Of a stretch of DNA of 40,625 bases, positions 1 through 40,625 are shown one piece after another. Positions within the stretch are counted from its first letter, which is position 1; every line of letters starts with the position of its first letter. Location: NCBI GenBank assembly GCA_947631855.1, contig CANRMX010000017.1, positions 1 to 40,625 on the forward strand, in the 5' to 3' direction. The translations under genes and the position numbers were made by a program. Below the pieces are notes generated by a model. That model had not been told where the DNA came from. It saw only the letters and a list, made by a program, of their open reading frames with translations, and made no database searches. This stretch comes from an uncultured Clostridia bacterium (GTDB taxonomy: Bacteria; Bacillota; Clostridia; Oscillospirales; Acutalibacteraceae).

Positions 1-1
1 C

Positions 2-161
2 CCGTCAAAAACTTCTCTCTTTCTTCTCTCCTCCTCCTGCTCCTACTGTCCAATATGTTTGACAAACCTACATTTTTCACTTTTTGTTTCCGAATGCCGC
101 CGTTTTCGGGCCAAAAACAGGGATTGCTGCCGCAAATCACCTTCCCGCGCCGTCAAAAACT
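2..161. repeat. 12-bp direct repeat flanking the integrase leader
   Basis: The word CCGTCAAAAACT occurs at 2-13 and again at 150-161, in the same orientation, within the 206 bases before the integrase gene. Tyrosine recombinases often bind short direct repeats (arm sites) near their own gene, so these could be arm-type sites; chance is also possible. Apart from these and the -10 box no gene or structure is visible in 1-206. Confidence 0.3.
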
Positions 162-168
162 CCCGATA

Positions 169-174
169 TATAAT
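169..174 (+). promoter_or_regulatory. -10 box of a possible integrase promoter
   Basis: TATAAT lies 32 bases before the integrase start codon. There is no convincing -35 box at 17 bases, so the promoter may be weak or activator dependent. The ribosome-binding site GGAGG at 194-198 is 8 bases from the ATG at 207 and fixes the start. Confidence 0.4.
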
Positions 175-206
175 GAAAGCACACAATTTATTGGGAGGGA
201 TCATTC

Positions 207-1325
207 ATGTCCAGAAAAGGCGAAAACATTTTCAAAAGGCAGGACGGCCGTTGGGAGGCGCGGTACATCCGCGGCCGGGACGAGGGTGGAAAGGCCCTCT
301 ATGGCTACTGCTACGGGAAGACCTACCGGGAGGCAAAGGAAAAAGTCGCGGGCATACGCTCCGGACAGCCGCCCCAAAACGGCGGCGCTTTCCCCCAGGG
401 GCAGCTGAAATTTTCCCAGCTCTGCGAGGACTGGCTCGTTCTGCGGCAGTCGGAGGTGAAGCAATCCACCTGCGTGAAGTACGAACAGATCGTCCGGGAG
501 CACATCCTGCCGGGATTGGGGAATCGCCCTTTGCAGAAGCTCACGACGGAAACGGTGGAGGAATTCAAGCGCTCCCTGCTGGAGAAGAAAAAGCTGTCCC
601 CCAACACCGTCAAGACCATCCTTATCGTCCTGCGGGCCATCCTCGGCTACGGCGCAAAACGGTTCCCGGGGAATCTGGACCGGGTGGAGATTCGCTACCC
701 CAAAGTCAGCGGCAGCACGCCCCGGGTGCTCTCCGAGGAGGAGCAGACCCGGCTGGTGCGCTTCCTGCTGGGCGAGGCGGAGCTGTGCCGGTATGGGATC
801 TTGCTCGCCCTGCTCACCGGGATGCGCCTGGGCGAGCTCTGCGCCCTCAAGTGGGAAAACGTCTCCCTGGCCGAGCGGACCATCCGGGTGGACGCCTCCC
901 TGCAAAGGCTGCGGGATCTGGATGAAGACGCCACCGGCAAGACCCGGCTTTTGACCGGCACCCCCAAAAGCGAATCTTCCCAGCGGGTCATTCCCCTCTC
1001 GGCAGAGGCGCTGGCGCTCTGCGCCGCCATGCGGCTGCAGGACGGCTCCGCCTATGTGCTGACCGGCACCCAGGAGCCCATGGAGCCCCGGACCCTTCAG
1101 TATCGGCTGAAACGGTTCACGGTGGCCTGCGGGCTGGAGGGCGTCCACTTCCACACCCTGCGGCACACCTTTGCCACCCGCTGCGTGGAGGCGGGGTTCG
1201 AGATCAAGAGCCTCAGTGAGGTGATGGGCCATTCCAGCACCAAGATCACGCTGGACCGCTATGTCCACACCTCCATGGATCTCAAGCGCGCCAACATGGA
1301 GAAGGTCGCCATGCTGGCTTCGTAA
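207..1325 (+). CDS. Tyrosine recombinase / site-specific integrase
   Basis: A 372-residue integrase that would cut and join DNA at attachment sites through a covalent tyrosine intermediate. The N-terminus (about 1-50) resembles the arm-binding domain of Tn916/phage-type integrases, residues about 65-150 form the SAM-like core-binding domain, and the rest is the catalytic domain. The active-site set is visible: Arg207 (TGMRLGEL), His316 and Arg319 (HTLRHTF), His342 (MGHSS) and nucleophile Tyr352 (DRYVH). Length and motif order are those of an intact enzyme. No excisionase, relaxase or phage gene follows on the right; the genes there look chromosomal, so any element it belongs to should lie to the left of the window. 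It converges on the epimerase gene with only 12 bases between stop codons. Confidence 0.93.
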   Translation: MSRKGENIFKRQDGRWEARYIRGRDEGGKALYGYCYGKTYREAKEKVAGIRSGQPPQNGGAFPQGQLKFSQLCEDWLVLRQSEVKQSTCVKYEQIVREHILPGLGNRPLQKLTTETVEEFKRSLLEKKKLSPNTVKTILIVLRAILGYGAKRFPGNLDRVEIRYPKVSGSTPRVLSEEEQTRLVRFLLGEAELCRYGILLALLTGMRLGELCALKWENVSLAERTIRVDASLQRLRDLDEDATGKTRLLTGTPKSESSQRVIPLSAEALALCAAMRLQDGSAYVLTGTQEPMEPRTLQYRLKRFTVACGLEGVHFHTLRHTFATRCVEAGFEIKSLSEVMGHSSTKITLDRYVHTSMDLKRANMEKVAMLAS

Positions 1326-1341
1326 AGGGGCTGTCCTTTAC
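1322..1341. terminator. Small palindrome covering both convergent stop codons
   Basis: GTAAAGG (1322-1328) pairs with CCTTTAC (1335-1341) over a 6-base loop. The arms contain the TAA stop of the integrase and the TAA stop of the epimerase on the other strand. There is no T-run, so termination is uncertain. Confidence 0.35.
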
Positions 1342-2216
1342 AGGATCGTCACGGCGAAGGTGTGGGTGGAGGTCTCTCCCGGCGGGAGCAGGGTCATGCC
1401 GTGCTTTTCGGCGAAGTCGTCCCCCTCCGTGGTGCGGGTGGCGCAGCCCGTCCAGGGCTCCAGGCAGACATAGGGGCCATCGTTCTGGGCCGACCAGATG
1501 CCGAACATGGGGAAGCCGGTGAAATCCATGGTCACGCCCCGGCCGGTCTTTTTGTTGCGCACCTGCACCCAATGGGAATCCAGCTGCTCAAACACCAGCG
1601 CGTCCTGATAAAACAGGCTGTGCTTGAGGGGGATCTCCCGCTGATTTTCCAGCGTGAAGACGCAGCCGGTGGGGTCGATAAGTCCCTGGCCCATGACGAT
1701 GGCCGGGCACCGCTGGGTCTCGGGCTTCTCGAAGACGATGGTATAGTCCTCGAAGGCGGCGTCCTCCCCCACCGGGATGTTGAACCCCGGATGGCCGCCC
1801 ACGGCAAAGGGCATGGTCTCCGTGCCGGTATTCTCCACGGTGAATGTGGTGGTGTAGCCGGATTCGGTGAGGGCATAGGTGACGGTGAAAGCGAAATCGA
1901 AGGGGTACATCTTTTTCGTCTCCGCATTGGAAGTGAGGGTCAGGCTGAGGCTGTCCGCGCCCACCTGGACGGAGGCGAATTCCATGTGGCGGGCGAAGCC
2001 GTGCTGGCCCATCTCGTACCACTGGCCGCCGATCAGGGTCTTCCCTGCCCGCAGGGCACCCACCATGGGGAACAGCACCGGGGCCTGTCCTTTCCAGTAA
2101 TTGGGGTCGCCGATCCAGATCAGCTCCGCGCCGTTGGCGCCTTTCAGGGAGACCAGCTGTGCGCCCAGTGAATCCACCTGGGCGGTCAAACTGCCGTTGG
2201 AGATCGTATAGAGCAT
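1338..2216 (-). CDS. Aldose 1-epimerase family protein (LacX-like)
   Basis: A 292-residue protein of the galactose-mutarotase fold, expected to interconvert the alpha and beta anomers of a sugar or sugar phosphate in the cytoplasm. It has the GGHPGFN motif with the family histidine near the middle, an N-terminal part typical of LacX/YihR-like epimerases (LGAQLVSLKG, ELIWIGD), and no signal peptide. An ATG at 2222 and several further upstream are in frame, but the sequence AGGAAAGG is only 3 bases from the ATG at 2222 and 9 bases from that at 2216, so the latter is preferred. It has its own promoter and is divergent from the esterase-GH9 operon, which suggests a shared role in glycan use. The substrate cannot be told from sequence. 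Confidence 0.85.
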   Translation of the reverse strand: MLYTISNGSLTAQVDSLGAQLVSLKGANGAELIWIGDPNYWKGQAPVLFPMVGALRAGKTLIGGQWYEMGQHGFARHMEFASVQVGADSLSLTLTSNAETKKMYPFDFAFTVTYALTESGYTTTFTVENTGTETMPFAVGGHPGFNIPVGEDAAFEDYTIVFEKPETQRCPAIVMGQGLIDPTGCVFTLENQREIPLKHSLFYQDALVFEQLDSHWVQVRNKKTGRGVTMDFTGFPMFGIWSAQNDGPYVCLEPWTGCATRTTEGDDFAEKHGMTLLPPGETSTHTFAVTIL

Positions 2217-2248
2217 TGTCATCTTCCTTTCCTGTGGTCTGTACCGCC

Positions 2249-2277
2249 AGTATAGCACAGCGGACAAAAATTCTCAA
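2249..2277 (-). promoter_or_regulatory. Promoter of the epimerase gene
   Basis: On the minus strand TTGAGA (2272-2277) and TATACT (2249-2254) are 17 bases apart, a near-consensus housekeeping promoter. Transcription would start about 25 bases before the chosen ATG. Confidence 0.65.
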
Positions 2278-2293
2278 CTTTTTTCGATTTCGG

Positions 2294-2322
2294 TTGCCGT
2301 TTCTGCCGGGATTTGGTATAAT
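2294..2322 (+). promoter_or_regulatory. Promoter of the esterase-GH9 operon
   Basis: TTGCCG (2294-2299), 17 bases, then TATAAT (2317-2322) preceded by TGG, an extended -10. The leader to the ATG at 2419 is about 90 bases. Confidence 0.65.
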
Positions 2323-2418
2323 CACAACAGAAGCTCCCCCATGGGCCGTCTGCGCGCACCGATCGAAAGGGCAGGCGCGGCCGGTGGGGAAAAATCCGAA
2401 AAAACTGGAGGAATTCGT

Positions 2419-3690
2419 ATGAGCAAAGGATACTATACCCACGTCCGCATCACCGATTACGGCCCCTACGTCACCCAGGTGATCCTGCCTATGGGCAGCC
2501 CGGTGAAAGCCGAAAGCCTCACCCCCAGGACCTTCTCGGTGTTCGTGGAGCGGCTGGACGAATTGGGCGAGCCCCTGCTGCTGCCCAAAAGCTGGATGGC
2601 GCTGGACGACAAGGAGGAGAGCAAGGGGTATGTGCAGGTGGTAAAAGCGTACCCGTCCGATCGGGAGGGCAATCCCGATGCGGCGGGCTGCTGCGTGGCC
2701 CTGGACATGGCCTACGGCCCGCTGGCCCAGCTTTCCAGCTGCATCTCCGCGCCGGCAGGGCTCAACGTCTATGTGAAGATGCGCTACACCGTCACCCAGA
2801 CGGCGGCGCTGGAAACCGAAAAGGACGCTGTCTCCGGCCTGGTCTACGACTACCCGCTGGGCACCTATACCCCCGATTCCGCCGGGTGGATCAACGCCGT
2901 TTCCTCCTATGCGCCCCAGCCTTTGGGCTATGGCTACTACGTGCCCCAGACGGCCGGTGCGGAGATGCACCCGCTGATCATCTGGCTCCACGGCGCGGGC
3001 GAAGGCGGGGTCGATCCCACCGTGGCCTACACCGGCAACAAGGTGGTGGCCCTGTCCTCCCCCAAGGTGCAGGCCCTCTTTGGCGGCGCCTATGTGCTGG
3101 CCCCGCAGACCCCCACCTTCTGGATGAACGACGGCAGCGGGCAATACGGCAACAGCGGCAAGAGCATGTATGTGGAAGCCCTGAAAGCCTGCATCGACGA
3201 ATTCGTGGCGAAGAATCCCGCCATTGACGAAAACCGCATCTACATCGGCGGCGACAGCAACGGCGGCTTCATGACCATGCGCATGGTGCTGGACTATCCC
3301 GATTTCTTCGCGGCGGCGTTCCCGGTGTGCGAGGCCCTCTACGACGACACCATCTCCGATGGGGCGCTGCAGAAGATCGCCCACCTGCCCATCTGGTTCA
3401 CCCACGCCAAGAACGATCCCGTGGTGAAGCCGGAAAGCACCGTGGTGCCCACCTATCAGCGGCTGGTGGCCGCGGGCAATCCCAACGTGCACTTCACCTT
3501 CTGGGACAACATCAAGGACATCCACGAGGGCTTCAAGGACGCGCAGGGCGAGCCCTTTGAGTACATCGGCCACTTCGCGTGGATCCCCCTGCTCAACGAC
3601 GACTGCCGCCTGGATTACGACGGCAGCCCCGTCACCGTGGACGGAAAGGAAGTCAGCCTGCTGGAATGGCTGGCCATGCAGAAAAAGTGA
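2419..3690 (+). CDS. Alpha/beta-hydrolase esterase / predicted peptidase, intracellular
   Basis: A 423-residue serine hydrolase, probably an esterase removing acyl groups from plant-cell-wall oligosaccharides, although peptidase activity is possible in this family (PHB-depolymerase / predicted peptidase type). Residues 1-150 are a beta-rich N-terminal region; the hydrolase fold starts near IIWLHGAGEGG, the oxyanion-hole strand. The nucleophile is Ser280 in GGDSNGG, the acid is likely Asp333 in AKNDPV and the base His369 in KDIHEG. No signal peptide is present. The ATG at 2419 has GGAGG 7 bases upstream; the longer open frame from 2341 has no such site. It precedes the GH9 gene by 76 bases, so the two are likely co-transcribed and act together on imported oligosaccharides. 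Confidence 0.8.
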   Translation: MSKGYYTHVRITDYGPYVTQVILPMGSPVKAESLTPRTFSVFVERLDELGEPLLLPKSWMALDDKEESKGYVQVVKAYPSDREGNPDAAGCCVALDMAYGPLAQLSSCISAPAGLNVYVKMRYTVTQTAALETEKDAVSGLVYDYPLGTYTPDSAGWINAVSSYAPQPLGYGYYVPQTAGAEMHPLIIWLHGAGEGGVDPTVAYTGNKVVALSSPKVQALFGGAYVLAPQTPTFWMNDGSGQYGNSGKSMYVEALKACIDEFVAKNPAIDENRIYIGGDSNGGFMTMRMVLDYPDFFAAAFPVCEALYDDTISDGALQKIAHLPIWFTHAKNDPVVKPESTVVPTYQRLVAAGNPNVHFTFWDNIKDIHEGFKDAQGEPFEYIGHFAWIPLLNDDCRLDYDGSPVTVDGKEVSLLEWLAMQKK

Positions 3691-3766
3691 TTCCCGGCGT
3701 ACCGGCCTGTCTTGCGGCGGGCCGGCGCGTTTTTATGATCTTCTCACAGAAAGGGCGGTCAGCATC

Positions 3767-6253
3767 ATGGCAAAAACAGAAACCGGTCCGGCGGGCTTCC
3801 GGCTGGACGCGGCGGCGGGCTACTTCCGCCTGCACGGCGTGGACGTGATGGCCTTCGACGATTTTTATCCCGCCGGGCACCAGTCCGGGGTGAGCATCCT
3901 GATGCACGGGGACCGGGTGGCCACCAACGGCGATCTGCGCTTTGAGCCCACCCCCGGTCAGTGGCAGCCGGTGCCCAAACAGCTGGATCGCACGCTGGAT
4001 GGGGCGGCCAACGCCATCGCCACCCGGCTGGGGTATCCCGATCTCGCTGGGCACCTCCGGGGGTTCAATCCCATGATCTACCCGGACTACGAATTTGAGT
4101 ACACCGTCACGGTGACAGGGCAGGGCCCGTCGGTGGTGGTGACAGTCGATCTGGATAAGCCCATCCCGGCGGAATACGTGGGCAAGCTGCGGTTCAATCT
4201 GGAGCTGTTCCCCGGGCGGCTGTTCGGCCGGCCGTGGATCATGGACGGCAAACAGGGGCTTTTTCCCCGGCAGCCCAACGGCCCGGTGCGCGCCCGGGAA
4301 TCGGTCTATCCCCTCACGGGGCATTTGCCGGAGACTGCGGGCGGCGCCGACCGCAAGCGGCTTTCCGGCGACGGGCAGGGGTATAATCCCATCATCGCCG
4401 ACGACCTGGTGGCCGAGCCCTACGCCACGGGCCGCCGCTTCACCGCCTGCCCCGAGGACCCCTTCCACCGGCTGACGGTGGAGAGCTGCACCGGGCCTCT
4501 CGAACTCTATGACGGCCGGATGAATCACAACAACGGGTGGTTCGTGCTGAGCAGCCCCGTCCCAGCCGGCGCGGCAAGGGGCGCGATCCGGTGGATGATC
4601 ACCCCCAACGCGGTGGCGGATTGGCGCTCTCCCCCGGTGGTGCAGATCTCCCAGGTGGGGTACCACCCCGACCAGCCCAAGGTGGCCGTGGTGGAGCTGG
4701 ACCCGCGGGACAGCCGCCGGGAAACGGCGACGCTCTGGCAAATCACCCCCGAGGGCGAGGAGGTAGTGGAGACGCTTTCCCTCAAGGAGTGGGGCCGCTT
4801 CCTGCGGTACGACTATCTGCTGGTGGATTTCTCCCACCTGCGGGCGGAGGGGCTGTACCGCATCCGCTACGGCGAAAGCGCCACCCCGGTGTTCCCCGTG
4901 GCCAGGGACGTATACGACCGGGGCGTGTGGCAGCCGGTGCTGGAATACTTCCTGCCGGTGCAGATGTGCCACATGCGGGTGCAGGAAAAATACCGGGTGT
5001 GGCACGGGCTGTGCCACAACGACGACGCCCGGATGGCCCCGGTGAATTATAATCACATCGACGGGTATGTGCAGGGGCCCTCCACCCTGACCGATTACGC
5101 CAGCGGCGACCCGGTGCCCGGGCTGAACGTGGGCGGCTGGCACGACGCGGGGGATTTCGACCTGCGGATCGAATCTCAGGCGGGCGAGGCGTACATTCTG
5201 GCGCTGGCCTATGAAGCCTTCGGGGTGGACTACGACGCCACCACCGTGGATCAGGCGCGGAAGGTGGTGGAGATCCACCAGCCCGACGGCAAAAACGACC
5301 TGCTCCAGCAGATCGAGCACGGCGTGCTGTCCATCGTGGGCGGGTACCGGGCGCTGGGCCGGCTGTACCGGGGGATCATCGCAGGGAGTCTCAGGCAGTA
5401 TGTGCTTTTGGGCGACAGCGCCGCCATGACCGACGGCCTTCCCAGTGCGGACGACCGCTGGGTCTTCACCGAGGACAACCCGCCAAGGGAACTGACCACC
5501 GCCGCCCAATTGGCCGCTGCGGCCCGGGCGGTGAAATCCTTAAACGGCGAACTGAGCGCCCAGGCGCTTTCCGTCGCCAAGGAATTGTATGCCCGCACCC
5601 GGGCCACGGAGGACACCCGGCTGCCCCGGCTCCACGCCGCGGTGGAGCTGTTCCTGTCCACCGGCGAGGAGGCGTATCGGGCGCAGATACTGGCGGAAAG
5701 CGAATACATCTGCGCAAATATCCGGCGGGCCGGGTGGATCGCCTGCCGGGCGGTGGAAGCGCTGGGAGATGCAGGCTTCACCGCCGCGCTGCGGGAAGCC
5801 TGCCGGGATCTGAAAAAGGAGCTGGATGCCCTCAGCGCCGAGACCCCTTATGGCATCCCCTACCGGCCCCATATCTGGGGCGCGGGCTGGGATATCCAGC
5901 GGCTGGGCTTTGAGTATTATTTCCTCTGCCGGGCCTTCCCCGATGTTTTCGACGGCCGCCTGCTGCTGAACGCCCTGGAATTCATCCTGGGGCGGCACCC
6001 CGGCGCAAACCGGGCCTCCTTTGCCTCGGGCGTGGGGGCGGAATCGGCCACGGTGGCCTATGGGCTCAACCGGGCGGACTGGTCCTACATCCCCGGCGGG
6101 GTGATCTCCGGCACGGCGCTGATCCGCCCGGATTTCCCGGAACTGCTGGAATTCCCCTATCTCTGGCAGCAGACCGAGTATGTGCTGGGCGGCGGCTCCT
6201 CCCACTATATGTTCCTGGTGCTGGCGGTGCGCAAACTGCTGGGCGAGGGCTGA
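3767..6253 (+). CDS. Glycoside hydrolase family 9 protein with extra N-terminal domain
   Basis: An 828-residue GH9-type glycosidase. Residues about 290-385 match the cellulase N-terminal Ig-like domain (VVQISQVGYHP, EGLYRIRYG), and about 390-828 the alpha/alpha-barrel: the conserved VWHGLCHNDDA stretch, the base motif WHDAGDFD (Asp460/Asp463) and the proposed acid Glu804 in TEYVLGGGSSH. A further N-terminal region of about 285 residues, beta-rich by eye, comes before the Ig domain and has no family I recognise. There is no signal peptide, dockerin or carbohydrate-binding module, so it should act in the cytoplasm as an exo-glycosidase on imported beta-glucan or glucosamine-type oligosaccharides rather than as a secreted cellulase. 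The ATG at 3767 has AAAGGG upstream. Its substrate is inferred, not shown. Confidence 0.85.
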   Translation: MAKTETGPAGFRLDAAAGYFRLHGVDVMAFDDFYPAGHQSGVSILMHGDRVATNGDLRFEPTPGQWQPVPKQLDRTLDGAANAIATRLGYPDLAGHLRGFNPMIYPDYEFEYTVTVTGQGPSVVVTVDLDKPIPAEYVGKLRFNLELFPGRLFGRPWIMDGKQGLFPRQPNGPVRARESVYPLTGHLPETAGGADRKRLSGDGQGYNPIIADDLVAEPYATGRRFTACPEDPFHRLTVESCTGPLELYDGRMNHNNGWFVLSSPVPAGAARGAIRWMITPNAVADWRSPPVVQISQVGYHPDQPKVAVVELDPRDSRRETATLWQITPEGEEVVETLSLKEWGRFLRYDYLLVDFSHLRAEGLYRIRYGESATPVFPVARDVYDRGVWQPVLEYFLPVQMCHMRVQEKYRVWHGLCHNDDARMAPVNYNHIDGYVQGPSTLTDYASGDPVPGLNVGGWHDAGDFDLRIESQAGEAYILALAYEAFGVDYDATTVDQARKVVEIHQPDGKNDLLQQIEHGVLSIVGGYRALGRLYRGIIAGSLRQYVLLGDSAAMTDGLPSADDRWVFTEDNPPRELTTAAQLAAAARAVKSLNGELSAQALSVAKELYARTRATEDTRLPRLHAAVELFLSTGEEAYRAQILAESEYICANIRRAGWIACRAVEALGDAGFTAALREACRDLKKELDALSAETPYGIPYRPHIWGAGWDIQRLGFEYYFLCRAFPDVFDGRLLLNALEFILGRHPGANRASFASGVGAESATVAYGLNRADWSYIPGGVISGTALIRPDFPELLEFPYLWQQTEYVLGGGSSHYMFLVLAVRKLLGEG

Positions 6254-6271
6254 TATTGCCATATACGTTGA

Positions 6272-6302
6272 CCGCGCCCCTCGGGAATCCCGAGGGGCGC
6301 GG
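6272..6302. terminator. Strong GC hairpin between convergent genes
   Basis: A 14-bp perfect stem, CCGCGCCCCTCGGG with its complement around a 3-base loop, lies between the GH9 stop and the stop of the convergent dehydrogenase gene. CCATATAC and GTGTATGG outside it extend the symmetry. There is no T-run; it probably ends transcription from both sides or stabilises 3' ends. Confidence 0.6.
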
Positions 6303-6317
6303 CTGGTGTATGGAGGC

Positions 6318-7274
6318 TTAAAAATCACAGAGATTTTGGGGCGCGCCCTTGAGGAAAGCGGCCACGTTGGCGAATTCGATCTCCGCCCGGCGCTCCATGG
6401 CCTCGTGCGTCAGGAAGGCCACGTGGGGCGTGAGCAGGGTGTTCTTCGCGTGGAGCAGCGGGTAGTCCGCCGGGATGGGCGGCTCCATGTCGTACACGTC
6501 CACGGCCGCGCCGGCGAGCTGCCCGGCATTCAGCGCATCGGCCAGGGCGGCGTTGTCCACGATGGGGCCACGGGCGCAGTTGATGAAGATCGCCGTGGGC
6601 TTCATCCGGGCGAACTGCTCCCGGCCCAGCATCCCACGGGTGGAGGGGTTGTTGGGGGTGTGGAGGCTCACGATGTCGCTCTCCTGGAGCAGGGTGTCCA
6701 TGGGCACATAGCGGATGCCTGCGGCCTCCACCTCCGGCCGGGGATGGCGGGCATAGGCGATCACCCTGGCATCGAACGCCTGAAACAGCCGGGCGGTCTT
6801 GAAGCCGATCTTCCCGCAGCCGATGATGCCCACGGTCTTGCCGGCGATCTCGCTGCCGGTGAGCCCCGCCGAGGTGCCGCCGCCGCGCACCGCCGCATCC
6901 CCTGCGGAGAAGCCGCGCAGCAGGCTGACGGCCATGCCCAGCACCTGCTCCGCCACGCAGGTATCGGAATACCCGGCGCAATTGGCCACCTGTACGCCCT
7001 TTTCCTTGCAGGCCGCAAGCCCCACGTGGTCGATGCCCGTGAAGGCCACCGCCAGGAATTTGAGCGCATCCGCCGCCCGGACGACCGCGTCGGGATAGGG
7101 ATTGTTGGCGATCATCACCACGTCCTGCCCGGCGCTGCGGGCGATGAGCTCATCGGGGTCGGTGGTTTTGGTGTCATAATAGGTGAAGGTGTGCCCCAGG
7201 GTGGTGAGCTCTCCCGCCAGGGCTTCGATCCGCTCCCGGCTGATCCCCAGGGGCTCCAGCAAACTGATCTTCAT
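6318..7274 (-). CDS. D-isomer-specific 2-hydroxyacid dehydrogenase
   Basis: A 318-residue NAD(P)-dependent dehydrogenase of the D-2-hydroxyacid (phosphoglycerate/glyoxylate/D-lactate) type. The Rossmann motif GIIGCGKIG is in the middle; the catalytic set follows in the usual order: Arg in NCARGPIVD, Glu in YDMEPP and His in TPHVAFLTHEA. It lacks the ACT domain of SerA, so it is not the classic serine-pathway enzyme. Its ATG overlaps the stop of the preceding GH113 gene (ATGA, 4 bases), which implies translational coupling and decides the start; the longer open frame runs back into that gene. A role in handling a sugar-derived hydroxyacid is inferred from the neighbour only. Confidence 0.85.
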   Translation of the reverse strand: MKISLLEPLGISRERIEALAGELTTLGHTFTYYDTKTTDPDELIARSAGQDVVMIANNPYPDAVVRAADALKFLAVAFTGIDHVGLAACKEKGVQVANCAGYSDTCVAEQVLGMAVSLLRGFSAGDAAVRGGGTSAGLTGSEIAGKTVGIIGCGKIGFKTARLFQAFDARVIAYARHPRPEVEAAGIRYVPMDTLLQESDIVSLHTPNNPSTRGMLGREQFARMKPTAIFINCARGPIVDNAALADALNAGQLAGAAVDVYDMEPPIPADYPLLHAKNTLLTPHVAFLTHEAMERRAEIEFANVAAFLKGAPQNLCDF

Positions 7275-8215
7275 CGGGTTCCCTCCTGCATCTTTTGATA
7301 GTGCCTGCGGATCACGGCTTCCACAGGCTTGGCGTACATCTCGTAATCGCCGTTTTGGGCGGCTTCCGCCTCGGGGTACAAATCCGCCCGCCAGGACCAG
7401 AAGCACATGCCCCGCACCCAGTCCCGCTTTTCGCAGGCGGTGAGCATCTCCTCAAGCCATGCGGTCTGGCAGTCCAGATCCACCGGGCCCCGCACCGTCC
7501 AGTCGTTGGGCACCTGGGGCGACCCCGCCACGGACATACAGCCGGTCTCGGCGAAGAAGAAGGGCTTTTGGTACCGCTCCACCACCTGCTGGATGCGGTC
7601 CAGCTGGCGTTCCCAATCGCCGGTGGGATAGTAGCCGTTGGAACAGATCCAATCCACGCAGTCCCACCAGCGCACGTTGTGCTCCTGATATTTGTCGGTA
7701 TTGTATGTCACGGGGCCGGCATAGACCCGGCGGATATCCCCGATGAGCCTGCGCCACTCCTGCTCCCGGTGCTCGCTCATCACCATCTCGCACCCGGCGA
7801 TGAACATCTCCACGCCCTCCGCCTGGGCGATTTTGGCATAGTGCAGCTGAAAATCCGTATAGGAGCGGAACCAGTTGCCCCACTTGGGCTCGCAGGGCAC
7901 GTCCTCCTCGAAGAAGCTGATGTGCGCCCGCCAGGTGCCGTTCATACAGTTGACGGTGGGCTTCACCGCCACCCGCAGACCCAGGCTCTTGGCGTAGCGG
8001 ATCATCTCGATCAATTCCTCGTCGGCCATGGCCACCTCGTCGGCAAAGGCGATGGCCTCCGACTGGGGCGTCTGCTGGCGGCCGCCGGGGACGAAGATCA
8101 CAAAGTTCGCGGCGGTGCGTTCCCGCATCCGGCGCAGGCTCTCCTTGGCCGCCGGTGTGGCAAAGCGGCCCCGCCGGGCAAAGGGCGCAAAAGTCAGTCC
8201 GCAAATGGGCTGCAT
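7271..8215 (-). CDS. Glycoside hydrolase, GH113-like (beta-mannanase type)
   Basis: A 314-residue TIM-barrel glycosidase. It has the start typical of GH113/GH53-like enzymes (GLTFAPFARRG), a likely acid/base glutamate in IAGCEMV, and a likely nucleophile in FFFAETGCMS, followed by WSWRAD near the C-terminus. Known GH113 members are endo- or exo-beta-1,4-mannanases; the family assignment here is from motif memory, and a related clan-A family is possible. No signal peptide is visible, so it should work on imported manno-oligosaccharides. GGAGG lies 7 bases before the ATG. It is the first gene of a two-gene operon with the dehydrogenase, transcribed from the promoter at 8251-8279. Confidence 0.7.
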   Translation of the reverse strand: MQPICGLTFAPFARRGRFATPAAKESLRRMRERTAANFVIFVPGGRQQTPQSEAIAFADEVAMADEELIEMIRYAKSLGLRVAVKPTVNCMNGTWRAHISFFEEDVPCEPKWGNWFRSYTDFQLHYAKIAQAEGVEMFIAGCEMVMSEHREQEWRRLIGDIRRVYAGPVTYNTDKYQEHNVRWWDCVDWICSNGYYPTGDWERQLDRIQQVVERYQKPFFFAETGCMSVAGSPQVPNDWTVRGPVDLDCQTAWLEEMLTACEKRDWVRGMCFWSWRADLYPEAEAAQNGDYEMYAKPVEAVIRRHYQKMQEGTR

Positions 8216-8250
8216 AGGGTCTCCTCCAATCTCTGAATGACGATGTCTCT

Positions 8251-8279
8251 ATTATAGTGGATGCGTCCCGCAGTTGCAA
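8251..8279 (-). promoter_or_regulatory. Promoter of the GH113-dehydrogenase operon
   Basis: TTGCAA (8274-8279), 17 bases, TATAAT (8251-8256) on the minus strand. Confidence 0.7.
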
Positions 8280-8302
8280 GCGGCGGAGCAGAATCTTTTG
8301 CC

Positions 8303-8331
8303 TTGCTTTTCTCCGGCGTCTATGCTATATT
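8303..8331 (+). promoter_or_regulatory. Promoter of the peroxiredoxin-like gene
   Basis: TTGCTT (8303-8308), 17 bases, TATATT (8326-8331) preceded by TGC (extended -10). It is divergent from the GH113 promoter, about 50 bases away. Confidence 0.65.
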
Positions 8332-8366
8332 GAATTGTGTGATTTTATTCTGAAAGGATGTTTCCC

Positions 8367-8909
8367 ATGAAAAAAGCTGTGGATTTCCGCTTCGATACCG
8401 CCAGTGAGACCGGCCTGCTGCTGTCGGAAGAAGTGCAGAAGGCCCGGACCACGTTCCTGATCTTCCTGCGCTATTACGGCTGCACCAGCTGCCAGGTGGA
8501 CCTGATGGACCTGTCCCGGGCGTATGAGCAGTTCCGCGAAAAAGACGCCCAGGTGCTGGTGGTGCTGCAGAGCAAGCCGGAGATTTTGAGGCAGGGCATC
8601 GACGCCCAGGGGATCTCCTTCCCCTTGATCAGCGACCCGGAACAGAAGCTCTATGGGCTGTATAACGTCCCCGCCGCCGAGGGCTATGAGGGGATGCGCG
8701 GCGGCATGACCGCTGAGGCCGGGGAGAAATTCGCCGCCAAGATGGCCCGGGCCAAAGAAGCCGGGCTCGCCCACGGCGAATATGAGGGCAACGAGTTCCA
8801 GCTGCCCGGGTACTTCATTATCGACAGTGAAATGAATCTGCTTAAGGAGCACCGGGCCCAGAACATGGCCGATATGCCCATGGGCGCGGAGTATCTGGAG
8901 CTGATCTGA
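8367..8909 (+). CDS. Peroxiredoxin-like (AhpC/TSA family) protein
   Basis: A 180-residue thioredoxin-fold protein. The active-site region RYYGCTSCQVD carries a CxxC (Cys39/Cys42), and the order of elements (FLRYYGC, LVVLQSKPE, FPLISDPEQKLYGLY, GYFIIDSE) is that of AhpC/TSA-type peroxiredoxins. It probably reduces peroxides or organic hydroperoxides, or acts as a thiol oxidoreductase; the CxxC is closer to thioredoxin-like members than to typical PxxxTxxC peroxiredoxins. The ATG at 8358 overlaps AAAGGA, so the ATG at 8367, 8 bases after that site, is the better start. It is a single-gene unit ended by a strong terminator. Confidence 0.8.
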   Translation: MKKAVDFRFDTASETGLLLSEEVQKARTTFLIFLRYYGCTSCQVDLMDLSRAYEQFREKDAQVLVVLQSKPEILRQGIDAQGISFPLISDPEQKLYGLYNVPAAEGYEGMRGGMTAEAGEKFAAKMARAKEAGLAHGEYEGNEFQLPGYFIIDSEMNLLKEHRAQNMADMPMGAEYLELI

Positions 8910-8940
8910 GCTGCCCTGTCCGCTGAAACAAAACCGCAAA

Positions 8941-8989
8941 AAGCCCGCCCGCACACCGAAGGATCGGTGCAAGCAGGCGGGTTTTTCTT
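8941..8989. terminator. Bidirectional intrinsic terminator
   Basis: CCCGCC (8944-8949) pairs with GGCGGG (8976-8981) and, within, CACCGA pairs with TCGGTG. A T-run follows on the plus strand and an A-run precedes it, giving a T-run on the minus strand as well. It serves both convergent genes. Confidence 0.85.
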
Positions 8990-8999
8990 TGTGTTTTCG

Positions 9000-10142
9000 C
9001 TATTCCGCTTGGATGCCCGCGAAGAACACGGCGGGATCGCCCGCGGCAAAGGCGTGCATGGCCTCCACGGCCACCGGCGCGGTCTCATAGAGCGCCCAGT
9101 CCCCCACGGCTGCCCGCTGCTTTGCGGCCCAGCCCTCCGGCACCGGGACGCCGGCTTTCACCCGGAGATAATACCCGTGGCGGGCGCTGGCCTTGCCGGG
9201 CACGGCGGGGGCACAGGCCACCCCGGTCATGTAGCGGCGGCCGGCGGCCACGCCCCGGATATCCCGCAGCACGTTGGTGGCGGTGGGCAATTTGCCCGCG
9301 CCCTGGCCCATATAGCGCATCACGCCGCTGTTTTCGCCCTCATACCAGATGCAGTTGAGGTTGGCCCGGATCATGGCCTCCAGGGTGTTCTCCCCCACCA
9401 GGGTGGGCTCCACATAGGCGCTCACCGTGCCGTCGGGGGCGCGCTCCGCCCGGACGCAGAGCTTGAGGGCCCGGCCGCTTTTCCCGGCGTAGTCGATATC
9501 CACCGGCAGCACCCCGGCGATGCCCCGGGTGGGGATGTCCTCCGGCTTGAAGTACACGTCGAATCCCACCGCGCTGGTGAGGATCAATTTCTGCTGGGCG
9601 TCCAGCCCGTCCACGTCGCTGGAAGGATCCCGCTCCGCATAGCCCAATGCCTGGGCCTCGGCCAGGGCGTCGTCGTAGTTCATCCCACGGCTCCCCATGG
9701 CGTCCAGAATGAAATTGGTGGTGCCGTTCAAGATGCCGCCCAGGGCGACGATCTGATCCACCCGGCGGGCCATGGACAGATTCTCCAGATAGGGGATGCT
9801 GCCCCCACAGGCCGCGCTGTACAGGAACGCCAGCCCCTTCTGCCGGGCCAGCGCCGTCAGCTCCGGGCCATAGGCGCTGACCAGCAGCTTGTTGGAGCTG
9901 ACCAGATGCTTGCCCGCCTCCAGCGCCTTGCGGGCGTATTCATAGGTGGGGTGCAGGCCGCCCAGCACCTCCACCACCAGCTCGATCTCCGGGTCGTTCA
10001 CGATCTCATCGATATCCTGGGTGATGTAGTCCGCAGTGAAGCGGGCCTCCAGCACCTTTTTGATCTCCACATCCTGAAGCCCACGGGCGATCTCATACAC
10101 GCCGCCGCCCACGACCCCAAGGCCAAGCAATCCGATCTTCAT
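9000..10142 (-). CDS. hom: Homoserine dehydrogenase
   Basis: A 380-residue enzyme that reduces aspartate semialdehyde to homoserine, the branch to methionine and threonine. The NAD(P)-binding start is GLLGLGVVGGGV; the family signature is NGTTNFIL followed by YAERDPSSDVDGLDAQQK, which holds the catalytic residues, and SSNK precedes them. The usual C-terminal ACT domain (found in ~430-residue enzymes) is absent, so threonine feedback by that route is not expected. It lies 41 bases after the sulfhydrylase gene, in the same direction; AGAGAGG before the ATG is the ribosome-binding site. The pairing puts homoserine supply next to its use for homocysteine. Confidence 0.95.
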   Translation of the reverse strand: MKIGLLGLGVVGGGVYEIARGLQDVEIKKVLEARFTADYITQDIDEIVNDPEIELVVEVLGGLHPTYEYARKALEAGKHLVSSNKLLVSAYGPELTALARQKGLAFLYSAACGGSIPYLENLSMARRVDQIVALGGILNGTTNFILDAMGSRGMNYDDALAEAQALGYAERDPSSDVDGLDAQQKLILTSAVGFDVYFKPEDIPTRGIAGVLPVDIDYAGKSGRALKLCVRAERAPDGTVSAYVEPTLVGENTLEAMIRANLNCIWYEGENSGVMRYMGQGAGKLPTATNVLRDIRGVAAGRRYMTGVACAPAVPGKASARHGYYLRVKAGVPVPEGWAAKQRAAVGDWALYETAPVAVEAMHAFAAGDPAVFFAGIQAE

Positions 10143-10183
10143 ACCTCTCTACCCCCGTTTTCATGTGCCGCTTCGGCGAATTA

Positions 10184-11470
10184 TCAGATCGCCTGGAATG
10201 CCTTATCCAGCGCCTCGATCAGGTCGTCGATGTTCTCGATGCCGATGGACAGCCGGATGGTGGTGGGCTTGATGCCCTGCTCCAGCAGCTCCTCGGGCTC
10301 CAGCTGGGAATGGGTGGTGGAGGCCGGGTGGATCACCAGGGACTTCACGTCCGCCACATTGGCCAGCAGGGAGAAGATCTCCAGATGGTCGATGAAGTTT
10401 TTCGCATCCGCCTCCGTGCCCTTGATCTCAAAAGTGAAGATGGAGCCGCCCTCTTTGGGGAAATACTTTTTGTAGAGCGGATGGCTGGGCTCGCTGGGCA
10501 GGCTGGGATGGTGCACCGCCTCCACCTGGGGATGGCGATCGAGATAGTCCACGATCTTCAAGGCATTCTCCACATGGCGCTCCACCCGCAGGGACAGGGT
10601 CTCCAGCCCTTGCAGGAACAGGAACGCGTGGAAGGGCGACAGGGTGGCGCCGGTATCCCGCAGCAGGATGGCCCGCACATAGGTGACAAAAGCCGCCGGG
10701 CCTGCAGCTTCCGTGAAGCTGACGCCGTGGTAGGAGGGATTGGGTTCGGAGATCCACGGGTATTTGCCGGAGGCTTTCCAATCAAAGGTTCCGCCGTCCA
10801 CGATCACGCCGCCGATGGCCGTGCCGTGGCCGCCGATAAACTTGGTGGCGCTGTGGACGATGATGTCCGCGCCGTACTCCACCGGCCGCAGCAGGTAGGG
10901 CGTGGCGAAGGTGTTGTCGATCACCAGCGGGATGCCGTGGGCATGGGCGATTTTGGCCACCGCCTCGATGTCGATGACATTGGAATTGGGGTTGCCCAGG
11001 CTCTCGATAAAGACGGCCTTGGTGTTCTCCTGAATGGCGGCCTCGAAAGCGCCCGGCTCGTCGGGATCCACAAAGGTGGCGGTGATGCCGTAGGCGGGCA
11101 GGGTGTGGGCCAGCAGGTTGTAGGTGCCGCCGTAGATGGTCTTGGAGGCCACGATGTGCTCCCCCGCCACCGCCAGCGCCTGCAGCGTATAGCTGACCGC
11201 CGCGGCACCTGAGGCCACGGACAGCGCCGCAGAGCCGCCCTCCAGCGCCGCGATGCGCTGCTCGAACACATCCAGCGTGGGATTGGTGAGCCGGCTGTAG
11301 ATGTTGCCCGGGTCTTTCAGGGCGAAGCGGTCGGAGGCGTGCTGGGAGTTGTGGAACACATAGGAAGAAGTGGCGTAAATGGGCACCGCCCGGGCGTCGG
11401 TGGCAGGATCGGCCTGCTCCTGCCCCACGTGCAGCTGTTTGGTTTCAAATCTCCATTGGTCGTTTGCCAT
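10184..11470 (-). CDS. metY: O-acetylhomoserine sulfhydrylase
   Basis: A 428-residue PLP enzyme of the Cys/Met-metabolism family that makes homocysteine directly from O-acetylhomoserine and sulfide. The PLP lysine is Lys210 in HSATKF, with the phosphate-binding SGAAAVSY and the YSRLTNPT substrate loop. At about 430 residues it has the insertion typical of O-acetylhomoserine sulfhydrylases, compared with about 380 for cystathionine gamma-synthases. Partner genes agree: metA (acetyl type) upstream and hom downstream. AAGGAG lies 9 bases before the ATG. It appears to have its own promoter in the metA-metY gap (11561-11589). Confidence 0.92.
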   Translation of the reverse strand: MANDQWRFETKQLHVGQEQADPATDARAVPIYATSSYVFHNSQHASDRFALKDPGNIYSRLTNPTLDVFEQRIAALEGGSAALSVASGAAAVSYTLQALAVAGEHIVASKTIYGGTYNLLAHTLPAYGITATFVDPDEPGAFEAAIQENTKAVFIESLGNPNSNVIDIEAVAKIAHAHGIPLVIDNTFATPYLLRPVEYGADIIVHSATKFIGGHGTAIGGVIVDGGTFDWKASGKYPWISEPNPSYHGVSFTEAAGPAAFVTYVRAILLRDTGATLSPFHAFLFLQGLETLSLRVERHVENALKIVDYLDRHPQVEAVHHPSLPSEPSHPLYKKYFPKEGGSIFTFEIKGTEADAKNFIDHLEIFSLLANVADVKSLVIHPASTTHSQLEPEELLEQGIKPTTIRLSIGIENIDDLIEALDKAFQAI

Positions 11471-11527
11471 GGTTGAGTCTCCTTACAGATTACAGATTCT
11501 TGCAGAGCGCCGGCGCGGGCAAAACAC

Positions 11528-11568
11528 AAAAAAGGTATAACAGCCGCGCCGTTTGCGGCCATTATACC
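11528..11568 (-). terminator. Intrinsic terminator after metA, overlapping the metY promoter
   Basis: Read on the minus strand, GGTATAATGGCCGC (11568-11555) pairs with GCGGCTGTTATACC (11547-11534), 14 pairs including two G-U, over a 7-base loop, followed by TTTTTT. It stands 56 bases after the metA stop. The 5' arm also contains the TATAAT of the proposed metY promoter. Confidence 0.8.
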
Positions 11569-11589
11569 AGAAAAAGGGCTTGCCGTCTA
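11561..11589 (-). promoter_or_regulatory. Proposed metY-hom promoter
   Basis: TAGACG (11584-11589), 17 bases, then TATAAT (11561-11566) on the minus strand. Transcription would begin near 11554, inside the loop of the terminator hairpin, so the metY message would lack the 5' arm and escape termination. The poor -35 box is typical of an activated promoter. Confidence 0.55.
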
Positions 11590-11599
11590 ATCCCGGTTC

Positions 11600-11630
11600 C
11601 CTATACCTTCCTATAAGGAAAAGCTATAGG
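11600..11630. promoter_or_regulatory. Candidate LysR-type operator before metY
   Basis: CCTATA occurs at 11600-11605 and 11610-11615, one helical turn apart, and TATAGG occurs in inverted orientation at 11625-11630; together they make a TATA(A/G)-N-TATA dyad around 11612-11628. The centre is about 60 bases before the proposed metY start site, where LysR-type activators usually bind. It overlaps the last codon and stop of metA. The adjacent LysR protein is the obvious candidate. Confidence 0.45.
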
Positions 11631-12538
11631 TGTTCCAGGTCATAGGGCGTGACCTGATAGACGAAGTAGTTGAGCCAATTGGAAAACAGCAGGTTCCCGT
11701 GGCTGCGCCAGCGCATCCGAGGCCGGCCTTGGGGATCGTCCCCCTCAAAGTAGTTTTCCGGCAGGGCGGGCTCCCGGTGCAGCCCCAGATCTCTCTGGTA
11801 CTCCTGCCCCAGGGTCTCCGCGTCGTATTCCGGGTGGCCCAAAACGAACACCTGGCTGCCGTCCCGGCTGCTGATGAGATAGGGCCCCGCCGCCTCCGAC
11901 CGGGCCAGCACCCGCAGGGAATCCTGGGCTTCCAGCGCCGGAGTGCAGACTCCCGTATACCGGGAGTGGGGCGCGTAGAATTCGTCGTCGAAGCCCCGCA
12001 CCAGCGTGTGGGATGGGGCCTCCAGCCGGTGCAGGTACACCCCGGACAGCTTCTTTTCCAGCGGGTACTTCCCCACCCCGTAGTGGTAGTACAGTCCCGC
12101 CTGGGCCGCCCAGCAGATGTGCAGAGAGGAGGTGACGTGGGTGCGGCTCCAGTCCATGATTGCGCACAGCTCGCGCCAGTAATCCACCTGTTCAAATTCC
12201 AGCTGCTCCACCGGGGCGCCGGTGATGATGAGACCGTCGAAGCGCTCCTGCTCCACCTCGTCGAAGCGGCGGTAATAGGCGTCCAGATAGGAGGCCGCCG
12301 TATATTTGTAGCGATGGGTGGCCATCTGGATGAAGGTGATCTCCAGCTGCAACGGGGAATTGGACAGCATGCGCAGCAGCTGCAGCTCGGTGGTCTCCTT
12401 GTTGGGCATCAGGTTCACGATGCCGATCTTCAATTCCCGGATGTCCTGATGGATGGCCCGCTCCCGGGTCATCACGAAAATATTCTCCTGCTCCAGCCGA
12501 TCCACCACCGGCATGGTATCTTTAAGCCTGATGGGCAT
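11624..12538 (-). CDS. metA: Homoserine O-acetyltransferase (MetA/HTS family)
   Basis: A 304-residue enzyme of the MetA family that activates homoserine for methionine synthesis. Catalytic residues fall at the standard numbers: Cys142 (HICWAAQ), His235 and Glu237 (LGHPEYD). Residue 111, in TGAPVEQLEF, is Glu; in characterised MetA proteins Glu111 goes with acetyl-CoA and Gly111 with succinyl-CoA, so an acetyltransferase is expected, which fits the neighbouring O-acetylhomoserine sulfhydrylase. GGGGAGGA a few bases upstream fixes the ATG at 12538; the longer open frame is inside the regulator gene. It overlaps the end of the lysR gene by 17 bases, so the two are one transcript. Confidence 0.93.
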   Translation of the reverse strand: MPIRLKDTMPVVDRLEQENIFVMTRERAIHQDIRELKIGIVNLMPNKETTELQLLRMLSNSPLQLEITFIQMATHRYKYTAASYLDAYYRRFDEVEQERFDGLIITGAPVEQLEFEQVDYWRELCAIMDWSRTHVTSSLHICWAAQAGLYYHYGVGKYPLEKKLSGVYLHRLEAPSHTLVRGFDDEFYAPHSRYTGVCTPALEAQDSLRVLARSEAAGPYLISSRDGSQVFVLGHPEYDAETLGQEYQRDLGLHREPALPENYFEGDDPQGRPRMRWRSHGNLLFSNWLNYFVYQVTPYDLEHL

Positions 12539-13478
12539 CTCTGTCCTCCCCTTTCTTCTCCTGCCCCGCAAGATACTGCTTCATTTCCTCGATGTACAGC
12601 TCTCCGGTACGGGTCATGCTGAAATTCCGCTTGGTGATGTACCCGATCTCCATCTTGCTGTTGGGGTTGTCCGCATCCGCCTCATAGGGGATGGCGATAT
12701 AATCCGTGCCGTTGAGCTCCTCGCAGATGATCCCGGAGCACAGGGTGTAGCCGTTGAGGCCCACCATCAGGTTGAGCATGGTGGCCCGGTCGTTGGTCTT
12801 GATGGTGCGGGGATAGGCGTTGGTGCTCAAAATCTCCTCGGCGAAGTAGAACGAGCCCTCGCTGCCCTGCTCAAAGGACAGGCAGGGGTAATCCGCCAGC
12901 TGCTCGAAGCGGATGGACTTGCACCCCGCCAGCGGGTGGCCCCGCCAGATATAGACATAGGCGTCGCAGTCGATGAGCTTGTGGAATTCCAGATCGTGGG
13001 CCTTCAGCAGGTTGGTGATGGCCTTGCGGTTGAAATTGCTGAGATAGATGATGCCGATCTCGCTTTTCAGGGTGTCCACGTCCTCGATCACCTCCCGGGT
13101 CTTGGTCTCCCGGATGGCGAATTCATATTCCGCAGTGTTGAAGTGCTTCACCATCTCCACGAAGCTCTTCACCGCAAAGGAGTAGTGCTGGGTGGAGACG
13201 CCGAATTTCTTCTTCCGCTTTTCCCCTTTGCCGTATTGGTCCAGCAGCATCTCGTACTGGGCATACACCTGCCGGGCGTAGGTGATGAATTCCTCCCCAT
13301 CCCCCGTGGGCGACATGCCCCGGCCCGTGCGGTGGAAGATGGGAAAGCCCAGCTCCTTTTCCAGCTCCCGCACCGCGCCGGTGAGGGACGGCTGGGAAAC
13401 ATACAGCACCTCGGCCGCCTTGCTCAGCGACCCGGTCTCGGATATGACGATCACATAGTGCAGCTGCTGCAGGGTCAT
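12522..13478 (-). CDS. LysR-family transcriptional regulator, likely of methionine/sulfur genes
   Basis: A 318-residue LysR-type regulator. The N-terminal winged helix-turn-helix covers about 1-60 (GSLSKAAEVLYVSQPSLTGAV), and the rest is the periplasmic-binding-protein-like effector domain. The ATG at 13478 follows AAGGAGG by 8 bases; the open frame upstream is non-coding. It is the promoter-proximal gene of a lysR-metA operon, and a LysR-like dyad stands before metY, so it most likely activates methionine or sulfur assimilation in response to a pathway intermediate such as O-acetylhomoserine or O-acetylserine. The effector is inferred by analogy with CysB/CmbR/MetR-type proteins. Confidence 0.85.
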   Translation of the reverse strand: MTLQQLHYVIVISETGSLSKAAEVLYVSQPSLTGAVRELEKELGFPIFHRTGRGMSPTGDGEEFITYARQVYAQYEMLLDQYGKGEKRKKKFGVSTQHYSFAVKSFVEMVKHFNTAEYEFAIRETKTREVIEDVDTLKSEIGIIYLSNFNRKAITNLLKAHDLEFHKLIDCDAYVYIWRGHPLAGCKSIRFEQLADYPCLSFEQGSEGSFYFAEEILSTNAYPRTIKTNDRATMLNLMVGLNGYTLCSGIICEELNGTDYIAIPYEADADNPNSKMEIGYITKRNFSMTRTGELYIEEMKQYLAGQEKKGEDRDAHQA

Positions 13479-13506
13479 GGCACGTCCTCCTTGCATGGGC
13501 TTCTCC

Positions 13507-13532
13507 AAAAAAATCCGCCTGGCCCAGGCGGA
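13507..13532 (-). terminator. Terminator-like hairpin in the lysR-metA leader
   Basis: On the minus strand TCCGCCT-GGGCC-AGGCGGA is followed by seven T. It lies between the operon promoter and the lysR start codon, so it can only act on the lysR-metA message itself (attenuation) or on transcripts read through from the right. Confidence 0.7.
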
Positions 13533-13553
13533 AAGCGGTCTTGCGCGCCGCTT

Positions 13554-13582
13554 ATTATAGCACGCCCCGGCACGGTTGTCAA
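13554..13582 (-). promoter_or_regulatory. Consensus promoter of lysR-metA
   Basis: TTGACA (13577-13582), 17 bases, TATAAT (13554-13559): a perfect match to the housekeeping consensus. The leader is about 70 bases and contains the hairpin at 13507-13532. Confidence 0.85.
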
Positions 13583-13595
13583 TTTGAACGCCCCG

Positions 13596-13629
13596 AAAAA
13601 GCGAAAAGCACCCGCACAAGGCGGATGCT
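13596..13629 (-). terminator. Terminator of rhaD
   Basis: On the minus strand AGCATCCGC-CTTGT-GCGGGTGCT (nine pairs, one G-U) is followed by TTTCGCTTTTT. It lies 25 bases after the rhaD stop. Confidence 0.8.
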
Positions 13630-13653
13630 CCCGGATAATCAACAAAAGCTGTG

Positions 13654-14466
13654 TTATTGGAGATACCCCTCCCGGGCTTTGACGTTGAACCGGCCCTCCA
13701 GCAGGTGGAGCTGCGCATCGGTGATGGTGTTCACCCGGGGCAGGTGGGCGATCTTCATGTAGATCTCGGCGGCCTTTTCGGCGGTCTCGATGAGCCCGAA
13801 GGTCTCGTCCAGATCCTTCCCCGCGCCGTAGATGCCGTGCTGGCTCCAGACCACCAGCCGGGCGGTGGCCATTTTCCCGGCGGTGGCCTCGCCGATCTCG
13901 TTGGTGCCGCAAAGCATCCAGGGCAGCACGTTCACCCCGTCGGGGAATACCACGATGCACTCGGTGCACATCTGCCACAGGGTGCGGGTGAAGGCCTTTT
14001 CGTCCAGGTCGTGGACGTAGGTCATGGCCAGGAGATTGCCGGGATGGCAGTGCATCACCACCCGGTTGGCGGGATCGACTTTCAGCCGGGCCACGTGGCT
14101 CATCATGTGGGCGGGGAATTCGGAGGTGAACTGCCCGCCGTCGGAATATCCCCACAGCAGCTGGGCGGTCTGTCCGCCGTCGGTGAGCCGCACGATCCCC
14201 AGATTCGCCTCGGGGTCGTGCTCCACGTTTTTGAAATACTTGCCCGTGCCGGTGACGAGGAAATATTTCCCGGTGAGCTCCGGCGCGGAGAAGCCCGTGG
14301 GGATCGCCCGCAGGACGGGCCGGCCAGTGAGATACTCCGCGGCGTCCTGCTCCTCCAGCAGCAGGCTGATGTTGCCGCCGTTGCGCTCGTCCCAGCCGTG
14401 GGCATACATATTGCTGGCGGTGCGCACCATCTCGATCAAAAAGGGCGCTTCCAAAATGTTTTTCAT
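13654..14466 (-). CDS. rhaD: Rhamnulose-1-phosphate aldolase
   Basis: A 270-residue class II aldolase that splits L-rhamnulose 1-phosphate to dihydroxyacetone phosphate and L-lactaldehyde. The zinc ligands are His139 and His141 (MHCHPG) and His210 (SQHGIYG), with the general base near Glu116 (SEFPAHMM); the NGGNIS phosphate loop is at 29-34. The length matches RhaD (about 274). GAAAGGAAA before the ATG is the ribosome-binding site. It is downstream of rhaB and the isomerase but separated by 455 bases of repeat and relic DNA, which carry hairpins with T-runs, so expression may be reduced or independent. Confidence 0.92.
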   Translation of the reverse strand: MKNILEAPFLIEMVRTASNMYAHGWDERNGGNISLLLEEQDAAEYLTGRPVLRAIPTGFSAPELTGKYFLVTGTGKYFKNVEHDPEANLGIVRLTDGGQTAQLLWGYSDGGQFTSEFPAHMMSHVARLKVDPANRVVMHCHPGNLLAMTYVHDLDEKAFTRTLWQMCTECIVVFPDGVNVLPWMLCGTNEIGEATAGKMATARLVVWSQHGIYGAGKDLDETFGLIETAEKAAEIYMKIAHLPRVNTITDAQLHLLEGRFNVKAREGYLQ

Positions 14467-14534
14467 GGTGTGATTTCCTTTCTTTGCACGGTTTGTGTGG
14501 GTCGCTTGGTTATTTGCACATCGCGCATAAATCC

Positions 14535-14728
14535 TTGGGGAACCCCCTGCGAGGGGTCCTGCGTCCCAGTGGGACGCGTCCAGGACCGACCGAAGCGGAG
14601 CGGAGACCCACCACCAAACAGTCCACTGGACTGTTTTTCGCCCCTCCTGCGCTTTTTGCGAATTCTATGGGGGCGCTGCCCCCATACCCCCGCCGCCTTT
14701 TGAAAAAGGCGGGCGAAAACTTTACGTT
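14535..14728. repeat. Dispersed modular intergenic repeat, copy 1
   Basis: A non-coding block shared with 27463-27716. About 125 bases at the left end (14535-14660) are nearly identical between copies and are made of palindromes: CCCCTGCGAGGGG, GCGTCCCAGTGGGACGC, and AAACAGTCC-ACT-GGACTGTTT with a T-run. The right end (a CCGCCTTTT/AAAAGGCGG hairpin and ACTTTACGTT) is also shared. The middle here holds ATGGGGGC-GCT-GCCCCCAT and differs from copy 2. It interrupts the rhamnose operon between the isomerase and rhaD. No open frame with a ribosome-binding site is present. Confidence 0.85.
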
Positions 14729-14783
14729 ATTTTGCTATCGCAAAATGGTTTTTGGCAGCGGGATAAAAATCTAAGAGAATACT

Positions 14784-14868
14784 TTACCGAGTGACGACCT
14801 CCACCGGGACGTTGAAGATCTTCGCGACTTTCAGAATGGTGTCGATATGCCGCCCAGAAGCTGCCGCC
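14784..14868 (-). pseudogene. Relic: last 27 codons of a second isomerase gene
   Basis: This stretch reads in one frame as the C-terminal end of the neighbouring isomerase (HIDTILKVAKIFNVPVEV.TR, then TAA). With 21 bases of 3' flank (from 14763) it aligns without gaps to 14900-15005 with 14 differences in 106 positions. In the coding part eight changes are silent and the other four bases make only Lys to Arg and Ile to Val. That pattern means it diverged as a functional gene and is the stump of a second, homologous isomerase gene, not a recent copy. There is no start codon or upstream domain, so it is not expressed as protein. Confidence 0.75.
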
Positions 14869-14876
14869 CGCTCCAT

Positions 14877-14901
14877 ATTCCCCGCCCGTAGGGCGGGGAA
14901 T
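14877..14901. repeat. Perfect 11-bp palindrome between isomerase gene and relic
   Basis: ATTCCCCGCCC-GTA-GGGCGGGGAAT. It sits at the junction between the relic and the intact gene's 3' flank. No T-run follows on either strand, so it may be a processing or recombination scar rather than a terminator. Confidence 0.55.
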
Positions 14902-14920
14902 AAAAATCTAAGAGAACGCT

Positions 14921-16339
14921 TTACCGGGTGATAACCTCCACCGGGACGTTGAAGATTTTTGCCACTTTTAGGATGGTGTCGATATGTTTCCCAGAAGCCG
15001 CCGCCATGTGGTGCGTCGGCCCGGCCTCGCTCCAGCGGTTGCAGAATTCCCGGGCGCCGCAGGCAAACCGGGTGCGCATATTGGTGTCGCCGAAGGTGAA
15101 GATGGGCCCATCCTCGTTGACGCCCTCCGCCGCCACGAACTTGAAATGCCCGTCCCGGTCCTGGGTGATGGCCAGATACGTCACCGGGCCCAAGTGAGGA
15201 TAGAACTGGGTCAGGTACCCGCCGCCGGTCTTGCCGTGGAACACCGGGACGATCTTCATGGTGGGCTTTTTGGCGGAAATATCCGCATCGCCGGAACCGG
15301 AATGCCCAATGATGCAGATGTCTTCCTTGAAATCGATGGAATACATTTCGGAGAGCTGGCCCATGCCCGCAATGGTCTTGAGGATGCTCATGGCCATGGC
15401 CACCTTGATATCGCCCTCCACGGCGCAGGCCACGCCCTGCTTGATGAGCATGGAGAACGCGGGGATCAGCATGGAATCCAGCACCCCGGCCTTGCCCTGG
15501 GCAAAGCCGTCGTAGTGGGAGGCGATCAGGGCGATCTGCTCGTCCCGCACCCACTGCTCGAAGGCCACCACATACCGGGCCATTTCCCAGACTTTCTCCA
15601 CCGTGCCGCCGCCCTCGATCTCGAAGGTGTCCAAAATCTCCTGGGCCTTGGCGCGGATGGCGGCCTCGTCGGTGACGTCGTCGGCGATGGCCCACAGCTT
15701 CTCCCAGTCGAACTGCTTGGTGTAGAGCCCCATCCGGTGGTAGAGATTGGTCTCGTCGATGTAGAGGTCCATCATGCCGGGATAGGGCCGGCCGATCTGC
15801 GCCAGATTGGTATCCCGGAAGCGCCTGCGCACCTGGGCGGCGCGGCACCAGTCCTCCAGCTCCGCCTGCACCTGCGGGTCGCCGCCCTCCACCACGCCGG
15901 TGATCACCGCGTGTCGCTTGCCGGCCCGCTCCAGATCGGCCACCATCTCGCCCACCGCGCCGCAGGCATAGAGCTCGCCCAGCCAGGTGGCGGTGTCGGT
16001 GTGCGCATAATCGGGCGCAAGTTTCTTTTGCACGTTCACCAGCACCACCGGCACGTCCAGGTCCCGCACGGCCGGCAGCATATTGTAGCTGGTGGCGTAG
16101 GTCAGCAGCTGGAGGATCACCAGATCCACATCTGCCGCCCGGAACTTGTCCCCGGCTGCCATGGCCAGCTCCTTGGTGGTGACGATCCCGCCGTCGATGA
16201 GCGCCACGGAATCGGGCAGGGTCTTTTTGAACGCGGCGTACTGGGCCTCGAATTCCGGCACCAGGGACGGGAATTGGGGCAGATAGGCCCCCAGGGCGAT
16301 GGCGAACACGCCGACCCTGGCTTTTGTTTCAACTAACAC
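14921..16339 (-). CDS. AraA/FucI-family sugar isomerase, likely the rhamnose isomerase of this operon
   Basis: A 472-residue protein of the L-fucose/L-arabinose isomerase superfamily. Likely metal-binding residues are in AVEGDIKVAM (Glu), DFKEDICIIGHSGSGD (Glu, His) and PTHHMAAASG (His), in the same order as AraA. It has no resemblance to classical RhaA. Its place between rhaB and rhaD suggests it converts L-rhamnose to L-rhamnulose, though L-fucose or L-arabinose is possible. The start is GTG at 16339: GGAGG stands 7 bases before it and the codon overlaps the rhaB stop by one base (TAGTG), which implies coupled translation. A stump of a second version lies just downstream (14784-14868). Confidence 0.8.
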   Translation of the reverse strand: MLVETKARVGVFAIALGAYLPQFPSLVPEFEAQYAAFKKTLPDSVALIDGGIVTTKELAMAAGDKFRAADVDLVILQLLTYATSYNMLPAVRDLDVPVVLVNVQKKLAPDYAHTDTATWLGELYACGAVGEMVADLERAGKRHAVITGVVEGGDPQVQAELEDWCRAAQVRRRFRDTNLAQIGRPYPGMMDLYIDETNLYHRMGLYTKQFDWEKLWAIADDVTDEAAIRAKAQEILDTFEIEGGGTVEKVWEMARYVVAFEQWVRDEQIALIASHYDGFAQGKAGVLDSMLIPAFSMLIKQGVACAVEGDIKVAMAMSILKTIAGMGQLSEMYSIDFKEDICIIGHSGSGDADISAKKPTMKIVPVFHGKTGGGYLTQFYPHLGPVTYLAITQDRDGHFKFVAAEGVNEDGPIFTFGDTNMRTRFACGAREFCNRWSEAGPTHHMAAASGKHIDTILKVAKIFNVPVEVITR

Positions 16340-17625
16340 TACGCATCCTCCTTTGCGGTTTTCATTTGAATTTGAATTTTCAGATTGCCCAGGGCCGTGG
16401 CCTCGATGGGCAGGGCGATCACCTGCTTGCCGGTGATCCGCCGGGTCTCCTCGTTGACGAACTGATTCTTCGCGCCGCCGCCCACGATGTACAGCCGGTC
16501 ATAGGCGGCGCCGGTGTTCCGCTCCAGCTCCTCCAGCGCCGTCTTGTAGCTGGCGGCCAGGCTGCGGTACGCGCAGCGGAAATAATCCCCCACCGTTTCG
16601 GGCGTTTTTTCCAGCGCGGCGTCAAAGGCGGTCCGCATGCTCTTGGGGGCCAGGAACGCCGGGTCGTTGGCATCCACCAGCCCGTCATAATGACTGGCAG
16701 CTACGGCGGAATCCAATTCCCCAAAGGAGAGCGCCGGGGCCAGCTCGTCCTTCAGGCGGTTCACCAGCCACATCCCCATGATGTTCTTCTGGTAGCGGTT
16801 GTACCCCACGCCGCCCTCGTTGGAATAATTGGCCTGCTCGCTGGCTTCGTCCGTCAGGGGCTTTGCGGTTTTGACCCCCAGCAGCGACCAGGTGCCCGAG
16901 GAGATGTAGGGGGCGTTGTTTTCCATGGGGATGCCCTCCACCGCCGAGGCGGTATCGTGGGTGGCGCACAGCACGGCCTTGACGCCCTTGTAGCGCCCGA
17001 TCACCGTGCCGGGCTGCTGCAGGGACTTGAAGAAGCGCTTCGGGAAGCCCAGGGCATGGAGGATTTCTTCGTCATACTGGCCGCTTTCCGCACTGACCAT
17101 GCCCCCGGTGGTGGCGTTGGTGTATTCGTGGCTCTTCACGCCGGTGAGCTTATACAGCAGGTATTCCGGGATCAGGAGGAAGCCGCAGGCCCTGTCCAGC
17201 CGCCCGGCCAGCTTGTCCGCATAGAGCTGGTAGATGGTGTTGAAGGGCTGGAACTGGATACCCGTTTTGCGGTACAGCCGGGAGAAGGGAATCTTCTCAT
17301 GCACCTGGGGGATGGCCGCCTCCGTGCGGGAATCCCGGTAGGCGTAGCAGGGCCAGATCTCCTGACTGCCGTCCAGCAGCACATAGTCCACCGCCCAGGT
17401 ATCGATGGAAAAGCTCTCCAATTCGCAGCTTTCCAGGGCAAGGTCGATGCCCTGCCGCACGTGGGCCAAAAGCCCCTCCATGTCCCAGGTCAGGTGGCCG
17501 TCCCGCTCCGTGACGCCATTGGGGAAACGGTAGACCTCCCGGGTATGCAGCGCGCCGTCCTCTTCCCAGCCCACAATGTGCCGGCCCGAGGACGCGCCGA
17601 TGTCGATGGCAAGGTAATACTTCAT
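16339..17625 (-). CDS. rhaB: Rhamnulokinase
   Basis: A 428-residue FGGY-family kinase that phosphorylates L-rhamnulose. The N-terminal phosphate loop AIDIGASSGR, the SIDTWAVDYVLLD segment, ATHDTASAV and the C-terminal VGGGAKNQ nucleotide loop are all present. It is about 55 residues shorter than well-studied RhaB proteins (about 485); part of the missing length appears to lie between PGTVIGRYKG and the ATHDTASA motif, but all key motifs remain, so it should be active. It is the first gene of the rhamnose operon and has a good promoter at 17656-17684. No RhaR-type regulator or transporter is in the window. Confidence 0.9.
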   Translation of the reverse strand: MKYYLAIDIGASSGRHIVGWEEDGALHTREVYRFPNGVTERDGHLTWDMEGLLAHVRQGIDLALESCELESFSIDTWAVDYVLLDGSQEIWPCYAYRDSRTEAAIPQVHEKIPFSRLYRKTGIQFQPFNTIYQLYADKLAGRLDRACGFLLIPEYLLYKLTGVKSHEYTNATTGGMVSAESGQYDEEILHALGFPKRFFKSLQQPGTVIGRYKGVKAVLCATHDTASAVEGIPMENNAPYISSGTWSLLGVKTAKPLTDEASEQANYSNEGGVGYNRYQKNIMGMWLVNRLKDELAPALSFGELDSAVAASHYDGLVDANDPAFLAPKSMRTAFDAALEKTPETVGDYFRCAYRSLAASYKTALEELERNTGAAYDRLYIVGGGAKNQFVNEETRRITGKQVIALPIEATALGNLKIQIQMKTAKEDA

Positions 17626-17655
17626 AGCACGCCCCTTTCCGTTTTGTCTGTGTCC

Positions 17656-17684
17656 ATCATACCCGCTTTCCGCCCCGCGGTCAA
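17656..17684 (-). promoter_or_regulatory. Promoter of the rhamnose operon
   Basis: TTGACC (17679-17684), 17 bases, TATGAT (17656-17661) on the minus strand, about 30 bases before the rhaB ATG. Confidence 0.7.
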
Positions 17685-17694
17685 GATGTCCGGC

Positions 17695-17727
17695 AAAAAA
17701 ATGAGGCCCCCAGCAAAGCCGGAGGCC
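17695..17727 (-). terminator. Terminator of gltBD
   Basis: On the minus strand GGCCTCC and GGGGGCC form a seven-pair stem (one G-U) separated by 9 bases, followed within 3 bases by seven T. It is 12 bases after the gltD stop and just before the rhaB promoter. Confidence 0.8.
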
Positions 17728-17739
17728 ACTTGCTCACGC

Positions 17740-19212
17740 TTATACCAGATTGGTGTACCCCATCAGGTATTCGTCCACTTCCCGGGCCGCGCCACGGCCC
17801 TCGGCGATCCCCCACACCACCAGGGACTGTCCCCGGCGCATATCGCCTGCGGCAAACACTTTTTCCACCCCGGTGGCGTAGCGGCCGTCGGAGGTGGCCA
17901 CGTTGGAGCGGCCGTCCCGCGCCACGCCGAAGGCTTCCGGCACATAGTCCTCCGGGCCCAGGAAGCCCGCCGCAATCAACAGCAGCCCGCAGGGCAGCTC
18001 CTCCTCGGAGCCGGGAATCTCCCGCCGGACCGTCCTGCCCTCCGATTGGACGGATTCCAATCGGACGGTGGTGACGGAAATCAGCCTGCCCTCATCGTCG
18101 GCGGCGCAGGCTTTCACCGTGGTGCAGTACCGCCGCGGGTCCGCGCCGAACAGGGCGATGGCCTCCTCCTGGCCGTAATCGGTCTTGGCGATTTTCGGCC
18201 ACTGGGGCCAGGGATTGTCTTCCCCACGGACGTTTGGGGCCTTGGGCAGCATCTCCAGCTGCACCACCGACCGGCACCCCTGCCGGATGGCCGTGCCCAC
18301 GCAGTCGTTGCCGGTGTCGCCGCCGCCCACGATCACCACGTCCTTGCCCGCCGCGGAGAGCGGGCTCGCCTCGCCGGACGTGAGCGCACGGGTGGCGGCG
18401 GAAAGGTAGTCCACCGCAAAGCAGATGCCCTGGGCCTCCCGGCCTGGTATTTGTAAATCCCGGGGCTTTTTCGCGCCGCAGCAGAGGATCACCGCGTCGT
18501 ACCGGACCAGCAGCTCCTCGGCAGAGACGTCCCGGCCCACGTCGCAGCCGGTGCGGAATTCCACGCCCTCGGCCTGCATCAAAGCGATGCGCCGGCGGAC
18601 GACCGCCTTTTCCAGCTTCATGTTGGGGATGCCGTACATCAGCAGCCCGCCGGGTTCCTCGTCCCGCTCGAACACCGTCACCAGGTGCCCACGGCGGTTG
18701 AGCTGATCGGCGGCAGCCAGCCCTGCCGGGCCGCTGCCCACCACCGCCACCCGCTTGCCGGTGTGCACCCGGGGCGGGCTGGGCCGGATCGTCCCGGCGG
18801 CAAAGCCTGCCTCCGCCACGGCCAGCTCGTTCTCCTTCACGGTCACCGGGTCGCCGTTTAAGCCGCAGGTGCAGGCGGCCTCGCACAGGGCCGGGCAAAC
18901 CCGGCCGGTGAATTCCGGGAAATTATTGGTCTTCATCAATCGGCGCAGGGCGTGCTCCATGCTGCCGGCGTAGATCAGATCGTTCCACTCCGGCACCAGA
19001 TTGTGCAGCGGGCAGCCGGTCACCATGCCGGCCAGCTCCACGCCGGACTGGCAGAACGGCACGCCGCACTCCATGCACCGGGCGCCCTGCCTGCGCCTTT
19101 CCTCCTGGGAGAGCATGGGATGGAACTCGTTCCAGTGGCGTATCCGCTCCAAGGGCGTTTCCCCCGGATTGTTCCGGCGGTCAAATTCCAAAAAACCTGT
19201 GGGCTTTCCCAT
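17740..19212 (-). CDS. gltD: Glutamate synthase small (beta) subunit
   Basis: A 490-residue NADPH-dependent flavoprotein that feeds electrons to GltB. Cysteine clusters for low-potential Fe-S centres are in [13 protein letters not shown] and [12 protein letters not shown] (residues about 45-115). The FAD-binding [12 protein letters not shown] follows at about 155, and the NADPH-binding [12 protein letters not shown] in the second half. It overlaps gltB by one base (TGATG), so the two subunits are translationally coupled. The length and cluster order match GltD (about 470-490). Confidence 0.96.
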
Positions 19213-22200
19213 CAGCGCACACCTCCCGTCACCGCGTAGAACGCCTCCACTTCCGCCTCGTCGTGCCCCAGGCCCCGCTCCTCAAACTGGGCGATGGCCT
19301 TCAAAATCCGGTCGTAGTCCCGGGGCAGAATCTTCTTGAAGCTGGCGATGGCGTTTTCAAAATCCTCCAAAATCGCCCGGCCCTTTTTCGAGCCGGTGGC
19401 CGCCACGTGCTCGGCGATCAAGGCCCGCAGCTCCTCGATGTCGTGGCGCTGGCTCAAGGGCTCGATGGACACCAGATCCTTGTTGGCCCGCAGGTACAGG
19501 TCCCGCTTGGGGTCCCACACATAGGCGATTCCGCCGGACATCCCGGCGGCAAAGTTCTTGCCGGTATCGCCCAGCACCACCACCCGGCCGCCGGTCATGT
19601 ATTCGCAGCCGTGGTCGCCCACGCCCTCCACCACCGCCACGGCGCCGGAGTTGCGCACGGCAAAGCGCTCTCCCGCCACCCCGGCGATGAACGCCTTGCC
19701 GGAGGTGGCGCCATAGAGGGCCACGTTGCCCACGATGATGTTCTCGTCCGCCTGATAGCGGGCAGTCTCCGGCGGATACACGATGAGCTTGCCGCCGGAA
19801 AGGCCCTTGCCGAAGTAGTCGTTGGAATCGCCCTCCAGCACCAGCGTCAGGCCCTTGGGGATAAACGCGCCGAAGGATTGGCCGCCGCCGCCCTTGCAGC
19901 GGACGGTGAAGGTGTCCTCCGCCAGCTTCTCCCCGTGGAGGCGGGTGATGTCGGAGCCGAAGATCGTCCCCACGGTGCGGTCGGTGGAGCTGACCGTGAG
20001 GCTGACTTCCCGCTTCTTCCCCTTTTTCAGGTCGGCCCCCAGCCGGGCCAGCAGCACCGCCATGTCCAGCGTCTTTTCCAGATGGAAATCGTACACGTCT
20101 TTGGGATCGAAGTGGGTCTTGTAATCCGGCCCGATGTAGGGATTGCCCAGAATAGCCGAAAGGTCTACGGTGGCGGCCCGGTGGTTCACCGCCTTTTCCC
20201 GGGCCTTGAGCAGGTCGGTGCGGCCCACCAGCTCCTCCACGGTGCGCACCCCCAGCCGGGCCATATATTCCCGCAGCTCCTGGGCCACGAAGCGCATGAA
20301 ATTCATCACGTATTCCGGCTTGCCCCGGAAGCGCCTGCGCAGTTCGGGATTCTGGGTGGCCACGCCCACCGGGCAGGTGTCCAGATTGCACACCCGCATC
20401 ATCACGCAGCCCATGGTGACCAGCGGCGCGGTGGCAAAGCCGAATTCCTCCGCCCCCAGCATACAGGCAATGGCCACATCCCGGCCGGTCATCAGCTTGC
20501 CGTCGGTCTCCACCACCACCCGGGAACGCAGCTCGTTTTGGATCAGGGTCTGATGGGTCTCCGCCAGGCCCAGCTCCCAGGGCAGTCCGGCGTTGTGGAT
20601 GGAGGTGCGGGGCGCCGCGCCGGTGCCGCCGTCGTAGCCGGAGATCAGGATCACCTGGGCCCCGGCCTTGGCCACGCCCGCCGCCACGGTGCCCACCCCC
20701 GCCTCGCTGACCAGCTTCACGGAAATGCGGGCCTGCCGGTTGGCGTTCTTCAGGTCGTAGATCAGCTGGGCCAGGTCCTCGATGGAATAGATGTCGTGGT
20801 GGGGCGGCGGGGAGATCAGCGCCACGCCGGGCGTGGAATAGCGGGTCCTGGCGATCCAGGGATACACCTTCTTTCCCGGCAGATGGCCGCCCTCCCCGGG
20901 CTTCGCGCCCTGGGCCATTTTGATTTGAATTTCCTTGGCGGATACCAGATATTCGCTGGTGACGCCGAATCGGCCCGAGGCCACCTGCTTGATGGCGGAG
21001 CATTTATCGGAGCGCAGCCGCTCTGGCCGCTCGCCGCCCTCGCCGGAATTGGACTTGCCCCCCAGCCGGTTCATGGCTTCCGCCATGCACTCGTGGGCCT
21101 CCTGGGAGATGGAGCCGTAGGACATGGCCCCGGTCTTGAAGCGCTTCACGATGGACTCCACGCTCTCCACTTCTTCCAGGGGGATGGGTTCTTCCGCGAA
21201 GCGCATCTCCATCAGGCCGCGGAGGGTGTGGGGCTTGGTCTCGTCATCCACCAGCGCGGTGTACTGCTTGAACAGCTCATAGCTGCCGGTGCGGGTGGAT
21301 TCCTGGAGCAGATGGATGGTCTGGGGATTGTACATGTGGTCTTCCTGCCCGGCCCGGGCCTTGTGGGCGCCCCGGGAATCCAGCGTGGCATCGCAGCCCA
21401 GCCCCAGGGGATCGAAGGCCCGGGTGTGGTTGCGGTCCACCAGCTCCTCGATCTCCTTGAGGCCGATGCCGCCCACCCGGGAGACCGTGTTGGTGAAATA
21501 CTCGTCGATCACCTCTTTGGAGATGCCGATGGCCTCGAAGATCTGGGCGGACTGGTAGGACTGGACGGTGGAGATGCCCATCTTGGAGGCGATCTTCACG
21601 ATCCCCTGCAGGATCGCGTTGTTGTAGTCGCTGACGGCGGCGCTGAATTCCTTATCCAGCAGGCCCTCGTCGATGAGCTGCCCGATGGTCTCCTGGGCCA
21701 GATAGGGATTGATGGCCCGGGCCCCATAGCCCAGCAGGGCGGCAAAGTGGTGCACGTCCCGGGGCTCGGCGGATTCCAAAATCACCGAGACCGCCGTGCG
21801 CTTTTTGGTGCGCACCAGGTGCTGCTCCAGCGCGGAGACTGCCAGCAAAGAGGGAATGGCCACATGGTTCTCGTCCACGCCCCGGTCGGAGAGGATCAGG
21901 ATATTGGCCCCCTGGCGATAGGCCCGGTCGGCGGCGATCTTCAGCTGATCCAGCGCCCGCTTGAGAGGCGTGTTCTTGAAGTACAGCAGGGAGACCGTCC
22001 GCACCCGGAAGCCGGGGACTTCCATGGTCTTGATCTTGAGCAGCTCCAGCGAGGTGAGGATGGGGTTTTTGATCTGCAGCACCCGGCAGTTGCCCGGCTT
22101 CTCCTCCAGCAGGTTGCCGTCGTCCCCCACGTACACCGTGGTGTCGGTCACCACTTCCTCCCGGATGGCGTCGATGGGCGGATTGGTCACCTGGGCGAAA

Positions 22201-23750
22201 AGCTGCTTGAAATAATTGAACAGGGGCTGGTCGTGGTCGGAAAGCACCGCCAGCGGGATGTCCGCACCCATGGCGGCGGTGTCCTCCGCGCCGGTGCGGG
22301 CCATGGGCAGGATGGTGTTCTTCACGTCCTCATAGGTGTAGCCGAAGGCCTTCTGCACCTGGGCCCGGCGCTCCACCGTGTACCGCTCCACCCGCTTGTT
22401 GGGGATGGGCAGGTCATCCAGCCGCACCAGGTTCCGGTCCAGCCACTCGCCGTAGGGCTGGCGGGCGGCGTAGGATTCCTTGATCTCGTCGTCACTGATG
22501 ATCCGCCCCTGCACCGTGTCCACCAGCAGCATCCTGCCCGGCTCCAGCCGGGATTTCCGCACGATGTGGGCGGGGTCGATGTCCAGCACGCCCACCTCGG
22601 AGGAGAGGATCAGCTGGCCGCTGTCGGTGACATAGTACCGGGAGGGGCGCAGGCCGTTGCGGTCCAGCACCGCGCCCACCTGGTCGCCATCGGAAAACAG
22701 GATGGACGCCGGGCCGTCCCAGGGCTCCATCATCACGGCGTAATATTGGTACAGGTCCCGCTTGGCACGGGAGATGTTCTCGTTGTTCATCCAGGGCTCG
22801 GGGATGCAGATCATCACCGCCAGGGGCAGCTCCATGCCGCTCATCACCAGGAATTCCAGGGTGTTGTCCAGCATGGCGGAGTCGGAGCCGTTTTCATCCA
22901 CCACCGGGAACACCTTGTCGATATCCTCGTCCCACAGGGGATTGTGCATGGTCTCCTCCCGGGCCAGCATCCGGTCGGCGTTGCCCCGGATGGTGTTGAT
23001 CTCCCCGTTGTGGAGGATAAAGCGGTTGGGATGGGCCCGCTCCCAGGAGGGATTGGTGTTGGTGGAGAATCTGGAATGGACCAGGGCGATGGCGGATTCG
23101 TAGTCCGGGCTCTGGAGGTCCCGGTAGAATTTCCGCAGCTGCCCCACCAGGAACATCCCCTTATAGACGATGGTGCGGCTGGACAGGGAGGGCACATAGG
23201 TGTTGTCGTTGGACTGCTCGAATTCCCGGCGGACGATGTACAGCCGCCGGTCGAAGGGCAGGCCGCGCGGGACGCCTGCCGGCCGGCGGATAAACGCCTG
23301 GAGGATACAGGGCATCTTCTGCAGGGCCTTGCTGCCCAGCACCTCCGGGCACACGGGCACCTGCCGCCACCCGATGAATTCCAGCCCCTCCTTGGCGGTG
23401 ATCAGCTCGAACATCTTCATGGCCTGGCTGCGCCGCAGGGTCTCCTGGGGAAAGAAGAACATCCCCACGCCGTAATCCCGCTCCTCCCCCAGCGAAAAGC
23501 CGCATTCCTCTGCCGCTTTCCGGAAGAACTTGTGGGAAATTTGCAGCAGGATGCCCACGCCATCGCCGGTCTTCCCTTCGGCGTCCCGGCCGGCCCGGTG
23601 CTCCAGCTTCTCCACGATCTTCAGGGCGTTGTCCACCGTTTCGTGGGATTTTCTCCCCCGGATGTCCACCACCGCGCCGATCCCGCAGGCGTCGTGCTCA
23701 AAGCGGGGATCGTACAGCGTGCCCCGCAATGTCTCCTGATTTTGCCGCAT
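19212..23750 (-). CDS. gltB: Glutamate synthase large (alpha) subunit
   Basis: A 1512-residue enzyme that makes two glutamate from glutamine and 2-oxoglutarate. The class II amidotransferase domain begins at Cys22 (HDACGIGAV), preceded by a 21-residue propeptide to be removed. The central domain is followed by the FMN-binding synthase domain (GEGGERPERLRSD, GYDGGTGAAPRTS) with the 3Fe-4S cysteines in MGCVMMRVCNLDTCPVG, and the C-terminal GXGXG beta-helix (GVGDHGCEYMTGG). It is full length. It is transcribed from a consensus promoter through a leader with a terminator-like hairpin, and divergently from adhE. With gltD it gives the cell ammonium assimilation by the GS-GOGAT route. Confidence 0.97.
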   Translation of the reverse strand: MRQNQETLRGTLYDPRFEHDACGIGAVVDIRGRKSHETVDNALKIVEKLEHRAGRDAEGKTGDGVGILLQISHKFFRKAAEECGFSLGEERDYGVGMFFFPQETLRRSQAMKMFELITAKEGLEFIGWRQVPVCPEVLGSKALQKMPCILQAFIRRPAGVPRGLPFDRRLYIVRREFEQSNDNTYVPSLSSRTIVYKGMFLVGQLRKFYRDLQSPDYESAIALVHSRFSTNTNPSWERAHPNRFILHNGEINTIRGNADRMLAREETMHNPLWDEDIDKVFPVVDENGSDSAMLDNTLEFLVMSGMELPLAVMICIPEPWMNNENISRAKRDLYQYYAVMMEPWDGPASILFSDGDQVGAVLDRNGLRPSRYYVTDSGQLILSSEVGVLDIDPAHIVRKSRLEPGRMLLVDTVQGRIISDDEIKESYAARQPYGEWLDRNLVRLDDLPIPNKRVERYTVERRAQVQKAFGYTYEDVKNTILPMARTGAEDTAAMGADIPLAVLSDHDQPLFNYFKQLFAQVTNPPIDAIREEVVTDTTVYVGDDGNLLEEKPGNCRVLQIKNPILTSLELLKIKTMEVPGFRVRTVSLLYFKNTPLKRALDQLKIAADRAYRQGANILILSDRGVDENHVAIPSLLAVSALEQHLVRTKKRTAVSVILESAEPRDVHHFAALLGYGARAINPYLAQETIGQLIDEGLLDKEFSAAVSDYNNAILQGIVKIASKMGISTVQSYQSAQIFEAIGISKEVIDEYFTNTVSRVGGIGLKEIEELVDRNHTRAFDPLGLGCDATLDSRGAHKARAGQEDHMYNPQTIHLLQESTRTGSYELFKQYTALVDDETKPHTLRGLMEMRFAEEPIPLEEVESVESIVKRFKTGAMSYGSISQEAHECMAEAMNRLGGKSNSGEGGERPERLRSDKCSAIKQVASGRFGVTSEYLVSAKEIQIKMAQGAKPGEGGHLPGKKVYPWIARTRYSTPGVALISPPPHHDIYSIEDLAQLIYDLKNANRQARISVKLVSEAGVGTVAAGVAKAGAQVILISGYDGGTGAAPRTSIHNAGLPWELGLAETHQTLIQNELRSRVVVETDGKLMTGRDVAIACMLGAEEFGFATAPLVTMGCVMMRVCNLDTCPVGVATQNPELRRRFRGKPEYVMNFMRFVAQELREYMARLGVRTVEELVGRTDLLKAREKAVNHRAATVDLSAILGNPYIGPDYKTHFDPKDVYDFHLEKTLDMAVLLARLGADLKKGKKREVSLTVSSTDRTVGTIFGSDITRLHGEKLAEDTFTVRCKGGGGQSFGAFIPKGLTLVLEGDSNDYFGKGLSGGKLIVYPPETARYQADENIIVGNVALYGATSGKAFIAGVAGERFAVRNSGAVAVVEGVGDHGCEYMTGGRVVVLGDTGKNFAAGMSGGIAYVWDPKRDLYLRANKDLVSIEPLSQRHDIEELRALIAEHVAATGSKKGRAILEDFENAIASFKKILPRDYDRILKAIAQFEERGLGHDEAEVEAFYAVTGGVR

Positions 23751-23786
23751 AGGCTCACCTTCTCCAATGTATCCAATCTGTTTGAC

Positions 23787-23839
23787 CGGGCAAAAGCCCG
23801 CAAAAAAGGCGCTCCGACCCCTTGGGGTGGAACGCCTTT
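23787..23839 (-). promoter_or_regulatory. gltBD leader with terminator-like hairpin (possible attenuator)
   Basis: On the minus strand, about 12 bases after the predicted start site, a long hairpin (GGCG, TCC and ACCCC paired with GGGGT, GGA and CGCC, with a mismatch and a bulge) is followed by TTTTTT at 23807-23802. A second hairpin, CGGGC-TTTT-GCCCG, follows at 23800-23787. No gene ends just upstream on this strand, so the structure can act only on the gltB message. The signal it would sense is unknown. Confidence 0.6.
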
Positions 23840-23857
23840 GTTCTCCGTTGTCTCCTT

Positions 23858-23886
23858 AGTATACGCGCAAAGGGCGCTTTTGTCAA
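23858..23886 (-). promoter_or_regulatory. Promoter of gltBD
   Basis: TTGACA (23881-23886), 17 bases, TATACT (23858-23863) on the minus strand; start near 23851. Confidence 0.85.
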
Positions 23887-23918
23887 CCGCTTCTTTGCCG
23901 GAGAAACGCACCGCGCTC

Positions 23919-23947
23919 TTGCGTCTTGTGCACAATCGTGCTATACT
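23919..23947 (+). promoter_or_regulatory. Promoter of adhE with a palindrome in the spacer
   Basis: TTGCGT (23919-23924), 17 bases, TATACT (23942-23947). The spacer contains the perfect palindrome TTGTGCACAA (23926-23935), placed where a repressor would block polymerase. Rex, the usual regulator of adhE, binds TTGTG-N8-CACAA, so this compact form is not a standard Rex site. Confidence 0.65.
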
Positions 23948-24005
23948 GGGTGCATGGGCAACAGCCCAAACCTTCCGCACCCTGCGGAAAAAGGAGAACC
24001 AAACT

Positions 24006-26642
24006 ATGGCAACAGCAGCAAAACCGAAAAAGAAGGTCCCGGCCGTGCCGGAGATCATCGACAGCCCGGAAGCGCTGGCCGCCAAAATGGCCGCCATGCG
24101 GGCTGCCCAGCAGAAATACGCCACCTACACCCAGGAGCAGGTGGACGCCATCTTCTACGCCGCCGCCAAGGCCGCCAATCAGCAGCGGATCCCTCTGGCC
24201 AAAATGGCGGTGGAGGAGACCGGCATGGGCGTGGTGGAGGACAAGGTCATCAAGAACAACTACGCCGCCGAGTACATCTACAACGCCTATAAGCACACCA
24301 AGACCTGCGGCGTCATCGAGGAGGACCCGGCCTTCGGCATCAAGCGCATCGCCGAGCCCGTGGGGCTCATCGCGGCGGTGATCCCCACCACCAACCCCAC
24401 TTCCACCGCCATCTTCAAGACGCTGCTGGCCCTCAAGACCCGCAACGCCATTATCATTTCGCCCCATCCCCGGGCCAAAAACTGCACCATTGCCGCCGCG
24501 AAGATCGTGCTGGAGGCGGCGGTGGCGGCGGGCGCGCCCGAAGGGATCATCGGGTGGATCGACACCCCGGCGCTGGAGCTCACCCAGGACGTGATGAAGG
24601 GCTCCGATCTGATCCTGGCCACCGGCGGCCCGGGCATGGTCACCGCGGCCTATTCCTCCGGCAAGCCGGCCTTGGGCGTGGGTGCGGGCAATACCCCCGT
24701 GATCATCGATGAGACCGCCGACATCAAGAACGCGGTCAGCTCCATCGTCCACTCCAAGACCTTCGACAACGGCATGATCTGCGCCTCCGAGCAGTCGGTG
24801 ACGGTGCTGGCCCCCATCTATGAGGCGGTAAAAAAAGAATTCGCCTATCGGGGCTGCTACTTCTTAAAGCCCGATGAGATCGAGAAGGTGCGGAAGACCA
24901 TTCTCATCAACGGCGCGGTGAACGCCCGCATCGTGGGCCAGAGCGCCTATAAGATCGCCCAGATGGCCGGGGTGGAGGTGCCCATCACCACCAAGATCCT
25001 CATCGGCGAGGTGGAGTCCGTGGATCTGCGGGAAGAATTCGCCCACGAAAAGCTCTCTCCCGTGCTGGCCATGTATCAGGCGGAATCCTTCGACGAGGCC
25101 CTGCAGAAGGCCCAGCGCCTGGTGGCCGACGGCGGCTACGGCCACACCTCCTCCCTGTATATCGACGTGCGGGAGACCGACAAGCTGGCCCGCCACGCCG
25201 CCGCCATGAAGACCTGCCGCATCCTCATCAACACGCCCTCCTCCCACGGCGGCATCGGCGACCTGTACAACTTCAAGCTGGCCCCGTCCCTCACCCTGGG
25301 CTGCGGCTCCTGGGGCGGCAACTCCGTGAGCGAGAACGTGGGGCCCAAGCATTTGCTGAACATCAAAACCGTGGCGGAAAGAAGGGAAAATATGCTGTGG
25401 CTGCGCACCCCCGAAAAGGTATACTTTAAGAAAGGCTGCATGCCCGTGGCCCTGGACGAGCTGGGCACGGTGCTGGGCAAGAAGCGGGCCTTCGTGGTCA
25501 CCGACAGCTTCCTTTTCCAGAACGGGTATCTGGCTCCCGTCACCGACAAGCTGCACGAGATGGGCATCGCCTACCAGTGCTTCTCCGACGTGCAGCCCGA
25601 TCCCACTTTGGCCAACGCAATGGCCGGCGCCAAGGAGATGACCGCCTTTGCGCCGGACGTGATCATCGCCTTCGGCGGCGGCTCGGCCATGGACGCTGCC
25701 AAGATCATGTGGGTGCTCTATGAGCATCCCGAGGTGGATTTCGCCGACATGGCCATGCGGTTCATCGACATCCGCAAGCGGGTGTATACCTTCCCCAAAA
25801 TGGGCGAAAAGGCGTATTTCGTGGCCATCCCCACCTCCTCCGGCACCGGCAGCGAGGTGACCCCCTTCGCGGTGATCACCGACGAGAAGACCGGCATCAA
25901 GTATCCTCTGGCGGATTACGAGCTGCTGCCCGATATGGCCATCGTGGACACCGACAACATGATGAGCCAGCCCCGCAGCCTGACCAGCGCTTCGGGCGTG
26001 GATGTGCTGACCCACGCGCTGGAAGCCTACGTCTCGGTGATGGCCAGCGACTATACCGACGGGCTGGCCCTCAAGGCCATGAAGAACGTGTTCGATTATC
26101 TCCCCGCCTGCTATGAGGACGGCACCAATGTGGAGGCCCGGCAGAAGATGGCGGACGCGTCCTGTCTCGCAGGCATGGCCTTTGCCAACGCTTTCCTGGG
26201 CGTGTGCCATTCCATGGCCCACAAGCTGGGGGCCTATCACCACATCCCCCACGGCATCGCCAACGCCCTGCTGATCTCGTTGGTCATCGCATACAACGCC
26301 GCCGAAGCCCCCGCCAAGATGGGCACCTTCTCCCAGTACCAATACCCCAATGCCCGGGCACGGTACGCCGAGGCCGCCCGTTTCTGCGGGATCAGCGCCG
26401 AAAGCGACGAAGCAGCGGTGGAGAAGCTCATCGAGAAGATCGAGGCCCTGAAATCGGCGGTGGGCATCAAGAAGACCATCGCGGACTACGGCGTGAAGGA
26501 GGAGGACTTCCTGGCCACGCTGGACGAGATGTGCGAAAACGCCTTCGACGACCAGTGCACCGGGGCCAATCCCCGGTACCCGCTGATCGCCGAGATCAAG
26601 AGCATGTACCTCAAAGCCTACTACGGCGGCGACGCAGAATAA
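24006..26642 (+). CDS. adhE: Bifunctional acetaldehyde-CoA / alcohol dehydrogenase
   Basis: An 878-residue fermentation enzyme that reduces acetyl-CoA to acetaldehyde and then ethanol, oxidising two NADH. The N-terminal aldehyde-dehydrogenase half (about 25-430) has the nucleophile Cys259 in [10 protein letters not shown] and the NAD-binding region [11 protein letters not shown]; a linker precedes the C-terminal iron-dependent alcohol dehydrogenase with [13 protein letters not shown] (NAD) and the metal ligands in [10 protein letters not shown] and [23 protein letters not shown] lies just before the ATG. A short lysine-rich N-terminal tail is present. It is followed after 15 bases by a kinase-like gene on the same strand, so the two form an operon. 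Members of the family form long spirosome filaments. Confidence 0.97.
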
Positions 26643-26657
26643 AGGGAGGCAAGCAAC

Positions 26658-27410
26658 ATGGAAAACAAAATCGTTCTGGCCCAGCGGGCCCATAAATCCA
26701 TCTGCCGGGAGGGCGATACCGTCGTCAAGCGGTTCGACAGGAATTTCCCCAAGACAGACGTGCTCCACGAGGCCCTGAATCAGGCCCGGGTGGAGACCAC
26801 CGGCCTGCCGGTCTCCAAGGTCCACGCGGTCACCGTCACCGAGGACGGCAGCTGGTGCATCGTGCTGGATTACATCGAGGGCGTCACGCTGGAGCAGCTG
26901 ATGGCGGAACACCCGGAGAACCTGGAAAATTATATGCGGGATTTCGTGGCCCTGCAGATGGAAGTCCACAGCAAGACCTGCCCCCAGCTGGAAAAGCTGA
27001 AAGACAAGTGGGACGGCAAGATCGCCGCCTCCAAGGTGCTGAGCGCCACCGTGCGCTATGAGCTGCGCACCCGGCTCTCCAGCATGCCCAAGCACACCAA
27101 GCTGCTGCATGGGGATTTCAATCCCAGCAACATCATTGTGGATCCCCAGGGGCAGTATCACATCCTGGACTGGTCCCACGCCACCCAGGGCAACGCCGCC
27201 GCCGACGCCGCCACCACCTACCTGCTGTTCGCGCTGAAAGATCAGAAGCTGGCGGAGCTCTATATGGAAACTTACTGCGACATGAGCGACACCGCCCGGC
27301 AGTATGTCCAGCGCTGGCTGCCTGTCACCGCCGCCAGCCGGCTGGGCAAGGGCCACCCGGAGGAGAAGGAGCTGCTGGAGCACTGGCTCAACGTGGTGGA
27401 ATACGAATAA
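26658..27410 (+). CDS. Aminoglycoside/choline-kinase-like phosphotransferase
   Basis: A 250-residue protein of the APH/choline-kinase fold. The N-terminal lobe has a lysine in TVVKRFDR that would bind ATP; the catalytic loop is LLHGDFNPSNII (Asp base, Asn metal ligand) and the metal-binding aspartate is in ILDWSHA. The small-molecule substrate is unknown; fructosamine, choline or an antibiotic are all possible for the fold. GGGAGG is the ribosome-binding site. It follows adhE by 15 bases and probably shares its transcript, although no functional link is known to me. It is slightly shorter than typical resistance kinases (about 265). Confidence 0.75.
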   Translation: MENKIVLAQRAHKSICREGDTVVKRFDRNFPKTDVLHEALNQARVETTGLPVSKVHAVTVTEDGSWCIVLDYIEGVTLEQLMAEHPENLENYMRDFVALQMEVHSKTCPQLEKLKDKWDGKIAASKVLSATVRYELRTRLSSMPKHTKLLHGDFNPSNIIVDPQGQYHILDWSHATQGNAAADAATTYLLFALKDQKLAELYMETYCDMSDTARQYVQRWLPVTAASRLGKGHPEEKELLEHWLNVVEYE

Positions 27411-27462
27411 GGTTTGATATGTAAAAAGCGCGGGATACTTACCAAGGTGTACCGACAGAACT

Positions 27463-27716
27463 TTGGGGAACCCCCTGCGAGGGGTCCTGCGTCCCAGTGG
27501 GACGCGTCCAGGACGGACCGAAGCGGAGCGGAGACCCACCGAAAAACAGTCCACTGGACTGTTTTTCGCCCCTCCTGCGCTTTTTGCGGAGTAAAGGTCG
27601 TAGGGCTTCATTCTCGTCTGCCGACTCGGTCTGCGCTGGCCAGTCGCCACCGGCGACTAGCGCCCCTACCACCCACCAGCCTTTTTGAAAAAAGGCTGGG
27701 CGAAAAACTTTACGTT
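27463..27716. repeat. Dispersed modular intergenic repeat, copy 2
   Basis: A direct-orientation copy of the block at 14535-14728. The left 126 bases (27463-27588) match copy 1 with few changes and contain the hairpin AAAAACAGTCC-ACT-GGACTGTTTTT, a bidirectional terminator. The middle is different: a GTAGGGC...GCCCCTAC outer pair encloses AGTCGCC-ACC-GGCGACT. The right end is again a CCAGCCTTTT/AAAAGGCTGG hairpin and ACTTTACGTT. The stretch 27411-27835 otherwise holds only a terminator. Confidence 0.85.
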
Positions 27717-27750
27717 TTTTTCCAGTATAAAATAGTATTTTTTCAGTCTG

Positions 27751-27784
27751 AAAAGGGCGGGATTTTATCCTGTCCTTTTCTTTT
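27751..27784 (+). terminator. Terminator after the adhE operon and repeat
   Basis: AAAAGGGCGGGAT-TTT-ATCCTGTCCTTTT (13 pairs, two G-U) followed by CTTTT. It insulates the surface-protein promoter from upstream transcription. Confidence 0.7.
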
Positions 27785-27835
27785 GCAAAGATGGGTTTTT
27801 CATGGGGATTTTTTGACGCTTTCGCGCCGGAATGC

Positions 27836-27865
27836 TTGACTTTTCCCGGGGCGGTATAGTATACT
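27836..27865 (+). promoter_or_regulatory. Promoter of the surface-protein gene
   Basis: TTGACT (27836-27841), 18 bases, TATACT (27860-27865). The predicted leader to the ATG at 27996 is about 124 bases and contains the C-tract. Confidence 0.7.
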
Positions 27866-27928
27866 GAATCCAAACTGGAGAAGTGTGAGTTGCGCACAGG
27901 AAAATCCCCAGTAGACAAATCTTGTTCT

Positions 27929-27939
27929 CCCCCCCCCCC
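27929..27939 (+). repeat. Run of eleven C in the surface-protein leader
   Basis: An uninterrupted 11-base C homopolymer lies about 57 bases after the predicted start site and 56 bases before the start codon. Such tracts change length by slippage. In the leader it could alter message folding or access to the ribosome-binding site without changing the frame. Confidence 0.9.
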
Positions 27940-27995
27940 GCCGATTTTGAGTGCATTTTCTGCACGGAGGAGGAGGAGAGAAAAGGAGCGTTTTT

Positions 27996-30900
27996 ATGAA
28001 GAAGTGGACGCAGAGAATCGCGGCGCTGCTGCTGACGCTGGCCCTGATGTTCGGGATGCTGGCGGGCACCGTCTACGGCGAAGACACGTTCCCGGAGGGC
28101 ACGCCCTCCGAAACGGAAGCGCAGGCCGACAGCGGGATCATGCCCATTGCCGCTGGCGACAGCGTGGACATCTCGCAGTGGGTCAACGGCAGCAGCCTGA
28201 GCTACTACGAGCAAGGCGCGCCGTGGGTCGCAAGCGGCAGCACCGACGTGCTGATGCTCAGCTTTAGCAGCACCGCACCTGGGCTGGTTTATAAGGATTT
28301 AAAAAGTGCTGTAGAAAGTGGAACAAGATACACTTTTTCCCTTACCGGCCCTAAGGACGAGAAAATTCAACTACCAAAGGCACAGGTGGGCTACACCTTC
28401 CCGAAGGTCTACTGGGCCAACATGGGCGACACCATCGCCGAACATGGCCCCGGTGAATACAAGATCACCATGAAGGACGCCAATCATCCTGACAAGGAAT
28501 TCAACTTGTCATGCAAGATGGTCAAAGTCACCTTTAATGTTGGCACGGGCGGAACGTTTGCGGATGGGAAAGAATCCCACTTCAGCTACGGCACGGACAA
28601 CGTGACCCTCTCCAGCCTCAACGTGCCCGAGGTCACCGTGGACGAATCCGGGGAATTCTCCGGCTTCATCGGCTGGTCGAAAGAATCGGGCGTTAGCAAT
28701 TATAACAGCCTGTTCAAAAGCAAGCTCAGCGAATTGAAAAGTGAAAATGCGACGCTCTACGCCGCCTACGGCATCAAGTACGTGGCCAAGTATGAGTTGT
28801 ATAAGGATTCTTCCACTTCCGATCCTCTGCCGTTCACCGGGGCTTCTCTGTCTCTGGGCGCCTACACCTACGGCGCAGAGGTTCGGCCCTCCGTCACCAT
28901 CGTGGCCAAGAACGTGGGCAATCAGCCCGCGTCCTTCGCTTTCCCCATCAGCGCCCAGAACTGCACCTTCACCATCAGTGACGAGGATCGTGCGCTGGTT
29001 GCGGATGGCAAACTACCTGTGGGGAAGGAAGTCTCCGTAACGATCACCCCCAAGGCGAATCTGGCCGCGGGCAGCTATCAGGATACCATCGTGTTCCGGG
29101 AGGGCGGCATCCGGCAGATCAACATCACCTTCACTGTGAGCGAGGTGGATGTGACGATCAAACTCAAGGCTGGCGGCCTCACCAAGCCCTACGGCGAGAC
29201 CTGGACTTCTAAAAACATCACCGCAGAGGATGTGGAGATCGTCTCCGGCAACGTCCCCTTTAAAGACCTGGGCGTGGAATTTTACAGCCCGGCCTTTGAG
29301 GCCAACGCCAACGCCAACACCAACGGCGGCGCTTACAGCATCTCCATCGCCCGCACCACCGGCAGCTACAAGGTGGGCTGGGCAAGTGGCAGCAACGACA
29401 ACAAGATCACGGTCACGCCGGTAGAGCCCGCTGGGGCCGATACGGTCAACGCCAGCGGCGTACGTGCCGGGCACGATCTCTCCGAATCCACCCTCACCGG
29501 AAAGTTCCACCATGCCCTGCACCACGACTGGGCCGATGTGGCCGGCGAGCTGAAATGGGACGAGGAGCAGGAAGAATCTACCACCAATCTGACCGAGGGC
29601 GAGCACTCCTTTAAGTGGACGTTCACCCCCAGCGACAGTAACTACACCGTTGTCCACGGCACGGCCACGGTGAGCGTCAGCCCGAAGCTGCCCACGGCGA
29701 TCTCCGCCACTTCCGGGAACGAGTTCACCTACGGGGCATCTGCAAAGTATATGAGCTTTACAACTGACCGGCCGCCCACCGAGCAGGGCGAGATCACGGT
29801 GGAATATAAGCTGAAAGACGCGGATGAATCTGCCTACACCACCGACCGCCCCCGCAATGCCGGGATCTACGACGTGCGGGTCAGTGTGGCGGAATCCCAA
29901 AGATATGCCGCCGCCACCGCGCAATTTGAAATGACCATCGAGCCCCGGGAGCTTTCCTTCAGCGGCTATGGCCAAAACAAGGTGTATGACGGCACCACCG
30001 ACGCCGTGGTGCGAACGGGCACCTCCGGCACCATTGGCAACGACCAGGTGACCGTGGTGGCCCATGCGGCTTTCCAGACCCCGGACGTGGGGCAAGGCAA
30101 GCTCATCGAATACACCTGCACCCTCGAAGGCGCGCAGGCGGGCAACTACAAGCTGCACGGCAGCAGATTCCATGCCACGGGCACCATCACCCCCGCCACC
30201 ATTACGGCGGTGAAGCCCAAGGCGGCTATCACCAAGGGCTATGGGGCCACCGCCTCGCTGGATGTAAACCAGTTTAGCTTTACAGGGCTGGTGAACGGCG
30301 AAGGCCCCAGCGTGCTGAATCCCGAGTTCTTCTGCACCGGTACCGAGGCCGCCGCGGTGGTGGGTTCCTATCCCATCTATCTGGAGCTTCACGAGGGCAA
30401 CTACGTGCTGGCCGAGAGCCTTAAAAACATCGTGGGGCAGCTGGAAGTGACCAAAGTCACCCCGGTTCTCCTGACCGACACCCTCAACGCCAGCTACGGC
30501 CACACGGGCAATCCCCTGAGCACCGTACAGCTCAACGGCGTGTTCGTCAATCCCAACAACCACGACCTGACCGTGCCGGGCACTTTCGACTGGACCGAGC
30601 CCGAGACGGTGATGACCGACCCCAACAAGACCGGCAAATTCACCACCTCGGCGTGGAAATTCACTCCCGCCGACACGGACAACTATGATTTGCCCACCGC
30701 CACCCAGCCGGTGGAGATCACTCTGCTGGAAAAGCTGCCCATCGCGTTTACTGTCTCCGACCGGAATGACACTTATGATGGAAAGCCGCATAGCTTTACA
30801 GTTGGCGCGGATATCCAGATCACCGACGACACCGACACCGATAATAATAAGAAGATCGACCCCGAGAATCTGGCCGTGCTGGTGGAGTACCGGCACCATC

Positions 30901-33900
30901 AGGAGCTGGCCAAAAAGGCCCGGGCCATCGCCCTGTTCGCCTCCTGGGATACCTGGACCACCGACGCCCCCACGGACGCGGGCATCTACGAGGTGCGGGT
31001 GACAGTGGACGCGGGCGAGTACGAAGCCGCCCCCTACAACCGGGCCGACAATGTGCTCACCGCCACCCTGACCATCGACCGGGCCGACCCGGACACCGCA
31101 GAGGTGGAGGCGGAAATCACCGTGGGTGAGGGTACTATGCTCACCGGCGACGAGCTCACACCGCCCACCGGCGTGGACGGCGAACCCCTCAGCGGCACCT
31201 TCGCCTGGGAGAACGCCGGGGCGCCGATCACCAGCGACGGCGAGGTCTATCAGTGGGTGTTCACCCCCGAAAGCGACAACTACAATCTGGCCACGGGCCA
31301 CACCACCGTCCATCTGGCGGAGGATAAGCGCGTCCTCACCGGCACGGTGTACAACCTGCCCGACGCGCTGGGCTATACCGATTACGCCGTGATCGACGTG
31401 AAAGCGAGCAAACTCAACCCCGGGGACACCGTCACCTTCTACACCACGGAGAAGTGCATCAACGCGGAGAGCGCCACCGTCACCGTGGGCGAGGGCGATA
31501 CCCTCATCGTGGAGCTGGACGAGGACGCGTTGGACGACAACGACGGCGTGATCTACGCCAAAATCACCAGCAGCCAGAAGCACACGGCCAATGCGCTTGA
31601 ATACGGCCCCGAGGTGAGCTTTGCGGTTCCCACAACGGTGGAGCTCCCCATGGGCGGCACGGCCGATCTGACCGCGGAAGTGATCGATGGCTACACGCCG
31701 GAAAAAGTCACCTATACAGTGACGGACGACCAGGGCGGGCTCGTCACCTTGACGCACAATGACAACAGCCTGACGGCCACCCTCGAAAATAACGATGAAC
31801 GCATCGGCCACGTCCATGTGGTGGCGGAGCTGGTCTTTGCCCATCCCGATGCGGCCAACCACCCGGATGAGACCATCACCCTTTCCACCACCATCCATGT
31901 GAACGTGACGGGTGAGTTCGGCGAAGTCACCCTGGCGGTGGCGTCCGGCGAAGGGGCGCCCACTGTGGAAGTCTCCCAGGCCGATCAGGACGCGCTCAAG
32001 GAAACCTGTATCAACGACGACGATAAGGCGGAAATGGACAAGGGACTGGACGTGCACCTCCAGCTGACCGTGGACAATGCGGACACGGTTTCCACTGCCG
32101 ACAAGACGGCGGTGGAGAATTCCCTGGCAGAAGGCTATGCAGTGGGACAGTATCTGGAGATCGCCCTCACCAAGACCGTGGGCGAGAACGATCCCGAGGC
32201 GATCCCGAGCATCAAGCAGCCTATCACGCTGGTGATCGAAGTGCCGGCCGAGCTGCAAAAGGCCGACCGCACGTTCCAGGTCATCCAGGTGATCAACGGC
32301 AAAGCCACCGTGCTGGAGGACGAGGACAACAAGGCTGAGACCATCACGATTACGACCGGCCTGTTCGGAACCTATGCGGTTGTTTACAGCGACCCGGTTG
32401 GCGCGCTGACCGTGACCAAGACCGTCACCGGCGATGGCAACAAGGACAAAGCGTGGAACTTTACCGTGAAGCTGGATGACACGACCCTGAACGGTACGTA
32501 CGGTGAGATGACTTTTGCGAACGGCGTGGCCACCTTCACGTTGAAGCACGGCGAAACCAAGACCGCCAGCAAACTGCCCGCAGGCACCAGCTACACGGTC
32601 ACGGAGAAGGAAGCCAATCAGGACGGCTACACCACCACCAGCAAGGGCGCGCAGGGGAGCATCAAAAAGGATGCGACCGTCACCGCCGCCTTTACGAATG
32701 AAAAGAAGACGGAGCCGGAGCCTTCGCCCTCTCCGACCACGAATCCTACGGATACTCCGACCACGGAGCCTACGGATACTCCGACCACGGAGCCCACGGA
32801 TGCTCCGACCACGGAGCCCACGGATGCTCCGACCACGGAGCCCACGGATACTCCGACTACGGAACCCACGGATACTCCGACCACGGAGCCCACGGATACT
32901 CCGACTACAGAACCCACGGATACTCCGACTACGGAGCCTACGGATACTCCGACTACAGAGCCTACGGATACTCCGACTACAGAACCCACGGATACTCCGA
33001 CTACGGAGCCTACAGATACTCCGACTACGGAGCCTACGGATACTCCGACTACGGAACCCACGGATACTCCGACCACGGAGCCCACGGATACTCCGACTAC
33101 AGAACCCACGGATACTCCGACTACGGAGCCTACGGATACTCCGACTACAGAGCCTACGGATACTCCGACTACAGAACCCACGGATACTCCGACCACGGAG
33201 CCTACAGATGATCCGACCACGGCACCTACGGACGATCCAACCACGAAACCTACGGACGATCCGGGCACGGAGCCTACGGATGATCCAACCACGGCACCTA
33301 CAGATGATCCGACCGCCACACCCACGCCTACCCCCACACCTTCGGATGTGACGGTGGAAGTGGAGCAGGACGGTGATACGCCCGCCGTGGAGGTCTCCAA
33401 AGAGGATCAAGATGCCCTTAAGGATGCGTGCGTCAACGACGACGATAAGGCGCAGATGGCGCAGGGCGTGGAAGTTCATGTCCAGCTGACCGTGAAGGAT
33501 GCGGACCAAACCGCGACCGAGGCCGATCAGGACACGGTGGAGACCTGCCTGGAGGCCCATTGTCCCGGCTATGCAGTGGGGCAGTATCTCGACATCTCCA
33601 TCTTCAAGACCGTGGGCGAGCACGATCCCGAGGCGATTCCCAGTATTGAGAAGCCTATCACGCTGGTGATCGAAGTGCCAACCGAGCTGCAAAAGACTGG
33701 CCGCACTTTCCGGGTCATCCGGGTGCACGACGGCGCGGCCACCGTGCTGGAGGACAAGGACAACAAGGCTGAGACCATCACCATCGAGACGAACCTGTTC
33801 TCCACCTACGCTATCGCATACAGCGATACCACCGCTTCGCCTGCGCCCTCCACCAGCCCGTCCCCGACACCCACACCGACACCTGCACCCACCACGCTCG

Positions 33901-34199
33901 AGCCGTCGAAGGAGCCCTCGACGTCCCCTGCTCCCACCGAGCAGCCTACGCCTTCACCCTCCCCCGCGCCCTCGGAAGTGCCCACCGCTTCGCCTGCGCC
34001 TTCTGCGCAGCCCAGCACAGCACCCACCGGCACGCCTGCAACCAGCAGCACGGCTGCACCCTCGGCGGAACCCACCAGCCCGCAGACTGGCGAAAACAGC
34101 TTCCTGCTGTGGATCGTCCTGATGGGCGGGTCCGTCCTGGCCCTGGGCGGCGCGTATCTGTGGAGCCTGTTCGGCAGGAAGGGCCGTCACGCCCGATAA
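27996..34199 (+). CDS. Large cell-wall-anchored surface protein with repeats
   Basis: A 2067-residue secreted protein, probably an adhesin. An N-terminal signal peptide (KK, hydrophobic 9-25, cleavage near TVYGED) is followed by several beta-sandwich modules, among them a YDG-type module (NKVYDGTTD, about 650-740) and MBG-like modules. A pilin-type isopeptide-like module lies at about 1468-1573 (ALTVTKTVTGDG to AAFTNEK). An acidic module of about 155 residues occurs twice, at about 1309-1466 and 1784-1944 (shared GYAVGQYL and PEAIPSI). Between them, at 1585-1776, are 24 Thr/Pro octads such as TDTPTTEP. A Pro/Ser-rich wall-spanning stretch leads to the sorting signal SPQTGE (about 2028), a hydrophobic span and an RKGRHAR tail. 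SPxTG signals are used by clostridial sortases. The ATG at 27996 follows AAAGGAG; no sortase gene is nearby. AT-richer patches near 28280-28380 suggest mosaic origin. Confidence 0.9.
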   Translation: MKKWTQRIAALLLTLALMFGMLAGTVYGEDTFPEGTPSETEAQADSGIMPIAAGDSVDISQWVNGSSLSYYEQGAPWVASGSTDVLMLSFSSTAPGLVYKDLKSAVESGTRYTFSLTGPKDEKIQLPKAQVGYTFPKVYWANMGDTIAEHGPGEYKITMKDANHPDKEFNLSCKMVKVTFNVGTGGTFADGKESHFSYGTDNVTLSSLNVPEVTVDESGEFSGFIGWSKESGVSNYNSLFKSKLSELKSENATLYAAYGIKYVAKYELYKDSSTSDPLPFTGASLSLGAYTYGAEVRPSVTIVAKNVGNQPASFAFPISAQNCTFTISDEDRALVADGKLPVGKEVSVTITPKANLAAGSYQDTIVFREGGIRQINITFTVSEVDVTIKLKAGGLTKPYGETWTSKNITAEDVEIVSGNVPFKDLGVEFYSPAFEANANANTNGGAYSISIARTTGSYKVGWASGSNDNKITVTPVEPAGADTVNASGVRAGHDLSESTLTGKFHHALHHDWADVAGELKWDEEQEESTTNLTEGEHSFKWTFTPSDSNYTVVHGTATVSVSPKLPTAISATSGNEFTYGASAKYMSFTTDRPPTEQGEITVEYKLKDADESAYTTDRPRNAGIYDVRVSVAESQRYAAATAQFEMTIEPRELSFSGYGQNKVYDGTTDAVVRTGTSGTIGNDQVTVVAHAAFQTPDVGQGKLIEYTCTLEGAQAGNYKLHGSRFHATGTITPATITAVKPKAAITKGYGATASLDVNQFSFTGLVNGEGPSVLNPEFFCTGTEAAAVVGSYPIYLELHEGNYVLAESLKNIVGQLEVTKVTPVLLTDTLNASYGHTGNPLSTVQLNGVFVNPNNHDLTVPGTFDWTEPETVMTDPNKTGKFTTSAWKFTPADTDNYDLPTATQPVEITLLEKLPIAFTVSDRNDTYDGKPHSFTVGADIQITDDTDTDNNKKIDPENLAVLVEYRHHQELAKKARAIALFASWDTWTTDAPTDAGIYEVRVTVDAGEYEAAPYNRADNVLTATLTIDRADPDTAEVEAEITVGEGTMLTGDELTPPTGVDGEPLSGTFAWENAGAPITSDGEVYQWVFTPESDNYNLATGHTTVHLAEDKRVLTGTVYNLPDALGYTDYAVIDVKASKLNPGDTVTFYTTEKCINAESATVTVGEGDTLIVELDEDALDDNDGVIYAKITSSQKHTANALEYGPEVSFAVPTTVELPMGGTADLTAEVIDGYTPEKVTYTVTDDQGGLVTLTHNDNSLTATLENNDERIGHVHVVAELVFAHPDAANHPDETITLSTTIHVNVTGEFGEVTLAVASGEGAPTVEVSQADQDALKETCINDDDKAEMDKGLDVHLQLTVDNADTVSTADKTAVENSLAEGYAVGQYLEIALTKTVGENDPEAIPSIKQPITLVIEVPAELQKADRTFQVIQVINGKATVLEDEDNKAETITITTGLFGTYAVVYSDPVGALTVTKTVTGDGNKDKAWNFTVKLDDTTLNGTYGEMTFANGVATFTLKHGETKTASKLPAGTSYTVTEKEANQDGYTTTSKGAQGSIKKDATVTAAFTNEKKTEPEPSPSPTTNPTDTPTTEPTDTPTTEPTDAPTTEPTDAPTTEPTDTPTTEPTDTPTTEPTDTPTTEPTDTPTTEPTDTPTTEPTDTPTTEPTDTPTTEPTDTPTTEPTDTPTTEPTDTPTTEPTDTPTTEPTDTPTTEPTDTPTTEPTDTPTTEPTDTPTTEPTDDPTTAPTDDPTTKPTDDPGTEPTDDPTTAPTDDPTATPTPTPTPSDVTVEVEQDGDTPAVEVSKEDQDALKDACVNDDDKAQMAQGVEVHVQLTVKDADQTATEADQDTVETCLEAHCPGYAVGQYLDISIFKTVGEHDPEAIPSIEKPITLVIEVPTELQKTGRTFRVIRVHDGAATVLEDKDNKAETITIETNLFSTYAIAYSDTTASPAPSTSPSPTPTPTPAPTTLEPSKEPSTSPAPTEQPTPSPSPAPSEVPTASPAPSAQPSTAPTGTPATSSTAAPSAEPTSPQTGENSFLLWIVLMGGSVLALGGAYLWSLFGRKGRHAR
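32748..33323 (+). repeat. 24-bp coding minisatellite (24 units)
   Basis: Nineteen tandem 24-base units encode TD(T/A)PTTEP, followed by five diverged units of the TDDPTTAP type. Units differ mostly at silent positions, so the array is large and imperfect. A change in unit number keeps the frame and would alter the length of the stalk. Confidence 0.95.
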
Positions 34200-34212
34200 C
34201 GTATGAACCCAG

Positions 34213-34238
34213 AAGGACGGGGCTCTCCCCGTCCTTTT
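34213..34238 (+). terminator. Terminator of the surface-protein gene
   Basis: GGACGGGG-CTCT-CCCCGTCC followed by TTTT, 13 bases after the stop codon. Confidence 0.85.
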
Positions 34239-34275
34239 GTCTGTAAACAAATCCACCCCATTTGGAGGCATCGCC

Positions 34276-35496
34276 ATGGAAAATCTGCAAGGAAAATGTG
34301 TTCTGCTGGGAATCACCGGCGGCATCGCCGCCTACAAGATGGCCAACGTGGCCAGCGGCCTCAAGAAGGCCGGGGCGGACGTCCATGTGGTGATGACGGA
34401 GAACGCCACCCAATTCATCACGCCCCTGACCTTCGAGACCTTGACCAATAACCGCTGCGTCACCGACACCTTTGCCCGGGATTTCCAGTACGACGTGGCC
34501 CACATCTCGCTGGCCAAGGCCGCCGATCTGATCCTCGTCGCGCCGGCCACGGCCAACGTCATCGCCAAGATGGCCCACGGCATCGCCGACGATATGCTCA
34601 CCACCGTGGTGCTGGCCGCCCGCTGCCCAAAGCTGGTGGCCCCGGCCATGAACACCGCCATGCTGGAAAATCTCGTGACCCAGGACAATCTCCGCGTGCT
34701 GGAAAAATATGGATTCGGGATCATCTCCCCTGCCAGCGGCAGGCTGGCCTGCGGCGACACCGGCAGCGGCAAGCTCCCGGAACCCGAGGTGCTGCTGGAT
34801 CACATCGCCCGCGCCCTGGCCAGGGAGAAGACCCTGGCCGGCGTGAAAGTCACCGTCACCGCCGGGCCGACGCAGGAATCCCTGGACCCGGTGCGGTACC
34901 TCACCAACCACAGCTCCGGCAGGATGGGCTACGCCATCGCCCGGGAGGCAATGCTCCGGGGCGCGGAGGTGACGCTGATCTCCGGCCCGGTGGCCCTCTC
35001 CCCCGTGCCCTTTGTGGACACCGTCCCGGTGGTCACGGCGGAGGAGATGCTCCACGCGGTGCAGACCGCCCTGCCCCGGACGGATATCCTCATCAAGGCC
35101 GCAGCCGTGGCGGATTACCGCCCCACTGCCGTGGCCGAACACAAGCTCAAAAAGCAGGCGGGCGGGATCGATCTGCCGCTGGAGCGCACCGAGGATATCC
35201 TGGGCTGGGTCGCGCAAAACCGCCACCCTGGGTTGTTCGTCTGCGGCTTTTCCATGGAGACCCGGGACTTGCTGGAAAATTCCCGGGCCAAGCGGATCGA
35301 AAAAGAGCTGGACATGATCGTGGCCAACGATCTCCGCACGCCCGGGGCGGGCTTTGGGGTGGAGACCAACGTGGTCACCCTGATCACCGCCGAGGGCGCG
35401 GAAGAATTGCCGCTGATGGGCAAGGATGCAGTGGCCGCCCGGCTGCTGGACGAGATCCAGCGGCGGCGGGAGAAGAACGAGGAGGAAAGGCTATGA
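34276..35496 (+). CDS. coaBC: Phosphopantothenoylcysteine decarboxylase / phosphopantothenate-cysteine ligase
   Basis: A 406-residue bifunctional enzyme for steps two and three of coenzyme A synthesis from pantothenate. The N-terminal flavoprotein decarboxylase starts GKCVLLGITGGIAAYK, has the PAMNTAM motif and the lid cysteine in GRLACGDTG. The C-terminal ligase begins near VKVTVTAGPTQE with the LDPVRYLTNHSSG signature and VANDL near the end. GGAGG lies 7 bases before the ATG at 34276, which is preferred over the in-frame ATG at 34237. It overlaps coaX by 4 bases (ATGA), so the two are one operon. Confidence 0.96.
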   Translation: MENLQGKCVLLGITGGIAAYKMANVASGLKKAGADVHVVMTENATQFITPLTFETLTNNRCVTDTFARDFQYDVAHISLAKAADLILVAPATANVIAKMAHGIADDMLTTVVLAARCPKLVAPAMNTAMLENLVTQDNLRVLEKYGFGIISPASGRLACGDTGSGKLPEPEVLLDHIARALAREKTLAGVKVTVTAGPTQESLDPVRYLTNHSSGRMGYAIAREAMLRGAEVTLISGPVALSPVPFVDTVPVVTAEEMLHAVQTALPRTDILIKAAAVADYRPTAVAEHKLKKQAGGIDLPLERTEDILGWVAQNRHPGLFVCGFSMETRDLLENSRAKRIEKELDMIVANDLRTPGAGFGVETNVVTLITAEGAEELPLMGKDAVAARLLDEIQRRREKNEEERL

Positions 35497-36272
35497 TCCT
35501 GACCGTAGACATCGGCAACACCACCATCAGTTTCTGCGGATTGGCGCCCGCCCCCGGCGGAGACTTCCACGTCCGCTGCGCATTTCGGCTGGACACGGCC
35601 CAGGGCATGCCCGGGGCGGATTCCCTGGCCGCCATTCGCCACGCCCTGGGAGACGCCGGGGTGGAGCCCGAGGCGCTGGAGGGCGCGGTGCTGTGCAGCG
35701 TGGTGCCCGCCCTGACCGACTCCGTGGCGGAGTGCCTTGCCCGGCTCCTGGGGAAAGCACCGCTGGTGGTGCTGCACACCAGCCGCACGGGGCTGACGCT
35801 GGCCATCCCCCAGCCGGAATACCTGGGGCTGGACCGATTGGCCGACGCCGCCTGGGCCGCCGCCCACTATCCCCTGCCCGCCGTGACGGTGGACATGGGC
35901 ACCGCCACCACCTTCAACGTCATCGACCGGGGCGGGGTGTTCCTGGGGGGCGCCATCGCGCCGGGCATCGCCACCGGGCTGGGGGCGCTCACCGCCCGCA
36001 CCGCCCAATTGCCGGAGATCACGCTGGCCCAGCCGGAGCAGGTGATCGGCCGGGACACCGTGGCGTGTATGCGTTCCGGCGTGCTGGTGGGCGCGGCCGC
36101 CATGATCGACGGGATGACCGCCCGGATCGAAAAGGAGCTGGGCAGTCCCGTGACGCTGCTCCTCACCGGCGGCCTCTGCCCCTACGCCGAGCCCCTGTGC
36201 GAGCACCCCCATGTCCACGAGCCAGCCTTATTGGCCAAGGGTCTGGGGCATATCTACAATTTAAATCGATAA
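35493..36272 (+). CDS. coaX: Type III pantothenate kinase
   Basis: A 259-residue kinase for the first step of CoA synthesis. The ASKHA-fold motifs of the CoaX type are present: TVDIGNTTI (phosphate 1), GLDRLADAA (substrate loop), VDMGTATTFNVID (phosphate 2) and LTGG (adenosine). CoaX enzymes need a monovalent cation and are not inhibited by CoA. Coupled to coaBC by a 4-base overlap, it gives the route from pantothenate to phosphopantetheine in two genes. The C-terminus HEPALLAKGLGHIYN is complete. Confidence 0.96.
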   Translation: MILTVDIGNTTISFCGLAPAPGGDFHVRCAFRLDTAQGMPGADSLAAIRHALGDAGVEPEALEGAVLCSVVPALTDSVAECLARLLGKAPLVVLHTSRTGLTLAIPQPEYLGLDRLADAAWAAAHYPLPAVTVDMGTATTFNVIDRGGVFLGGAIAPGIATGLGALTARTAQLPEITLAQPEQVIGRDTVACMRSGVLVGAAAMIDGMTARIEKELGSPVTLLLTGGLCPYAEPLCEHPHVHEPALLAKGLGHIYNLNR

Positions 36273-36278
36273 CGGCGG

Positions 36279-36355
36279 GCAATCTGCCGCAAACGCAAGA
36301 GGGCCTCCCACCGCCTAGGGTAGTGGGAGGCTCTCTTTTGCTTGGGGCAGATTGC
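36279..36355. terminator. Long bidirectional terminator between coaX and htrA
   Basis: GCCTCCCAC and GTGGGAGGC form the core stem, extended by AAGAG/CTCTT with a T-run. A further outer pair, GCAATCTGCC (36279-36288) and GGCAGATTGC (36346-36355), is perfect, so the full inverted repeat spans 77 bases. Confidence 0.8.
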
Positions 36356-36372
36356 ACGCGGCCTCAGGCCGT

Positions 36373-37794
36373 CTAATCGGAAATGCCCGTGTTCTCCGAC
36401 AGCACCAGCTCCAGCTGGGTGGTCTGGCCGCCATAGGCGGTGCGGTCCACCGTCAGCGTCACGGTGTCCCCGGGCTTTTTGCCGGCCAGATACGTGTTGA
36501 GGGTGGAGGAGGAGACGATCTGCGTGCCGTCAATGGCGGTGATCATATCCCCACGCTGCAGGCCCGCCTGCTGGGCCTCTGCGCTGTTGACCCGGGTGAC
36601 ATAGTACCCGGCGTTCATGCCGTAGAAGCCGGCGGTGAGGCGGTCGATATACTGGCCGCTGAAGCCCAGCGCCGCCCGGTCTTTCACATAGCCGTACTGG
36701 ATCAGGTCCGAAACGATGGGCTGCACCAGGTCGGAGGGGATGGCAAATCCCAATCCCTCGTAGCCGGTGGCCACGATCTTGGAGGAATTGATGCCCACCA
36801 CGAAGCCGTCCATGTTCACCAGCGCACCGCCGGAGTTGCCGGGATTGATGGCCGCGTCGGTCTGGATGCAGTTGATGGAATACCCGGTCTCGGAGTTGGT
36901 CACTTCCCGGTTGAGGGCGGAAATATGCCCGAAGGTCACGCTGGAATTGAGCTGCAGGCCGCCCGGGTTGCCGATGGCCATCACCTCATCCAGCACCTGC
37001 AGGTCGGAGGAGGAACCGAATTCCGCCGGGCTCAGCTCGTCCTCGGTGTCGATCTTGATCACCGCCAGGTCGGTCTGGGTGTCCTCGCCCACCAGCTCCG
37101 CCTCGTAGGTCAGGCCCTCGGAGGTGACCACTTTCAGGCTGGTGGCGCCGTCCACCACGTGCTGGTTGGTCACGATATAGCCGTCATCGGAAATGATGAT
37201 GCCGGAGCCCTCGCCTGCGGGAGAGAGCTCACCGTCGGAAGCGTCGTTCCCGTAGCCGAAGAAGAAGCCGTAGGATTGGCTCACCTGATAGTTCTGCACG
37301 CACACCACCGAGGGGATCAGCGCCTTGGCGATCTCCTGGGGCGTTTCCTCGTCGATGGTCACCGTGGAGGCCGCGCCGCCTGCGGAGCTGTCCGTATCTT
37401 TCTTATAGAGGGTGATGGCCGCGGTATCCGACACGCCGGAGGGGGATTCCACCGACACAACGCCGTTGACGATCAGCGCGGCGAAGACGCCCACCGATCC
37501 CAGGGAGACCACGGCGCAGGCCAGCACCGCCGCCAGCAGCTTCAGGGCAAATCTGCCCTTGTGCTTTTTGGGCTTTTTGGGCGGCACGGGCGGCTGGGAA
37601 TAATAGGGCACGGACTGCCGGGGCGACCAGGTGTAGGCGGTCTGGGCCGGCTGCTGAGGCTGGGCAGGGGTATAGGGCGGATTGGCCCCGTAATTGGCAG
37701 ACTGCCCCGGATAGGACTGCTGGGGCTGGGCCGGATTCGTCTGGCGGGAAGTGTCCTGATTGTGATTGAATTGGCTGTCAAAGGGATTGTTCAT
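36373..37794 (-). CDS. HtrA/DegP-like serine protease with PDZ domain
   Basis: A 473-residue membrane-anchored protease for misfolded exported proteins. Residues 1-80 are a cytoplasmic tail rich in Pro, Gln, Asn and Tyr ending in a Lys cluster; a single membrane span lies at about 82-108; the trypsin-like domain has His212 (VTNQHVV), Asp242 (QTDLAVI) and Ser321 (NPGNSGGAL); a PDZ domain follows (GLQRGDMITAIDG) at about 375-465. It is the usual HtrA architecture of Gram-positive bacteria. The promoter is not clear; TATATATACT lies close before AAAGGAG and the ATG. The Pro/Gln tail may bind partners inside the cell. Confidence 0.93.
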   Translation of the reverse strand: MNNPFDSQFNHNQDTSRQTNPAQPQQSYPGQSANYGANPPYTPAQPQQPAQTAYTWSPRQSVPYYSQPPVPPKKPKKHKGRFALKLLAAVLACAVVSLGSVGVFAALIVNGVVSVESPSGVSDTAAITLYKKDTDSSAGGAASTVTIDEETPQEIAKALIPSVVCVQNYQVSQSYGFFFGYGNDASDGELSPAGEGSGIIISDDGYIVTNQHVVDGATSLKVVTSEGLTYEAELVGEDTQTDLAVIKIDTEDELSPAEFGSSSDLQVLDEVMAIGNPGGLQLNSSVTFGHISALNREVTNSETGYSINCIQTDAAINPGNSGGALVNMDGFVVGINSSKIVATGYEGLGFAIPSDLVQPIVSDLIQYGYVKDRAALGFSGQYIDRLTAGFYGMNAGYYVTRVNSAEAQQAGLQRGDMITAIDGTQIVSSSTLNTYLAGKKPGDTVTLTVDRTAYGGQTTQLELVLSENTGISD

Positions 37795-37925
37795 GGTTCG
37801 TTTCTCCTTTCAAGAGTATATATAAAGTCTTCTTTGGCTTTTGATGTCTCTATTTTCCCCCCGCTGTGTGAAAGAGATGTGAAGGTTCCGTCACACTTTG
37901 CTGAAATTTTTCCCCGCCCTGCCGG

Positions 37926-37954
37926 TAGACTTTTCCAAAAATCTGTGATACAAT
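37926..37954 (+). promoter_or_regulatory. Promoter of the PD40 gene
   Basis: TAGACT (37926-37931), 17 bases, TACAAT (37949-37954), then GAAAGGAG before the ATG at 37997. Confidence 0.55.
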
Positions 37955-37996
37955 CGGATTGCAAGAAGTCCAAAAACACCGAAAGGAGCTGTCCGT

Positions 37997-38908
37997 ATGC
38001 CCAACACCCCCGACTTCACCTCGATCCCCGAGGAGATCCGCAACCTCTGGGACCGCTCCCGGGATGAATCCATCCTCCAGACCTACGACGTGGAAACCGG
38101 CGAGATCGAGACCCTGGCCGAGTTCCCCTATGTGATCGAGGCCCCCAACTGGAGCCGTGACGGCGCTTTCCTGGTCTACAACAGCAAAGGCCGCCTGTAC
38201 AAATTCGATCTGGCCTCCAAGGAAAGTACCGTGATCCCCACGGATTTTGCGGGCGCGTGCAACAACGACCATGTGCTCTCCGCCGATGGGCGCTCTGCGG
38301 CCATCAGCCACCAGACCCGTGAGGACGGCCAATCCCGGGTGTACACCGTGCCCCTTTCCGGCGGCGTGCCCCGGCTGATCACCCCCCTGGCCCCCAGCTA
38401 TCTCCACGGCTGGTCCCCCGACGGCAAGACCCTGGCCTACTGCGCGGAGCGGAACGGGGAATTCGATATCTACACCATCCCGGCGGAGGGCGGCGTGGAG
38501 ACCCGGCTCACCGACGCCCCCGGCCTCAACGACGGCCCCGAATACGACAGCACCGGCACCTATATCTGGTTCAATTCCGTCCGCGCCGGCCTGATGCAGG
38601 CGTTCCGGATGCGGGCCGACGGCAGCGAGCAGACCCAGATGACCTTCGAGGAGGCGTGGAACATGTGGTTCCCCCACATCTCTCCCAACGGCAAATGGGT
38701 GGTCGCCCTGGGCTACAAAAAGGGCGACGTGCAGCCCCATGAGCACGTGCCCCACAAGAACGTCTGCCTGAAGCTGATGCCCGGCGAGGGCGGGCCCACC
38801 CGCACCATTGTGGAGCTGTTCGGCGGGCAGGGCACCATCAATGTCAATTCCTGGTCCCCGGACAGCAAAAAGTTTGCCTTTGTGCGGTACCGTATCCGCG
38901 AAGCGTAA
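37997..38908 (+). CDS. PD40/TolB-like beta-propeller protein, cytoplasmic
   Basis: A 303-residue protein made of WD40-like (PD40) blades: NWSRDGAFLVYNSKG, GWSPDGKTLAYCAE, EYDSTGTYIWFNSV, HISPNGKWVVAL and SWSPDSKKFAFVRY mark successive blades. No signal peptide is present, unlike periplasmic TolB, so it works in the cytoplasm. Similar stand-alone proteins are found with carbohydrate-degrading genes, some annotated as oligogalacturonate-lyase-like, but no catalytic set can be pointed to here. AAAGGAG lies 8-9 bases before the ATG. It is a single-gene unit with a terminator after it. Confidence 0.75.
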   Translation: MPNTPDFTSIPEEIRNLWDRSRDESILQTYDVETGEIETLAEFPYVIEAPNWSRDGAFLVYNSKGRLYKFDLASKESTVIPTDFAGACNNDHVLSADGRSAAISHQTREDGQSRVYTVPLSGGVPRLITPLAPSYLHGWSPDGKTLAYCAERNGEFDIYTIPAEGGVETRLTDAPGLNDGPEYDSTGTYIWFNSVRAGLMQAFRMRADGSEQTQMTFEEAWNMWFPHISPNGKWVVALGYKKGDVQPHEHVPHKNVCLKLMPGEGGPTRTIVELFGGQGTINVNSWSPDSKKFAFVRYRIREA

Positions 38909-38932
38909 AGTTATACAGCTTTACTTTACAGC

Positions 38933-38972
38933 AAAAAATCCCCGCCCTGACGAACAGGACGGGGATTTTTTT
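38933..38972. terminator. Bidirectional terminator
   Basis: AAAAATCCCCG and CGGGGATTTTT form the main stem with CCTG/CAGG inside; runs of A and T on either side give a T-tract in both directions for the convergent genes. Confidence 0.85.
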
Positions 38973-38978
38973 GGCTGC

Positions 38979-40271
38979 TTACGGGAGGGAGATGTAGTCC
39001 GAGATACAGTCGTACCAGTGGACGTAGGTCTCCCCGTTGACGGTGATCCGTTCGCTATGGGGGAGCTGCTCGCTCCACTTCTTCCCGTAGCGGGCGAAGG
39101 CCCAATCGTCCCGGTTGAAGCGCCTCCACAGCACCGTGCGTCCGCTGCGGTCCAGATAGGCCTCGGTGGCGATGGCGTCGTCGAAGGTGAGCAGGTTCAT
39201 CACCCGCACGGTGTCATAGGTCTTGCCGCCGATCTCCACCGTGCAGCGGTCCACAATGTCGATGGTGTCCTTCTGCGCGGGGCCGGTGACGACGCTGCCC
39301 GCCCGGCGGATCAGCCCCTTGGGGGCGATTTCCACCTCGTGGCCGCAGTTGTCCTCGCCGTAGCCCCAGTTGCCCAGGAACGCATCGCCGTCCAGGAACG
39401 TGAACAGCTTCTTCACGCCGTTTTCCTGGTGGCACTCCGCCAGGAATCGGCAATGGGTGTCGGTGAGCTGGGCCACGAAGCTGCGGTGGATCACTTCCTC
39501 CCGGCCGGTGCGGAAATAATCCTGGGTGTCGTGCTGGGTCACTTCGATCTCCACGCCCTCGATCCCGTGGATCTCGGCCCGGCCCGTCACGCGCATTTCG
39601 GTCAATTCCGTGCGCTCACCCGTGGGCCGGTCATAGAGCCCCCAGCGGATGTGCTCGCCCAGCCTGGGGACAAGCATCCAACTGTCCAGCTCCTCCCAAC
39701 GGACGGGGAATGGGGCGTCGGCCATCGGGGTGATGGTGTATGGGGGCAGAATCTTCGGTAAATCGTGCATAGTCGTTTCTCCTTTCATGGGGGCGGATCC
39801 CGGCGAAAGCTGCCGCCGCAGGTTCTCTTTCGCGGTGAACAGGCGGCTTTTTACGGTGCCCAGCGGGATGCCCAGCCGGGCGGCGATGTCCCGCTGGGGC
39901 AGCCCCTTCCAGTAGTAGAGGAACAGGATCTGCTGCTCCCGGCTGGCCAGCCGCTCCACGGCGTCGCCCAATACGGTGGATTCGCTGGGCCCAAACCGGG
40001 TGTCCACCAGCTCCCGCTCGGTCAGCGCCTCCAGCGGGATCTCCCACTTCCGGGCCCGGGCGCGAAACCAGTCGGCGCACTTGCTGCGGGCGATCCCGAT
40101 GAGCCATGGGCGGAAAGAATCTTCGCGCTTGAGCTGGGGGAACTTCTCGAAGGCGGTCAGGTACACCTCCTGCAGGACGTCCTCGGCGTCGGGCAGCGAG
40201 GGGATCTTGAATTTGACATACCGCTCCGCCGCCGATCGGTACGCCCGCAGCAGCGCTTCAAAGCTCTCCAA
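38979..40271 (-). CDS. ECF sigma-70 factor fused to a C-terminal domain of unknown function
   Basis: A 430-residue protein. Residues 1-160 are an extracytoplasmic-function sigma factor: region 2 (FEALLRAYRS, DAEDVLQEVYLTAF, SFRPWLIGIARSKCADW) and region 4 (ASREQQILFLYYWKG, RDIAARLGIPLGTVKSRLF). Residues 168-430 are a soluble, tryptophan- and aspartate-rich domain (ELDSWMLVPRLGEHIRW, LTDTHCRFL, FTFLDGDAFLGNWGYGEDNCG, WRRFNRDDWAF, YVHWYDCISDYI) that I do not recognise as a named family. The likely start is TTG at 40271, 7 bases after GGAGG; the in-frame ATG at 40328 has no ribosome-binding site and would add 19 residues not seen in sigma factors. No anti-sigma gene is adjacent, so the C-terminal domain may control the sigma part. 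Confidence 0.8.
   Translation of the reverse strand: MESFEALLRAYRSAAERYVKFKIPSLPDAEDVLQEVYLTAFEKFPQLKREDSFRPWLIGIARSKCADWFRARARKWEIPLEALTERELVDTRFGPSESTVLGDAVERLASREQQILFLYYWKGLPQRDIAARLGIPLGTVKSRLFTAKENLRRQLSPGSAPMKGETTMHDLPKILPPYTITPMADAPFPVRWEELDSWMLVPRLGEHIRWGLYDRPTGERTELTEMRVTGRAEIHGIEGVEIEVTQHDTQDYFRTGREEVIHRSFVAQLTDTHCRFLAECHQENGVKKLFTFLDGDAFLGNWGYGEDNCGHEVEIAPKGLIRRAGSVVTGPAQKDTIDIVDRCTVEIGGKTYDTVRVMNLLTFDDAIATEAYLDRSGRTVLWRRFNRDDWAFARYGKKWSEQLPHSERITVNGETYVHWYDCISDYISLP
39770..39785 (-). promoter_or_regulatory. Internal ribosome-binding site and ATG in the sigma fusion
   Basis: Inside the fused gene, on the minus strand, AAAGGAG (39785-39779) is 8 bases before an in-frame ATG (39770). 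It falls exactly at the junction of the two domains, so a separate 263-residue C-terminal protein (38979-39770) could be made. Confidence 0.55.
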
Positions 40272-40329
40272 AAGCCTCCCTCCTTGTATTATAGAGTAGT
40301 AGTTTTTGATGACCCTCTCCAAGGTCATG

Positions 40330-40338
40330 TGCTACAAT
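40330..40338 (+). promoter_or_regulatory. Extended -10 box at the IS110 left end
   Basis: TGC followed by TACAAT. No -35 box is found at the right distance. It would start a transcript near 40345, just before the first stem of the proposed bridge RNA. Confidence 0.45.
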
Positions 40339-40344
40339 GTAAGG

Positions 40345-40505
40345 GATGCTGTGGATTGGTTCTTGCCTCCTACCGCAAGACGGTTCAAAAAAGGCTCCGA
40401 CCACAGCCCCTTGCAGTTTTGTTGATCAGTTAGATACCGCCAGACGGTTGATGTAGAACAAGGTTACAAGGCAGGGTGTTCTGTGGATACAGCATCAAAT
40501 CTATC
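40345..40505 (+). ncRNA. Candidate IS110 bridge RNA
   Basis: Two stem-loop groups lie between the -10 box and the transposase. First: GCTGTGG (40348-40354) pairs with CCACAGC (40401-40407), enclosing TCTTGC-N8-GCAAGA (40361-40380). Second: TTGATG (40448-40453) pairs with CATCAA (40493-40498), enclosing AGAACA (40455-40460) with TGTTCT (40477-40482). In IS110-group elements the region between the left end and the transposase encodes a bridge RNA with two loops, one pairing target and one pairing donor DNA. Position, length and two-loop layout agree; loop pairing could not be tested without the right end and an empty site. Confidence 0.55.
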
Positions 40506-40521
40506 ATCTGGAGGTTCGTGT

Positions 40522-40625
40522 ATGGTTTGTATTGGTATCGATGTCTCGAAGGACAAGCATGACTGTTTTATCCTGTCCTCGGAAGGTCAAGTGTTGGCAG
40601 ACGTGTTCACCATCCCCAACAGTAT
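40522..40625 (+). CDS. IS110-family transposase, N-terminal fragment (cut by window end)
   Basis: The first 34 codons read MVCIGIDVSKDKHDCFIL and onward. GIDVSKDKHD is the first motif of the DEDD/RuvC-like catalytic domain of IS110 transposases, containing the first acidic residue. GGAGG (40510-40514) is 7 bases before the ATG. The gene runs off the right edge, so whether it is intact is unknown. Confidence 0.85.
   Translation, partial: MVCIGIDVSKDKHDCFILSSEGQVLADVFTIPNS

Follow-up and report, generated by a model that had tools for sequence, protein, structure and literature searches.

The window (the whole stretch of DNA analysed here, 40,625 nt) corresponds to contig C17 in a genome of 59 contigs that is 81% complete, and its right edge cuts an insertion sequence. 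A secreted-looking 2082-aa protein with DUF7601 is encoded at 27951-34199 and contains a Thr/Pro-rich region and about 24 copies of a 24-base repeat (32731-33314); genes for a CoaBC-like flavoprotein, a type III pantothenate kinase, a trypsin/PDZ protease and a PD40 propeller protein follow in a row between 34237 and 38908. Next comes, on the minus strand, the gene of a sigma-70-type factor with regions 2 and 4 (38979-40271), whose likely start is the TTG at 40271; a longer ORF, up to 40328, enters the insertion sequence. The host DNA at 40270-40284 begins, on the minus strand, with AGGAGGGAGG, likely the Shine-Dalgarno (SD) region of the sigma-factor gene, which the insertion would thus have hit.

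The left part of an IS110-group element occupies 40285-40625 on the plus strand. It comprises 237 nt of structured non-coding DNA (40285-40521) and the start of a transposase gene (40522-40625) with its own SD (GGAGG, 40510-40514). The initial annotation had recognised an IS110 transposase here, and rightly so: the gene starts at 40522 and gives a partial PF01548 match, which covers just the first 30 positions of the profile and stays below the family cut-off (the gene being cut by the contig end at 40625). It had also described a structured leader of 180 bases; structured non-coding DNA does precede the transposase, but that span starts late, the element beginning at 40285. The contig stops inside the element because the element is repeated in the genome, where nine left ends and nine right-end sequences were found, mostly at contig ends. 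A sister copy on contig C14 (G000:C14, L015) retains the transposase gene as a 416-codon open frame encoding a full IS110 transposase (PF01548, E 1.5e-39; PF02371, E 2e-23; NF033542, E 3e-62 and 210.7 bits against a cut-off of 140). This protein aligns to the IS621 structure 8wt6 (E 1e-22) with D7, E60, D103, D106 and S312 placed on IS621 residues that we take to be catalytic, and the closest transposases found belong to uncultured Oscillospiraceae and Clostridia MAGs, among which the host itself probably falls. Elsewhere in the same genome there is a fragment of a second, different IS110-type transposase (G000:C38:1111-1365, minus strand, L024; E 1.6e-13), and a weak PF01548 match below cut-off in a 1099-codon frame (G000:C5:9276-9479, L025) is, judged by eye, probably no transposase.

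The right end was supplied by sister copies and relatives, the window copy itself being cut at the contig end; together they give both ends for 73 elements, with a left end of 237 nt and a right end of about 130 nt. The nine left flanks in this genome are variable up to ...CCT and then all read TGTATTATAG, so that the copies diverge directly left of CCTTG. Right ends read ...TTCTA, followed by ATAGTTAGTCT in seven of the eight that continue into host DNA (the eighth, C49, lacks the ATA) and then by variable sequence; relatives have the same end layout. This layout therefore places a CT core on both sides of the element, at 40283-40284 in the window, as the last two letters of the left target flank (40270-40284, plus strand).

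The right ends and the empty site of a relative agree on this core. For copy L047 (genome G005) the empty site is found in G010 (L161) as GCCATCACGTC-CT-TTCTACATCCCG with the junction unchanged; G001 also spans the joined L047 query, at 88%, and an uninterrupted copy of a dispersed repeat in the window's own genome (L043, contig C13) has the same junction. Insertion at a short core with no other duplication is thus seen for a relative's copy (L161 versus L047) and for sister copies (uninterrupted L043) rather than for the window copy. The comparison with an empty site that had been proposed earlier succeeded for L047, where it fixed the element limits and the CT core; for the insertion in the window, the search of 29 genus genomes from the sigma-factor side returned no clear orthologue, matches outside the genome itself measuring at most 135 nt. 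Copy C57 sits before dnaG. At that gene start, 20 of 27 congener loci were compared and each of the 20 has a purine-rich SD (AAAGGAGG in 12), with no element end in the approximately 70 nt inspected at each. The end of a dGTPase-like gene precedes the dnaG site in L167 (G004), and C34, which has an HD-domain dGTPase-like gene, is probably the other side of the C57 insertion; the C57 right guide (see below) does not fit this flank beyond the core. By reading, the neighbours in the flanks of L047/L117 and L050 look like conjugation-module genes, and the insertion sequences may spread on conjugative elements.

Alignment of 55 left ends gave a consensus structure in which 98.5% of cells pair, against at most 50% in slid controls. 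Changes on both sides were counted at 10 pairs and 70 cells, compared with shuffled means of 4.8 and 25.2, controls that overstate independence given that the aligned left ends are kin. The first stem-loop of the initial annotation (40348-40407) was recovered exactly and forms the target-binding stem-loop, with arms at 40348-40359/40397-40407 and an inner hairpin at 40372-40375/40381-40384. The second one (40448-40498) did not survive: 73.7% of its cells pair, 433 of 500 column shuffles reach as much, and its covariation score falls below all 500. The conserved domain lies instead at 40409-40476, where an outer stem (40409-40414/40471-40476) encloses three nested helices (40419-40422/40466-40469, 40429-40431/40457-40459 and 40436-40439/40445-40448), two pairs showing 19 and 21 double-sided changes; we assign donor binding to it. 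The compensatory changes anticipated among relatives were found in the inner hairpin of the target loop and in this donor stem. Ahead of both domains, the predicted RNA has a 5′ stem-loop (40299-40335; ATGACC/GGTCAT, outer GTAGT/GCTAC) for which relatives show matching changes by eye (GCCC/GGGC, GTCC/GGAC). More structure than expected by chance is claimed because of this comparative evidence, the single-sequence fold alone being modest (z -2.2; 5 of 200 shuffles equally good). Overall, a bridge RNA of about 200 nt is predicted at roughly 40299-40500. Rfam gave no match at gathering score in the window, and none at E ≤ 5 in 40250-40530. The conserved RNA is in the left end, not in the right end as in the IS1111 group.

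A promoter for this RNA is best sought at the junction of the joined ends. An extended -10 box had been proposed at TACAAT (40333-40338), a hexamer that is rarely kept (89 rows: TACACT 64, TATACT 9, TACAAT 3, other 4, no match 9) and that lies inside the 5′ hairpin of the predicted RNA. Joining the ends into a circle would instead bring a right-end TTGACT to 17 bp, across the core, from TATTAT at 40287-40292, and all 73 elements having both ends present TTGACT, TTGACA or TTGATT with TATTAT or TATAAT at the 17 bp spacing. IS621 forms a promoter on excision (PMC11208160), and by analogy with it the joined circle ends here would make a promoter. The RNA would then probably start near 40299, and not near 40345 as first suggested.

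Outward transcription from the left end was also considered; a TATAAT exists on the minus strand, where inspection by eye showed no -35, and neither strand of the L048 left end gave a promoter-like site in a scan. After insertion the gene keeps AGGAGG-like letters, before which the element puts ...TATAATACA. With no outward promoter found, the likely effect on the gene would therefore be separation from its native promoter. Read outward, the left end (40272-40328 of the window on the minus strand; L016 from 142) is open and in frame with both the sigma-factor gene and dnaG (MTLERVIKNYYSIIQGG...), and gene callers may therefore give these two genes false N-terminal extensions.

Within the target loop, the left guide TTCTTGCCTCCT (40360-40371), whose last two bases are the core, matches the left flanks, and the right guide TTCAAAAAAG (40384-40393; reverse complement CTTTTTTGAA, whose first two letters are the core) is complementary to the right flanks. 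The 95 loci parsed, 80 from a search for transposase relatives and 15 from other sources, gave 87 element rows for measuring agreement, two of them from L088; unused were L095, L126 and L140 (no target loop), L151 (false match only), L145 and L053 (no left boundary) and L122-L124 (guide unparsed). Loci L084 and L086 belong to a cultured host, Papillibacter cinnamivorans DSM 12816. Left guides fit their own flanks in 8.11 of 12 letters versus 6.43 when permuted (z 13.3; 83/87 rows, excluding the nested L085, L117 at the same site as L047, and L104 and L107 with cut flanks). Right guides do so in 7.05 of 10 versus 5.29 (z 16.0; 66/87 rows, further excluding rows whose right end was incomplete or whose right guide could not be parsed, and keeping L100, whose right end looks mis-parsed). 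No permutation out of 10,000 was as high on either side, counts that overstate independence in related elements. Left agreement stands above cross-pairs at positions -9 to -3 (70% versus 36% at -5, 58% versus 29% at -7), the last three letters of the left guide hardly varying, and right agreement covers the core plus five letters (7 nt) and drops to background from the next letter. The own left guide is the best of 70 distinct ones for just 24 of 83 targets, and the own right guide for 43 of 66 among 41. In the window copy, the left flank fits its left guide in 8 of 12 letters. L085 (Lapin-030 MAG, approximately 2620-2825) has a left-end fragment and, after it, a complete element with a left flank identical to that element's left guide (TATAAGCCCCCT), as though guide DNA had acted as the left target or two copies had recombined.

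The donor domain appears to read the ends of the element itself. Its left guide AGTTAG (40428-40433) matches the right end ...AATAGTTAGT before the core over about 6 nt only, stopping before it would pass through the core, and the A/G switch in this guide agrees with the right-end base in 72 of 74 rows (2 disagree, 1 further row being unresolved). Its right guide ACAAG (40458-40462) pairs with the core and left end CTTGT, and the left-end base after the core switches together with its RNA partner in 82/82 resolved rows (T-A 59, C-G 23; five unresolved). Both loops therefore match what they were expected to match, own guide-flank pairs beating 10,000 of 10,000 re-pairings, which supports the bridge RNA with a target loop and a donor loop put forward in the initial annotation.

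A second set was collected with a covariance model, which found matches in 40 of 391 genomes of the class and 10 of 398 of the phylum, the own genome included. Left guides of 21 elements fit their flanks in 8.33 of 11 letters versus 6.13, with 0 of 20,000 permutations as high. These elements are 13 of 22 single rows (seven without a parsed guide, the mis-parsed L221 and L288 being excluded) plus one copy chosen by us from each of eight multi-copy genomes; L218 and L223, from two sister genomes, may represent a single insertion, L264 and L265 have a flank in common, and L203 fits a first-set row as well. It could be argued that the leader is just the 5′ untranslated region of an IS110 gene, with hairpins that regulate transposase translation and incidental guide-like matches, as its place directly before the transposase SD and start and a single-sequence fold mildly better than shuffles would allow. 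We give this very little credence, for the guide-flank agreement far exceeds re-pairings in both sets, the donor switches track the element ends and the right agreement ends after 7 nt, within the 4-7 nt of IS621 (PMC11208160).

Where the bridge RNA would send the element is suggested by the left flanks, which read AGGAGN...ATG on the minus strand. In 49 of 79 left flanks an ATG that opens an ORF (minimum 60 codons, 40 for an open frame) stands 6-15 nt past the core; the same holds for 4,393 of 89,806 background positions (4.9%; nominal p 8e-44, the background positions overlapping) and for 1 of 64 right flanks. Counting GTG and TTG as well, at offsets of 3-14, the figures are 53 of 80 versus 13.7% at all positions, 14.4% after AG and 229 of 1,258 at SD-like hexamers of the same flanks. 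In the second set 38 of 61 fall at the SD offset versus a background of 5.8%, a count that took in 68 matches rather than all covariance-model matches, omitted seven without a boundary and scored as misses four G707 rows with a wrong boundary and L288 at a contig edge. With the boundary corrected, the G707 copies are 4/4 at an ATG (right flanks unparsed).

The guides themselves carry the complementary signal. Most of the 73 distinct left guides end in C[TC]CCT (C 89%, T/C 98%, C 99%, C and T 100%) and most of the 49 right guides have CTTT (T 78% and 73% after the core), and joined they read CTCCTTT, the letters of the 16S rRNA 3′ end in relatives (6 of 30 genomes yielded the 3′ end GGATCACCTCCTTTCT, which was confirmed as rRNA in L296). 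The guides of G690 (TCACCT|CA), G956 (TCACCT|CT) and G707 (TTTTCT|CCTTAA) are other registers of the same SD. Insertion would usually fall in the SD of a gene, and in one orientation, because most guides are anti-SD at the core.

More than a third of insertions lie away from starts recognised by the test. Among the nine left ends of the own genome, four are at gene starts (the sigma factor with TTG, dnaG and two others), four are in a dispersed repeat and one is ambiguous; G530 (3/3 copies) and G1060 (6/7, the seventh ambiguous) look repeat-targeted, with guides matching the repeat-like flanks. One may then suppose that the bridge RNA is real and that its apparent preference for SDs reflects dispersed repeats or CCTCCTTT-rich terminators instead of translation starts. 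The four own left ends sit in the repeat AAAGTTCTTTTTGC[CT]TCCT, which has its uninterrupted copy at G000:C13, and together with G530, G1060 and a few flanks that look terminator-like by eye they speak for such a reading. We consider it quite improbable, as 49/79 flanks have an ATG with an ORF at SD spacing against 4.9% of background, and as the ATG is at its expected place in all copies of G561 (6/6), G690 (8/8), G956 (6/6), G889 (3/3) and G707 (4/4), lineages with transposases 37-69% identical to that of C14 over main stretches; the frames are shorter than 60 codons in one G690 and three G956 copies, and G515 has 1 of 2. The dispersed repeat, AAAGTTCTTTTTGC[CT]TCCTTTTTCTTTCAAGAAAAAGG, is palindromic on its right side and makes up a second target class in the own genome, flanking C14, C8, C42 and C47 on the left and C5, C28, C34, C35 and C49 on the right; the C34 right flank has been attributed to the dnaG site as well.

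Intergenic insertions are generally tolerated, and SD-like flanks could in principle arise unguided, insertions elsewhere being lethal and only SD-proximal intergenic ones surviving. Such an origin is highly improbable here: beyond the SD, flank letters track the guide of each element, gene starts lie to the left (1/64 on the right), and most guides carry the anti-SD themselves. Guides of the wider family thus appear to point mostly to the ribosome-binding site before bacterial genes, and in some lineages to repeats.

Bridge RNAs were already known in the IS110 family (PMC11208160), so what had been announced as a new programmable recombinase is a further bridge-RNA element of a kind already described, with a target rule that is unusually clear. 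IS621 of E. coli resembles our element in its DEDD plus PF02371 recombinase, in an RNA encoded by the left end (LE) with a 5′ stem-loop and target and donor loops, and in its guide strands, CT core, junction promoter and pairing of 8-9 nt on the left and 4-7 nt on the right. It differs in RNA sequence, in that the donor domain here has several nested helices, in its target (REP in IS621, mostly the SD region here) and in a transposase that is distantly similar (E 1e-22). At the sequence level, the features of the group, namely a DEDD plus PF02371 transposase, a predicted left-end bridge RNA, insertion at a core and a putative junction promoter, are all present. The seekRNA of IS1111/IS110 elements (ISEc11, ISEc21) is likewise a non-coding RNA specifying the target, and a reprogrammable one (PMC11187229); IS1111 members have their non-coding region downstream of tnp and subterminal inverted repeats (7-17 bp), whereas the RNA here is upstream. 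TIGR-Tas (PMC12045711) gives a weak profile match to the transposase (E 6.1e-6, 26 bits, cut-off 100) and differs from the full recombinase found here, which has both IS110 domains.

IS900, an IS110-family element of Mycobacterium avium subsp. paratuberculosis, has the reported target motif CATGNNNNNNTCTCCTT (PMC8141618), which on the other strand becomes AAGGAGA-N6-CATG, the same motif in the same orientation and at similar spacing as here. IS900 belongs to another phylum, and the likeness lies in its target motif. An IS900-like target would read CAT-N-CTCCTT and have the gene start to the left of the element; this geometry is seen in 49 of 79 clade members, the window site having a TTG start. 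A translation-signal reading of IS900 was reportedly given by Doran in 1997. Given the published motif, an IS110 element inserted at a site of this sort is not a new observation. A search of the literature on bridge RNA, IS110 and IS900 in relation to SD or start signals, with preprints and most subscription papers outside it, found no guide-based explanation of SD targeting, as judged from titles, the openings of abstracts and selected passages; relative to the literature searched, an explanation at the level of the guide, and the extent of the habit among Clostridia, appear to be new.

We are highly confident that the window ends in the left end of an IS110-group element with a bridge RNA whose guides mostly send insertion to SDs. 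Its boundaries, core and empty site, the agreement of guides with flanks and donor ends, the covariation of stems and the position at SDs are documented here by sequence comparison, and from IS621 we infer the circle, its promoter, the RNA-protein complex and recombination. The element would excise as a circle whose joined ends form the promoter TTGACT-17-TATTAT, transcribing the RNA, and the RNA would bind the DEDD transposase and recombine the circle with a target at the shared CT core, catalysis being presumed. On the left, the guide would read the flank's top strand; on the right, it would pair with about 7 nt of the flank including the core; and the second domain of the RNA would read the element's own ends. 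An anti-SD core of the guides (C[TC]CCT left, CTTT right) would usually bring insertion into an SD in one orientation and leave an intact-looking SD behind. A rather unlikely extension is that a broad IS110 lineage settled on the anti-SD as a general address, its guide letters being kept while neighbours vary and the register having shifted at least twice; the 16S-tail-like guide could then also pair with SDs of mRNAs, starting with the transposase's GGAGG at 40510-40514, and a single loop would both choose the target and damp transposase translation.

These observations add a well-supported bridge-RNA clade, found mostly in gut Clostridia, in which about 70 natural guide variants can each be set beside its target, a resource useful to work out guide-target rules. 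They offer a guide-level explanation of why IS110 elements insert at start signals of translation, a habit to which the IS900 motif points, and the lineages with guides fitting dispersed repeats make natural retargeting open to study. For the host, insertions at SDs would part a gene from its promoter with the SD kept, and may alter its expression.
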